Shown here one piece after another: positions 1 through 46,261 of a stretch of 46,261 nucleotides of DNA. Position 1 is the first letter of the stretch. Every line of letters starts with the position of its first letter. The notes beneath the pieces are model-generated. The model ran no database searches. It saw only the letters and a list, made by a program, of their open reading frames with translations, and was not told the origin of the DNA. The translations under genes were made by a program, and so were the position numbers. Origin of the DNA: Patescibacteria group bacterium (GTDB taxonomy: Bacteria; Patescibacteriota; Patescibacteriia; Patescibacteriales; GWC2-42-12). The DNA is taken from contig JAQVNC010000005.1 in NCBI GenBank assembly GCA_028703305.1, positions 1 through 46,261 of the forward strand, in the 5' to 3' direction.

Positions 1-110
1 TTTATAACAAAGCGATCTTTTAAAATTAAATATGGCTCACGTTTGATCATCTGTTCAATTTTTATTTTATGATTTTCGGGGTGCAATACTAAACGAGCAA
101 CAAACTGCTC
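1..110 (-). CDS. partial ORF running off the left edge (…EQFVARLVLHPENHKIKIEQMIKREPYLILKDRFVI…), function unknown
   Basis: Open minus-strand frame from just 3' of the tRNA to the window edge; no family recognised. Confidence 0.3.
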
Positions 111-121
111 AAGGTTCCTTA

Positions 122-195
122 TGGTCGGGCTGCCGGGAATTGAACCCGGGCTACATGCACCCCATGCATGCGTACTACCGTTATACTACAGCCCG
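122..195 (-). tRNA. tRNA-Pro (anticodon GGG), CCA encoded
   Basis: Cloverleaf read by eye on minus strand: acceptor CGGGCTG/CAGCCCG, anticodon arm CATGC-ATGGGGT-GCATG, T arm CCGGG-TTCAATT-CCCGG, discriminator A then CCA. Confidence 0.9.
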
Positions 196-198
196 AAG

Positions 199-241
199 AG
201 CTAGACGGGCAGATGGATAATACCATTACACCACAACCCGA
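199..241 (-). pseudogene. tRNA-like 5' half directly upstream of tRNA-Pro
   Basis: CGGGTTGTGGTGTAATGGTATTATCC resembles a tRNA acceptor plus D arm; no matching anticodon or T arm follows. Confidence 0.5.
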
Positions 242-334
242 TTTTAATTTTTGCGTAATTTTATAATAAAATTATACCAAAAAATGAACAATAAAAAAAG
301 AGCTGCCTAAGCGCCCTGTCAATTTTATTTTTTT

Positions 335-608
335 GACCAAAAAAGCTTCACCAAAATAGTGCCGAACAAGAATTGGCTCGTTCCAATGGGTCCTCTTTAA
401 AGAGGTTATTATCGGCCTGAATAAAAAGCTGAATGCCTCTGATCTAAGCCGCTAATAAATTTAACCCTGAATCCGCGCTCTCTTAAGCCGCGGCCGAAGA
501 AAAACGCGAGAAGCCAATTTTGTTTATTTGATCCAAAACTTGTGTCAGCTTTAGTGAAGCTTTTCCGCAGACGAATTGATTGTTAAATAACTCATCTAAC
601 CTAATTAT
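335..608 (-). ncRNA. candidate structured RNA of unknown class
   Basis: TATAAT at 609-614; perfect 11-bp long-range closing stem AAAAGCTTCAC (554-564) with GTGAAGCTTTT (341-351), followed by a T run; internal hairpins CCTCTTTAAAGAGG and ATTGGaacgagCCAAT. Confidence 0.4.
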
Positions 609-632
609 ATTATAGCACAATCTATAAAAAAG

Positions 633-662
633 AAAAGAGCCGGTTCAAGATTGAACCGGCCG
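633..662 (-). terminator. intrinsic terminator of the 688-1357 small-gene operon
   Basis: GCCGGTTCAA-tc-TTGAACCGGC followed by TCTTTTC-TTTTTT on the minus strand. Confidence 0.75.
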
Positions 663-687
663 TGTAGATAAGCGCCGATATGGCGCT

Positions 688-840
688 TTAATGAACAAAA
701 AAGGCGCTTTTTTTATTGCCAGGATTATGGCGCAGATTATGCAGACAGGCCAATCTGGTCGCCTGCTCTTTCCCTTGTTTTTCAAGTTGCTTGAGTTTTG
801 CCTGAAAATCAACTTCCCGATTATTATTTTTCTCCGCCAT
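688..840 (-). CDS. hypothetical small protein (50 aa, MAEKNNNREVDFQAKLKQLEKQ…)
   Basis: ORF with SD GGAGGGAG before ATG at 840; third gene of the small operon. Confidence 0.6.
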   Translation of the reverse strand: MAEKNNNREVDFQAKLKQLEKQGKEQATRLACLHNLRHNPGNKKSAFFVH

Positions 841-869
841 AGTTACTCCCTCCAAGTAATTTTTATGCA

Positions 870-1055
870 TTATGCCAGCCATACTGTTTTTGAATTAAGC
901 CGCCGCTCTATCTTTTCCCTGGCACTAAGCGTCTCAATAAGCGGGTGTGTGACTATTAGCGACCCGCCCTTAGCATGTTTTACCTCTTTAACTTCTGGCA
1001 GATTGCCTAGCAGTTGCTCTGCCTCTGATTTCGGAATATCTGACATTAGTTCCAT
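870..1055 (-). CDS. hypothetical small protein (61 aa, MELMSDIPKSEAEQLLGNLPEV…)
   Basis: ORF with SD GGGGAGGAG 8 nt before ATG. Confidence 0.6.
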   Translation of the reverse strand: MELMSDIPKSEAEQLLGNLPEVKEVKHAKGGSLIVTHPLIETLSAREKIERRLNSKTVWLA

Positions 1056-1087
1056 AATATCATCTCCTCCCCGTTGGCTTAGGCCTC

Positions 1088-1357
1088 TTAACCTTCTACG
1101 TTAGGCCAAATCTGTAATACCCTGTCCTTGCCATAATGATCAAGCAACTGTTGATGCGCCTTTCCGGCATCAGCATCAGTATCTCTAAGCTGAGCTAAAG
1201 TGCCGTCTTTTCCTTCATAAATCCTCCTTATTTCATCCACGCCGACTAACATATTCGGCGCGATGACCGTAGCCACTTTCTCGGGAGAAACTCCTTTTAT
1301 CATAACGACAACCAATTTTTCCCAAGTAATCTCTCTTCCCCAAATAGCTTTTTTCAT
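1088..1357 (-). CDS. hypothetical small protein (89 aa, MKKAIWGREITWEKLVVVMIKG…)
   Basis: ORF with SD AAGGAGG; first gene after attenuator A. Confidence 0.65.
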   Translation of the reverse strand: MKKAIWGREITWEKLVVVMIKGVSPEKVATVIAPNMLVGVDEIRRIYEGKDGTLAQLRDTDADAGKAHQQLLDHYGKDRVLQIWPNVEG

Positions 1358-1386
1358 GCTCTTTCCTCCTTTTTTTAAAGTTATTT

Positions 1387-1450
1387 TGTCATTTCCGCGG
1401 AGGCGGTAATCCAGAAATTAAACGCCGAATTACCAGCTCCGCGGCATGAC
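1387..1450. repeat. imperfect intergenic palindrome (GTCATTTCCGCGGAGGCGGTAATCC…GCGGCATGAC)
   Basis: Self-complementary ends; resembles the GTCATTCCCGCG…CGGGAATCCAG dispersed repeat type at 15745. Confidence 0.6.
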
Positions 1451-1469
1451 TTTTTTTAAAGAACTAAAC

Positions 1470-1507
1470 AAAAATAAAACCGACTCTCCTTTCGGAGAGC
1501 CGGTTCA
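1470..1507 (-). terminator. attenuator terminator A
   Basis: AACCGGCTCTCC-GAAA-GGAGAGTCGGTTTTATTTTTG, 12-bp stem with GNRA-type tetraloop, located upstream of the 1088-1357 gene. Confidence 0.8.
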
Positions 1508-1534
1508 TTTTCCCTAGTGAGTCTTAACTTATGA

Positions 1535-1630
1535 TCAACTAGTTAAAACACCACAAAAAACCGCTCTCCGTGAGAGAAAATAAAAGTAAAAGTAAAAGCT
1601 GAAAACGGTTTTTTGTATTGTCTTAATCAT
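1535..1630 (-). CDS. Phe/Tyr-rich leader peptide MIKTIQKTVFSFYFYFYFLSRRAVFCGVLTS
   Basis: Manual translation; 8 of 9 residues at positions 10-18 are F or Y; lies between promoter and terminator A; codons 21-25 contain a copy of the terminator 3' arm. Confidence 0.75.
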   Translation of the reverse strand: MIKTIQKTVFSFYFYFYFLSRRAVFCGVLTS

Positions 1631-1666
1631 AGTTGTTAATAAAGGTAATATTACTACCTGTGGATA

Positions 1667-1694
1667 ATTATAGCAAATATTAAATAAAAATCAA
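1667..1694 (-). promoter_or_regulatory. promoter of locus A
   Basis: TTGATT-N16-TATAAT. Confidence 0.7.
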
Positions 1695-1735
1695 GTTTAG
1701 AAAAAAATTTTTCTAAAAAAATAGCTAATTTTAAA

Positions 1736-1772
1736 TAAAAAAAGGGAGATGTTGTTTTTTACAATCTCCCTA
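1736..1772 (-). terminator. terminator after the 84-aa gene
   Basis: GGGAGATTGT-aaaaa-ACAACATCTCCC followed by TTTTTTT. Confidence 0.7.
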
Positions 1773-1794
1773 TTTAGCAAAGCCGCTTTTAAAT

Positions 1795-2049
1795 TTAAGT
1801 TAGAGCATGGATAATTACGGCGGCCTGATCAAAATACTTCGCGCCGGCGCAAAGCTTTTTTAGCTTTTCGCGATAATTGGGATCTGCTAAACTGATCGGT
1901 CTGCCATAAAAAGTTAGGCCAGATCCTTCGCCGTTGTGCCCGTGGCGAATTACCACACTATGGTTTTTGGGGATTGCCGCTCTAGCCTGATCCATAGTTT
2001 CAAAAAACTGCAACTTAACCGCCACTACCCCGCCGGAATTGTTTTTCAT
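1795..2049 (-). CDS. hypothetical small protein (84 aa, MKNNSGGVVAVKLQFFETMDQARAAIPKNHSVVIRHG…)
   Basis: ORF with SD AAGGAGGG before ATG at 2049. Confidence 0.65.
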   Translation of the reverse strand: MKNNSGGVVAVKLQFFETMDQARAAIPKNHSVVIRHGHNGEGSGLTFYGRPISLADPNYREKLKKLCAGAKYFDQAAVIIHALT

Positions 2050-2089
2050 AATCTTTCCCTCCTTTTTTAAAATGAACAATTATTTTATA

Positions 2090-2123
2090 ATCAAAAAACC
2101 GCCCTGGTTTAGGGTGGCTTTTT
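2090..2123 (-). terminator. attenuator terminator B
   Basis: AAAAGCCACCCT-aaacc-AGGGCGGTTTTTT upstream of the 84-aa gene. Confidence 0.8.
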
Positions 2124-2152
2124 ATATTTTAACTTATTTTTATTTATCTTTT

Positions 2153-2236
2153 TTAAGCCGCCCTGAAACCAATAGCGATAATGCCATTAATAATAATGGT
2201 TTGGCTGATTATGGTTTGTTTGGCGCTTAAATTCAT
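2153..2236 (-). CDS. Ile-rich leader peptide MNLSAKQTIISQTIIINGIIAIGFRAA
   Basis: Manual translation; 8 Ile in 27 codons; ATG 9 nt after a TATAAT -10; 3' end contains a copy of the terminator 3' arm. Confidence 0.75.
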   Translation of the reverse strand: MNLSAKQTIISQTIIINGIIAIGFRAA

Positions 2237-2245
2237 ATGTGAATA

Positions 2246-2273
2246 ATTATAGCAAAGATATGAAATTTGTCAA
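2246..2273 (-). promoter_or_regulatory. promoter of locus B
   Basis: TTGACA-N16-TATAAT, consensus-like. Confidence 0.85.
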
Positions 2274-2281
2274 AAAATAAA

Positions 2282-2314
2282 AAAAAGGGGGGAAATATTA
2301 ATAATCTCCCCTCT
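2282..2314 (-). terminator. terminator after the 80-aa Cys-rich gene
   Basis: AGGGGAgattattaatattTCCCCCCT followed by TTTTTTTT. Confidence 0.65.
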
Positions 2315-2324
2315 GATGCCGGCG

Positions 2325-2567
2325 CTATTTATTTCCTATATAATTAACGCCAGGAAATCTTGCCATCTTGTTTATTGCTTCTTCCGTGGATTTAGCGGCG
2401 CGAATAGATTCAGCCATCCGCCTATTCATCAATATTGTGTCCTGGTTGCACTGGCAATGAAAGCAATGATCCTCGCCAGCATTTTTAGAATTTCCGCAAG
2501 CACATGTCTCATCGCCGCCCAGAACATCATCCAAGCTCAATAACCGCACCTCTTTTTTATCTGCCAT
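2325..2567 (-). CDS. hypothetical small Cys/His-rich protein (80 aa), possible zinc ribbon
   Basis: CACGNSKNAGEDHCFHCQC Cys/His cluster; SD GGGAGGG before ATG. Confidence 0.65.
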   Translation of the reverse strand: MADKKEVRLLSLDDVLGGDETCACGNSKNAGEDHCFHCQCNQDTILMNRRMAESIRAAKSTEEAINKMARFPGVNYIGNK

Positions 2568-2601
2568 CTCTCATCCCTCCCTAATTTTAAAAGGTCAAAA
2601 T

Positions 2602-2634
2602 ACAAAAAAGCCACCCGTTTTTAAGGGTGGCTTT
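2602..2634 (-). terminator. attenuator terminator C
   Basis: AAAGCCACCC-ttaaaaac-GGGTGGCTTTTTT upstream of the 80-aa gene. Confidence 0.85.
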
Positions 2635-2657
2635 ACTATGTAATCTTACTAAACTAT

Positions 2658-2741
2658 TTAGGACATACGCGAACAAGCCACCCGATAAGGTAGTAACAAC
2701 AATAGACCCAATAATAAGCTTTTGTTTATGGCTTGTATCAT
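2658..2741 (-). CDS. Leu-rich leader peptide MIQAINKSLLLGLLLLLPYRVACSRMS
   Basis: Manual translation; 8 of 9 residues at positions 9-17 are Leu; ATG 9 nt after a TAAAAT -10; codons 20-22 contain a copy of the terminator 3' arm. Confidence 0.8.
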   Translation of the reverse strand: MIQAINKSLLLGLLLLLPYRVACSRMS

Positions 2742-2750
2742 AATAATATA

Positions 2751-2779
2751 ATTTTAATCCAAATTTTTTATTTCGTCAA
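2751..2779 (-). promoter_or_regulatory. promoter of locus C
   Basis: TTGACG-N17-TAAAAT; -35 overlaps the 3' end of the upstream kinase ORF. Confidence 0.7.
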
Positions 2780-3865
2780 ACTTTGATTTTTTATCACGGC
2801 GGCCAGCTGCTTAATTAAAGCCAAGGCCACGGGCGGAGCCAACAGGCTGTAAGATTCAACTCCTTCGTCGTCTTTAACAGCATATGACTTTTCGCCGACT
2901 TTAACTTCGCCGTCAGCGCCAAGCTCGTAGACATATTCGGGCGTGATTTCATAATCATCAACATAGTCTTTGGCAACATCAACCGGAATGGCGTTTCTAA
3001 GCAAAATCCTGGGCACGCCATGCAGGGTAAAAACTTTTTCTATTAATTTATCATCTAACTCCAGCCTCTCTCTGATAGTTTCAATGCCTAAATTATCTCC
3101 TTCTTTGCCGATCATGCGCGCGCCCTTAGATGAACAATCCGATTGGTCGCATTTTAAGAAAAATTCATTGGCTTCTTTGTCAAAGCCGACTTCTTTGGTA
3201 GCGAAAAGCTTTAGGTTTCTTGGCGTATGGCAGACCGGGCAGATGACCCTAAATTTCATGCGTTCGTCTAAAACCGATTCCGGAATACTGATGGCTATAA
3301 AAATATCCAGGTCGCTCCTATAATCAATTAAATTGCTTAAAAATAAAGAATATGATATCTGGTCAAGTTCGCGCGGAAAGCCGTCAATGAATAATGATTT
3401 TTTCGGCCATTTGCTTATTTGCATTTTAATCAAGGCTAAAATAAATTCGGTGGGCAGAAGGGTTTTTTGATCTCGGCCGAGCAAAGCGTTTATGGCGTCG
3501 TCAATTGAGATATAGCCGCGATAATTTTTTTCCATAAATTCCATTATTTCGGCTTTTTTGGTTTCATCTTCCATGGCCGCGTGGGCGTCGCGAACGATAT
3601 CGCCCACGGAAATATGGCCGATTTTATCTTCGCCGAAAATTTCTTTCATCAGCTTGGAATAAGTGCCTTTACCGGAATTCTTTTTGCCCAGAAGATAGGC
3701 GACAAAAGTATTGCTTTCCAAATATTTTTTGATTTGAGCGATTTCTTCGCCGGCCTTAGCTTCAAAATATTCTTTGCGTTCAACCGGATCGGATAAATTA
3801 AATTTTTTCGTTACGCCCTCGGTTTTAGCCTTAAAATAAGGAAAATCTTTTTCGTAGGTTTTCAT
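2768..3865 (-). CDS. adenylate kinase-like nucleoside monophosphate kinase with N- and C-terminal extensions
   Basis: P-loop LLGKKNSGKGTYSK, DGFPRELDQ motif, CPVC…C…C Zn-lid-like insert. Confidence 0.75.
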   Translation of the reverse strand: MKTYEKDFPYFKAKTEGVTKKFNLSDPVERKEYFEAKAGEEIAQIKKYLESNTFVAYLLGKKNSGKGTYSKLMKEIFGEDKIGHISVGDIVRDAHAAMEDETKKAEIMEFMEKNYRGYISIDDAINALLGRDQKTLLPTEFILALIKMQISKWPKKSLFIDGFPRELDQISYSLFLSNLIDYRSDLDIFIAISIPESVLDERMKFRVICPVCHTPRNLKLFATKEVGFDKEANEFFLKCDQSDCSSKGARMIGKEGDNLGIETIRERLELDDKLIEKVFTLHGVPRILLRNAIPVDVAKDYVDDYEITPEYVYELGADGEVKVGEKSYAVKDDEGVESYSLLAPPVALALIKQLAAVIKNQSLTK

Positions 3866-3942
3866 AATGTCTTTTTTAAAAAATATACCCCCAGAACAAG
3901 CTGACGGTCATGAATAAGTTAATTATTGATTATTTATCTCTT

Positions 3943-4323
3943 CTAAAGTTTTAAAGCTTTTTTAATTTTTTCACTAACTTGGCCCGGCGTCAAACTGGCT
4001 TTTACCAGATAATCCAAAGCACCCATCGCTTGTCCCTTAGCTTTATCTTCTTCGGTGCCTAAATTAGTTAGCATAATCACCGGAATATCTTTTGTGATTT
4101 CATCTTTTTTTACTTGATCCAAGACGGAAAATCCGTCCAATTGCGGTAAAATCACGTCCAGCATAATAATATCCGGTTTTTCTTTTTTGGCCAATTCTAA
4201 GCCAACAACGCCGTTATCGGCGACAAAAACCTCAAAGCCGTCAGCTTCAAACTTTGTTTTATACATTGAGCTGATCATGGGATCATCTTCAACCACCAAA
4301 ATTTTCTTGTTATTTTTCTCCAT
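3943..4323 (-). CDS. single-domain response regulator (REC only)
   Basis: KILVVEDDPMISSMY…PDIIMLDVILPQLDGFSVL…PVIMLTNL; start refined to MEKNNKK. Confidence 0.85.
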   Translation of the reverse strand: MEKNNKKILVVEDDPMISSMYKTKFEADGFEVFVADNGVVGLELAKKEKPDIIMLDVILPQLDGFSVLDQVKKDEITKDIPVIMLTNLGTEEDKAKGQAMGALDYLVKASLTPGQVSEKIKKALKL

Positions 4324-4404
4324 AATAATTTTTATAAAATAAACTACACCCTTTAGGGTGATTACCATAAATTATAACATTTATTAAAAAAATAGCAAGG
4401 TTTA

Positions 4405-4450
4405 GTTGTCATTCCGGCCATTAAGCCGGAATCCAGGGTTCAGCGGCATG
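4405..4450. repeat. dispersed palindrome (TGTCATTCCGGCC…GGCCGGAATCCAG type)
   Basis: tgtcattccggccattaagccggaatccag. Confidence 0.6.
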
Positions 4451-4454
4451 GAAA

Positions 4455-5312
4455 TCATTTTATCTTAATCCTCAATCCATCGCTAAAAATTTTAACTGTC
4501 CCCTTCTCGTCTGTCCTGAAAATTTTCGCGCCGACTCTTTCCAGCCGTTTTATAATCCTTAAGCTTGGGTGGCCGAAATCATTGTCTTTACCTACCATAA
4601 TTACGGCCAGCTGCGGCTTAACGCTTGCCAAAAATTCTTCGCTTGATGAATACTGCGACCCATGGTGAGCGATCTTTAAAACATCAACGCTTAAATCAAC
4701 CCCGCCGGACAATAATATCTTCTCAATTTTTTCGCTCATGTCGCCGGTCAGCAAAAATTTATTTTGGCCGTAAATTAATTTTATGACGATTGAGCTATCG
4801 TTTAAATCAGCTAAAGTTTTATTTAAAAGGCTTTGCTCCGGATATAATATTTCCATTTTTGCCCCTTGGCCTAAATTTATAATTTGTTGTTTATCAATAA
4901 TAGTGAGCGGCACTTTCGTATCGCGCACTAACTTAAGCCAGGCTAAATAATTTGGCGCGCTATGAACCGCGCCGGTATATAAAATTCTTTTTACTTTATA
5001 TCTTTTTAAAACGTCTATTAAGCCGGTAACATGGTCGTCATGCGCGTGCGTTAAAATCATTAAATCAATCTGCTTATCCCACCAAGATAAATTTTCGCCC
5101 AATCTTTTTATCACGGTTTTATCCGGCCCGCCGTCTATCAGCACATTCTGCCCGCCCGGCGCTTTGATTAAAATCGCGTCGCCCTGCCCCACGTCCAAAA
5201 AATCAACTTCCAAATTTTTCGGCGCGCTAAAATATTGCCAAAACAAAAACATAGCCGTAGTGGCCGCGGCTATGCCTAAAATTAATAGTATTTTATATAA
5301 CTTTGCCGGCAT
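4455..5312 (-). CDS. ComEC C-terminal-type metallo-beta-lactamase fold protein
   Basis: LEVDFLDVGQGDAILIKAPGGQNVLIDGG…LTHAHDDHVTGL…IAHHGSQYSS. Confidence 0.85.
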   Translation of the reverse strand: MPAKLYKILLILGIAAATTAMFLFWQYFSAPKNLEVDFLDVGQGDAILIKAPGGQNVLIDGGPDKTVIKRLGENLSWWDKQIDLMILTHAHDDHVTGLIDVLKRYKVKRILYTGAVHSAPNYLAWLKLVRDTKVPLTIIDKQQIINLGQGAKMEILYPEQSLLNKTLADLNDSSIVIKLIYGQNKFLLTGDMSEKIEKILLSGGVDLSVDVLKIAHHGSQYSSSEEFLASVKPQLAVIMVGKDNDFGHPSLRIIKRLERVGAKIFRTDEKGTVKIFSDGLRIKIK

Positions 5313-5322
5313 AAATAAATTA

Positions 5323-7686
5323 TTATTTTCCCGCCAGCTTGGAAAAATTACTGTTGCTTATGCCGGCGCCAAGATTACGCATAACATTAAAAGCGTCAGC
5401 CGGACGCGCCAAAAAATATCTTTTGCCGTCGCTGGGGCTCACATACCAGGCTTCTCCCCGGCCTTCGGTTTGCAAAAATATCTTGCCTTTTTGGGAAGCC
5501 GTAAAATTATTGTCATAACCAATTTTTATATTTTTAGCCCAGGGCGCGTAACCGCCGGCGAGCTCCGCCTTATCATTAAAACTATCGCCGTCAGAATCGG
5601 TTTTATTTTTATCCGTGCCAATAGCGGTTTCTAGGGCATCGGGCAAGCCGTCGCCATCGCTATCCGCTCCGCTTAAAGCGCTTAAACCAATGGGAATTTT
5701 GGCTAAATTGGCGTTAGAAATGCCAATCCCCTGGCCTCTAATTACCTGAAAAGCGTCAGCCGGCCGGCCTAAATAGTACACTTTTTTTTCTTTATTGCTT
5801 ACATAATAGGCCTGGCCCTGGCTTTCAACTTTTAACAAAATTTTGCCTTTTAGCTGGCCATATAATTTATCATCATTAACGGTTAGGCTGGCAGCCGAAG
5901 CGGGAGCCGCCGAATTATTAGCTGCCGCGGGCGCGGCTGAACTGGCTGGAGCAGAAGCAGCCGCTTCCCTTATCTCAAAAACCGCCCCAGCGGTTTTAAT
6001 ATTGGTTTTAGCCGTGCTGGTTGAACTTAAAAAATAATCATACAGGCCGACTGCCAAATCTTTTAGCTCAATTTTATGGTCGACCGTAAAAGCGCCGCTG
6101 CCGGAGTCGCTTAGATTATTAACGCCTTGCTTTTTATAATAGATCCGGGAAGAGGCGGTTAAATTAGTGGTCCAACTAAAAATTGCTGTTTTATTATTAA
6201 CGCTAGCCGACGGCCCGGTGGTAATCGCTAAAACATTGTTAGGCGGCGAAGTAAAAGAAGCTGCCGCGTCTTGTTTTTCCAAAGTGCTATTTTTGGCTGT
6301 GATTTGATAAACATAATCCGCGCCCGGGTTTAAACCGTTAAGGGTAACGCTAAAATTAGAACTGTTGGTCGTAACTTCAACTTTATTAGTGCTGATACTT
6401 TCGTTTTTCAACCCATAATTAACTTTGCCGGTAGTTAAAACATTAGTGCTCCAGCTTAAAATAGCGGTGGTGGAGCTGGCAAAAACTAATTTTTGATTGG
6501 CAAAAGTAAAATCATTAGCTTCGTCAAGGCTATTATAAACCATAACCGGAGTTGAAGTTGAACTGTTGGCCTCGTTTAATTCAACTAAATACTTATTTTT
6601 ATTGACGACAAAATTTATCGCGGCTTGGCCGGCTTTAGTAAAACTGCCGTGAAAAACATAATGAAAAATATCATCAGGCTTTAAGGGCGCGTTTAAATTC
6701 GGCTCGGCGTCAACTACCAAATCGTTGGCGTTAAAACTGGAGTTGGTAATATTATAGCTGATCTCGCTTTTAGCTAAGCCCGCACCATCGGTCAGAGAAG
6801 TTTTGCCGGTATTTTTTACGCCGACAGTAATATCAACCGCCTGGCCGACTACGAGCTTAGCCGGACTGAAGCTTATGGAATTAACTGCCAAGTCGGTTTC
6901 AGCCGCGGTCAGAACGGTAGTGGTGGCATTGGCAATATTATTTGCTAAATCAACTTCTTTTAAATCATCCTTAGGGTCAACGGTAAAACTTAATCTTTTA
7001 TCGCCATTGCTGGAAAAATTGCCTTCATATTCATAGTAAAGATAACCGCCGCTGTTAATTAGATGGTTAAGCGACGGCGTTGTACTTGAAGCTTTAGTAA
7101 TTGTAAAATCAGTAAAATCTTTTATAAAATCCAGGCCGGAGCTGGTATAAAGATTGTAGCTGCTATTGTTTTTTACTTTAACTCTTAAAAGGCAATTTTG
7201 TTTGATAGTTGGCTTAACCGGAGTTGTGGTTATGCTTTCAACCGCTAAATCATAACCGACCACATTAACTTTTAATGAGGTTGAATTATTATTAGCATTG
7301 CTTTCGGTTAAATAACCGGCCGGGTCAACTTTAAAAGTCATATCAACCGAGCCGATTTTGGTAACCTTCAAATTGATAGTAAAGGTAATATAATCATTGG
7401 TTTTGATGGCCGCGCCCTGAGCCGGCGAATAGCTGGCCTGGAAACCAGCTGAATTAGCCGCGGACAAGCTGGAATTAAGGGGAAAATCCATAGTAAAACT
7501 GCTACCCAAATTTTTTACTCTGGCCGTAAAAGAGCAAGTCTGGTTGACTTCGCATTTAGCCGAATTCATAATTAAGGACTCGGCTTTTAAATCATAGCTA
7601 TCCTCTGCCTTAACCGGATTTTTAAAGCCGAAAAGAACAATTAAAGCGACTAAACAAAAAATTAAGCAAAAATTTATCTTTTTCAT
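5323..7686 (-). CDS. secreted surface protein: CARDB/Ig-like repeats, Ca-binding DSDGDG repeats, duplicated C-terminal YYLGRPADAF module
   Basis: Signal-like N-terminus; DSDGDGLPDALETAIGTDKNKTDSDGDSFNDKAEL; two copies of GKIxLxxExxGxAxYVS…YxLxRPADAFxVxRxxGxGISNxNxxK. Confidence 0.75.
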   Translation of the reverse strand: MKKINFCLIFCLVALIVLFGFKNPVKAEDSYDLKAESLIMNSAKCEVNQTCSFTARVKNLGSSFTMDFPLNSSLSAANSAGFQASYSPAQGAAIKTNDYITFTINLKVTKIGSVDMTFKVDPAGYLTESNANNNSTSLKVNVVGYDLAVESITTTPVKPTIKQNCLLRVKVKNNSSYNLYTSSGLDFIKDFTDFTITKASSTTPSLNHLINSGGYLYYEYEGNFSSNGDKRLSFTVDPKDDLKEVDLANNIANATTTVLTAAETDLAVNSISFSPAKLVVGQAVDITVGVKNTGKTSLTDGAGLAKSEISYNITNSSFNANDLVVDAEPNLNAPLKPDDIFHYVFHGSFTKAGQAAINFVVNKNKYLVELNEANSSTSTPVMVYNSLDEANDFTFANQKLVFASSTTAILSWSTNVLTTGKVNYGLKNESISTNKVEVTTNSSNFSVTLNGLNPGADYVYQITAKNSTLEKQDAAASFTSPPNNVLAITTGPSASVNNKTAIFSWTTNLTASSRIYYKKQGVNNLSDSGSGAFTVDHKIELKDLAVGLYDYFLSSTSTAKTNIKTAGAVFEIREAAASAPASSAAPAAANNSAAPASAASLTVNDDKLYGQLKGKILLKVESQGQAYYVSNKEKKVYYLGRPADAFQVIRGQGIGISNANLAKIPIGLSALSGADSDGDGLPDALETAIGTDKNKTDSDGDSFNDKAELAGGYAPWAKNIKIGYDNNFTASQKGKIFLQTEGRGEAWYVSPSDGKRYFLARPADAFNVMRNLGAGISNSNFSKLAGK

Positions 7687-7702
7687 AATTTTAATTTATT
7701 AT

Positions 7703-9247
7703 CTATATTTTACCATTTAGCTCCTCTTTTAACAATTTTGACCGCTGTAATTTTACGGCTATAAAAACGGCAGCAGCGTAATAAACAATTACCCAGCCGT
7801 TCCATAAATAATTTATTTCCATATAGCCATAAGGAATTTTTGCCAGATATTTAACCGCCGTTAAAATATACTTGGTTAAAATTAAGCTGGGCAGAAAAAA
7901 TAAAAACGACAAAGCGGGTAAAACCGCGCTTAGCGGCAAAGCGATTAAAATCAAAACCGTTAAAATCGGCAAAACCCATAAGACGGCCAAATTCGCTAAG
8001 GGCGCGATTAAAGAAATTTGCGAAAAATTATAAGCTAAAACCGGCAAAGTAAAAACTTGGGCGGCCAGGGTAATAAGCAGAGCGTCGCTTATGCCTTTTA
8101 ATTTCGGCAGTTGAAGCTTGCCCCAAAGCGCTTCCAGAATCGGATAAACATAAACCAGGCCGGCAATGGCCAGAAAAGATAATTGAAAGCCAACATCGTC
8201 GCGCAAAAGTTTCGGATTGATTAAAAGCATTATAAACGCGGTTAAAACCAGCGCGTTGGTAATTTTATTAAGCCGGCCGAGCTTTAAAGCCCATAGCACT
8301 AAAAAGCCCATCAGTCCGGCGCGCATAGCTGAAGCCGGCAAACCGACCAGCACAATATAAGCGGCTAAAAAAATTACGGCCGCGTAAAAAGCTCGGCCTC
8401 GGCTTAAGCCTAAGGCCAAAAGCACGGCCATAACAATAACCGCTAAAATACTGACATTAAAGCCGGACACCGCCATAATGTGAGTTAACCCGACTTTCTG
8501 AAAATCATCGCGGATAGTTTGCTCCAAGCCTTTTTGCCCGCCAAAAACAATCGGCCGGGCCAAGCTTGACTCCGGCTCGCTTAATCCCATATCAATCAAG
8601 CCGGATAATTTAGCTTTAAAAGAAAAAATTTTTTTATACAGCAGATTGCCGCCGCCGGCGCCGATAATTTTTATTTTGGGATAATAGCAAACCGAATAAA
8701 TATCATACCGCGCCAGATAACGGTCATAGGCAAAACCTTTAAATTCTTCCGGCCGCTCTAACTCGCAGCTTAGCTCCACTTCGTCGCCATATTTATATTC
8801 CGGATATAAGCCGGTGGTAACTAAAATTTTTCCGGAAATCTTTTTGCCAGGAAATTTGCTTAACGCCTCTGTTTCAATCTCCAACTTTTGGCTGGACTCC
8901 CTAATATCCGGTTCATTATCTATAAATCCCCGCAAGATTACAGAGCCGCCGTTATAATGCCAAATTTTATCCGGCGCATTTCTAGGTAAGCTAACGCCAT
9001 AGCGCCAAAGGGAAAAAAATAAAATAGACAGCAGCAACAAAAAAACAGGCTTATTGCCCGCCGTTTTTAATTGCCAAAATAAAATAGTCAAAGCTAAAAA
9101 CAAAATGCCCGCGCCGAATAACTCTATATTAAAACGAAAAATTCCTACCGGTAAAAACGAAGCTAAAGCCACGCCAAAAATAAAAACCAAGCAAGCAATT
9201 AAAAAAATTCTAGACTTGGCCAGATTAATGCCTCCTTTAAATAGCAT
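7703..9247 (-). CDS. comEC: ComEC/Rec2 membrane channel protein lacking the MBL domain
   Basis: Polytopic; GLTHIMAVSGFNVSIL competence-domain motif. Confidence 0.85.
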   Translation of the reverse strand: MLFKGGINLAKSRIFLIACLVFIFGVALASFLPVGIFRFNIELFGAGILFLALTILFWQLKTAGNKPVFLLLLSILFFSLWRYGVSLPRNAPDKIWHYNGGSVILRGFIDNEPDIRESSQKLEIETEALSKFPGKKISGKILVTTGLYPEYKYGDEVELSCELERPEEFKGFAYDRYLARYDIYSVCYYPKIKIIGAGGGNLLYKKIFSFKAKLSGLIDMGLSEPESSLARPIVFGGQKGLEQTIRDDFQKVGLTHIMAVSGFNVSILAVIVMAVLLALGLSRGRAFYAAVIFLAAYIVLVGLPASAMRAGLMGFLVLWALKLGRLNKITNALVLTAFIMLLINPKLLRDDVGFQLSFLAIAGLVYVYPILEALWGKLQLPKLKGISDALLITLAAQVFTLPVLAYNFSQISLIAPLANLAVLWVLPILTVLILIALPLSAVLPALSFLFFLPSLILTKYILTAVKYLAKIPYGYMEINYLWNGWVIVYYAAAVFIAVKLQRSKLLKEELNGKI

Positions 9248-9248
9248 A

Positions 9249-10350
9249 TTATTTTTTCACTTTTTGTCGGCGCAAATACGCTTCCATAAATTCATCCAAG
9301 CCGCCATCCAAAACTTTTTGAATATCCGAAGTTTCATAATCGGTACGATGGTCTTTCACCAGCTGGTAAGGCTGCATGACATAAGAGCGGATTTGCTTGC
9401 CCCATTCGGCTTTCTGGGCCGCGCCGCGCAATTTCTTCTCTTGGCTTTGTTTTTTTTCTTCTTCAAGCTTAAATAATTTAGCTTTTAAAATCTTTAAAGC
9501 CGTTTCCCGATTTTGATGCTGGGAGCGCTGGGTTTGGCAGGAAACGATTAAGCCGGTCGGCAGATGCGTAATCCGAACGGCGGTTTCCACTTTATTAACA
9601 TTCTGTCCGCCGGCGCCCGAAGAGCGAAAAGTATCTATTTTTAAATCGCTGTCTTTTATTTCAATGTCTTCGGTTTCCGGCAATTCCGGTATAACTTCCA
9701 CTAAGGCAAACGAAGTATGGCGCATCTTTTCAGCGTCAAACGGCGAAATGCGGACTAAGCGGTGCACGCCGGATTCGCTTTTTAAATAGCCATAAACCCA
9801 GCTGCCGATAATACGATAACTGGCGCTTTTAATGCCGGCTTCGTTGCCTATTTGCCTGTCCACTAATTCGGCTTGCCAACCCTTTTTTTCAACAAAGCGC
9901 AAAAACATGCGCTCTAAAATTTGCGCCCAATCCTGCGCGTCCACTCCGCCCGTACCGGCATGAAGGGAAATAATGGCATTGCTTCTGTCGTATTTTCCGG
10001 AAAACAAAACAAAAAACTCAAGCTCTTCATATGAGCGCTTGAGTTCGCCATATTTTTTTTCCGCTTCATCGGCAACGCTAAAATCTTTTTCTTTAATCGC
10101 TTCGGCCACATATTGCTCTAAATCAATAATTTCTTTTTTTAAATTTTCCCATTTTATAATTTCCGATTCATATTCTTCGGCCTGCTTGCTTAAAATTACC
10201 GCCCGCGCCTGATCTTGCCAAAAATTCGGTTTGGACATTTCCGCTTTTAACTCATTAATTTTTTCTTTCTGCCGATCCAGGTCAAAGCAACCTCCAGGTA
10301 TCCAGGAGTCGTTCTCTTAAAATTTCCAAATTTTTTAACAGGTTTTCCAT
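9249..10350 (-). CDS. prfB: peptide chain release factor 2 with programmed +1 frameshift
   Basis: [16 protein letters not shown] motif; 0-frame [22 protein letters not shown] then UGA (10282-10284) in GGAGGTTGCTTTGAC; +1 frame continues [22 protein letters not shown]. Confidence 0.93.
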
Positions 10351-10370
10351 ATTATAAAATAAATTTTTTT

Positions 10371-10400
10371 ACCCGCCGAAGCTTTAGCGCAGGCGGGCCA
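10371..10400. repeat. intergenic palindrome CCCGCCgaagctttagcgcaGGCGGG
   Basis: Inverted repeat read directly. Confidence 0.6.
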
Positions 10401-10488
10401 TATTTATATCTTAGCTTTTAAAAGCCTAAAAATCAAGCCAATAAAAAAAGCCGCGGTCACCATAAAGACGTCCTTCAGCCGAAGTATA

Positions 10489-10821
10489 CTACTGATTTAA
10501 TAACTGCTTAGCTTGCGATGGCAAATTATTTAAATCAACATTATCCATATCAAAATTACCAGCGTCGCCTTTTAATAAACTTTCCAGCGGGTTGCCGCCA
10601 TCCCCGCTTCCCAGAACATCTTTATACTGATCAAACACGCCTTTCAAAAGAGGCGGCAGATAAATTATGCCAATGACAATCGGCACGACAATTATTAAAA
10701 TTTTTAAAACGCCGAAAATCTGCGCCCAAAAAACATAACTTTTTATATACTTAGTCTGCTTATAAATTTCTTGGCTATACTCCAAGTTTTTTTCAAGCAT
10801 TTTTTTTATTTCTTCATCCAT
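10489..10821 (-). CDS. hypothetical single-TM protein
   Basis: Central hydrophobic segment ILIIVVPIVIGIIYLPPLL. Confidence 0.6.
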   Translation of the reverse strand: MDEEIKKMLEKNLEYSQEIYKQTKYIKSYVFWAQIFGVLKILIIVVPIVIGIIYLPPLLKGVFDQYKDVLGSGDGGNPLESLLKGDAGNFDMDNVDLNNLPSQAKQLLNQ

Positions 10822-10847
10822 AGAAATGGGAGATTATTAAAATTATT

Positions 10848-11801
10848 TTATTCGTACCATCTTACAATAACTTGGCCATTGCCGCCGGCTCCACCGGCGC
10901 CACCCTGGCTGGCAACTCCACCGGCGCCTCCGGTTCCTACCGTAACCGTAACATCGCCGCTCACGGCAACCGGATAATCTTCATAACATACGCCACCACC
11001 GGCTCCGCCTCCTCCAGCGCCGCCGCTAGCGCCGCCGCTATACCAAAGCCCGCCGCCACCGCCGCCACCGGCAGCAATACCACCGCTACCGCCAGGAATC
11101 CAACTATCATAGTAATATACTGAATTACTGCCATTGCCACCCTTACCAAAGATACTGCCACCGCCACCACCGCCACCACCGCCATAAGCGGCATATGTAT
11201 AATTTTTACCAGCGCTGCCGCCGGCTCCGGCGCCTGGTTGAGCATTTATGAACACAGGGGGCGTGGCATTGTTGGCAAAGCCTCCGTTGCCGCCAGGAGC
11301 GCCACCGCCGCCGCCTAGCCCATAAGGAAAACCGTGATTTGTACCTCCACCCATACCGCCGCCGCCGCCAACCGCTGTTAAAGACCCAAAAGAAGAATTG
11401 CCTCCGGTAGCGCCATTAGGCCCAAGTCCGCTGGTGTAAGTGCCGGCACCGCCGCCGCCGCCGGCTCCGCACATTGTTATAAAAACAAGATCAACGCCAT
11501 CGGGTTTAGTCCAAGTCCCGGAAGAAGTAAAAATTTGGGCTTGCGGAGTAAGACCCCCGCCCCCTAAACCATTAACCGCGGTTAAAATATCTTCAGTATT
11601 TAAGCTTATATCGCTTGACGGGCCGATTAAGGTATTGATAAATGTCTTTAACAGTCCGGTATCGGTGGCCGGCGAGCCGGTCGGAGCGGCCGTCGGGCCG
11701 GTTATGGCTAGAGCCAGATAAACGCCGCCGACCAAGCCGACGGCGATTAAAAAACCGGTTAATAGTTTAAAAGAGATGAGTTTTAGAATTTTTTTTAACA
11801 T
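10848..11801 (-). CDS. secreted glycine-rich protein
   Basis: N-terminal TM/signal; FTSSGTWTKPDGVDLVFITMCGAGGGGGAG followed by long Gly-rich tract. Confidence 0.75.
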   Translation of the reverse strand: MLKKILKLISFKLLTGFLIAVGLVGGVYLALAITGPTAAPTGSPATDTGLLKTFINTLIGPSSDISLNTEDILTAVNGLGGGGLTPQAQIFTSSGTWTKPDGVDLVFITMCGAGGGGGAGTYTSGLGPNGATGGNSSFGSLTAVGGGGGMGGGTNHGFPYGLGGGGGAPGGNGGFANNATPPVFINAQPGAGAGGSAGKNYTYAAYGGGGGGGGGSIFGKGGNGSNSVYYYDSWIPGGSGGIAAGGGGGGGLWYSGGASGGAGGGGAGGGVCYEDYPVAVSGDVTVTVGTGGAGGVASQGGAGGAGGNGQVIVRWYE

Positions 11802-11885
11802 AGGGCTGTATTAAAATTTTAAAATTATTAATTTTTAAATTTAAATTTCCATTTTACATTTTAAAATTTAATTTTTTATTTTTTG

Positions 11886-12620
11886 TCATCTTACTTCGCA
11901 CTTTTTAACATATTGCTTTCCGGCCTCCGCCAGCTCATTCATTTGCCGGGAATTATACGGCACCTTGCCTTTCAAATCTTGGTTCACCAAATCATCGTTG
12001 CTTTTAAAATTTTGCAGATACCAGGCACGCGCGCTTTTGATTATTTTGCCCATTTTTAAAATATCATCTTTGTTTAAAAGCCCGGGCACTACCGTAGTCC
12101 TAAATTCATAAGGCAGGCCGCTTTGCATTATTATTTTAACACTTTTATTGATTTTATCAAAATCCACTCCCGACTCGGTCACTAAGTCATATTTAGCCGC
12201 CGGCGCTTTTAAATCCATGGCGATATAATCAATTAATTTTTCTTTAATCAGCTTTTCCAATATTTCCGGGTAACTGCCATTAGTATCCAATTTTACTAAA
12301 AAACCCAATTTTTTTATTTTACTGATAAACTCCGATAAATCTTTTTGCAAGCATGGTTCGCCGCCGGTAATAACGACGGCGTCCAATTTACCGGCTCTAG
12401 CCTTTAAAAAAACAAAAAGGTCATCCTCTTTAATTTTGGGATGATCTTTTTGTTGCCCGGTTGCCCGGGCATATTTTGACTTGCCGACCTCGGTGGGCCA
12501 GACAAGCATAGGGTTGTAGCAAAATTGGCAGCGAAAATTACAGCCTTGGGTAAAAACAATAGCGCTGATTTTCTCCGGGTAATCCAATAAACTAAATTTT
12601 TGCAAGCCGCCAATTAACAT
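11886..12620 (-). CDS. nrdG: anaerobic ribonucleotide reductase activating protein (radical SAM)
   Basis: CNFRCQFCYNP CxxxCxxC; VVITGGEPCLQ; adjacent to nrdD. Confidence 0.85.
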   Translation of the reverse strand: MLIGGLQKFSLLDYPEKISAIVFTQGCNFRCQFCYNPMLVWPTEVGKSKYARATGQQKDHPKIKEDDLFVFLKARAGKLDAVVITGGEPCLQKDLSEFISKIKKLGFLVKLDTNGSYPEILEKLIKEKLIDYIAMDLKAPAAKYDLVTESGVDFDKINKSVKIIMQSGLPYEFRTTVVPGLLNKDDILKMGKIIKSARAWYLQNFKSNDDLVNQDLKGKVPYNSRQMNELAEAGKQYVKKCEVR

Positions 12621-12709
12621 AAGACGATTGGAATTATTGAGATTTTTAGGATTATCGGGAAATGGCTATCCCCAACATCCCAAATATCAAAGACCTCCCA
12701 ATAATCTTA

Positions 12710-12850
12710 TTATTCTTTATTTACTTTAAAAGTCTTGCGGTTGAAATATTCCGCTTGCTTGCCGTCATTCCACTGCTGAACCGGCCTTAAATATCCAGTT
12801 ACCCTTGAGTAGACTTCACAGGCGGTTCTTTTGGCTTCAATTGGACTCAT
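12710..12850 (-). CDS. separately encoded NrdD C-terminal glycyl-radical domain (46 aa)
   Basis: Manual translation MSPIEAKRTACEVYSRVTGYLRPVQQWNDGKQAEYFNRKTFKVNKE*; SD AAAGGAG before ATG; RVTGYLRP matches class III RNR glycyl-radical motif. Confidence 0.85.
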   Translation of the reverse strand: MSPIEAKRTACEVYSRVTGYLRPVQQWNDGKQAEYFNRKTFKVNKE

Positions 12851-12896
12851 ATGGTTTCTCCTTTATCTAGCTTTAAACAAACTAGATTTTTATTTT

Positions 12897-14966
12897 TTAA
12901 ATTAAAATTTGTTCAACTTCTTTTTCAACTTCTTCTTTAGCCAGATAGCCTATTTCCTCGTCGCACTTCGGGCAAAAAAAGTGTTCGCCCGCCAGATAGC
13001 CGTGCTTGGGGCAAACCGAAAAAGTCGGCGTGATGGTAAAGTAAGGCATGTGGTATTTATTAACTATTTTTTTAACCAAGCTTTTAACCGATTCGGCGCT
13101 GGGCAGAGCTTCACCGATAAAACCGTGCAGAACCGTACCGCCGGTATATTTAACTTGGATGTCATCCTGTAAATCCATGGCTTCAAACAGATCGGCGGTA
13201 TAATTTACCGGCAGCTGGCTGGAATTAGTATAATAAGGCGAGGCTTTGCCGGCCTGAAAAGCTTCTTCGTTGGCCACTAAAATATCCTTGTATTTATCTT
13301 TATCAATCCGCGATAAGCGCCTGGTTACGCCTTCGGCCGGCGTAGCTTCAAGGTTATAAAGATGGTTGGTTTTGCCCTGGAAATCCAAAACTTTGTTTCT
13401 CATGTAATCCATAACCTGCAAAGCGAATTCTTTGCCTTCCGGCGTGGCAATGTTTTTTCTGATTGGCGCGTAATTTAATAAAGCTTCGTTCATGCCGATA
13501 ACGCCGATAGTGGAAAAATGATTATTCCAATAGCCGTTAAAGCGCTGTTTAATATTGTTTAAATAATATTTGGCGTAGGGATAAAGGCCTTTATCGGTTA
13601 AATCTTCAAGCACGGTGCGCTTAACTTCCAGGCTTTCCGAGGCAATCTGCATTAAATTATCCAAACGTTCAAAAAATTCTTCTCTGGTTTTTGATAAATA
13701 GCCGACGCGTGGCAAATTAACCGTTACCACGCCGATTGAACCGGTTAGCGGGTTGGCCGCGAATAAGCCGCCGCCGCGCTTCCTTAATTCCCGATTATCC
13801 AGGCGCAAACGGCAGCACATTGAGCGCGCGTCGTCCGGATTCATGTCGCTGTTAACAAAATTGGAAAAATAAGGAATGCCGTATTTAGCCGTCATTTCAA
13901 AAACTTTAGTAGCTACCGGCGAGTCCCATTTAAAATCGTTAGTAATGTTATAGGTCGGAATCGGGAAAGTGAAAACGCGCCCCTTGGCATCGCCTTCCAT
14001 CATTAATTCGGCAAAAGCCAAATTTATCATATCCATTTCCGGCTGAAATTCTTTATATTTTTCCGGCATAATTTTGCCACCGATAATGACATTTTCCTCG
14101 CCCGTAGTCGCGCCCGGCGTTAAATCCATGGTGATATTGGTAAAAGGCGTTTGAAAACCGACGCGGGTCGGAACGTTAATGTTAAATAAAAATTCCTGGA
14201 GAGCCTGCTTTACGTCTTTATAGCTTAAATTGTCATGCCTGACGAAGGGCGCCAGATAAGTATCAAAGTTGGCGAAAGCTTCGGCACCGGCCACCTCGCC
14301 CTGCAAAGTATAGAAAAAATTAATAATTTGGCCCAAGGCGGTGCGCAAATGCTTGGCTGGTTTGGCTTCAACTTTGCCGGCCACGCCGCCAAAACCGCGG
14401 ATTAAAAGCTCGCGTAAATCCCAGCCGGCGCAATAAGGCGCTAAGAGCTGCAAATCATGCAGATGCAAATCGCCGTTTTTATGGGCTTCTCGGATATTTT
14501 GCGTATAAACTTGGTTCAGCCAATAGCTTGAAGAAATCGCCGAAGCTAAATGGTTATTTAGCCCCTGTAGGCTGTAGCTCATGTTGGAATTTTCTTTAAC
14601 CCGCCAATCGCTTTGTTTTAAATAGCCTTCCATTAATTCGTCCGAATTAATCATGGACTTCATCTCGCGGAGGCGCGCCCGTTGGTCGCGATATAAAATA
14701 TAGGCTTTGGCGGTTTTAATCTGGCGGTTCTTAATTAAAATCTCTTCAACCATGTCCTGCACTTCTTCAACCGCCGGGATGCTGCGGGCGTGGAATTTTT
14801 CATTTATCTGCGCGACCACCTGATCGGCAAACTTTTGCGCCAAAAACTGATCCGGTTTGTTAACGGCTTCGGTGGCTTTATAAATCGCGCTGACCAGCTT
14901 AGCCTTGTCAAAAGGCGCGATTTCGCCGGAACGTTTTAAAATTTGGATAATGGGGATTTCTTGCAT
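12897..14966 (-). CDS. nrdD: anaerobic ribonucleoside-triphosphate reductase catalytic part (ATP cone, core, Zn site)
   Basis: N-terminal ATP cone; C-terminal CPKHGYLAGEHFFCPKCDEEIGYL Zn site; ends EVEQILI without a glycyl-radical motif; start refined to MQEIPIIQIL. Confidence 0.9.
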   Translation of the reverse strand: MQEIPIIQILKRSGEIAPFDKAKLVSAIYKATEAVNKPDQFLAQKFADQVVAQINEKFHARSIPAVEEVQDMVEEILIKNRQIKTAKAYILYRDQRARLREMKSMINSDELMEGYLKQSDWRVKENSNMSYSLQGLNNHLASAISSSYWLNQVYTQNIREAHKNGDLHLHDLQLLAPYCAGWDLRELLIRGFGGVAGKVEAKPAKHLRTALGQIINFFYTLQGEVAGAEAFANFDTYLAPFVRHDNLSYKDVKQALQEFLFNINVPTRVGFQTPFTNITMDLTPGATTGEENVIIGGKIMPEKYKEFQPEMDMINLAFAELMMEGDAKGRVFTFPIPTYNITNDFKWDSPVATKVFEMTAKYGIPYFSNFVNSDMNPDDARSMCCRLRLDNRELRKRGGGLFAANPLTGSIGVVTVNLPRVGYLSKTREEFFERLDNLMQIASESLEVKRTVLEDLTDKGLYPYAKYYLNNIKQRFNGYWNNHFSTIGVIGMNEALLNYAPIRKNIATPEGKEFALQVMDYMRNKVLDFQGKTNHLYNLEATPAEGVTRRLSRIDKDKYKDILVANEEAFQAGKASPYYTNSSQLPVNYTADLFEAMDLQDDIQVKYTGGTVLHGFIGEALPSAESVKSLVKKIVNKYHMPYFTITPTFSVCPKHGYLAGEHFFCPKCDEEIGYLAKEEVEKEVEQILI

Positions 14967-14970
14967 AGGA

Positions 14971-15471
14971 TTATTTTTTCTTTGCCCGCCTCGCCGCAAC
15001 TTTAACGGAGGCCGGCCCTTTTGTTTTTATTAGCTTATTTAATTCCCGCCTAAATTCATGTGCGTCTTTGAATGACTCATAAACGCTGGCAAAACGGATA
15101 TAGGCCACTTGGTCAAAACGCTTTAAGGTTTTCATCACGATTTGCCCGATTTCGCCGGCCGTTACCTCGTTTTTCCTTAAAATTTGCAAATCGCGCTCTA
15201 TTGAATTAATCAGCTTCTTAAAATTATCATCGGTGATGGGCCGTTTTTCTAACGCCCGCTTTAAGCCTTTAACGATTTTTTCACGGGAATAAGACTCTTT
15301 GCGCCCATCGCGCTTAACTACCGCCAAATCCAAAATTTCCACTTCTTCGTAAGTTGAAAACCTAAAACCGCACTTAAGGCATTCACGCCTTCTTCTGATA
15401 GAGAGGCCGTCCGAGGCCACTCTGGAATCAATTACTTTTGAATCTTCGTAGTAACAGATCGGGCATCTCAT
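14971..15471 (-). CDS. nrdR: transcriptional repressor NrdR
   Basis: MRCPICYYEDSKVIDSR…RRRRECLKCGFRFSTYE Zn ribbon plus ATP cone. Confidence 0.95.
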   Translation of the reverse strand: MRCPICYYEDSKVIDSRVASDGLSIRRRRECLKCGFRFSTYEEVEILDLAVVKRDGRKESYSREKIVKGLKRALEKRPITDDNFKKLINSIERDLQILRKNEVTAGEIGQIVMKTLKRFDQVAYIRFASVYESFKDAHEFRRELNKLIKTKGPASVKVAARRAKKK

Positions 15472-15526
15472 ATTTTCTTCTCCTTTGAGGTTTAGATTGG
15501 ATATTTTTTAGGGTCAAATAAAAAAG

Positions 15527-15563
15527 CACTTATTTTAGCGTTATTCAGTAGAAAGTGCCTTAT
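15527..15563 (-). terminator. terminator-like hairpin in nrdR leader
   Basis: GGCACTT…AAGTGC followed by TTTTTT, between promoter and nrdR start. Confidence 0.5.
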
Positions 15564-15582
15564 CTAAGTTCTTCAACCTTTA

Positions 15583-15637
15583 TCCATATCTTGTAGTCTT
15601 TGATTTAATTATACCACTAGATATAGTATGGTCAAGT
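15583..15637 (-). promoter_or_regulatory. nrdR promoter with two NrdR-box-like sites
   Basis: TTGACC-N16-TATAAT (minus); boxes CATATCTTGTAGT (~15584) and CACTAGATATAGTA (~15614), about 31 bp apart. Confidence 0.75.
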
Positions 15638-15744
15638 TTTATTACTTTGGCTAATTTTAGATTAGTTTTTTAGAAAAATTATAACATTTTTCATTTTTAA
15701 ATCCAATTCATAAATCTAGGGCTGTGGATATGTGGATATGTCAT

Positions 15745-15773
15745 TGTCATTCCCGCGAAAGCGGGAATCCAGA
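15745..15773. repeat. dispersed palindrome TGTCATTCCCGCGAAAGCGGGAATCCAG
   Basis: Read directly; similar copies at 1387 and 4405. Confidence 0.7.
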
Positions 15774-15827
15774 AGCATTTATTGTTCTCTTTTTTTGATT
15801 AAGAGAAAAAAGTTATAAAAGTAACAA

Positions 15828-16073
15828 TTATCTCATTTTTATAAACTTTATTTTCTCCTGCCTGCTCATTTTTTTGATCCGCCGCTCCTCTCTGGCGGCC
15901 GTTGACCGGTTTTTCTTCCGGCGTAGGCAAATTAATTTTACCGGCCGGCGCCCGCGAGTGTATTTAGCGCCTAAAACAGAACTGTTATGCTCCTTAAGGC
16001 GCCTTTTAACGTCCGTGGTTATGCCCGTATATAAGCTGCCGTCCGCGCATTTTAAAATATAGACGAACCACAT
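15828..16073 (-). CDS. GIY-YIG domain nuclease
   Basis: [30 protein letters not shown]. Confidence 0.9.
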
Positions 16074-16076
16074 AGA

Positions 16077-16280
16077 TTATTCTTCATATATTTCCCGCAC
16101 TCGCCCGACCTCCCCGGTCTCTAACCTTACTTTTATGCCGCGCGGATGGTTCGGCGAATTAGTTAAAATATCCGCCACTATGCCTTGGGTTAATTCGCCG
16201 CTAGCTTGATGATGTTTTTGCACGATGGCCACATTAAAGCCTGATTTTATATTATTTCTATTGGTTCCGGGCATAATCAA
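16077..16280 (-). CDS. YwbE family protein
   Basis: NRNNIKSGFNVAIVQKHHQASGELTQGIVADILTNSPNHPRGIKVRLETGEVGRV. Confidence 0.85.
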   Translation of the reverse strand: MIMPGTNRNNIKSGFNVAIVQKHHQASGELTQGIVADILTNSPNHPRGIKVRLETGEVGRVREIYEE

Positions 16281-16292
16281 AAATAAATTATT

Positions 16293-16619
16293 TTAATTTT
16301 CGGTCTTATCGTCTAAGCCCCGCTCTTCTGCCACTTTAAGCAAAGCTTGATATAAAAAAGTATTGGCCTTTACATCTTCGGCTTTAAATTTATTAATCCG
16401 CCTGATTATTTCCTCATCATCCAAAGCAACAACCTGATTATATTTAACTACGTAAGAGTCAATAGTGGTTCTATGCATCTGCTTTTGAGGTATTAATTTA
16501 TCAACCAAATCCTTTAATTCATATAGGATATAAGCATTAATTTTCTCCTTGGGCTTTATTGTTTTCTCCGCGTTATCTTCCGCCTTTATTAAAGTTAATT
16601 TGCCTAATTTTTCTTCCAT
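16293..16619 (-). CDS. hypothetical protein
   Basis: ORF; start refined to MEEKLGKL. Confidence 0.55.
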   Translation of the reverse strand: MEEKLGKLTLIKAEDNAEKTIKPKEKINAYILYELKDLVDKLIPQKQMHRTTIDSYVVKYNQVVALDDEEIIRRINKFKAEDVKANTFLYQALLKVAEERGLDDKTEN

Positions 16620-16633
16620 ATTTTTTATTAATT

Positions 16634-17110
16634 TTAAGCGGCCGTACCCGTTACTTCGGAGCAAAATTTTTCCGCTTTATTTAAATCGCCAGCTGCTACT
16701 TCCTTGGTTTTTATCGCCAGAGCCGCCACCGGTTTTTTGCCGATTATTTCTTCCATTTCTTTAAACGCTATATCGTCGCCGCTGCCGCCCATGGTGCAAA
16801 AAAAAGCGGCTTTTTTAAATTGATTTTTATAATTCTCCAAATAAGTCCTGATCGGCGCCGACATATTCCATGACCAAATAGGCCCACCGATAATTACCAG
16901 TTCAAAATCGGCCGGATTTAATTTGGGCGTTTCCAGCTTGGTCAGCCGGCGTTTCATTCCGTCGCGGCCGGCCAGCATATAACCGACGACGCCGGCGCGA
17001 TTTACCGTGTCTTTAATTTCTTCGGTTTCGGCGTTAATTTTTTTAGCCAGATATTCGGCTAATTTTTTGGTAACTCCGGTCCGGGAATAATAAGCTACTA
17101 ATATTTTCAT
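16634..17110 (-). CDS. flavodoxin-like protein
   Basis: MKILVAYYSRTGVTKKLAEYLAKK…IIGGPIWSWNMS. Confidence 0.85.
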   Translation of the reverse strand: MKILVAYYSRTGVTKKLAEYLAKKINAETEEIKDTVNRAGVVGYMLAGRDGMKRRLTKLETPKLNPADFELVIIGGPIWSWNMSAPIRTYLENYKNQFKKAAFFCTMGGSGDDIAFKEMEEIIGKKPVAALAIKTKEVAAGDLNKAEKFCSEVTGTAA

Positions 17111-17127
17111 AAATTTTTGCTTAATAA

Positions 17128-18195
17128 TTATATACTAATTATATCATCCTTGCAATAATCTTTAATTCCGCTGCAGATTCTATCTATTATTTTCTCTTTA
17201 TCCGCGCCACTCATAATTTCCGGCTTCATTTTTTTGCTTACGATCGGCACCAGCTTGATTTTTATTTTCTCAGCGATAATAACTCCGGATAATATTAGGC
17301 CCTGCTGGGTTTCGGCGGAAAACATCTGATCAAAAATAAAATTGCCTAGAGAATAAAAAACCAATTTACCGTTAATAACTTGCGCGTCCTGAACGACATG
17401 CGGATGTCCGCCAATAATTAAATCCGCCCCGGCCGCTATAAAGGCCCTAGCTAATTTTTCTTGATTGGCATTATGAGAAGTCTCATATTCATTTCCCCAG
17501 TGCGGCAGGACAATGACAAAATTATTTTTATTCTTTTCCTCTTTTATTAGCTCTTCAACGCCTTTAGCGCCATACAGGGCATTAACCGATATAAGCGCGA
17601 CCGACAGATCGCCTTGCTGATAGCGCCTGATGCCATCCTCACTGATTTTATTCGGCTCTCCGTTCCAATCAATCCGCGCCTCTTCTAAAATTTCTTTGGT
17701 TTTAGCTAACGCCTTTTGCCCTTGGTTATCAGTATGGTTATTAGCCAGGCCGGCCGTGGTGATTTTTAAATATTTTAAAGCTTCTATGGTTTCGCGCGAA
17801 AAATTAAAAACCAGGCTATGGTCCTGGGGCCTTTGCGTAACTTCTTTGTCGCTCACAGGGCCTTCTAAATTAAGCCAAGCGATATCGGCTTCTTCTAAAA
17901 TAGCCTTGTCAAAATTAGCGAATAAATCTATAAAATTATTTTTCTGAAATTTATAGCCAACGTTCCGGCCGAACATGGCATCGCCGGCGAAAAAAAAGCT
18001 TATCTCGTTATCGGCTTTAGCGGGCGTTTTGGCAATCTGATTTTCTAAAACCGGTTTGGCGCTTTCGGCCGCGAAATTAAACGCCGGCAGGCTGAACTTT
18101 GGCTGCGACAAAAAATTAAAAGCTGAAAAATAAGCGCCGACGCCTAGAAGCGCCGTAACCGCGGCAACGATTAAAACTGATTTGCCTGTTTTCAT
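17128..18195 (-). CDS. CapA/PgsA family (poly-gamma-glutamate capsule-type) protein
   Basis: FFFAGDAMFGRNVG…LNLEGPVSD…GLANNHTDNQG…GGHPHVVQ…YSLGNFIFDQ. Confidence 0.85.
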   Translation of the reverse strand: MKTGKSVLIVAAVTALLGVGAYFSAFNFLSQPKFSLPAFNFAAESAKPVLENQIAKTPAKADNEISFFFAGDAMFGRNVGYKFQKNNFIDLFANFDKAILEEADIAWLNLEGPVSDKEVTQRPQDHSLVFNFSRETIEALKYLKITTAGLANNHTDNQGQKALAKTKEILEEARIDWNGEPNKISEDGIRRYQQGDLSVALISVNALYGAKGVEELIKEEKNKNNFVIVLPHWGNEYETSHNANQEKLARAFIAAGADLIIGGHPHVVQDAQVINGKLVFYSLGNFIFDQMFSAETQQGLILSGVIIAEKIKIKLVPIVSKKMKPEIMSGADKEKIIDRICSGIKDYCKDDIISI

Positions 18196-18242
18196 ATATA
18201 AACTTTATCATTTCTCCTTCAACATTTCAAATTTGCCAAACT

Positions 18243-18270
18243 AAAAACACCCCTTTCGGGGGTGCTTATA
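18243..18270. terminator. intrinsic terminator
   Basis: AAAAACACCCC-tttc-GGGGGTGCTT. Confidence 0.65.
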
Positions 18271-18289
18271 TAATAAGTTTGGTATTTTA

Positions 18290-18430
18290 TTAATCATCAA
18301 GCTTTTTTGATAATTTGTCGTTTGAAGACAATATTTCATTCTTCATTTGTTGAATTTCCGCGCTCTTGGCGAATTCTTTCAAATCTTCTTTAGTGGCAAT
18401 CAGATTAAATTGTTCCTGAGTTAAAGTCAT
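18290..18430 (-). CDS. short ORF MTLTQEQFNLIATKEDLKEFAKSAEIQQMKNEILSSNDKLSKKLDD
   Basis: Manual translation, 46 aa, ends near a terminator; below ORF-track cutoff. Confidence 0.5.
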   Translation of the reverse strand: MTLTQEQFNLIATKEDLKEFAKSAEIQQMKNEILSSNDKLSKKLDD

Positions 18431-18448
18431 ATATAATATGAAAATAAA

Positions 18449-18486
18449 TGAGATTGCTTCGTCGCTACGCTCCTCGCAATGACAAT
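18449..18486. repeat. dispersed repeat AGATTGCTTCGTCGC…GCGAGGAGC…CAATGACA type
   Basis: Similar copies at 36969 and 37070. Confidence 0.65.
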
Positions 18487-18492
18487 CGGTGG

Positions 18493-19671
18493 CTACATCA
18501 TCTTTTTCCGAATAAAGGCAGGGATGCCGAGCTCGTCTTCTTCTTCGGCATCGGCGCTCTTTTTTTGCGCCGGTTCTGACTGCGCTTGCTTTAAGGGAGA
18601 AATCTTACTTCTCTTTTTGCCCAGCTGCTCTTTATTTTCTTTATCTTCTTCCGCGATTATATAAGGATTAGGCGTATAAATTCTGTCCGAGGAAATCGTC
18701 TCGCTAACGCCAACACGGCGGCCGTCAAAGCCGGTCGCCACCACGGTTATTTTAATCTCATCTTTATATTTATCATCAATCACGGCGCCGAAAATAATTT
18801 TCGCGTCTTCGTCAACCGAAGAAGTTATTACCTTGGCCGCTTCATTGACTTCGTGCATGGATAAATTAGGCCCGCCGACAACGGTAAATAATATGCCGCG
18901 CGCGCCTTCAATCGACATTTCTAAAAGCGGCGAGCTTATGGCCATCTTAGCCGCTTCAATCGCTTTATTCTCGCCCGAAGCTTGGCCGATGCCCATTAAG
19001 GCCGAACCGGCGTTAGCCATGACCGCTTTAACGTCCGCAAAATCCACGTTAATAAGGCCGGGCACGGTAATTAATTCGGAGATGCCCTGAACGCCCTGCC
19101 GGAGCACTTCGTCAACTACCATAAAAGCGTCTAAGAGCGAAGTTTTTTTATCAATTACCTGGAGCAGCTTATCATTAGGAATGGTAATTATGGTATCTAC
19201 TTTATCGGACAGTTCGGCTAAACCGCGTTCGGCAATATTTTTTCTTTGCGCGCCTTCAAAGGCAAAAGGCTTGGTCACTACGGCTACGGTTAAAGCGCCT
19301 AAGTCGCGGGCGATCTCGGCGATTGATGGCGAAGCGCCGGTGCCGGTTCCCCCGCCCAGTCCGCAGGTAACAAAAACCATGTCAGCGTCTTTAAGCATGT
19401 CCCTAATTTCGTTCTGCGCTTCTTCGGCCGAACGCTTGCCTAAATCAGGATTCATGCCCGCGCCTAAGCCACGGGTTATGGTTTTTCCGATATGTATTTT
19501 TTTAGAAGCTTTATTATAATGAAGCGCCTGGACGTCAGTATTGACCGCGATGAATTCCACGCCGCGAATACCGGCGTCAATCATGCGGTTAACCGCGCTG
19601 CCGCCCGAGCCGCCGACGCCGATAACTTTTATTTTGGCAAATGTTTCTACAACTGGTTTTACTTCCGCCAT
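18493..19671 (-). CDS. ftsZ: cell division protein FtsZ
   Basis: [18 protein letters not shown] tubulin signature. Confidence 0.97.
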
Positions 19672-19785
19672 ATAATATTAGTCTTGGTTAAGTGAATAAC
19701 TAATTTTATCTTAACCTATTATTATATTTTTATCAAGAGTTAAAAAATGCTTAAAAAATATAGGCTGTATAAAAGATTTATACGC

Positions 19786-21051
19786 TTATGGTATAAGCGA
19801 TTTAAACCAATCTTTAACTTGCTCAAGGCCTTTGCCGGCCGCGCCGCCGCTCGGCCAGCTTATTCTTGAATTTTTTTTGCGCTTGGTTAGCTGGTTGCCC
19901 CAAGCCACCAGGCCCAAGGCGGTTAAATAATTAACATCACTAACTTTATCAAGAGCTAAAGGAACATTCTGGTTGGTACCCAAGCAAGCCGGCAAGCGTA
20001 ATTTATTTTTCGCCACTTCCACTAAATCATTTAATTTAGCGCCGGCTCCGATTAAAAAAACTCCGGCCGGCAACATGCCCGAGCGGTCTATCTTTTTTAA
20101 TTCATTATCAATTTTCTCAAAAATTTCCTCAACTCGCGCTTCAATAATTTCAGCCACGTATTTTTTGGAAATTACTATGCTGTCTTCGGAAATATTTTCT
20201 TCCTTAGCTAGGTCGCTAACGTCAACTTCGTCTTTTTTAGTGAATTTATCGCTTCGAGCCGAACCGTATTCAAGTTTAATCCTTTCGGCTAAATTAATCG
20301 GGCATCTTAATCCGATAGCTACATCGGCCGTGATATGCTCGGAACCGATAGGAATAACCGCGGCATGGAGCAGCTCACCTTCTTCAAAAACCGCCAAACT
20401 GGTAGTGGACGATCCGATATTAATTAAAGCCGCGCCCAGCTCTTTTTGCTTAGATCCGATAACAACTTCGGCCGCGGCCAAAGGCGATAAGACCAAATCT
20501 TCAATTTCCAGGCTGGTGCGGTAAATCGCTTTGGTTAAATTTTTTATCTGGCTTGACAGCCCTTGAATAATTAAAGTTTCAACTTCCAGCCTAACGCCAG
20601 TCATGCCAATCGGGTCTTTTATATCCGCTTGGTTATCCACCGCGAATCTAACCGGTATGACATGAAGAATTTCGTAATTCGGCGGTACTGATAAGGCCTG
20701 GGCCGCTTCAACCGCTCGGTTAACATCGTCCTCGGTTATTTCATTGTCGCTCCTGCCAACCGCGACTACGCCTTGGCTTTTTTCACATTTTAAATTAGGG
20801 CCGTTTATGCCTACCCAGACATTGGTTATTGGCACGCCGATTAATCTTTCAGCTTTTTCCAGGCAGGCGGAAATCGCCGAAGTGGCGTCTTCTATGCTAT
20901 TAACCACGCCTCGGTTTATGCCCTCGGCCGGCACGGTGACCGCGCCTAAAATTTGCAGTTGTTCTCCCGACTCATTAACCTTCTTTTGTCCGGCTACGAG
21001 CCTGATGGAAGTTGAGCCGATATCAAGTCCGGCAATAATGTTGTCTTTCAT
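19786..21051 (-). CDS. ftsA: cell division protein FtsA
   Basis: IIAGLDIGSTSIRLVAG…; adjacent to ftsZ. Confidence 0.95.
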   Translation of the reverse strand: MKDNIIAGLDIGSTSIRLVAGQKKVNESGEQLQILGAVTVPAEGINRGVVNSIEDATSAISACLEKAERLIGVPITNVWVGINGPNLKCEKSQGVVAVGRSDNEITEDDVNRAVEAAQALSVPPNYEILHVIPVRFAVDNQADIKDPIGMTGVRLEVETLIIQGLSSQIKNLTKAIYRTSLEIEDLVLSPLAAAEVVIGSKQKELGAALINIGSSTTSLAVFEEGELLHAAVIPIGSEHITADVAIGLRCPINLAERIKLEYGSARSDKFTKKDEVDVSDLAKEENISEDSIVISKKYVAEIIEARVEEIFEKIDNELKKIDRSGMLPAGVFLIGAGAKLNDLVEVAKNKLRLPACLGTNQNVPLALDKVSDVNYLTALGLVAWGNQLTKRKKNSRISWPSGGAAGKGLEQVKDWFKSLIP

Positions 21052-21079
21052 ATATTACTTATTATACAAGAAAATTATC

Positions 21080-21451
21080 TTAGTGTCCAAATAATTTATT
21101 CACATACGGCCAAAATATAATTATGCCGATGGCCATGGCCGCTATTGAGGACAGCAAAACCGCGGCCGCCATAATATCTTTAATCTCTTTGACATAAGTA
21201 TTAATCCTGGGCTTTAAAACGTCAGTGATGCGTTCAACCGCGCTATTAGTAATCTCCGCTGTTAAAACCAGGAAAATCACCAGTATTAAAATCGCCCATT
21301 CAATCCGGCTGACGGAAAAATAAATTCCCAAAATTAAAACAACTAAACTTATAAAAGTTTGAATTTTTAAATTTTGCTCTTCGCGAAAAGTCTTGAACAA
21401 TCCTTTAATGGCGTAGCCGTAGCTTTTAAACAGCCTCTTTATTCTTATCAT
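21080..21451 (-). CDS. diacylglycerol/undecaprenol kinase family
   Basis: TFREEQNLKIQTF…TAEITNSAVERITD. Confidence 0.85.
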   Translation of the reverse strand: MIRIKRLFKSYGYAIKGLFKTFREEQNLKIQTFISLVVLILGIYFSVSRIEWAILILVIFLVLTAEITNSAVERITDVLKPRINTYVKEIKDIMAAAVLLSSIAAMAIGIIIFWPYVNKLFGH

Positions 21452-21855
21452 AAATATTTTTTTACAAACTCTTCCCCCATTTTTATCATTTTTTTTCTCT
21501 CTCCATCCGTCTTGTCGTCATAGCCGATTAAATGCAATAGGCCATGCACTAAAATAAATATCAACTCCTCTTCGGCGCTGTTTTTAAACTTGCCGGCCTG
21601 GCGCTTAATTTGATCGTAACCAATGATAATTTCCCCGAGATAATCGCCTTCGCCGGAAAACGACAAAACGTCCGTCGCCTCGCTTAATCCCCGATAAGTA
21701 AAATTTAATTTTTTTATTTCAGCATCGTCGACTAAGGCCAGGGAAATTTCTTTATTTTTGCCTATTTTATAGGCCAGCGCGAAAGCCTGAATAACTTTTT
21801 CCAATAGCTTTAAATCAATTTTATAATTAGCCTGATTATTAATTTCAATTTTCAT
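21448..21855 (-). CDS. ybeY: endoribonuclease YbeY
   Basis: LVHGLLHLIGYDDKTDGERKKM. Confidence 0.9.
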   Translation of the reverse strand: MKIEINNQANYKIDLKLLEKVIQAFALAYKIGKNKEISLALVDDAEIKKLNFTYRGLSEATDVLSFSGEGDYLGEIIIGYDQIKRQAGKFKNSAEEELIFILVHGLLHLIGYDDKTDGERKKMIKMGEEFVKKYL

Positions 21856-21872
21856 GCTGGAATTCTTAATCT

Positions 21873-22889
21873 TTATAAATTAAACGATTTAACCATCATC
21901 TGAAAAATATTAAAATATTCCAAAACTTTTTGATCGCCCGGATTGTAAGTTAAGCTGAATATATAATTCTGTTTTTTATCCATTAAATATACATTTAAGC
22001 CATCGGGGGTTTTAAGGCCTTGCCAATTAGCGCCGCTTATCCTGTCTGTTTCACTAATGGTGAAGACGCCAATCTGCTCAATATACCATTCATCAAGCGT
22101 TTGCTTGTTAACATTAGGCTGGACTATAATCTGTACAAATTGGTTATCGCCCGTTCTAAACATCAGCGAATCATCGCCGCCGTTAATGCTGATTTGCCAA
22201 ATCGCGGGATATAACAAATCATAATTAAAAGTTTTATTCTCATAAAGAGAAATACTGGTGCTGGCGGTTAATTTTCCCGCGCCGGCCGGATTATATAAAT
22301 TTATAAGTTCAGAGCCGTCCGTGTAGCCGTCGCCATCAGTATCAGCTACAGTGGAAACGGTGTTAAAAATAAGCTCTTCCGCGTTGGTTAAACCGTCATT
22401 ATCACTATCCGCTCCAACGCGCAAGCTAAGTTCTGTCTCTTCCGGTATGGTTTCAGTGGTTGTGGTAGCGGTGGTTGTAGCCGCGCCTTCATTACCAATA
22501 GGCAAGGTCGCCATGCCTGTCCCGGTCGCGGTCAAGCCGTCTGAAGATAGAGCGGCTTGGTTAGCCTCGGTCTCGGTTAAACTATTTTCCTCGGTTAATG
22601 TCGGCTCCTGGGTAATGGTTACGCTTGGTTTTCTAAATAAAAAATAGTATAAAACAGCCGAAGCTACCAATAAAAATACCACTCCGCTAATAATTATTAT
22701 GAAGCCGGTGGTTTTGGCGCTATCCTCTTTGACCGGCTGATTTCTGAAACGCCTGGGCATGACATGAATTGCTATATTATCAATTTCGGCCGATGGTTTT
22801 GGCGCCGGATCCAATTCGCCGACAAGGTCGGCCAACGCGGATTCTGATTCCGGTCGCTCCGTTTTATGTTTTTTAAAAAAATCAAACAT
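21873..22889 (-). CDS. membrane protein with thrombospondin-3-like Ca-binding repeats
   Basis: TM segment; GADSDNDGLTNAEELIFNTVSTVADTDGDGYTDGSEL. Confidence 0.7.
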   Translation of the reverse strand: MFDFFKKHKTERPESESALADLVGELDPAPKPSAEIDNIAIHVMPRRFRNQPVKEDSAKTTGFIIIISGVVFLLVASAVLYYFLFRKPSVTITQEPTLTEENSLTETEANQAALSSDGLTATGTGMATLPIGNEGAATTTATTTTETIPEETELSLRVGADSDNDGLTNAEELIFNTVSTVADTDGDGYTDGSELINLYNPAGAGKLTASTSISLYENKTFNYDLLYPAIWQISINGGDDSLMFRTGDNQFVQIIVQPNVNKQTLDEWYIEQIGVFTISETDRISGANWQGLKTPDGLNVYLMDKKQNYIFSLTYNPGDQKVLEYFNIFQMMVKSFNL

Positions 22890-22890
22890 A

Positions 22891-23538
22891 TTATTGTTCT
22901 TGATTATTAATTTCAAAAAGCTTGCCCGGCCCTTTTGGGTCAAAGCCGCCTTTAACTTCTTGGCCGTCCTGATAAGTGTCGCCGTCAGAATCAGGATTAA
23001 GCGGGTCAGTGTTATAAACTTTTACTTCTTCGCGATCGGTTAAGCCGTCATTATCAGTATCCGGATTACCGGGACTGGTCCCAAGGGCGACTTCCTCTTC
23101 GTCGGTTAAACCGTCCTGGTCGCTATCGACCGGCTGGGTAACCGCGGGCTGTTCCAACTGCGCGGCGGCATTATTTTCCGCGGCCGGAGCCGCAACTTCC
23201 GGCGTAATTTGGCTATTGGCCTCCTGGCTGACTTCCATGGCGGCCGGCGTTTTACTTTTAACCATTAGCTTCAAGCCGATGTAGCCGCCGCCGATTACAA
23301 TAATTAAACCGCCAAAAATTAAACCGGCAATCAAACCTTTGTTTTTAAACCAACTGCTATTCGCTGGTATGACTGTTCCCGTGGGAGATAAAGGATTTTC
23401 GGCTCTTGGCCTAAACACTTCCGGCTTTACGGCTTTATCCACTTCGGAAAAAATATCTTCGGCTTTAGTTGGCGCTGAACCGGCCGGCCGAACGCTTTCG
23501 CCTGCCGCCAAATTTTTACTATCAAGTTCGTCAAACAT
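22891..23538 (-). CDS. membrane protein with thrombospondin-3-like Ca-binding repeats
   Basis: TM segment; DSDQDGLTDEEEVALGTSPGNPDTDNDGLTDREEV; start refined to MFDELD. Confidence 0.7.
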   Translation of the reverse strand: MFDELDSKNLAAGESVRPAGSAPTKAEDIFSEVDKAVKPEVFRPRAENPLSPTGTVIPANSSWFKNKGLIAGLIFGGLIIVIGGGYIGLKLMVKSKTPAAMEVSQEANSQITPEVAAPAAENNAAAQLEQPAVTQPVDSDQDGLTDEEEVALGTSPGNPDTDNDGLTDREEVKVYNTDPLNPDSDGDTYQDGQEVKGGFDPKGPGKLFEINNQEQ

Positions 23539-23549
23539 AAAATAGTATA

Positions 23550-23601
23550 TGTTATTGCGAGCCTGCCTGCCGGCAGGCAGGCGATCGTTTCGCAATGACA
23601 A
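23550..23601. repeat. composite palindrome with CCTGCCTGCCGGCAGGCAGG core inside a TTGCGAG…CGCAATGACA repeat
   Basis: Nested inverted repeats read directly. Confidence 0.65.
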
Positions 23602-23610
23602 AAAATTAAA

Positions 23611-26600
23611 TTATTTTATTGTTAAATTAATTTCTCCCGACTTATTGCTTTCATTGGCTTTAAGGTCTAAAGCCGTGGCCGCGAAATAGTAAATAACTCC
23701 GGCGGTTAAATTATTTATGGTAACTCCGCATTTCCCCGTGGCAACCGAACATTTGCTTTTTTCTAAATTAACCGACGCGCCCAAAGAACCGCTGGTAGCG
23801 CCGTAATAAATTTTATAAATTACGGTATCATCAATATTAGCCGTCCAAGTAATTATTGCTTTGCCGGTTCCGGCCTCGCCGCTTAAACCTTCAGGTGTTC
23901 TCGGTGCCCAACTATCGGCCGGAGTAAAGCTAACTTCATTGGAATAAACGCTTTCGGCTCCGCTTTTATATCTGGCCGTAACCGCGAAATAATATTTTAC
24001 GCCATTGGTTAGATTGCTCACTATAAAAGGATTGGCGGTCGCGCCCGGCGTTGCGGCCGGAATTGACTGCTCGTAACTGCCCGGTTTAGTGCCGTAATAA
24101 ACCAAATATTTGTCCAATTGCTGATCGCTTGGCACGCTAATCGCCTGCCAAACCAGCCCGGCCTTGCCGCCCTGCATTATTTCATTGTTGGTTGCGACGG
24201 TTAAATTAACGCCGCCAATATTGGGCGCGCCTTCCCTAAAGAAATAAAACTCTTTTAAAATATTCTGTTCGGCCGAAGAGCCGCGGATTACGGTCGTGTC
24301 GCTTAAAATCGCCGGCAAATCATCAGCCGTACCGGCCTCGCCGGCGTCGCGGCAATAATATAAAGCGAAATTAGTGCCGGAACAGCTGCCGGTTGTGGCC
24401 GTGCAATTGCCGAAGGCGTCTCGCCATGGCTCCCAACTGCCATCAGCTTTATACGTTGGCCAAGGGTTGGCGCATAAAAAGACATAAACTTCCGCGGCGC
24501 TTTCTTTAGATTGCCCGACGGTTGATGATTTATTGACTTTATCCTCTATAATAGTGGCTTTAGCATGAAGCAAAGTATTGGCTTCCTTAACATTCTGGGC
24601 GACTATCGTCTGTTCCGGCCTGTTATCAAGCGCGTTGTCGCCGTTTTTAAATTTTACCACCGCTTTATTGTCTATATTCCAATCCCAGCGCCAATTATAA
24701 ACATTTTCCACCGGCGCGATCGGCTGATTGGCCGCGAAATAAGCCGTGGCCCTAAAAATCTTATCGCTATCTCTGATGGTTTGATCGTCCGCGCCATTAT
24801 CATCGGCCGGATCATTAACCGCGGTGTTAAATAAATAGCCTGCTGGATCAATGCTTACGCCATTAACCAAACAAATTCCATTATTAGCCGCCGTATTTTC
24901 TTTAGTAATGAAAGACCAAATTTTTCCTTTAAAATTTACGCCGTTAAAAACTTTTTCATCAACCGATTTTAAGCCTATGCCCGCCTGATTTAAAACTCCG
25001 TTACGCACGGCATCAGTAACGTCCGAGTCGCCTTTTATTATAACATAATATTTTCTTTTTGCCTCTAAAATTTGCTGCGGCTTAAATTCCATGACAGTGG
25101 TTTTATCAGCTTTAACATAACCGCTAACCGAGCCGGCGACAGTACAAAAATTTCCGGTCATAGTATCCGAAGCCTGGGCATCTTTACCGAATACTTTATT
25201 AACCAAAGGCAGTTTAGCCAGCCAGAATTTTATTTTGGCGAAGATTGACGGCTTATAAGCCGCGGTTAAATATCTGGTATTGGCCGGACATTGGCTCGCG
25301 CCATAGTCGCCGGCCACGATAACATTGTTATTAAAAGTATTTATCTGCATGGCTTGGTCAAAAGTGGCTTGAATCAGGCCATTGCGGCAAACATCGTTGG
25401 CTCCGCTACCCGGTGCAGTATTGATAACTTTCGGCCTGGCCTGGCAACAGGTATCACCGCCGCAACCAACCGCGTTGGCGTCGCCGCATTCATTATCTTT
25501 AGAACAGCCGCAGCAAAGTCCCCGCTTTTCACCCGAACATGACCCTTGGTTGGCTTTACAGGTTAAAAGTGAATTTATATTTTTACAAGTATCCGGATTG
25601 GCGTAAGGATCGCAGCAACAGGTGCCGCAGCTTTGTGCCGAAGCGCCTTTGCCGTCTTCGTTTAAACAGGCAAAGCCGACGCATTTATTAATATCGCAGC
25701 TTTGCGTGGTGGTGGCGCTATTAAAACAAGTATTGCCGAATTGGGCCGCGGGCGCGCATTTATTGTCGCATTCAGCTTTAGTCTTATAAGTCGGCGAATT
25801 AGAGGCGGCTACCGGCGTATTTGAACAGCTGCCGGAACTGCATTCATAATAAGCGCAATAATTATAAGCCGGGTTGCCGGTAGCGTATGGCGCCGCTCCG
25901 CCGCGGCAAGCGTTATTTTTTTTTGCGTCAACGCAGCAGCTGCCCTCGCCCTGGCCGCTGCAAATAGCCGCGTCGCTAATTTGGGCGCAGTCGGCGCAGA
26001 CGCCGGCCGGGTTAGCCGTATCAATTAAACAAAATTTGCCGCTGGTGCCGGAGCAATTACAGGCCGCGTTATGTTCAGCCTGGGTCGCGCCCACGCTGCC
26101 GCAGCCGGAGCACTTGCCATAAGTATTAGTGTTGGCGGTTATATCACTGCCGCATTTGCCTTGGCACTTTAAAGGCGAACAGCAATCTTCGCTATCATAA
26201 CCGATGCGGCAGCAGCATTCGCAGCTGGCGCTATCGCTTTTCACGCATTTATTTTTTTTATTGCAAGTTGAACCGACTGGACAAAGGCTCTGCTCAACCA
26301 CGCAGCTACCGTCAACTGAAATGTCCGTTTCTTTTAAGCATTTAAAGCCGGTTCCGCAAGCCGAGCAAGCCGTATTATTTTCTACGCAGCGGCCGCCGGA
26401 AATACTGGTCCAACCGACCGGACAAGAGGTACTGATTTTCATGATCCATCTATTTTTATTGCTATAAGGCAAACATTCAGCGGTAGCTTCCATGGCCGCG
26501 CCGTTGATCATATAATTAACAATTTTAGGCAAACCGCAAGTTTGGTTCTTTTTAAGGCATTTATCTATGCTCGCCCTATATTCGCATAAATCAGTCTTGC

Positions 26601-28956
26601 AAGCGCTAAAATTATTACAACTATAATCGCAGCTGCCGATTTCAATAACCGCGCCGCCGCCATAGGTTGAGCATTTGCCCGGCGAGTTGGGGCAAAAATA
26701 ACTTGAAGAGCATTGGCTTAAGCCATAGCTTGAGCAAGCCTCGCCGTCAGAGCATTCGGTTTTGCCGTCGCCGTCAGAATCTTTGCAGCCGCCGGTGGAA
26801 CAGCATTGCAAATCACCATCGCATTGGTCCGGTTTATTTATGGTACAGCCGTCGCATTGGCCGGTCAGGCGGTTGCATTGGCCGCGAGCGCAACAATGAA
26901 AAGTAATCGCGCTGCCCGGCGCCGCGTTAGGTATATCGCATTTTTCTTGATTAACCGCGCATTGGCCCGATTCAGTTGAAAACGTCCAGCCAAAACCGCA
27001 AGCTACTGGCGAACCCTGGGCGCAGGTGCCGGCCGCGCGGCAGATGCCTGACCAATAGGTACCGCCGCCGCAACACTCTTCGCCGCTCTCGCATTCTGAA
27101 CTGCTGGAACATTTGCCGACTCTAAAAGGCAACGGATTGCTAATATACCCTTGGCCGTCAATTATTCTAAATGGGCCGCTGATTGAGCCGGCCGGCACGT
27201 TAGTATCAATTTTTTTGTCAGCCCAGCCGCGCACAGCGCCGTCTTTATTATTAAAATATTGGACGCGGCCGGTTCCCTGGCTAGCTCCAAACCTTTCGCC
27301 ATTAGCGGTTACCGGCCAGCCAACCGGGCCGTTATTCGGATTTAATGAACAAAGACCCGGAGCCGGCGTTTCATTATTAATCGTAAAATCAGCCGGCGCG
27401 CTGGCCTTGCCGTCAATATTGGTAACTTCAACTTTATAGGCTCCTAAACTATTTACTTTAGGAACTTTAACTATAATATAAGTATCATGCCACCAATTAT
27501 TGCGGCAGGCCTCCGGGAAATCAATGTCCGCGTTTATTTTGGTATTCGGATCGGCCGGCAAATAAAATTTTACCGAACTTTTTTGCGCGTTATAAGTTTT
27601 AAAATTACGGCCGTAAATAGTTATGTACTGGCCGGACGGGCCTTTGCTCGGCTCAATATATTCAATCGCCGGATTAGCGTCCGCGCTGTTTCTTACGGTA
27701 AAAATCAGGTCGTTGGAATTAATACTATTGGTTTGGACAAAAACCGAATTTCTGCCGTCTTTAATATTAGGCACGGTGGCTTTGACCGAAGTATTGGTCC
27801 AGCTGGCAATATTATTGGCCGCGATGGCGCTTAAGCCGCTGCCGAAGAAAACCGAATGAGGCGAAAGATTAAAACCGCTGCCCTGCAAGGTAAATTTATC
27901 AGCCAAACCGCCCGAAGGCGGATCGGCCAAGCAGAGTCCCGGACGCTTAATGTTATTTATTAAAAAATCTTTAAGCCGGGCGCCGCGGTTATTATCCGTG
28001 GTATCAAAATAATTTTTACTGTCAATAACTTTAATCGGCCCGCTAACGGCTCCGGCCGGCACGACCGCTATAATTTGATTGTCTTGCCAGAAACTTACGC
28101 AAAGCGGATTAACTTGATTGGGGAAAGTCGCGGCTTTATCATCGCCGGCATTATTGGGATCACCCGTAAAAATTACTTGTCCGGTAGTCGTACCAAAATA
28201 TCTGCCGCCGATGGTAATAAAATTTCCAATAGCGCCGTTAGGCGTCGAGGAAGCGTCAATCGGGCTGACCCAGGCGATTAAAGGAGTTTTAATACAAGAG
28301 CAATTATCGTTGGACGAGCAAGCTAAACTATCGGCGCAATCAACCGCTTGGCAGCCGGCAAGATTAGTATTGCCGTCGCAGCTTTGGCCTTCGCCGGGTT
28401 GGTTGGTTTTCTTGCACAAACAATCAGTTGCTGAACAGCTTAAACCAGCAGCGCACCGACCGGCCACGCATTGGGTATCTAGAGAATCTTTTAAACAAGG
28501 CTGGCCTTCTCCGGGCAAAGTCGGCGTACCGCCGCCGGGAGTAACCGTACCGCCGCCGGGAATGGTACTAGTTGTTCCGGTGCCGGTGGCGTCCAGCAAA
28601 TTATTTAAAATAAAACTGGCGATAGCGAATGAAGCCAAGCAAATTGTTAGCCCGATAACCGCGCCGATTAATATTTTTTTGGCTTTTTCAACTTTTTCCG
28701 CCTCGCCTTCGGCCGTCATCCAAAGCCAGCCGGCGTAGATTATTAAGCCGACCGCGATAATGCCTAAAAAGCCCAGCACTATTCTTATTATATTAGCCGC
28801 GATAATTCTCGGGTCATTAGCCGCGCTTAAGCCCGTGCCGGCGGCGGCCTCAAGCCCTACGTCAGGCGCGGTAGCGGCCATGGCGAAATGAGCCAGAGAC
28901 AGTAAAGCCGCCAGCAGGCAAAAAGTAAATAATAATTTTTTTATATTCTTAAACAT
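23611..28956 (-). CDS. giant Cys-rich surface protein (1781 aa) with pilin/VirB2-like N-terminus, IPT/TIG-like and FnIII-like repeats
   Basis: IIRIVLGFLGIIAVGLIIYAGWLWMTAEGEAEKVEKAKKILIGAVIGL N-terminus; many CxxC-rich blocks; repeated VxxIxPxxGPxGxxITIxGxxF. Confidence 0.75.
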   Translation of the reverse strand: MFKNIKKLLFTFCLLAALLSLAHFAMAATAPDVGLEAAAGTGLSAANDPRIIAANIIRIVLGFLGIIAVGLIIYAGWLWMTAEGEAEKVEKAKKILIGAVIGLTICLASFAIASFILNNLLDATGTGTTSTIPGGGTVTPGGGTPTLPGEGQPCLKDSLDTQCVAGRCAAGLSCSATDCLCKKTNQPGEGQSCDGNTNLAGCQAVDCADSLACSSNDNCSCIKTPLIAWVSPIDASSTPNGAIGNFITIGGRYFGTTTGQVIFTGDPNNAGDDKAATFPNQVNPLCVSFWQDNQIIAVVPAGAVSGPIKVIDSKNYFDTTDNNRGARLKDFLINNIKRPGLCLADPPSGGLADKFTLQGSGFNLSPHSVFFGSGLSAIAANNIASWTNTSVKATVPNIKDGRNSVFVQTNSINSNDLIFTVRNSADANPAIEYIEPSKGPSGQYITIYGRNFKTYNAQKSSVKFYLPADPNTKINADIDFPEACRNNWWHDTYIIVKVPKVNSLGAYKVEVTNIDGKASAPADFTINNETPAPGLCSLNPNNGPVGWPVTANGERFGASQGTGRVQYFNNKDGAVRGWADKKIDTNVPAGSISGPFRIIDGQGYISNPLPFRVGKCSSSSECESGEECCGGGTYWSGICRAAGTCAQGSPVACGFGWTFSTESGQCAVNQEKCDIPNAAPGSAITFHCCARGQCNRLTGQCDGCTINKPDQCDGDLQCCSTGGCKDSDGDGKTECSDGEACSSYGLSQCSSSYFCPNSPGKCSTYGGGAVIEIGSCDYSCNNFSACKTDLCEYRASIDKCLKKNQTCGLPKIVNYMINGAAMEATAECLPYSNKNRWIMKISTSCPVGWTSISGGRCVENNTACSACGTGFKCLKETDISVDGSCVVEQSLCPVGSTCNKKNKCVKSDSASCECCCRIGYDSEDCCSPLKCQGKCGSDITANTNTYGKCSGCGSVGATQAEHNAACNCSGTSGKFCLIDTANPAGVCADCAQISDAAICSGQGEGSCCVDAKKNNACRGGAAPYATGNPAYNYCAYYECSSGSCSNTPVAASNSPTYKTKAECDNKCAPAAQFGNTCFNSATTTQSCDINKCVGFACLNEDGKGASAQSCGTCCCDPYANPDTCKNINSLLTCKANQGSCSGEKRGLCCGCSKDNECGDANAVGCGGDTCCQARPKVINTAPGSGANDVCRNGLIQATFDQAMQINTFNNNVIVAGDYGASQCPANTRYLTAAYKPSIFAKIKFWLAKLPLVNKVFGKDAQASDTMTGNFCTVAGSVSGYVKADKTTVMEFKPQQILEAKRKYYVIIKGDSDVTDAVRNGVLNQAGIGLKSVDEKVFNGVNFKGKIWSFITKENTAANNGICLVNGVSIDPAGYLFNTAVNDPADDNGADDQTIRDSDKIFRATAYFAANQPIAPVENVYNWRWDWNIDNKAVVKFKNGDNALDNRPEQTIVAQNVKEANTLLHAKATIIEDKVNKSSTVGQSKESAAEVYVFLCANPWPTYKADGSWEPWRDAFGNCTATTGSCSGTNFALYYCRDAGEAGTADDLPAILSDTTVIRGSSAEQNILKEFYFFREGAPNIGGVNLTVATNNEIMQGGKAGLVWQAISVPSDQQLDKYLVYYGTKPGSYEQSIPAATPGATANPFIVSNLTNGVKYYFAVTARYKSGAESVYSNEVSFTPADSWAPRTPEGLSGEAGTGKAIITWTANIDDTVIYKIYYGATSGSLGASVNLEKSKCSVATGKCGVTINNLTAGVIYYFAATALDLKANESNKSGEINLTIK

Positions 28957-28990
28957 TTTTCACTTTAAGATTTACATTTTTAATTTTTTA

Positions 28991-30769
28991 TTATTGGCAG
29001 CTCGCCTGCCCGCTCGGCTGGCCATTGCAGCAGGACGGATTGCCGGTTATGCCTAAGCCGGAGCAAGGTGTGTAGCAATTCTGGTAAATATCTTTTATGC
29101 CGGAATTTAACTGAACCGCGTAATTGGTATTTTCATTAAACTGATCATGGTTGATATAAGCGGTGGTTTTCTTGTCGCTGAAATTATCGCTTTTGGTTAT
29201 CCAATAATTATAAGCCGCGCCGGCGCTTTTAAAGTTTATGCTTGAACTATCCAACGACGAGCTCATTAATAATTTGGAAAAGGTCGCTTCCGGAGTGGCT
29301 AATAAATCCACGCCGCTGCCGCCGACCACCGGATTAACCTGATCCACTCTTGGCGGTATAGTATCAATTGTATTATTGGTATTAAACAGCCAATAATAAT
29401 CATCGCCTTCGCCTTCATGCGCTTGGCTATTGGCGTTATAGGGCGCTAAATTGCTTTGCGCTCTCGGACCCTCGGCCATGCCGTTGGCATTGCCGTCAAA
29501 CGAATTATCCGCCATATCAACTACGCCGTTATAAGGAAAAATAGCCGCGGCGGTAGTAATATCAAAAGCCGCGGCATTGATAAATGCCTTAATTTGTTTG
29601 TCGGCCGGCAAGCAATAAATCGTCTGGCCGCAGGAGTTGGTTCCGCAAGCGTCAAAAGACAAAAACTCCACTGTTTTATAACGGTTGGAAGCATAAAAAT
29701 TGCCTTCAATTACGCTAGCGGCGGCATTATCAATAATTTTAATATTATTAAAACCGCTATTGCTCTTAAAAATTCCGCTAGCCGAAATCGGGTCAACCGC
29801 CTCGGAAAAATTCATCTGTACCACGACGTTTCTTGGCTCGGTAGCGCTAGGCTGGGGAATAATGCTTTCAACTTTTGGCGGCGTGTTGTCAATAAAAGTG
29901 CCGATTTCAAACATCCAATCATAAGCTATTTCGCCGATAACGGCGCCAAAGGCCGGATCACCGTTGGCTTTTTTAATATTTTTGCTTAAAGCCACCGAGT
30001 ACCAGATTTTTTCCGTGGGCGAACCAAGATATTGCGAAGGCTTAAAAATGAAAGTTTTATTATCGTCGGTTTTCATGGCGCTAACGTCAAAGGTAACCGC
30101 GCCGGAAACGCCGTCTTTGGTTTTATAAATTTTAATATTTTGCGCGTTGATTTTATTGCCGGAAATAATCGTGGCCGGGTCAATCGCCTCTTTAAAAGTA
30201 ACCGCGATTTTGGTATTTCTGGGAATTTCTTTTTGGTTGCGTTCCGGATAATGGGAACTTATTATGCCGGAGCCTAAAGCCGAAATTCCGCTGCTTGAAC
30301 CGCCGCCCGGCATTACGGCGGTATTGCCATCACCCGCGCCTAACAGACTATTAAGCACAAAGCTAACGATGGCGAATGACGCCACGATAATTATTAAACC
30401 GATAACCGCGTTGGTTAATACTTTTTTAGCCTGCTCGACTTTTTCTTCGTTGCCCTGGCTTGTCATCCAAAGCCAGCCGGCATAAATTATCAAGCCGAGC
30501 GCGATAATACCCAAAAAACCGATAATCACCCTGATAATTTTAGCGATAATTATTCTGATGTCCTGGGTATTGCTTAAGCCGGTGCCCTCCGGATAGGTAA
30601 TGCCAACGTCAGGCGCGGTCGCGGCTAAAACAAAATTTGATAATAAAAAAACAGCTGTTATCACAATAAATAAACACGCAACCATCTTTAAAATTTTAGC
30701 GCATTTTAAGCGAATGAGCATGGGATAAAAATAATTTCTAAATTTGTAAAATTTAACTAAAAAATTCAA
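28991..30769 (-). CDS. surface protein with the same pilin/VirB2-like N-terminus and SbsA-type Ig-like domains
   Basis: IIRVIIGFLGIIALGLIIYAGWLWMTSQGNEEKVEQAKKVLTNAVIGLIII; HYPERNQKEIPRNTKIAVTFKEAIDPATI. Confidence 0.7.
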   Translation of the reverse strand: MNFLVKFYKFRNYFYPMLIRLKCAKILKMVACLFIVITAVFLLSNFVLAATAPDVGITYPEGTGLSNTQDIRIIIAKIIRVIIGFLGIIALGLIIYAGWLWMTSQGNEEKVEQAKKVLTNAVIGLIIIVASFAIVSFVLNSLLGAGDGNTAVMPGGGSSSGISALGSGIISSHYPERNQKEIPRNTKIAVTFKEAIDPATIISGNKINAQNIKIYKTKDGVSGAVTFDVSAMKTDDNKTFIFKPSQYLGSPTEKIWYSVALSKNIKKANGDPAFGAVIGEIAYDWMFEIGTFIDNTPPKVESIIPQPSATEPRNVVVQMNFSEAVDPISASGIFKSNSGFNNIKIIDNAAASVIEGNFYASNRYKTVEFLSFDACGTNSCGQTIYCLPADKQIKAFINAAAFDITTAAAIFPYNGVVDMADNSFDGNANGMAEGPRAQSNLAPYNANSQAHEGEGDDYYWLFNTNNTIDTIPPRVDQVNPVVGGSGVDLLATPEATFSKLLMSSSLDSSSINFKSAGAAYNYWITKSDNFSDKKTTAYINHDQFNENTNYAVQLNSGIKDIYQNCYTPCSGLGITGNPSCCNGQPSGQASCQ

Positions 30770-30865
30770 AAGATTATAACTCTAAATTATAATTTATGTT
30801 TTTTGACTTTTGCACACTTTTATAATAATATTATAACATAAATAAAATGACAAAAGCAAACAGCC

Positions 30866-32335
30866 ATGACCATAAACCAAGTCATAAACAACTTTAAGGA
30901 ACATAACCCTAAAACTGATACCACTATGATTCAGCTGGCTTATGATTTTGCCGTTAAGGCCCATACCGGCCAAAAAAGAAAAAGCGGCGAACCCTATATC
31001 CAGCACTGCCTGCACACGGCCTTTGTCTTAGTCCAGATAAAAGCCGATCTGGAAGCCATTATCGCCGGACTTTTGCACGACATCCCCGAAGACACCGAAT
31101 ACACTTTAGCGGACATTGAAAAAAATTTCGGCAAAGAAATAGCCGATCTGGTTGAAGGCATAACTAAATTAAGCAAAATAAAATACCGCGGCATTGAGCG
31201 CTACCGCGAAAGTTTGCGCAAAATGTTTTTAGCCATGGCGCAAGACCTAAGGGTTATTTTAATTAAATTCGCGGACCGCTTGCATAACCTAAGGACATTG
31301 GAATCACTACCTTTGGAAAAACGCCAGCGCATCGCCCGCGAAACTTTGGAAATTTACGCGCCGATCGCCGGCCTTTTAGGCATCTGGCGGTTAAAATGGC
31401 AGATGGAAGATATCTGCTTTAAGCATCTTTACCCGGAAGACTATAAAAAGCTGGCTTATAAATACGAAGTGGAAAAAAGATTTGAGCATAACCAATACAT
31501 CCAAAAAGTAAAAAACATGCTGGGCGCCAAACTTAAAGAAGCGAAAATCCCCTTCCATCTTACCAGCCGATTTAAGCACCTCTACAGCATTTATTTAAAA
31601 TTACAAAAAAAAGAAAGGAAGTTTGACGAAATTTACGATGTTTTCGCCTTACGTATTATCGTGCCTGATATTGCCGATTGCTATAAAACTTTAGGCATTG
31701 TTCATTCTCTGTGGCGGCCCAACCCGGAAAGATTTAAAGATTATATTGCTGTGCCAAAGCCTAACGGCTATCAAGCTCTCCATACTACGGTCTACGGCCC
31801 GGAAGGCAAATCCACCGAATTTCAAATCCGAACCGAAGCCATGGATGATATCGCCAAATACGGCATCGCCGACCATTGGTCTTATAAAATGAGCGGCGGC
31901 CATAGCCGTGACTCAAAAAAACAGCCGGTCTGGGTAAAAGAAGTTTTAAACATTCAAAAGGAAACCGAAAACACACATGATTTTATCAAGCAAATAAAAT
32001 TTGACGTCTTTCATGACCGTATTTTTGTCTTTACGCCTAAAGGCGATGTCTTTGACTTGCCGGAAGGATCCACGCCGATTGATTTTGCTTATTATGTCCA
32101 TTCGGATATCGGCAACCAAGCGACCGGCGCCATGGTTAATGATAAAATCACGACGTTAGACCAAGAATTGAAAAACGGAGACTTGGTGGAAATAATCACG
32201 GATAAAAAACGCAAAGGCCCGAGCCGAGACTGGCTTAAATTCGTTAAAACCGCTACGGCCAGAAATAAAATCAAGCAAAATTTAAAAAGCTCCATGATGG
32301 ATAATCTTAAAAAATTCATTCCGAATATAAAATAA
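30866..32335 (+). CDS. RelA/SpoT-homologue (HD, synthetase, TGS; short C-terminus)
   Basis: HTGQKRKSGEPYIQHCLHTA…LLHDIPEDTEYT…GYQALHTTVYGPEG…FTPKGDVFDLPEGSTPIDFAYYVHSDIG. Confidence 0.9.
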   Translation: MTINQVINNFKEHNPKTDTTMIQLAYDFAVKAHTGQKRKSGEPYIQHCLHTAFVLVQIKADLEAIIAGLLHDIPEDTEYTLADIEKNFGKEIADLVEGITKLSKIKYRGIERYRESLRKMFLAMAQDLRVILIKFADRLHNLRTLESLPLEKRQRIARETLEIYAPIAGLLGIWRLKWQMEDICFKHLYPEDYKKLAYKYEVEKRFEHNQYIQKVKNMLGAKLKEAKIPFHLTSRFKHLYSIYLKLQKKERKFDEIYDVFALRIIVPDIADCYKTLGIVHSLWRPNPERFKDYIAVPKPNGYQALHTTVYGPEGKSTEFQIRTEAMDDIAKYGIADHWSYKMSGGHSRDSKKQPVWVKEVLNIQKETENTHDFIKQIKFDVFHDRIFVFTPKGDVFDLPEGSTPIDFAYYVHSDIGNQATGAMVNDKITTLDQELKNGDLVEIITDKKRKGPSRDWLKFVKTATARNKIKQNLKSSMMDNLKKFIPNIK

Positions 32336-32346
32336 GATTATTATTA

Positions 32347-32382
32347 AAAAACAGCCCCGAAAATTCGGAGCTGTTTTTTATA
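32347..32382. terminator. bidirectional terminator between convergent genes
   Basis: AAAAAACAGCcCCGAA-aatt-CGGaGCTGTTTTTT. Confidence 0.8.
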
Positions 32383-32389
32383 TCTCAAT

Positions 32390-32839
32390 TTATTTCTCCA
32401 ATAATTTTTTTACTATCTCGCCGACTTTCGCGCCATCGGTTTTGCCTTTGACTTTAGCCATTGTCTGGCCCATGATTTTACCGAAATCAGCAGCGCCCGC
32501 CGCCATTACTTCCCGGACAACTTTTTCCAATTCTTCGTCCGACATCTGCTCGGGCATATATTTCTCCAATACCTTTATCTCGGCATTCTCTTTTTCCGCC
32601 AATTCTTGCCGGCCGCCCGCTAAATAAGCTTCCGCCGAGTCGCGGCGCTTTTTTATTTCGCTCGCCACAACTTCCAGAGCTTGCTCGTCGGATAACTCTG
32701 CCACACCGTCTTTTCTTAAAGTAATTTCTTTATTGCGCGTAGCCGCGATTAGCATCCGTAAAACGGATAACGTTTCAACATCCTTAGCCTTCATGGCTTC
32801 TTTCAGATCATTATTTATTTTTTCCAGCAATTTATTCAT
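32390..32839 (-). CDS. GatB/YqeY domain protein
   Basis: LLEKINNDLKEAMKAKDVETLSVLRMLIAATRNKEI…MPEQMSDEELE. Confidence 0.9.
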   Translation of the reverse strand: MNKLLEKINNDLKEAMKAKDVETLSVLRMLIAATRNKEITLRKDGVAELSDEQALEVVASEIKKRRDSAEAYLAGGRQELAEKENAEIKVLEKYMPEQMSDEELEKVVREVMAAGAADFGKIMGQTMAKVKGKTDGAKVGEIVKKLLEK

Positions 32840-32874
32840 ACTTTATATATTATACTTTATACTTGATACTTCTC

Positions 32875-33111
32875 CTACCAGCGCTTTCTCGGCTCTTCTT
32901 CAAGCTTACCGATCTTCTTCAAATATTCTCGTTTTGATTTTAACTTCATGCCGACTAGCGCGCGTTTTTTCTGCTGGGTTTTATTTATTTTCGGCTGAAC
33001 ATGTTGAATCTGGCGGGCCAAATATAATTTGCCGCTTTGTTGGAGTTTCTTATTGAATCTTCTTAAGAAACTCTCAAAACTTTCTCCTTTTTTTCTTTTA
33101 AATTCTGCCAT
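32875..33111 (-). CDS. rpsU: ribosomal protein bS21
   Basis: KKGESFESFLRRFNKKLQQSG…KSKREYLKK. Confidence 0.8.
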   Translation of the reverse strand: MAEFKRKKGESFESFLRRFNKKLQQSGKLYLARQIQHVQPKINKTQQKKRALVGMKLKSKREYLKKIGKLEEEPRKRW

Positions 33112-33158
33112 AAGTCCACCTCGCTTTCTATTCGTATGTAATTACATTATTGGTTTGC

Positions 33159-34541
33159 CTATATTTTCTTCGACGGGCTGCCCAGCCTTTTTTCAATTTC
33201 CGCCACAACCTTTTTATAATCAACTATTTCCTGAATGCCTGATTCCATGTCGCGAATTAAAATCGTGCCGTCCATAATTTCTTTTTGCCCCAAAATCAAA
33301 GTATATTTTACTCCGGCCTGATTAGCTAATTCAAGCTGGCTCTTTAAATTGTCCTTGGTAAAAGCCTGGCGCACTTTAAAGCCGTTTTTTCTTAGCTCTT
33401 CAAATAAAACCATTATTTTTCTTCTAGCCGGATCGCCTAAATGGGCTAAAAACAAATCGCCTTTTTCTTCGTCTTTTAAAGGTATATTTTTTTCTTTTAT
33501 TTTTAAAATCACCCTTTCTATGCCAATGCCGAAACCGCAAGCCGGAGTCGGCCGCCCGCCCATATATTCAACTAGACCGTCATAGCGCCCGCCGCCGCCT
33601 AAGGCATTCTGCCGCGACTGCTCTTCCGGCTTGCCCTCCGTAGCCTCGGCGGAGGAGGGCCAAATTTCAAAAACTGTCCGATTATAATAATCCAAACCCC
33701 TGACTAAAGTCGGATTTAAATTATAAGGTATGTTTAACTCATCCAAATATTCCAAAACTTTTATAAAATGATTGCGGCAGTCTTCGCATAAACTATCAAC
33801 TATCTGCGGCGCGTCAGCGGCGATTTCCTGGCACTGCTTTTCTTTGCAATCTAAAAGGCGCAGAGGATTTTTCGCCAATCTTTTTTTGCAATCGTTGCAT
33901 AATTTAGTCCGGCGTCCGCGCTCTTTGTAAAAATTTTCCAGCTTAACCAAATATTCTTTGCGACATGAAGCGCAACCGACGCTGTTTATCTGCGTCATGA
34001 CCTCAAGCTGCAATTCGCGGAAAAAATAATAAGTTATGGCGATAAGCTCGGCATCGGCGACCGGGCTGGCGTCTCCGATACTCTCTAAGTTAAACTGGCT
34101 AAACTGGCGGAAGCGGCCGGCCTGCGGTTTATCATGCCTAAAGACCGGCCCAAGCCAAAATAGCTTTACCGGCTGAGGCAGGTTAAACATGCCGTGTTCA
34201 ATATATGACCTGATGATTCCCGGCGTGGCTTCCGGCCTAAGGGCAATCTTTTCTCCATTTTTATCAATAAAAGAAAACATTTCCTTAACAACAATATCCG
34301 AACTGCGGCCGCTGGAGCGCTCATACAGTTCCAAATTTTCTAAAACCGGCGTGTCCATCCGCTTAAAGCCATAAGATCTTGAAAGCTCGGTTGCTTTTTT
34401 AATAATCAAATTCCAATATTTATATTCATCCGGCAGGATATCTTTCATGCCTCTTAAGCGAGAGATAAACCTAACTCTTCTGGCCCTAGAAGCTTTTTCC
34501 TCGGCTTCTTTATTGTCTTTTTTCTTGAAAATTTTTGGCAT
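33159..34541 (-). CDS. hisS: histidyl-tRNA synthetase
   Basis: GMKDILPDEYKYW, LRPEATPGIIRSYIEH, RGLDYYNRTVFEIW, GGGRYDGLVE. Confidence 0.95.
   Translation of the reverse strand: MPKIFKKKDNKEAEEKASRARRVRFISRLRGMKDILPDEYKYWNLIIKKATELSRSYGFKRMDTPVLENLELYERSSGRSSDIVVKEMFSFIDKNGEKIALRPEATPGIIRSYIEHGMFNLPQPVKLFWLGPVFRHDKPQAGRFRQFSQFNLESIGDASPVADAELIAITYYFFRELQLEVMTQINSVGCASCRKEYLVKLENFYKERGRRTKLCNDCKKRLAKNPLRLLDCKEKQCQEIAADAPQIVDSLCEDCRNHFIKVLEYLDELNIPYNLNPTLVRGLDYYNRTVFEIWPSSAEATEGKPEEQSRQNALGGGGRYDGLVEYMGGRPTPACGFGIGIERVILKIKEKNIPLKDEEKGDLFLAHLGDPARRKIMVLFEELRKNGFKVRQAFTKDNLKSQLELANQAGVKYTLILGQKEIMDGTILIRDMESGIQEIVDYKKVVAEIEKRLGSPSKKI
33633..33660 (-). repeat. palindromic element inside hisS encoding PSSAEATEGK
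   Basis: GCCCTCC…GGAGGAGGGC, in frame. Confidence 0.55.
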
Positions 34542-34545
34542 AATG

Positions 34546-34695
34546 TATTTAAATTATAAATTCTAATATCTAAGCTCTAAACAAATCCAAAATTCAAAAT
34601 ACAAATGTTTTAAACAAATGCAATTGATATTGGTTTTGAATTTAGAATTTTGAGCATTAGAATTTGTTTAGGATTTAGAATTTAGATATTATAAT
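34546..34695. repeat. AT-rich imperfect inverted repeat
   Basis: aaattataaattctaatatctaa… versus …ttagaatttagatattataattt. Confidence 0.5.
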
Positions 34696-35259
34696 TTAAT
34701 AGCTATACTGTGGCGCTGAAAAAACATCAATTCTATTAAACGGCCAGCCGCGAAGCAAGACTCGGCCGGTAATTAATTTTTTATCCACCGGGCCGAAACT
34801 TCTGGAATCTTTTGACGCGTTTCTGTTATCGCCCAAGACATAATATTCGCTATCGCTTAAAGCTGTAGTTTCTTCATTTAAGCCATAGGTTTTATCGCCT
34901 GAATTTAAATACGGCTCATCCAGCTTTACGCCCAAAGGATTCTCTTTATTATAAACATAAACGAACCCGTCCTTAATTTGAACTTTTTCTCCGGGCAAGC
35001 CGATAACTCTTTTTATAAAATATTCTTCCGGATTTCTAGGATAGCGGAAAACAATTATGTCGCCCCGCGCCGGCTCATGAAAACGATAGCTGATTTCATC
35101 AATTATTAAATATTCTTTATCATAAAAATTAGGCTCCATTGAGGCGCCTTTAACATAAAACGGCTGAATTAAATAATATCTGACGGGAATAATAATGGCC
35201 AAAGAAATCACCACTACCTTAATTAATTCAAGAACATAACTAAAAAAATTTTTTACCAT
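34696..35259 (-). CDS. lepB: signal peptidase I
   Basis: VKGASMEPNFYDKEYLIIDE…FRYPRNPEEYFIKRVIGLPGE…LGDNRNASKDSR. Confidence 0.93.
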   Translation of the reverse strand: MVKNFFSYVLELIKVVVISLAIIIPVRYYLIQPFYVKGASMEPNFYDKEYLIIDEISYRFHEPARGDIIVFRYPRNPEEYFIKRVIGLPGEKVQIKDGFVYVYNKENPLGVKLDEPYLNSGDKTYGLNEETTALSDSEYYVLGDNRNASKDSRSFGPVDKKLITGRVLLRGWPFNRIDVFSAPQYSY

Positions 35260-35471
35260 AAAAAATTGCTTATCTGATAATAAATAAGTCTATAGCATAA
35301 CTAATATTTTGTCTACCCATTATTATAACAGCTTGTTGTTAAAAAGACAAACCTATATTAACAGGGTTGACATAATCGGGGAAAAAGATAATAATAGATG
35401 CGGCAACAAATCAGCTTGGTTGTCAAAACTCATAAACAAATATATAATTATTAAGTAGCAAATATATTATT

Positions 35472-36965
35472 ATGGATAAAAAAATAAATTTATTAAATTC
35501 AGAATCAATTCAACCAGAAATCATCGGTAGGCCGGCAAAAAATCCAAGCAAAAAAGCCGGCGCCGGAAAATTTAAACCCCTCGGGTTTATTTTAATTTTT
35601 TTCTTGGTTGTTTATGTAATTTTCGCTTTTAATAAATCATCAAACAACGAATCATCTTCCTGGTTTTATAATCTGCCGATTATAAGCCAAATTAAGCATT
35701 TGGTGGAAAGCGCTGACACTAAACTAAAGGGCGAAGAAAGCGATCGGATAAATATCCTGCTTTTAGGCATCGGCGGGAAGAACCATGACGGCGGACTTCT
35801 GACCGACACTATAATTTTGGCCAGCTTAAAGCCGAGTGAAAAAAAATTATCTTTGCTGTCTATCCCCCGCGACATGGCCGTGCCGATTGAAAATATGGGT
35901 TGGCGAAAAATTAATAGCGTTAACGCTTACGCCGAAATGAAAACTCCCGGCTCCGGCGGTTTGGCGGTCAGTCAAACCATAAGCGATCTTTTTCAAATAC
36001 CGGTTGATTATTATCTAACCGTGGATTTCGCCGGCTTTGAAAAAATTATTGACGACCTGGGCGGCGTGAAAGTTAATGTGGAAAATACTTTTGACGACTA
36101 TAAATACCCGATTTTAGGATCGGAAGACGCGTCCTGGGATCAAAGATGGGAGCATTTGCATATTGAAAAAGGAGAACAAACCATGGATGGCGCCTTGGCT
36201 TTAAAATATGTCCGCTCCAGGCATGCTTTGGGCGTAGAAGGCTCTGATTTCGCGCGCTCGCGCCGCCAGCAAAAAGTCTTGGAAGCGGTTAAAGAAAAAG
36301 TAATGTCGCTTAATGTTTTATTTAAGCCTAGCATGATTTCCAAGATAATTTCCGACATTAGTGAAAATTACAGCTCTAATTTAAAAATTTGGGAGATTGT
36401 TAAGCTGTGGGGGCTTGGCAAAGATATAAAAAGCGAAAACATAGCGACTCGCGTGCTTGATAATAGCCCGAGCGGCCTCTTGGTTGATACGGTCGGACTG
36501 GATGGCGCCTATCTTTTAAGCCCCAGAAGCGGCGACTTTTCGGAAATAAAATATTTGGTTAACAATATTTTTGCCGACGCGCCGGCCGACGATAAACAAA
36601 AAGTAAAAAAGGAAGTTGCTACCGTTGAAGTTAGAAACGGCACCTGGTTAAACGGGCTGGCCAATAAAGCGGCTTTGGATTTGGAAAAATACGGCTTTGA
36701 AATAGTGCGCGTCGGCAATAGCAGCCAGAAAAATTTCCAAAAATCGGTTATTTACGACCTAACCTATGGCGAGAAAATTCAAGCCTTAACGGTTCTAAAA
36801 AACAGGACTAATGCCGATGTTGCTTTAGGCATGCCGCAATGGCTGATAGATGATATGGCCAAAGAGCTCTCGGGCGTTGCTAATCCGATACAACCGGACT
36901 TTATTTTAATGCTGGGCCAAGACGCGGACGCGACAAAATCAGGAACGGCCAATACGGAACAATAG
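35472..36965 (+). CDS. LytR-CpsA-Psr family protein with LytR_C-like C-terminus
   Basis: INILLLGIGG…TDTIILASLKPSEKKLSLLSIPRDM…YVRSRHALGVEGSDFARSRRQQ. Confidence 0.9.
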   Translation: MDKKINLLNSESIQPEIIGRPAKNPSKKAGAGKFKPLGFILIFFLVVYVIFAFNKSSNNESSSWFYNLPIISQIKHLVESADTKLKGEESDRINILLLGIGGKNHDGGLLTDTIILASLKPSEKKLSLLSIPRDMAVPIENMGWRKINSVNAYAEMKTPGSGGLAVSQTISDLFQIPVDYYLTVDFAGFEKIIDDLGGVKVNVENTFDDYKYPILGSEDASWDQRWEHLHIEKGEQTMDGALALKYVRSRHALGVEGSDFARSRRQQKVLEAVKEKVMSLNVLFKPSMISKIISDISENYSSNLKIWEIVKLWGLGKDIKSENIATRVLDNSPSGLLVDTVGLDGAYLLSPRSGDFSEIKYLVNNIFADAPADDKQKVKKEVATVEVRNGTWLNGLANKAALDLEKYGFEIVRVGNSSQKNFQKSVIYDLTYGEKIQALTVLKNRTNADVALGMPQWLIDDMAKELSGVANPIQPDFILMLGQDADATKSGTANTEQ

Positions 36966-36968
36966 AAC

Positions 36969-37107
36969 TGTCATTGCGAGGAGCTTAAGCGACGAAGCAA
37001 TCTCACAAACAATTTAATGAAATAAACCTTTCTTGCTGGAATAATCTATTAATTTAACAAATAGTACGTTAGATTGCCGCGCTCCCTTCGGTCGCTCGCA
37101 ATGACAA
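36969..37107. repeat. two inverted copies of the TGTCATTGCGAGGAGC…GACGAAGCAATCTC repeat flanking ~60 bp
   Basis: Forward copy 36969-37005, reverse copy 37070-37107. Confidence 0.7.
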
Positions 37108-37118
37108 ACATAATTTTT

Positions 37119-38552
37119 ATGCCTGAAACGGAAAAAAAAGAAAACCAGCTTCCTTTAGTCGTTATCTTCGGCCGGGCTAATGTTGGCAAATCAACTTTAT
37201 TTAATTGCTTAACCGAAAAACGGCAGGCTCTGATTTCCAATATCGCCGGCACTACCAGAGATTCTAACCTGGGCCAAGTTTTTTGGCTCGGCCGCCATCT
37301 TGAGCTGGTGGATACCGGCGGCATCATTGATTTGAAGCATTTATCCAAAAAAGGCTCCTCGGCCGACAAAATTGACGACCAAGTGCAAAGGCAAGCCAGC
37401 CAATATTTAAGAAAAGCCGACTTGGTCATATTTTTAGTTGATAACAAAACCGGCTTGCTGCCCCAAGACAAAGAGATGGCGCTTTTAATTAAAAAAAACG
37501 TTAAGGCTGATAAAATCCTTTTAACGGTTAATAAAGTTGACGCGCCTCGCGATCGCCTGAAAATTTCCGAATTCTATAAATTATCATTCGGCGAACCTTA
37601 TCCGATTTCCGCGGCCAACGGCTCGGGCACCGGCGACTTGCTTGATATTATTATTGAAAAATTAAAATTCGCGGACGAGGAAACCGAAGATATTGGCGAA
37701 AAAGAAAACCGGGAGCTTGAAATAAAAACGGCTGAAAAAAATTTAATTAAAATCTGCATTATCGGCAAGCCTAACGTTGGAAAATCCAGCCTCTTAAATT
37801 CAATTTTAGGCTATGAGCGGGTAATTGTGAGCCCCTTGCCTCATACCACCAGAGAACCCCAGCACACAAAAATAATTTATAAAGGCCGGCCTATATTATT
37901 AATTGATACGGCCGGCATAAGTAAAAAAGGCGCGAAAACCAAAGGCTTGGAAAAATTCGGCATTGCCAAATCATTAAACGCTTTGTCCAAAAGCGATGTG
38001 GCCTTAATGACGCTTGATATTAGCGAGGAGATTACCCATCAAGACGCTAAATTAATTGAAGAAATAGTTGAGGCTCAAAAAAGTTTTATTTTTGTCGCCA
38101 ATAAATGGGATAAAGTTGAAACGCGAGACACAAAAAAATACACCGATTATCTTTATGGAAAATTGCCGTTCGCCCGCTTCGCGCCCATCCAATTCACCTC
38201 GGCCAAAACCGGAGAAAAAATTAAAAAAATCCTGGACTTGGCGTTGCAGATAGCCGAAGAAAGAAAACTTCAGCTAAGCGATTCCCAGCTGTCCCATTTT
38301 CTTTCGCGCATTGTTAAAATCCACCGGCCGGCCAAAGGCAAAGGCGTGCGCCACCCAAAAATAAGGGAATTCACTCAAACTCAAGCCAACCCGCCAAAAT
38401 TTGAAATGAAAATTGGCGCTAAAGAAGATCTGCATTTCTCCTACCTGCGCTTTATTGAAAACCGCTTGCGCGAAACTTATGGCTTCCTGGGTACGCCGCT
38501 ATCAGTTATTGTAGCCAAAAAGAAACGCGTTCACGGCCAACACAGTGATTAA
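37119..38552 (+). CDS. der: ribosome biogenesis GTPase Der
   Basis: Two G domains: GRANVGKSTLFN and GKPNVGKSSLLN; start refined to MPETEKKE. Confidence 0.95.
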   Translation: MPETEKKENQLPLVVIFGRANVGKSTLFNCLTEKRQALISNIAGTTRDSNLGQVFWLGRHLELVDTGGIIDLKHLSKKGSSADKIDDQVQRQASQYLRKADLVIFLVDNKTGLLPQDKEMALLIKKNVKADKILLTVNKVDAPRDRLKISEFYKLSFGEPYPISAANGSGTGDLLDIIIEKLKFADEETEDIGEKENRELEIKTAEKNLIKICIIGKPNVGKSSLLNSILGYERVIVSPLPHTTREPQHTKIIYKGRPILLIDTAGISKKGAKTKGLEKFGIAKSLNALSKSDVALMTLDISEEITHQDAKLIEEIVEAQKSFIFVANKWDKVETRDTKKYTDYLYGKLPFARFAPIQFTSAKTGEKIKKILDLALQIAEERKLQLSDSQLSHFLSRIVKIHRPAKGKGVRHPKIREFTQTQANPPKFEMKIGAKEDLHFSYLRFIENRLRETYGFLGTPLSVIVAKKKRVHGQHSD

Positions 38553-38562
38553 AAATAAAAAT

Positions 38563-39111
38563 ATGAATATCGTCGTCGGCCTGGGCAACCCGGGCAAACA
38601 ATATGAAATAACCCGCCATAATGCCGGCTTTATGGCGATTAACGCCTTGGCCAAAGAGCTCGGCCTAGCCTGGTCAGCTAATAAAAAATTTAAAGCTGAA
38701 ATAGCCGAAGGCCAAGGGCTGATTTTAATAAAGCCGCAAACTTTCATGAATAATTCCGGGCAAGCCGCGGCCGCTGTTTTATCATATTACAAATTATTGC
38801 CAAAAAAACTCGGCATTTTAAAAACCGCTGATGCTGATTTATCAAACATCTTAACCGTAATTCATGATGACTTGGATATTGAGCTTGGCAAATATAAAAT
38901 TTCCCTAGATTCCAGGAGCGCCGGACATAACGGCGTCCAGTCTATTATTGATTATCTAAAAACTAAAAATTTTAAACGAATCAGGCTCGGCATCCGCACT
39001 CCGGCGCTGGAAAAAATTCCGGCGGATAAATATGTTTTAGGAAAATTTAACGCCACGGAATTAAAAATAATCCAAGGCCAAATTTCTCAAATAAAAAAAG
39101 AGTTGGCCTAA
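38563..39111 (+). CDS. pth: peptidyl-tRNA hydrolase
   Basis: MNIVVGLGNPGKQYEITRHNAGFMAI…KPQTFMNNSGQA…SAGHNGVQSI. Confidence 0.95.
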   Translation: MNIVVGLGNPGKQYEITRHNAGFMAINALAKELGLAWSANKKFKAEIAEGQGLILIKPQTFMNNSGQAAAAVLSYYKLLPKKLGILKTADADLSNILTVIHDDLDIELGKYKISLDSRSAGHNGVQSIIDYLKTKNFKRIRLGIRTPALEKIPADKYVLGKFNATELKIIQGQISQIKKELA

Positions 39112-39122
39112 GCCAACTCCGG
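39097..39122. terminator. bidirectional terminator overlapping pth stop codon
   Basis: GAGTTGGC-ctaa-GCCAACTC; TTTTTTT on minus side. Confidence 0.75.
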
Positions 39123-39129
39123 CTGAACT

Positions 39130-39426
39130 TCACGCGGACAAGGCCGCCGCTTTGTCTGGAGCGAAATAATAGTAATAACTTCTTGCCTCCCAAAGCAGGC
39201 TTTCGTTATCCGTCACTCCGGCTTTAACCGCGGAAATAATCTTCTCCGCTTCATCCCGGAGACCGCGCTCCAACTTATCATTGCGCGCGGCGGAAAAGTC
39301 CAGGTTTTCCAGATATTTAATGAAAGCCTGCTTTTCCGCTTCATCTAAGGGGCCGTATAGAAAATGGTCTTTCTCTATATCCCCTTCGCCCATCCTGGCG
39401 ACAGGCCTTACTTCCATCGCAAACAT
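39130..39426 (-). CDS. hypothetical small protein (98 aa, MFAMEVRPVARMGEGDIEKDHFLYGPLDEAEKQ…)
   Basis: SD GGGGAGGGA 5 nt before ATG at 39426. Confidence 0.65.
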   Translation of the reverse strand: MFAMEVRPVARMGEGDIEKDHFLYGPLDEAEKQAFIKYLENLDFSAARNDKLERGLRDEAEKIISAVKAGVTDNESLLWEARSYYYYFAPDKAAALSA

Positions 39427-39497
39427 ATCAGTCCCTCCCCAACAAGTTAGAATGATCAATTGGTTTTTGTTTAAAAAACTCAGCCGATAACGTTTAA

Positions 39498-39588
39498 AAT
39501 TCTGTCTAGAAGCCCGGGGATAACCCCGATTTAAGGCTCTAGCCAAACCAGGAGGGAGGTTTAACCTTCACCGCTCCTAGACAAAATT
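39498..39588 (-). promoter_or_regulatory. structured 5' leader of the 39130-39426 gene
   Basis: 12-bp closing stem AATTTTGTCTAG/CTAGACAGAATT; hairpins AAACC-TCCCTCCT-GGTTT and GGGG-TTAT-CCCC. Confidence 0.55.
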
Positions 39589-39641
39589 CTAAATACTATC
39601 TGACTCTTAATAAATATGTTATTATTAAAATTAATAATTGT

Positions 39642-39980
39642 CAAAAAAATGAGATAGTTATAAAATTACTTTCTAGCGAAATTTAGGACTTTTCGCTCTA
39701 GGCGAGGAAAGCCAGTAAAATGATTGAGTCGTAGCATCGCTACGATGAAAATCATTTTGCGCCAGCTTGACAAAGCTTTGAGCGAAAAGGACAAATTGCA
39801 GCCAAAGTAATTTTATAACTATCTCATATAACGCCCAATATGCTACTTGCTTAGAAGGGATGCAAAATTTATAAATAATTAAGGAGGAAAACTATTTATT
39901 AATTAGGCCCTTAAGCAAGTAACAGGCTGGACGCTATTCCATAAAATATAAATTTATTTAATAAATTATATTATCACAAT
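39642..39980 (-). ncRNA. candidate ncRNA (about 330 nt) ending in a long-palindrome terminator
   Basis: Promoter TTGACA-N17-TAATAT on minus strand near 39.99 kb; no ORF; paired CTTGCTTAaGGG/CCCTTcTAAGCAAG arms; terminal palindrome followed by TTTTTTT. Confidence 0.5.
39649..39827. repeat. 179-bp palindrome with perfect 24-bp terminal inverted repeats
   Basis: ATGAGATAGTTATAAAATTACTTT … AAAGTAATTTTATAACTATCTCAT. Confidence 0.9.
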
Positions 39981-40045
39981 CAGGCCTCCATGTCAAGATT
40001 TAAATAATCCAACTAATTATCGCTAATATAAAATAAAATTTAAAC

Positions 40046-41137
40046 ATGAACGATCTTAAATATTGGCTGGCGCTAAGCCAGTTTTATAAATTCGGGCCGG
40101 TTAAATATAAAAAGCTGAAAAGCTATTTTTCTAATATTGAAAATGCTTATAAAGCTTCGGCTAAAGATTATATCCGCGCCGGCATTGAAGAAAAGGTCGC
40201 CGAAGAATTCATGATTTTTAAGCATCAGATTGAGCCGGATAAATTACTGGAAAATTTATATAAAGAAAAATTAAATGCTTTAACCATTGAAGACCCGGCT
40301 TATCCGAAACTCTTAAAACAAATTTATGACCCGCCTTTTATTTTATATTACCGCGGCTCGCTGGATGCTTTTAACGGTTTTTCATTAGCCGTGGTTGGCG
40401 CCAGAAAATATAGCGCCTATGGAGCGCAAGTTACCCAAAAACTTGTCAGAGAACTGGCTTTTAATAAACTAACTATCGTGAGCGGCATGGCTTTAGGCAT
40501 AGACACTCTGGCGCATTCGGCCGCCATAGAGTCCAGCGGGAAAACTATTGCCGTAATCGGCTCGGGCTTAGACCAGCAAAATATTTACCCGTCGCAAAAC
40601 CGCTACTTGGCCGATAAAATTGAGGCTCATGGCGGACTAATTTTAACCGAGTATCCAATCGGCACTATGCCGCTTAAACATCATTTTCCCCAAAGAAACC
40701 GCATAATTTCCGGATTATCCAGCGCCACCTTAGTTATTGAAGCCGCGGAAAAATCAGGCGCTTTAATTACGGCTTTTCACGCCTTAGAGCAAAATCGGGA
40801 AGTTTTTGCCGTGCCCGGCAGTATTTACTCCGGCTCTTCGGAAGGCACCAATCGCTTAATTACCATGGGAGCTAAGCTGGTGGCCGGCGCCAAAGACATT
40901 ATTGAAACTCTGAATTTGGCCGAGGCGGCCGCTTATATTGAAAACAAAAAAATCATTCCTGACACGGATGAAGAAGAATTAATTCTCGCTCGGCTATCTT
41001 ACGAGCCGACGCATATTGACGAGCTTAAGCAGTTGACAGAACTTGACACCTCGGTTATAAATAGTACACTTACTATCATGGAAATGAAAGGCATGGTAAA
41101 AAATTTAGGGAATATGCAATATGTGTTAGCCAGATAA
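40046..41137 (+). CDS. dprA: DNA processing protein DprA
   Basis: LAVVGARKYSAYG…IVSGMALGIDTLAH…GSGLDQQNIYPSQNR…FPQRNRIISGLS. Confidence 0.93.
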   Translation: MNDLKYWLALSQFYKFGPVKYKKLKSYFSNIENAYKASAKDYIRAGIEEKVAEEFMIFKHQIEPDKLLENLYKEKLNALTIEDPAYPKLLKQIYDPPFILYYRGSLDAFNGFSLAVVGARKYSAYGAQVTQKLVRELAFNKLTIVSGMALGIDTLAHSAAIESSGKTIAVIGSGLDQQNIYPSQNRYLADKIEAHGGLILTEYPIGTMPLKHHFPQRNRIISGLSSATLVIEAAEKSGALITAFHALEQNREVFAVPGSIYSGSSEGTNRLITMGAKLVAGAKDIIETLNLAEAAAYIENKKIIPDTDEEELILARLSYEPTHIDELKQLTELDTSVINSTLTIMEMKGMVKNLGNMQYVLAR

Positions 41138-41170
41138 ATTATGTCATTTTAGAGTGGCATTTATTTTTTT

Positions 41171-43396
41171 ATGAAATTAGTCATCGTTGAGTCTCCAACC
41201 AAAGCCAAAACCATCGCCAAATTTTTAGGCGCCGGCTTTAATATAGAATCATCTTTCGGCCATGTCCGGGATTTGCCGGTCAGTAAAATGGGCATTGATA
41301 TTGAACACGACTTTGAACCTAAATATGTCGTACCGGTTAAAGCTAAAAAAAATCTTAAAAAACTTCAGGCTTTAGCCAAAAAATCAGATAAAATCGTTCT
41401 GGCAACCGATGAAGACCGCGAAGGCGAAGCAATTGCTTGGCATCTGGCCGAAGCTCTTAAAATTAATCCTAAAGATACTGACCGCATCGTTTTTCATGAA
41501 ATTACCAAGTCGGCGGTTATAGAGGCTTTAGAGCATCCCAGAAAAATTGACATGAAGCTGGTTAACGCCCAACAGGCCAGAAGAATTCTTGACCGGCTGG
41601 TCGGCTATGAGCTCTCCCCTTTCTTATGGAAAAAAGTGGCTAAAGGCTTATCGGCCGGCCGCGTGCAATCGGTGGCGGTCCGCTTAATCGTTGAACGGGA
41701 ACGGGAAATAAAAAAATTTGTGACCCAAGAATACTGGTCGATTTCAGCTATGCTTAAAAACGCCGGCGAGCTACCATTTTTAGCCAGGCTGAATAAAATT
41801 AATGATAAAACCATTGATAAGCTGGAAATTAAAAATGAAGAACAAGCCAAAGAAATTTTAACCGCGCTTAACGGCGCCGAATACATAGTCGCCGATTTGG
41901 AAAAAAAACAAACTAAAAAACAGCCGCCTAAACCTTTCACCACCTCAAGCTTGCAGCAAACCGCCAACCGCTGGCTCGGCTTCTCGGCCAAGCAAACCAT
42001 GATGTTGGCGCAGCAGCTTTATGAAATAGGCTTTATAACTTACATGAGAACCGACTCCTTAAATTTAGCGGATAAATTCTTAAACGAGGCAGCTGAATAT
42101 TTAAGCGCCAATCTAGGCTCTACCTACGCGCTAAAAACGCCGCGGCGCTTCAAAACCAAGTCTAAGGGCGCGCAAGAAGCGCATGAAGCCATTAGGCCAT
42201 CCGAAGCCTCGCGCGCTCCGGAATCGGTGGCCAGCGAACTAAGTCCTAACCAAAATAAATTATATAAATTAATCTGGCAAAGGGCTTTAGCCTCGCAAAT
42301 GAGCGAAGCCATAGTTGATGCCACGGTAGTTGATATTCTCGCCCAAAATACGCCTTACCAATTTAGGGCCAACGGCCAAATTTTAAAATTTGACGGCTAT
42401 TTGAAAATTTATCCGGAAAAAAGCCAAGAGATAGAACTGCCGGAACTAAAAATAAAAGAAAAACTTGACTTGGAAGAAATAAAACCGGAACAGCATTTTA
42501 CCAAGCCGCCAGCCAGATATTCTGATGCCGGTTTGGTTAAGGAATTGGAAAAATACGGCATTGGCCGGCCGTCAACTTATGCCCCGACTATCGCCACTAT
42601 CGTTGACAGAAATTATGTCCAGCGCGACGAGCATAAACGCTTAGAGCCGACCGACATTGCTTTTGTGGTCAACGACTTATTGGTTGAGCACTTTCCTAAA
42701 ATCGTGGATTATCAATTTACCGCCAAGCTGGAAAACGATCTGGACTTAATCGCCGACGGCGAAGTTAAATGGCAGCCGGTGATTAAAGAATTCTATGAGC
42801 CTTTTCACGCAAATTTGGAAAATAAATACGAAGTTATAAATAAAAATGACATTATGCCCGAAGAAAAATCAAGCGAGGTGTGCGATAAATGCGGCGCGCC
42901 CATGATTATTAAAACCGGCCGTTATGGAAAATTCTTAGCCTGTAGCGGTTTTCCCGAATGTAAAAATATTAAATCCATGCCCGGCACGGATAAAGATAAA
43001 AATGGCCAAGCAGACAGCGAAGAAATAAAAGAGTTAAAAGAAAAATATAAAGCCGAAGTTTGCGAAAAATGCGGTTCGCCTATGGCCATTAAAATCGGTA
43101 AATTCGGCCCGTTTCTAGCCTGCACCGGTTATCCCAAATGCAAAAATTTAAAAAATATTACCGGCGGCGCCGGTAGCACCGGCATAACCTGCCCGGTTTG
43201 CGGCAAAGGCGAAATTGTGCAAAAGCGCAGCCGCCGCGGCATCTTTTACGCCTGCAACCAATATCCGGACTGCAAAACCGCTTTCTGGGGAAAACCGACC
43301 GGAGAAAAATGCCCTGACTGCGGTAGTTTATTAATAGAAGACGCGAAAAAAGGCGAAGTTAAATGTTCCAATAAAGATTGTGGTTTTATAAAATAA
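41171..43396 (+). CDS. topA: DNA topoisomerase I with C-terminal zinc fingers
   Basis: MKLVIVESPTKAKTIAKFLG…ATDEDREGEAIAWH…ITYMRTDS; repeated CxxC…C zinc motifs. Confidence 0.96.
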   Translation: MKLVIVESPTKAKTIAKFLGAGFNIESSFGHVRDLPVSKMGIDIEHDFEPKYVVPVKAKKNLKKLQALAKKSDKIVLATDEDREGEAIAWHLAEALKINPKDTDRIVFHEITKSAVIEALEHPRKIDMKLVNAQQARRILDRLVGYELSPFLWKKVAKGLSAGRVQSVAVRLIVEREREIKKFVTQEYWSISAMLKNAGELPFLARLNKINDKTIDKLEIKNEEQAKEILTALNGAEYIVADLEKKQTKKQPPKPFTTSSLQQTANRWLGFSAKQTMMLAQQLYEIGFITYMRTDSLNLADKFLNEAAEYLSANLGSTYALKTPRRFKTKSKGAQEAHEAIRPSEASRAPESVASELSPNQNKLYKLIWQRALASQMSEAIVDATVVDILAQNTPYQFRANGQILKFDGYLKIYPEKSQEIELPELKIKEKLDLEEIKPEQHFTKPPARYSDAGLVKELEKYGIGRPSTYAPTIATIVDRNYVQRDEHKRLEPTDIAFVVNDLLVEHFPKIVDYQFTAKLENDLDLIADGEVKWQPVIKEFYEPFHANLENKYEVINKNDIMPEEKSSEVCDKCGAPMIIKTGRYGKFLACSGFPECKNIKSMPGTDKDKNGQADSEEIKELKEKYKAEVCEKCGSPMAIKIGKFGPFLACTGYPKCKNLKNITGGAGSTGITCPVCGKGEIVQKRSRRGIFYACNQYPDCKTAFWGKPTGEKCPDCGSLLIEDAKKGEVKCSNKDCGFIK

Positions 43397-43400
43397 ACAA

Positions 43401-43530
43401 AAAACACCCCATTTAGGTAAATTATTCAGATGCGCATACGAATTTGTAGAGAATTTTCAAAAAAATTATTTTTGAAAATTCGCCCAAAATTCGTCTAAGC
43501 AGATAATAATTTACCTAAATGGGGTGTTTT
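43401..43530. terminator. 130-bp hairpin between convergent genes (perfect 26-bp outer arms)
   Basis: AAAACACCCCATTTAGGTAAATTATT … AATAATTTACCTAAATGGGGTGTTTT; inner hairpin GAATTTTCAAAAA/TTTTTGAAAATTC. Confidence 0.8.
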
Positions 43531-43540
43531 TAATAAAATT

Positions 43541-43843
43541 TTATACTTCTCTTTTACTTCGTTTCTTTTTTTCCGCGCGATTTTTCAAAAGCTCAACTAA
43601 TTTTTTTATTCCTTCAAAAATTAACGGCAGATAAGATGCGCTATGCTCAATTTTTTCTTTTAACATTTTCACCAATTCATCAAATTTATTAAGCCGATCG
43701 CGGGTCTCTTTAACCACTTTAAAAAATTGCTGCAATATCCTGGCCAAATAATAAAGCGCCCAGCAAGAAAATATGGTAAATAACAAAACCGACAAAGCAA
43801 TAATTATATTTAACAAATCACGGCTATCATTGATTGGCGGCAT
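43541..43843 (-). CDS. hypothetical membrane protein
   Basis: N-terminal TM, coiled-coil-like remainder. Confidence 0.55.
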   Translation of the reverse strand: MPPINDSRDLLNIIIALSVLLFTIFSCWALYYLARILQQFFKVVKETRDRLNKFDELVKMLKEKIEHSASYLPLIFEGIKKLVELLKNRAEKKKRSKREV

Positions 43844-43855
43844 AAATTTATAAAA

Positions 43856-44227
43856 TTAAGATAAATTATTTGTAGTTTCCTCTATATGATCTTCCGGCTT
43901 TACTTCAACTATATTGTTCACATCCGCCAATTCAACCTTTATCCCCCCAACTTTCCCCGCGAACCAGTTATAAATACCGGCCGCGATATAACCCAAACAA
44001 AAGCCGATTAAAGCCGTAACCAAAGAAGATAAAACTCCCAATAAAAGTCCGGCGCCAACGTTAAATAAAGTTACTAAAATAACCGAGCCGGAAAAATCTT
44101 TTTGCATCATAATATTGGCCATAGTTGATACGGCCACGGATAAAGCTATAAAAAAACCAACCAACCCATAAATTAAAGCTATTATTTTCGCCAACGATGT
44201 TTTGTTAATGCTTTTTATTTCTTTCAT
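43856..44227 (-). CDS. hypothetical membrane protein
   Basis: Multiple TM segments; start refined to MKEIKSIN. Confidence 0.55.
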   Translation of the reverse strand: MKEIKSINKTSLAKIIALIYGLVGFFIALSVAVSTMANIMMQKDFSGSVILVTLFNVGAGLLLGVLSSLVTALIGFCLGYIAAGIYNWFAGKVGGIKVELADVNNIVEVKPEDHIEETTNNLS

Positions 44228-44299
44228 TGCGCTAGAAATCCGCATAATAATTTAATAATTTATAATTTATCTCTTTCATTATAGCATAAATCTCTTTGA

Positions 44300-45133
44300 C
44301 TATAAACCCAGCCGGCTCTTAATCTTATTTATAATCTCTTCGGTCGTAAAATGCGCCTTTACCAAATAATCATTTGCTCCTAAAGCTAAAGCTTTTTTAT
44401 TATCTTCTTCTTGGCCTAAATTAGTAAGCATAATAACCGGCACGTTTTTTACCAGCCTATTCTTATGGGCGCGAATTTCTTTTAAAACCTCAAAACCATC
44501 CATGGCCGGTAAAATAATGTCCAGCAAAACAATCGCCGGATTAAATTCGCCAACCTTTTTTACGGCCTCTTCCCCATTAACCGCGACAGCAACATTAAAG
44601 CCTTCTTTCTTTAATTTTTTATAACAGATGTCGCGCAAAAACGAATCGTCTTCAACCAACAATACTTTAGTGCCGCCTGCGCCTCCCTCTTCTTCCTGGT
44701 CGATTTTTTCTTCCGTTTGGTTATCGCTCTCGGCTCGCCCGTTTAAAACATTTCTTGCTTTTTTTATTACCTCGCCCGGATTAATTTGGGTCTTAATTAT
44801 ATAATCAATCGCTCCTAAATTTTTTATTTTTTCCAATTCAACGTCCTGACCGGAATTGGAAATTACAATTATCGGAATTTTATTATTACTCTTTTGCAAA
44901 CTTTCCAAAACTTCATAACCGTTCATTTTCGGCATAACAATATCAAGCAAAATTAAATCCGGCTTGAAACTCTGGATTTTATTAAGGCCTTCTTCTCCGT
45001 TCGCGCCGACCGCCACTTCAAACCCTTCTAATTTAAATTTTGACGATAATACGCTGGCTAAAGCGTCCTCATCCTCTATTATTAAAATTTTATTGTTCGC
45101 TCCTTCGAAAATTTCATTTTTTTTAATTGGCAT
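44300..45133 (-). CDS. tandem-REC response regulator without output domain
   Basis: Two REC domains (KILIIEDEDALAS… and KVLLVEDDSFLRD…). Confidence 0.85.
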   Translation of the reverse strand: MPIKKNEIFEGANNKILIIEDEDALASVLSSKFKLEGFEVAVGANGEEGLNKIQSFKPDLILLDIVMPKMNGYEVLESLQKSNNKIPIIVISNSGQDVELEKIKNLGAIDYIIKTQINPGEVIKKARNVLNGRAESDNQTEEKIDQEEEGGAGGTKVLLVEDDSFLRDICYKKLKKEGFNVAVAVNGEEAVKKVGEFNPAIVLLDIILPAMDGFEVLKEIRAHKNRLVKNVPVIMLTNLGQEEDNKKALALGANDYLVKAHFTTEEIINKIKSRLGL

Positions 45134-45151
45134 ATGATTTTATTTAATAAA

Positions 45152-46252
45152 CTATAAATTAGACGTTTCAATAGGCTGTTGCCGGATGGGTATAAAAAAG
45201 CTGACTTCCGTGCCTTTGCCTTCTTCGCTTTTTAAACTAACTTGGCCATTATGCTTTTCAACGATATTCTTAACCATGAATAAGCCCAGGCCGGTGCCTT
45301 CGGTTTCCAGCTTGACCACGTTCGCCGCCCTAAAAAATTTAGTAAATAATTTCGGCTGATCTTCGGCCGGAATGCCGACTCCTTGATCATTAATTTTAAC
45401 ATGAAGATTCTGTTTGTCAACTTCAACAATAATTTTAATTTTGCCGTATTCGGGAGTATATTTTATCGCGTTAGACAATAAATTTTGTATAACCATAACC
45501 ATCCTTTCCTTGTCCAAAAATATCTTTAGCGGGCGGGACGGTTTTTTGATTATCAGCTCCTGATGGTTCTTGACCACCAAGCTCTCAACGTTGCTTAGCG
45601 CCGCGCTTAAGACTTCTTGGAAATCGGCTTTTTCAAAATTAAAGCCGAACTTGCCTTCCTCAATGCGGGAAACATTTAATAAATCATTAACCAGCCTGAT
45701 AATTCTCTCATTGCTTAAATAACCTTTGTTTAAAAGCTCCTGCTGCTCTATGCTTAGCTTCCCAGCGTCGCCGTCCAAAATCATTTTAATTACCCATTTA
45801 ATGGCCGATAAGGGTGTCCTTAATTGATGGGCGGCAATGGAAATAAATTCGGATTTCATTTTATCAATCGCTTTTTCTCTGGTAGTATCATAAAATATTT
45901 TCATAACGCCAAGCGGCTGGCTGTCAACGCTTAGCACTTTGGCCGTAATAACTTTGTAAGTTGCTTCTTTATTATCTTCTTTAATGGTAATTTCCTCGGC
46001 TATAAAAACTTGCCCCTTAATATCTTTGTCAATTTGCTTGATTTCATAATCTTTTTTAATAATCGGCTTAAAATTAGCGATGCTGAATTTATTGTCCGCG
46101 GAAACTTGTTTGCCTAAATCGGCGTTTGATAAGCCAAAAACTCTGGTAGCCGCCGGATTAATCATGCTGATTTTATAATTTTTATCCAAAACAATAATCG
46201 GGTCGGTAAAATTGGCGATAATCGCCAAAGTTTTATTTTTTTCCTCTTCCAT
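45152..46252 (-). CDS. PAS-containing sensor histidine kinase
   Basis: EFISIAAHQLRTPLSAIKW H box; NLLSNAIKYTPE N box; GTGLGLFMVKNIVE. Confidence 0.93.
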   Translation of the reverse strand: MEEEKNKTLAIIANFTDPIIVLDKNYKISMINPAATRVFGLSNADLGKQVSADNKFSIANFKPIIKKDYEIKQIDKDIKGQVFIAEEITIKEDNKEATYKVITAKVLSVDSQPLGVMKIFYDTTREKAIDKMKSEFISIAAHQLRTPLSAIKWVIKMILDGDAGKLSIEQQELLNKGYLSNERIIRLVNDLLNVSRIEEGKFGFNFEKADFQEVLSAALSNVESLVVKNHQELIIKKPSRPLKIFLDKERMVMVIQNLLSNAIKYTPEYGKIKIIVEVDKQNLHVKINDQGVGIPAEDQPKLFTKFFRAANVVKLETEGTGLGLFMVKNIVEKHNGQVSLKSEEGKGTEVSFFIPIRQQPIETSNL

Positions 46253-46261
46253 TTCTCTCCT

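Follow-up and report, generated by a model that had tools for sequence, protein, structure and literature searches.

Locus A lies on the minus strand of the window, the whole stretch of 46,261 nucleotides analysed here. Its promoter (1667..1694; TTGATT-16-TATAAT with an extended -10), identified by promoter scan, is kept 5' of the leaders of relatives. A perfect DnaA-box 9-mer, TTATCCACA, recognised as a consensus match at 1659..1667, adjoins the -10 box. The leader ORF of 31 aa, MIKTIQKTVFSFYFYFYFLSRRAVFCGVLTS, found at 1535..1630, lacks a Shine-Dalgarno sequence and is conserved in frame in relatives; its regulatory codons, read from the ORF at 1577..1603 as FSFYFYFYF, are those of Phe and Tyr only. 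Four RNA segments can be delimited. Segment 1 (1601..1626; fold and covariation) corresponds to the leader start and is a partner of segment 2 (1541..1570; pairing and covariation), which lies within the end of the leader ORF and can also pair with segment 3 (1494..1530; pairing and covariation). Segments 2 and 3 form an antiterminator, and the 3' end of segment 3 forms a terminator with segment 4 (1467..1489; terminator scan and covariation), which consists of the 3' arm and the U tract. The terminator stem-loop (1506-1477; terminator scan) has 12 pairs, one being G-U, and ends in the U tract. The leader RNA folds better than its shuffled counterparts (z = -7.0, 0/200 shuffles as good). Downstream follow three ORFs with good Shine-Dalgarno sites, hereafter orphan genes: P0002 of 89 aa (1088..1357), P0003 of 61 aa (870..1055) and P0004 of 50 aa (688..840).

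The first-pass annotation had already described a Phe/Tyr leader with alternative segments, encoded by what on the plus strand appears as an AAAAGT repeat, and all of this is indeed present on the minus strand, with the codons at 1603-1577. It had also predicted three downstream genes of these lengths. The relations it gave between segments are exact: its segment 1, GGAGAGCGGTTTT (1569 on), is a copy of terminator arm GGAGAGTCGGTTTT (1489-1476), and AACCGGCTCTCC can pair with either. What it missed is the segment at the leader start. Since this pairs with the segment it had numbered 1, the switch has four segments and its predicted default, when untranslated, is termination. Locus A hence presents a regulatory-codon leader ORF, a 3:4 terminator, a 2:3 antiterminator and a 1:2 hairpin over the codons.

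Two further transcription units of the same design are located upstream on the same strand. Locus B has an Ile-rich leader ORF, MNLSAKQTIISQTIIINGIIAIGFRAA (2153..2236), with an orthologue in same-genus genome G003, a terminator with one internal A-C mismatch (2092..2124) and an orphan gene of 84 aa, P0005 (1795..2049). Locus C has a Leu-rich leader ORF, MIQAINKSLLLGLLLLLPYRVACSRMS (2658..2741), a terminator found by the scan (2605..2637) and an orphan gene of 80 aa with Cys motifs, P0006 (2325..2567). The genome is that of a groundwater-type Patescibacterium (925 kb, 98% complete) with kinship to Candidatus Falkowbacteria; the best named relative of a neighbouring adenylate-kinase-like gene is on Falkowbacteria contig JACQYU010000078 (86% identity), which belongs to same-genus genome G001. 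Elsewhere on the minus strand, 280-640 may encode a structured noncoding RNA of about 300 nt with paired ends, which has short conserved stretches in G003, G006, G011 and G030 and no Rfam match.

Leader family across the order

A tblastn search (E<1e-3) of 111 genomes from a single Patescibacteria order, relatives of Falkowbacteria, matched the locus A leader in 32. The pattern KT..KT-[FYW]-rich-RRxVFCGVLT is conserved in 30 leaders, with MIKTxQKT and RRxVFCGVLT as their ends. Phe occurs in all 30 (4-9 each), Tyr in 27 and Trp in 17. Since the aromatic leaders of relatives often hold Trp too, what the class senses is probably aromatic amino acids as a group, not Phe and Tyr alone. Drift of the tract out of frame, which the first-pass annotation had named as a refutation of its reading, was looked for among relatives, and the tract is in frame in 30/30 genomes read. 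When 389 genomes of the class were searched with a profile, strong matches were confined to the order, with two weak class-level matches outside it (G262 and G437). Leaders built in the same way, whether aromatic, Leu or Ile/Val, occupy the syntenic place in other families of the order.

An attenuator scanner was applied that combines a short ORF containing a run of one residue class with a segment pairing to the terminator 5' arm. In 393 kb of attenuator-bearing loci, both strands included, it identified 60 attenuators, versus 0 in three dinucleotide shuffles each. By class these are 34 aromatic, 13 Ile/Val, 12 Leu, 1 Asn and 0 other. A sample of 149 kb of other stretches from the window's own genome yielded no further attenuator. 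That the tract is a simple AAAAGT repeat on the plus strand could suggest AT-rich low-complexity sequence with chance pairing and no leader peptide, but the contrast of 60 with 0, the in-frame conservation and the covariation described below already refute this, and we give it practically no credence.

None of the 60 leader ORFs has a Shine-Dalgarno sequence. Where a promoter can be recognised, the majority of Leu and Ile/Val leaders begin 7-14 nt past the -10 box, which suggests that many leader mRNAs are leaderless. An Rfam search gave no T-box riboswitch match at locus A up to E=5. A match to BTnc231, with 30.8 bits versus a cut-off of 80.4, was taken as chance. The literature searched contained nothing joining attenuation, leader peptides and Patescibacteria; we consider the order-wide family of amino-acid attenuators genuine and, as far as that literature shows, new to Patescibacteria. 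The Asn attenuator, in G021 (L166 oriented 4881), has leader MNNNNNNWLKTGFFSCVKK followed by orphan genes of 57 and 78 aa. Tandem aromatic attenuators occur in G082, G079, G025 and G040 (L170 oriented 4004, 4194, 5109; L174, L178, L175), and include Tyr-rich leaders such as MQNKIIKKQNKYYYYGYEWQPVFCFA.

RNA helices and the proposed switch

Covariation was analysed in 28 aligned aromatic attenuators, with controls that leave some effect of relatedness in the counts that follow. In the terminator helix 93.4% of cells are paired, compensatory changes occur in 9/12 pairs and double-change cells number 49 as compared to 18.8 upon shuffling. The 1:2 helix has 92.6% of cells paired, compensatory changes in 11/25 pairs and 38 double-change cells versus 9.4. 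For the 2:3 antiterminator 83.6% of cells are paired, against at most 60.5% when the segments are slid, with 30 double-change cells versus 16.9; for this helix the excess over shuffles is limited to three measures, namely cells paired, double-change cells and the covariation score. Pairing energies of native partners beat those of swaps between genomes, with 0/10000 permutations as good for 2:3. In segments 2 and 3, conservation in part exceeds what pairing alone requires. That three overlapping helices keep their pairs despite changes is a requirement of a switch.

A ribosome-mediated switch with these helices would sense charged tRNA-Phe and tRNA-Tyr at locus A. Translation of the leader to its stop would place the ribosome over segment 2, the 3:4 terminator would form and transcription would end. 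An untranslated leader would adopt the 1:2 plus 3:4 form, with the same outcome. A ribosome stalled at the Phe/Tyr codons would cover segment 1, by which 2:3 could pair and the three ORFs would be transcribed. Small, fast-changing proteins would thus be induced upon aromatic starvation. The interpretation given in the first-pass annotation is largely right, and attenuation by an aromatic leader peptide has strong support from leader conservation, covariation and the genes found downstream in relatives.

The design is that of the pheA/trp-type attenuators of enterobacteria (Rfam Phe_leader, RF01859), with a short regulatory-codon ORF, the 1:2, 2:3 and 3:4 pairings and a U-tract terminator, and in relatives the switch precedes aromatic biosynthesis genes, as it does there. 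Locus A scores 21.0 bits with the Phe_leader model, under its cut-off of 55. Loci B and C, with their Ile and Leu runs, similarly share the design of ilvL- and leuL-type attenuators.

Genes behind the leaders

In all ten leader genomes that encode a DAHP synthase (PF00793) or prephenate dehydratase (PF00800), at least one such gene follows the leader on its strand, no more than 1.4 kb away. DAHP synthase is found behind the aromatic leader in G006, G034, G015 and G045, prephenate dehydratase in G029, G033, G051, G055, G056 and G057, in several cases followed by genes that we labelled TyrA-like and aminotransferase-like by sequence inspection. In G017 a DeoC/LacD-family aldolase follows the aromatic leader, and may catalyse the first shikimate-route step in its archaeal-type version. 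LeuA/HMGL genes are located behind Leu leaders in G014, G044, G045, G046, G056 and G057 and behind an Ile leader in G021. Leader codons hence agree with the genes behind them, since aromatic leaders precede DAHP synthase or prephenate dehydratase and Leu or Ile leaders precede LeuA/HMGL. The three genes behind locus A are orphans, but the switch itself appears to belong to the order's regulon for aromatic biosynthesis. A Leu attenuator in G017 (L021 2857-3279) is followed by a gene that comprises only the LeuA allosteric domain (PF08502); a family search of that genome gave no HMGL-like match.

The window's genome (G000) has no match to PF00793, PF00800 or PF00682 (HMGL-like/LeuA), while E. 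coli and other controls were positive. The searches for aromatic biosynthesis covered PF00793 and PF00800, and for these two families the lineage appears to have lost its aromatic biosynthesis genes. Loci B and C, which in relatives have counterparts before LeuA/HMGL-type genes, here precede orphan genes, as does locus A.

Behind nearly all attenuators, including those that precede enzymes, come one to three ORFs of 40-140 aa that have strong Shine-Dalgarno sequences, and in intact operons small ORFs are found between leader and enzymes. Cysteine makes up 2.4-4.0% of their residues versus 0.8% in long ORFs. Some of these ORFs group into families shared between genera, at least two in number: one, short and named "GN", has members in eight or nine genomes, and the other, zinc-ribbon-like, in three. 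P0002 has no homologue in 194 relatives, P0005 and P0006 have none in 60 relatives each, and neither P0002 nor P0006 has one in viral contigs. The orphan proteins match no Pfam, NCBIfam, PHROGs or credible PADLOC family. P0005 and its positional counterpart in G003, encoded behind the orthologue of the Ile leader, are possibly remote homologues: BLASTP gave no match and local alignment gave a shuffle p of 0.004. The window's five orphan ORFs lack detectable relatives and their codon usage is inseparable from that of spurious ORFs; their status as putative genes is suggested by position, by analogy and by their Shine-Dalgarno sites. It would be most economical to regard the small proteins as starvation-induced. 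We also considered whether a protein encoded behind a leader is poor in the residue that the leader senses. This was rejected, since aromatic depletion is not class-specific: aromatics make up 6.2% of residues behind aromatic, 5.0% behind Leu and 8.0% behind Ile/Val leaders, versus 9.3% in long ORFs.

The absence of the three enzyme families, together with orphan ORFs that lack homologues and show weak codon usage, raises the question whether locus A is a relic, i.e. an attenuator that mechanically works but has lost its target, with downstream ORFs that are drifting or noncoding and a switch that is being lost. Same-genus G001 (L039 4960-5160) has a decayed copy: promoter, segment 3 and terminator are kept but the leader is broken, with its start lost, an in-frame TAA and most aromatic codons gone. 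In addition, the leader of G008 is intact, yet no convincing ORF lies within 700 nt. The decayed copy is, however, the one without a gene behind it, as no gene lies between it and the syntenic tRNA-Pro, which in the window likewise comes next. Three different attenuators, for aromatics, Ile and Leu, are intact in the window's genome, each before small orphan ORFs, and small ORFs both recur as families and occur inside intact enzyme operons. Moreover, no difference is seen between the 23 attenuators whose genomes lack the two enzymes and the 10 whose genomes have them: the median is 8 aromatic codons in both groups and p values for pairing energies are 0.17-1.0, in comparisons uncorrected for phylogeny. 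We consider a relic unlikely. As the leader of G001 decayed where no gene follows and attenuators elsewhere are intact, we read the pattern as selection acting on what the switch controls, with G008 as the exception.

Between the window's genome, G000, and G003, of the same genus, the attenuator DNA is 83% identical and the next 430 nt are unalignable. Combined with the excess conservation in segments 2 and 3, this could mean that the leader transcript or peptide is a product acting in trans and that the downstream genes are incidental. The Sinorhizobium trp leader peptide peTrpL, which is reported to act in trans (PMC7298713), would be a precedent. The adjoining aromatic enzymes in all ten genomes that have them argue for control in cis, and the decay of the G001 leader ORF in front of no gene also speaks against a product of its own, by which we deem this explanation improbable.

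We are confident that locus A represents an attenuator of the classical kind, with four segments and mediated by the ribosome, that belongs to the order-wide aromatic family and was retained on small genes after loss of the enzymes. Unlike pheA/trp-type attenuators, locus A is followed by small orphans instead of enzymes. What is further unusual is that the family mixes Phe, Tyr and Trp in the leaders of relatives, that the leader ORF has no Shine-Dalgarno sequence, that a perfect DnaA-box 9-mer occurs at the promoter and that the switch is kept on fast-changing genes upon loss of the pathway. How Patescibacteria regulate their genes has been little studied. A regulon that spans an order and has a predicted signal would indicate which amino acids these reduced cells monitor, would assign an induction condition to small proteins otherwise beyond annotation and would form an example of a regulatory RNA outliving its pathway.

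DnaA boxes at aromatic promoters

The 9-mer TTATCCACA perfectly matches the DnaA-box consensus TTWTNCACA, as given in PMC10989985, and sits against the -10 box as TATAATTATCCACA. The consensus is found within 110 nt 5' of the leader at 25/30 aromatic loci as compared to 4/26 Leu, Ile or Asn leaders, with 0.02 expected from background. At most aromatic attenuator promoters (L119-L148) the 9-mer directly adjoins the -10 box; by inspection a second, inverted copy is present 31-32 nt upstream, flanking the promoter, in G017, G033, G035, G045 and G052. The window's genome encodes DnaA (G000:C37 near 54689-55165) and has only 15 copies of the perfect 9-mer, mostly intergenic. DnaA is a candidate regulator of the aromatic attenuator promoters.

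Attenuation of the E. coli his operon has been linked to DnaA, via boxes with mismatches that were proposed to act in the leader RNA (PMC10989985). Both systems combine an amino-acid attenuator with nearby DnaA boxes, but here a perfect 9-mer adjoins the -10 box of aromatic promoters, by which a putative action of DnaA would more likely be at the DNA level. We tentatively suggest, as a scenario somewhat less probable than its negation, that auxotrophic Patescibacteria, having lost the pathways, kept attenuators as conserved starvation sensors for rapidly exchanged small proteins, to which DnaA, or another protein that recognises its site, would add control by replication state at the aromatic promoter. 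The link between DnaA and amino acids becomes directly testable in this way. Two perfect DnaA boxes, 20 nt apart and about 13 kb from dnaA, were also observed at G000:C37:42013-42041, a candidate replication origin.

Follow-up and report, generated by a model that had tools for sequence, protein, structure and literature searches.

A likely isoleucine-sensing leader-peptide attenuator before an orphan gene in a Patescibacterium

What is an isoleucine-rich leader doing in front of a gene with no known homologue, in a genome from which the pathway is absent? The question is raised by a locus, here called B, in a 46,261-nucleotide stretch of a Patescibacteria group bacterium (contig JAQVNC010000005.1) that we refer to as the window, meaning the whole stretch of DNA that was analysed. 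Our results make it likely that B is a ribosome-mediated, Ile-sensing transcription attenuator of the trp/ilv leader-peptide type that drives an 84-aa gene; there are no expression, ribosome profiling or protein data for it. The attenuation mechanism itself is already known. Like the trpL, leuL, ilvL and pheL attenuators of E. coli (Rfam Trp/Leu/Phe_leader), B consists of a promoter, a short leader ORF rich in one amino acid, 1:2, 2:3 and 3:4 hairpins and a terminator before the gene. Unlike them, it is found in a Patescibacterium, its message is nearly leaderless, its gene is an orphan and its genome is without the pathway.

Anatomy and alternative folds of the isoleucine cassette

The attenuator occupies the minus strand at 2273-2092, where a consensus promoter and a leader are followed by a mutually exclusive antiterminator and terminator; all features of B given below are on this strand. 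The promoter (2246..2273), TTGACA-N16-TATAAT with a TG preceding the -10 box, matches 12/12 consensus positions, and its TTGAC is kept in 6/6 homologues of the genus and family (alignment A2). The leader peptide ORF (2153..2236), supported by its translation and by homologous Ile-rich leaders, has 27 codons and encodes MNLSAKQTIISQTIIINGIIAIGFRAA, with the stop at 2153. Eight of the 27 codons specify Ile (9, 10, 14, 15, 16, 19, 20 and 22). The ATG, at 2236, lies 9 nt past the -10 box, which makes for a nearly leaderless message.

The classical four-segment layout is complete in B. Segment 1 (TTTAAGCGCC, 2222..2231) is the protector arm, which pairs with segment 2 if the leader is not translated; in the minimum-energy fold of the whole, free leader this 1:2 hairpin joins TTTAAGCGCC to GGCGGCTTAA. 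Such a protector is not obligatory for every member of the leader-peptide attenuator class. Segment 2 (GGTTTCAGGGCGGCTT, 2155..2170) is the 5' arm of the antiterminator and segment 3 (AAGCCACCCTAAACC, 2106..2120) is common to antiterminator and terminator, both being supported by the fold and by relatives. Segments 2 and 3 pair as 6+4+5 bp, interrupted by one bulge and one C.A mismatch. The fold also places an intrinsic terminator hairpin (segments 3:4, 2092..2124) with its T run between leader and gene; its arms, AAAAAGCCACCCT..AGGGCGGTTTTTT, form a stem of about -13 to -14.5 kcal/mol that contains an A.C mismatch. Beyond it the sequence shows a Shine-Dalgarno motif, AGGAGGG (2057..2063), whose AGGAGG is some 8 bases 5' of the ATG of the 84-aa gene (1795..2049, from the ORF list and homology searches), and a terminator for that gene, GGGAGATTGTAAAAAACAACATCTCCC plus a T run, can be read at 1737..1770.

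We folded transcript B from every ribosome position. For a ribosome placed on Ile codons 9-16, the lowest-energy fold (-31.3 to -25.3 kcal/mol) contains the antiterminator and no terminator; at the earliest regulatory codons the antiterminator stands at -31.3 kcal/mol versus about -22.9 for the best alternative that keeps the terminator, a gap of some 8 kcal/mol. From codon 19 through the stop, the terminator is the minimum, at about -15 kcal/mol, and a ribosome at the leader stop leaves it as the sole option. Promoter, leader, alternative folds and their dependence on ribosome position are thus shown by computation. In the mechanism that we propose, RNA polymerase would start at the consensus promoter and a ribosome would translate the nearly leaderless, Ile-rich leader. 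With ample charged tRNA-Ile, the ribosome would reach the stop and cover segment 2, and segments 3:4 would form the terminator; with charged tRNA-Ile scarce, it would stall on the Ile codons, 2:3 would pair, no terminator would form and the 84-aa gene would be transcribed. Without translation of the leader, pairing of 1 with 2 would keep the terminator on. That the switch responds in the cell to charged tRNA-Ile is inferred.

A first-pass annotation, made without database searches, had proposed the promoter, leader, pairings, terminator and 84-aa ORF, and all of them are present, on a strand (minus) that it did not state. The promoter that it called near consensus, the 8 Ile codons in 27 and the antiterminator of about 15 bp with one bulge and one mismatch have all held. 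It had allowed that an antiterminator not favoured in folding would refute the proposal, and this is not met, since the antiterminator is favoured by about 8 kcal/mol when the ribosome stalls at codons 9-16. What it overlooked is the 1:2 protector hairpin and the position of the start codon so close to the -10 box. Its description of the 84-aa product as an orphan holds in that the protein is without homologue; control of the gene itself is inferred.

Chance and conservation

One rival reading is that an Ile-rich short ORF merely happens to precede an ordinary terminator. In its favour, AT-rich DNA in general makes Ile-rich short ORFs common, and the evidence for B from the window only is modest. 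When leader B is recoded synonymously, about 4% of the trials match or beat the native antiterminator. Nor does the composite score set B apart genome-wide: it is equalled by several unrelated, non-attenuator sites, in a scan that covered the intergenic sites of 725 kb of the 925-kb genome (78%). Within that scanned 78%, no sites other than the three cassettes of the window are clustered or have a conserved amino-acid leader, and one further intergenic site of comparable strength is a short hydrophobic ORF. It is because of the comparative evidence, and not of the window alone, that we place B beyond chance. Ile leaders are conserved at the same place in related genomes and stand before citramalate synthase in two others, and two further matching cassettes lie within 1.7 kb of B. 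The synonymous-recoding test gives P ~2e-6 when 11 Ile leaders are combined and 2.5e-4 with one leader per genus. Taken together, this all but excludes chance, and we return to B as an attenuator.

Conservation is shown by computation. We found 12 intact Ile leaders in the order, with 6-11 Ile codons and antiterminator/terminator alternatives. Besides the window, close ones are found in the same genus (G003) and family (G008, G010, G011, G012), with a more divergent one in G001; the more distant ones within the order are those of G017, G021, G026, G045 and G057. Switching between antiterminator and terminator was likewise computed for the leaders of relatives. A detector that demanded the antiterminator as global minimum missed the two sister cassettes of the window, A and C, and a co-transcriptional criterion was used instead. 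The first-pass annotation had also named disruption of the leader ORF in close relatives as a refutation; the leader is intact in the six close relatives just listed and broken only in G002.

The cassettes of several family members remain intact at 70-84% DNA identity, and the Ile cassette adjoins the aromatic cassette in G003, G008, G012 and G011 as in the window. Stems of the Ile leaders fall into three classes (GGGCGG, UUUGAAGAC and GGUGGAAGU), in each of which the complementarity of segments 2, 3 and 4 is kept. In G010, a one-base deletion turns the end of the peptide from FRAA into SGRLK and leaves the segment 2 RNA core, GCGGCTTAA, unchanged; this stretch is therefore conserved as RNA rather than as peptide. 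Base-pair covariation inside the close family is thin, with double-sided changes at one column triplet only, 158/204/227 (C-G-T, C-G-C, T-A-T). Common descent of B with the Ile leaders from outside the family is inferred from leader composition, architecture and neighbourhood, without strong DNA identity.

Sister cassettes and the genes behind them

The window holds three tandem cassettes, for Leu (C), Ile (B) and Phe/Tyr/Trp (A), each before small genes without known homologues. The two sisters flank B and both are inside 1.7 kb, on the minus strand. Cassette C has a promoter (2751..2779, consensus scan), a Leu leader, MIQAINKSLLLGLLLLLPYRVACSRMS (2658..2741, translation and homologues), a terminator (2607..2634, terminator scan) and a gene for an 80-aa cysteine-rich protein with no known homologue (2325..2567, ORF list and searches); leaders homologous to that of C are found directly 5' of LeuA in L066 and L078. 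In cassette A, the promoter (1667..1694, consensus scan) is followed by the aromatic leader MIKTIQKTVFSFYFYFYFLSRRAVFCGVLTS (1535..1630, translation and homologues), a terminator (1477..1506, terminator scan and alignment) and, from the ORF list, an 89-aa protein (1088..1357) and then ORFs of 61 aa (1055-870) and 50 aa (840-688). Searches of 60 relatives gave no match to the proteins of A and C.

At the DNA level the aromatic cassette forms a recognisable family, with long homologous matches across many genera of the order. It matches at E <= 0.01 in 84 of 146 related genomes, of which only the 35 or so strongest are long, the others being short, promoter-like or due to chance. We considered that it might be a structural RNA like 6S, as its frame is broken in G001, and rejected this on an alignment of 11 copies, the others of which have an aromatic leader.

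Several observations on these neighbourhoods are recorded in their own right. Between the leader stop and the terminator of the aromatic cassette (~1507-1535, minus strand; alignment A1), AAGTTAAAACTCACTAGGGAAAA is near-invariant across the order and belongs to neither terminator arm. The same cassette (1476-1646, minus strand) gives a full-length match to the Bacteroides sRNA model BTnc231 (RF04180) with E 0.0014, which is below cutoff; it is conceivable that BTnc231 is an aromatic leader attenuator instead of a free sRNA. A sequence resembling a tRNA 5' half (window 196-240, minus strand) directly adjoins tRNA-Pro (122-195), and the attenuator island as a whole lies between an adenylate-kinase-like gene and tRNA-Pro, an arrangement also seen in G007 and G001. 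Leaders that are candidates for further amino acids, rich in Asn (MNNNNNNWL.., QLNNDNNNGNND) or in Tyr (NKYYYYGYKRP), precede small ORFs in L078 (11481-11590, plus strand), L072 (397-271, minus strand) and L089/L090. Near one Ile and one Leu cassette, L082 (10397-10789, minus strand) encodes a 130-aa cargo with about nine identical KEDVSGL repeats.

What the same kinds of cassette precede in relatives, something that the first-pass annotation could not see, is shown by computation. Leader-peptide attenuators as a rule, though not by definition, govern genes for making, importing or charging the amino acid that they sense. Citramalate synthase is the committed enzyme of Ile synthesis. In G021 it begins 51 nt behind the Ile terminator (TIGR00977, 714.7 bits against a cutoff of 450), and in G026 it follows the Ile cassette with 500 bits, in a copy that has one in-frame stop. 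A Leu leader is followed by LeuA in G044, G046, G051, G056 and G024. Aromatic leaders are followed by DAHP synthase in G034 and G015, and in G006 with one small ORF intervening; in G055 the aromatic leader precedes a small ORF, prephenate dehydratase, prephenate dehydrogenase/chorismate mutase and an aminotransferase. With such enzymes behind the cassettes of relatives, the sensed amino acids are therefore supported independently of codon counts, and we infer that the committed steps present in such relatives, LeuA or citramalate synthase, are controlled by starvation. Separately, L067 (5115-8501, minus strand) carries an aromatic cassette, a small ORF, a prephenate dehydratase without ACT domain, a prephenate dehydrogenase-chorismate mutase fusion and an aminotransferase, in a genome from which chorismate synthase is absent.

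These contexts bear on another reading, in which what matters is a trans activity of the leader peptide itself or of the terminated leader RNA, with the gene behind it a mere bystander. Leader peptides with roles in trans do exist (peTrpL, PMC7298713), and the weak, below-cutoff match of the aromatic sister RNA to BTnc231 can be counted in favour. Against it, relatives preserve the RNA core but differ in the frame in which the last part of the leader peptide is read, each of the intact Ile cassettes examined has a downstream gene bearing a Shine-Dalgarno motif, and in G021 and G026 this gene encodes the Ile-committed enzyme. We hold a trans role to be very unlikely and keep to attenuation in cis.

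Pathway absence, small cargo proteins and meaning

The absence of the pathway is shown by computation. The genome of the window (98% complete) contains no HMGL-like domain (PF00682), DAHP synthase (PF00793), PF00920 or PF01264. Dihydroxy-acid dehydratase (IlvD, PF00920) and chorismate synthase (PF01264) are absent in all 61 genomes of the order that were searched, and both were detected in 14/14 control genomes, so that even the holders of LeuA or citramalate synthase are without the full known pathway. This is in line with open-access literature, in which Patescibacteria are described as largely devoid of amino-acid synthesis (PMC12455944). As cassettes stand before pathway enzymes in relatives and the pathway is missing here, the attenuator has outlived the pathway. 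In the scenario that we propose, a group of attenuators that directly precedes citramalate synthase in two relatives would have lost the enzyme and the pathway in this lineage, and the switch would have been retained before a small, fast-evolving gene made on Ile shortage. Production and usefulness of the 84-aa protein, and a part for it in coping with Ile shortage, are inferences.

The 84-aa protein has no Pfam family, even at E<=5, and no relative above noise in 146 related genomes, where one marginal, interrupted hit was obtained; pattern scans of genome and viral contig collections returned nothing. AlphaFold on the lone sequence was uninformative (pLDDT 48). Most of the collected cargo ORFs are orphans, 80 of 114 being singletons. 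A LeuA/CimA allosteric-domain profile, made from enzymes of the order itself, showed four small proteins, in G017, G008, G018 and G036, to be stand-alone copies of that domain (PF08502). The 140-aa protein of G017, whose genome lacks the catalytic domain, matches Pfam PF08502 with E 9.5e-30. The first of the cargo proteins after the Ile cassette in G008 reaches 5e-8, and those of the Leu cassettes in G018 and G036 reach about 1e-7. No shuffled sequence attained the scores of these four. As side observations, a stand-alone PF08502 lies behind a Cys/Tyr-rich leader in L063 (7757-8179, plus strand), in a genome without the LeuA catalytic domain, and diverged stand-alone copies of the LeuA allosteric domain are present in L062, L069 and L070.

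Three candidate identities for the 84-aa protein were rejected. It is not supported as a PF08502 domain (no Pfam at E<=5, hhalign probability 0.1, no HMM score), nor as kin of the G003 cargo or of the CimA-like cargo family by BLAST and profile comparison; a resemblance of the B or G003 protein to the second half of the LeuA allosteric domain, noticed by eye, was not upheld by comparisons. The Ile-cargo family of G010, G012 and G008 may possibly be related to citramalate synthase, which is suggestive only (best enzyme hit E 0.005, hhalign P 0.0012, single sequences no better than shuffles). Small cargo genes shared by pairs of relatives evolve as proteins: pN is well below pS in 8 pairs from other cassettes, and dN/dS is ~0.1-0.4 where dS is estimable. 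For the 84-aa gene there is no homologue pair to measure, and selection on it is inferred from this other cargo.

It could still be argued that B is a relic, the decaying remnant of a vanished citramalate synthase operon, and that it may still fold in front of a functionless 84-aa ORF. Pathway and enzyme are indeed absent here, the 84-aa protein has no homologue, and clear relics are known: in the genus-mate G002 a stop interrupts the Ile leader at codon 7, no gene comes after and the terminator runs into a tRNA, and in G001 the aromatic leader has a broken frame, again with no gene behind it. Yet in these cases broken leaders coincide with the loss of the cargo gene, which speaks for the maintenance of intact cassettes. 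The window and several family members have kept promoter, Ile codons, alternative pairing, Shine-Dalgarno motif and open frame intact, and the cargo of other cassettes is under purifying selection. We consider the relic unlikely and favour a maintained Ile switch.

According to a paper of 2010 (PMC2965389), leader-peptide attenuators had until then not been shown outside Proteobacteria and Actinobacteria, to which it added Firmicutes. In the open literature that we searched (subscription literature was outside the scope), no report describes attenuation by leader peptides for Patescibacteria, Parcubacteria or the candidate phyla radiation. None of the Rfam leader families (Trp, Leu, His, Thr, Phe) reached cutoff in scans at gathering and at relaxed thresholds; tRNA alone did, Phe_leader scoring 24 bits versus a cutoff of 55; the T-box covariance model had no match over 1-4000 even at E <= 5. 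B resembles the candidate leaders upstream of ilvB, trp and leuS in Actinobacteria (PMC1262725), which include branched-chain leader peptides with terminators and were found by comparative genomics. Their targets are biosynthetic operons or tRNA synthetase genes, whereas those of the window are small orphans, with enzymes only in relatives; the cassette of B is, moreover, Ile-specific, and its counterparts in two relatives precede citramalate synthase. The Bacillus His leader upstream of hisS*/hisZ (PMC2965389) is similar to B in placing a leader peptide on genes outside a classical biosynthetic operon, but its target is a tRNA synthetase paralogue or HisZ and that of B an orphan small protein. 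What is probably new is the lineage and an Ile-only switch that is tied to citramalate synthase in relatives; the same holds for the tandem arrangement of switches that sense different amino acids and for their survival before orphan small genes where the pathway is missing.

A bolder reading, which we think unlikely and offer as a hypothesis only, is that these amino-acid-specific attenuators control products acting on the metabolism of the partner. The products would be committed-step enzymes (citramalate synthase, LeuA, DAHP synthase, prephenate dehydratase/dehydrogenase), stand-alone LeuA/CimA allosteric domains and small fast-evolving proteins such as that of 84 aa; made solely under starvation for the amino acid in question, they would raise or release the partner's own synthesis. 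If true, this would explain why no complete pathway is found in the order genomes searched despite the persistence of committed enzymes and switches.

On the more likely reading of B as an Ile-sensing attenuator, single-amino-acid starvation switches have been kept past the loss of the pathway, before small proteins that evade homology searches. The free-standing LeuA/CimA allosteric domains behind the Ile and Leu switches of relatives offer a lead to the function of such proteins. For the orphans an inducing condition can now be predicted, something seldom possible in uncultured host-dependent bacteria, and it becomes testable how such bacteria respond when the amino-acid supply of their partner runs short.

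Follow-up and report, generated by a model that had tools for sequence, protein, structure and literature searches.

To our knowledge, the radical glycine and the barrel lie on the same polypeptide in all class III ribonucleotide reductases (RNRs) described so far. The locus analyzed here departs from this pattern, which is a matter of architecture rather than of chemistry. One-chain NrdD proteins, such as those of phage T4, Thermotoga maritima, Prevotella copri and Streptococcus thermophilus, share with it the barrel, the ATP-cone, the MCCR class, the Zn site, the RVxGY motif and the NrdG activase. What sets the locus apart from these is that the radical loop and the C-terminal tail are encoded as a separately translated chain, and that the tether of 11–16 residues between Zn site and glycine is gone. 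In the one-chain enzymes the glycyl radical domain must flip out for NrdG (PMC11226230, PMC12662201), and the studies of the P. copri and S. thermophilus enzymes dispute the position of this domain as part of ATP/dATP control (PMC11226230, PMC12662201).

There are two kinds of precedent for RNR catalytic subunits spread over two genes, as is the case here: the split class II RNR NrdJa/NrdJb (PMC9669993), and phage RNR genes, nrdD among them, that are split by introns or inteins (PMC3653736). In neither, however, has a stable radical-storage residue been described as a separate small protein, and the present locus has no intron or intein. The other relevant precedent is YfiD (GrcA), a small autonomous protein that supplies the radical glycine to a glycyl radical enzyme which has none of its own, and that is activated robustly only when cleaved pyruvate formate-lyase (PFL) is present (PMC8683613). 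A search of the open-access literature turned up no free-standing glycyl radical protein that serves NrdD.

The window (the whole 46,261-nucleotide stretch of DNA that was analyzed) encodes what is in every tested respect a class III RNR, save that the radical residue is on another chain. We consider it very probable that this is an anaerobic RNR made of two separately translated chains, in which the glycyl-radical loop would be a subunit that NrdG must activate; docking, activation and activity are the inferred parts of this reading.

The nrd cluster of the window

The cluster runs on the minus strand in the order nrdR (15471–14971), nrdD (14966–12897), a 46-aa ORF (12850–12710) and nrdG (12620–11886). 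The first gene encodes the NrdR repressor (TIGR00244, E 5e-54); 5' of it a consensus scan picked out TTGACC-16-TATAAT at 15608–15635 on the minus strand (11/12 matches), a candidate promoter for the operon. The last encodes a radical SAM activase of the NrdG2 type (TIGR02495, E 8e-63; 211 bits against a cut-off of 131), which would be expected to install the glycyl radical. A 317-aa protein with long glycine-rich runs (window 10848–11801, minus strand) adjoins the cluster.

The NrdD core has 689 residues. It comprises an ATP-cone (PF03477, E 1e-19), the catalytic barrel, a finger loop, the Zn site CPKHGYLAGEHFFCPKC and a tail of about 20 residues, and is without the radical glycine. The finger loop, M383 C384 C385 R386, is invariant among 60 aligned sequences, and MCCR marks the described two-cysteine class of NrdD. 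The protein also matches the PRK08270-type model NF006126 (7–677, 1044 bits, above cut-off). The radical-glycine motif R-V-x-G-Y, here RVTGY, is found only on the 46-aa protein (MSPIEAKRTACEVYSRVTGYLRPVQQWNDGKQAEYFNRKTFKVNKE). On the 562-position NRDD model PF13597 the NrdD core covers positions 1–531 (E 1e-179) and the small protein positions 532–562 (E 3e-10 when searched alone, 2.3e-9 in a whole-genome search), so that the two are exactly complementary. In a Pfam scan with E up to 1 the small protein hit PF13597 alone and no PFL-type glycyl radical domain. It has no NCBIfam model of its own, its matches there being without exception to models of full-length NrdD and far under the respective cut-offs, and a PDB sequence search with it gave only chance-level matches, among them NrdD 8p23 at E 1.6.

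The first-pass annotation had placed the glycyl-radical domain on the small protein. If the limits of that domain are taken as in P. copri NrdD (PMC11226230), the description holds for the glycine loop and the C-terminal tail, but NrdD keeps the Zn half (CPKHGYL...CPKC). The coordinates and sequence of the small ORF, the 46-nt gap and the Shine-Dalgarno (SD) sequence were all found as that annotation gave them. The gap (12851–12896, minus strand) contains the SD sequence AAAGGAG (12858–12864) as well as stop codons: the NrdD frame ends in its own TAA and meets a further TAG and TAA inside the gap, and a TAA in the frame of the small ORF (12863–12865) lies 12 nt upstream of its ATG. With both frames closed by stops, one base gained or lost could not have split a single gene; this, together with the conservation in relatives described below, rules out a sequencing error or frameshift. 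In such an arrangement NrdD appears truncated and the mini-gene is easily overlooked by annotation.

Does the genome have another RNR to fall back on? The source assembly (925 kb, 98% complete) was searched as a whole. It contains no PF13597 match beyond the split pair and none to PF02867, the catalytic domain of classes I and II, for which the same search was positive in 11 of 14 control genomes. The split pair is thus the sole detectable RNR of this genome.

Conservation and distribution of the split

Thirty-three NrdD-bearing genomes of the same order were examined; the genomes used in this analysis as a whole are mostly metagenome-assembled or draft ones. In three of them nrdD is cut at a contig edge. 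The other 30, whose 3' end is intact, all have the split and an ortholog of the small protein, and none has a fused gene. The distance between the two ORFs varies from 11 to 355 nt over the 33 loci, with the small ORF in each of the three relative frames (9, 14 and 10 loci), and in other lineages the ORFs overlap by 4–46 nt. With gap length and frame so variable, a shared recoding signal that would generally join the ORFs, be it one for frameshifting, for read-through or for bypassing, is ruled out. Palindromic REP-like repeats occur in the window (15749–15768) and in the nrdD-to-loop gaps of some relatives (L043, about 5080–5155; L022, L024); they are of the types ATTCCCGC...GCGGGAAT and TCATTGCGAG.

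Within the family of the window the small ORF has a pN/pS of 0.15 and by this measure is under strong purifying selection. Twelve positions are invariant among the 33 order-level proteins, including Y-S-R, Gly, P, N, K and E. The SD sequence fared less well: it is present in the window and in the same-genus locus L031, but only 5 of the 33 order-level small ORFs have an SD-like site. Overall, 47 of 94 small proteins have one, against 28% in shuffled upstream sequence, and the SD was discarded as a conserved feature.

The gene order nrdR-nrdD-mini-nrdG is conserved. In each of the 25 loci inspected from the order and the CPR, a nrdG gene follows nrdD on the same strand, and nrdR lies upstream of nrdD in relatives wherever nrdR was found. 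From this order it is a reasonable inference that NrdG would activate the small chain in trans.

Beyond the order, the two-chain form is common across Patescibacteria. Nearly all genomes of the Goldbacteria phylum that have NrdD share it, and it also occurs in Thermodesulfobacteriota. Of 193 Patescibacteria sampled across the phylum, 53 have NrdD; among these, 32 are split (four of these appear as a single match with internal stops and two have an unlinked loop protein) and 21 fused. In the Goldbacteria phylum, 19 of the 22 genomes with matches are split and one is full-length; of the other two, one has NrdD cut at a contig edge and one has the small ORF only. Among 77 Thermodesulfobacteriota at least nine are split, several of them on single-contig assemblies, and one further locus is masked by Ns. 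Only two weak matches for phage copies were found by tblastn in phage records. Two record titles look wrong. L090 is titled as a 'Methylomirabilis' MAG, yet it groups with Goldbacteria, the phylum under which its genome is listed as well; L047 is titled 'Flavobacteriaceae', yet its NrdD tail is that of the Patescibacteria-like L046.

A maximum-likelihood tree was built from 108 NrdD cores, trimmed of the tail. It needs at least nine changes between split and fused forms, six of them forced by well-supported branches, although it is a quick tree with a few very long branches and the exact count is approximate. One clade (support 96) unites 42 split Patescibacteria sequences, including that of the window, and has two fused ones nested inside it, which on the tree would most simply be read as re-fusion. 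Some NrdD frames are very long (about 1000–1560 aa) with interrupted NRDD matches, and some of these are also split (L212, L213; genomes G099, G198, G149). They probably carry inteins.

Unlinked loop proteins and alternative explanations

Not all loop proteins are encoded next to nrdD. In genus g133 of family f36 (G190, G145, G288) NrdD belongs to a different subfamily and breaks off immediately ahead of the radical motif (...CPHCGRLEGDVSFER-LSCGC), and a protein of about 145 aa with FERLRRITGYLVGTLDRWNDAKKAEE is encoded 31 kb off or on another contig (loop proteins L142, L143 and L174, with NrdD L144, L145 and L175). In genus g210, also of the Patescibacteria (G320, G240, G294), a homologous unlinked loop protein accompanies a full-length NrdD (L171–L173, with L176, L177 and L179). 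The Thermodesulfobacteriota G450 and G483 likewise combine a full-length NrdD with an unlinked small protein that matches the type of their own NrdD. At loci L214 and L215 (with L216 and L217; two Thermodesulfobacteriota) the unlinked protein has about 103 aa and ends in a TRVTGYYSKVGSWNNGKR-type radical loop; it is a candidate spare part for NrdD. The arrangements in g133, g210 and G450/G483 look like natural intermediates, and the unlinked loops are the best argument that the loop acts as an autonomous protein. The loop proteins of g133 and g210 also have an N-terminal domain of about 80 residues, for which the motif FD..R...S....A, seen by eye, suggested an ATP-cone origin; neither Pfam nor hhalign (probability 4.9) supported this. 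Some genomes with a small loop gene linked to nrdD have a further, unlinked one: L194 (G336), L229 (G370) and L230 (G379).

These cases bear on the question of whether the small protein of the window could itself be a YfiD-like spare that repairs oxygen-cleaved NrdD, rather than a constitutive subunit. The full-length NrdD with an unlinked protein in g210, and likewise in G450 and G483, fits such a spare in those genomes, and the proteins beside full-length NrdD in G320, G240, G294, G450 and G483 are nearer analogues of YfiD than is the protein of the window; they are candidates for the spares that the YfiD study itself speculated on for other glycyl radical enzymes (PMC8683613). For the window we regard this explanation as very unlikely. 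YfiD repairs a PFL that is normally complete, whereas the split reductase is never made complete: the NrdD core always stops ahead of the radical motif, so the small chain would be needed for any activity. The source genome has no coexisting intact NrdD to repair, no joined NrdD occurs among the 30 intact order-level loci, and the small protein matches the NRDD model rather than the PFL-type domain.

It is also highly improbable that expression yields an ordinary one-chain NrdD from the two ORFs, whether through frameshifting, stop read-through, translational bypassing or splicing. The shortness of the gap in the window and the fact that the ORFs are in frame in some relatives would allow it. 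The range of gap lengths and frames, the palindromic repeats in some gaps, the overlaps in other lineages, the stop codons that close both frames and the unlinked loop protein of genus g133 all speak against it. As for splicing, no element for it was found between the ORFs: a self-splicing intron would not fit into so short a gap, which is without coding capacity and varies in length and frame in relatives. Least credible is gene decay, that is, a broken and non-functional NrdD in an organism that scavenges deoxynucleotides, for although 140 of the 193 Patescibacteria are without any NrdD match, the small ORF is under strong purifying selection, the catalytic and Zn residues are conserved, and the split has been kept across the whole order and beyond.

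The two-chain reading of the first-pass annotation is strongly supported by the conserved split, the purifying selection, the lack of an intact NrdD in the genome, the repeated origin and the distant loop genes.

Chain junction and predicted mechanism

In fused NrdDs 11–16 residues separate the last Zn cysteine from the radical glycine. In split forms the medians are 22 residues on NrdD and 18 on the small chain, the added residues being apparently new material at the ends where docking would be needed. In Goldbacteria-type loci both junction ends are long and helix-like. AlphaFold2 was run on single-chain in-frame read-throughs of two relatives, L090 and L043; the tether partly imposes docking in such models, which accordingly test compatibility. 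The L090 model (mean pLDDT 82.6, pTM 0.76) has a NrdD tail helix (657–681) and a small-chain helix (690–710), with the radical loop after them as a strand-loop-strand-helix, and its closest solved folds are the NrdDs of S. thermophilus, P. copri, T. maritima and T4. In the model of the order-level L043 the linker is disordered, and the radical loop again forms a strand-loop-strand-helix, at moderate confidence and with only about 62 pLDDT on the loop. In the small protein of the window, no docking helix is obvious after the first 10 or so residues.

The two chains probably bind each other, and their complex would reduce nucleotides. NrdD would contribute the ATP-cone, the barrel, the thiyl-radical cysteines and the Zn site, and the 46-aa protein the glycine for the glycyl radical plus a tail crossing the enzyme surface. 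A NrdD dimer would bind a pair of small chains in the region of its C-terminal Zn site, and the RVTGY loop of each docked chain would enter the barrel much as the covalent loop of ordinary NrdD does. NrdG would abstract a hydrogen from the glycine of the small chain, and the radical would then pass to the cysteine of the finger loop, just as it does in the one-chain enzyme. By analogy with YfiD (PMC8683613), it is somewhat more likely than not that the small chain binds NrdD before it is activated; NrdG would then act on the complex rather than on the free peptide. How such an enzyme arose is more speculative. One scenario, which we put forward tentatively, is that detachable radical subunits have evolved repeatedly, and that in some lineages a spare loop protein arises first beside full-length NrdD, which then loses its own loop and leaves the small protein as an obligate, exchangeable radical subunit. 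If the loop is indeed a detachable subunit, oxygen-damaged loops could possibly be replaced and RNR activity possibly controlled by subunit association.

A radical subunit of 46 residues can be synthesized, isotope-labeled, titrated or omitted, and a reaction step that normally takes place within one chain could thus be separated and tested. Because the 46-mer is separable, binding experiments could address flip-out, half-of-sites activation and allosteric coupling, and the disputed position of the domain would become a measurable association.

Two details of the junction remain to be mentioned. A cysteine 8 residues before the radical glycine (window 12815–12817, minus strand) is present in 59 of 62 split but 20 of 30 fused NrdDs (Fisher p 0.0006, with too few independent pairs on the tree for this comparison), a hint of an inter-chain Zn ligand or disulfide. 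At locus L148 (G054) the small protein also carries CAFC ahead of the radical motif; the split there seems to fall inside the Zn ribbon, and the two chains may have a metal ion in common.
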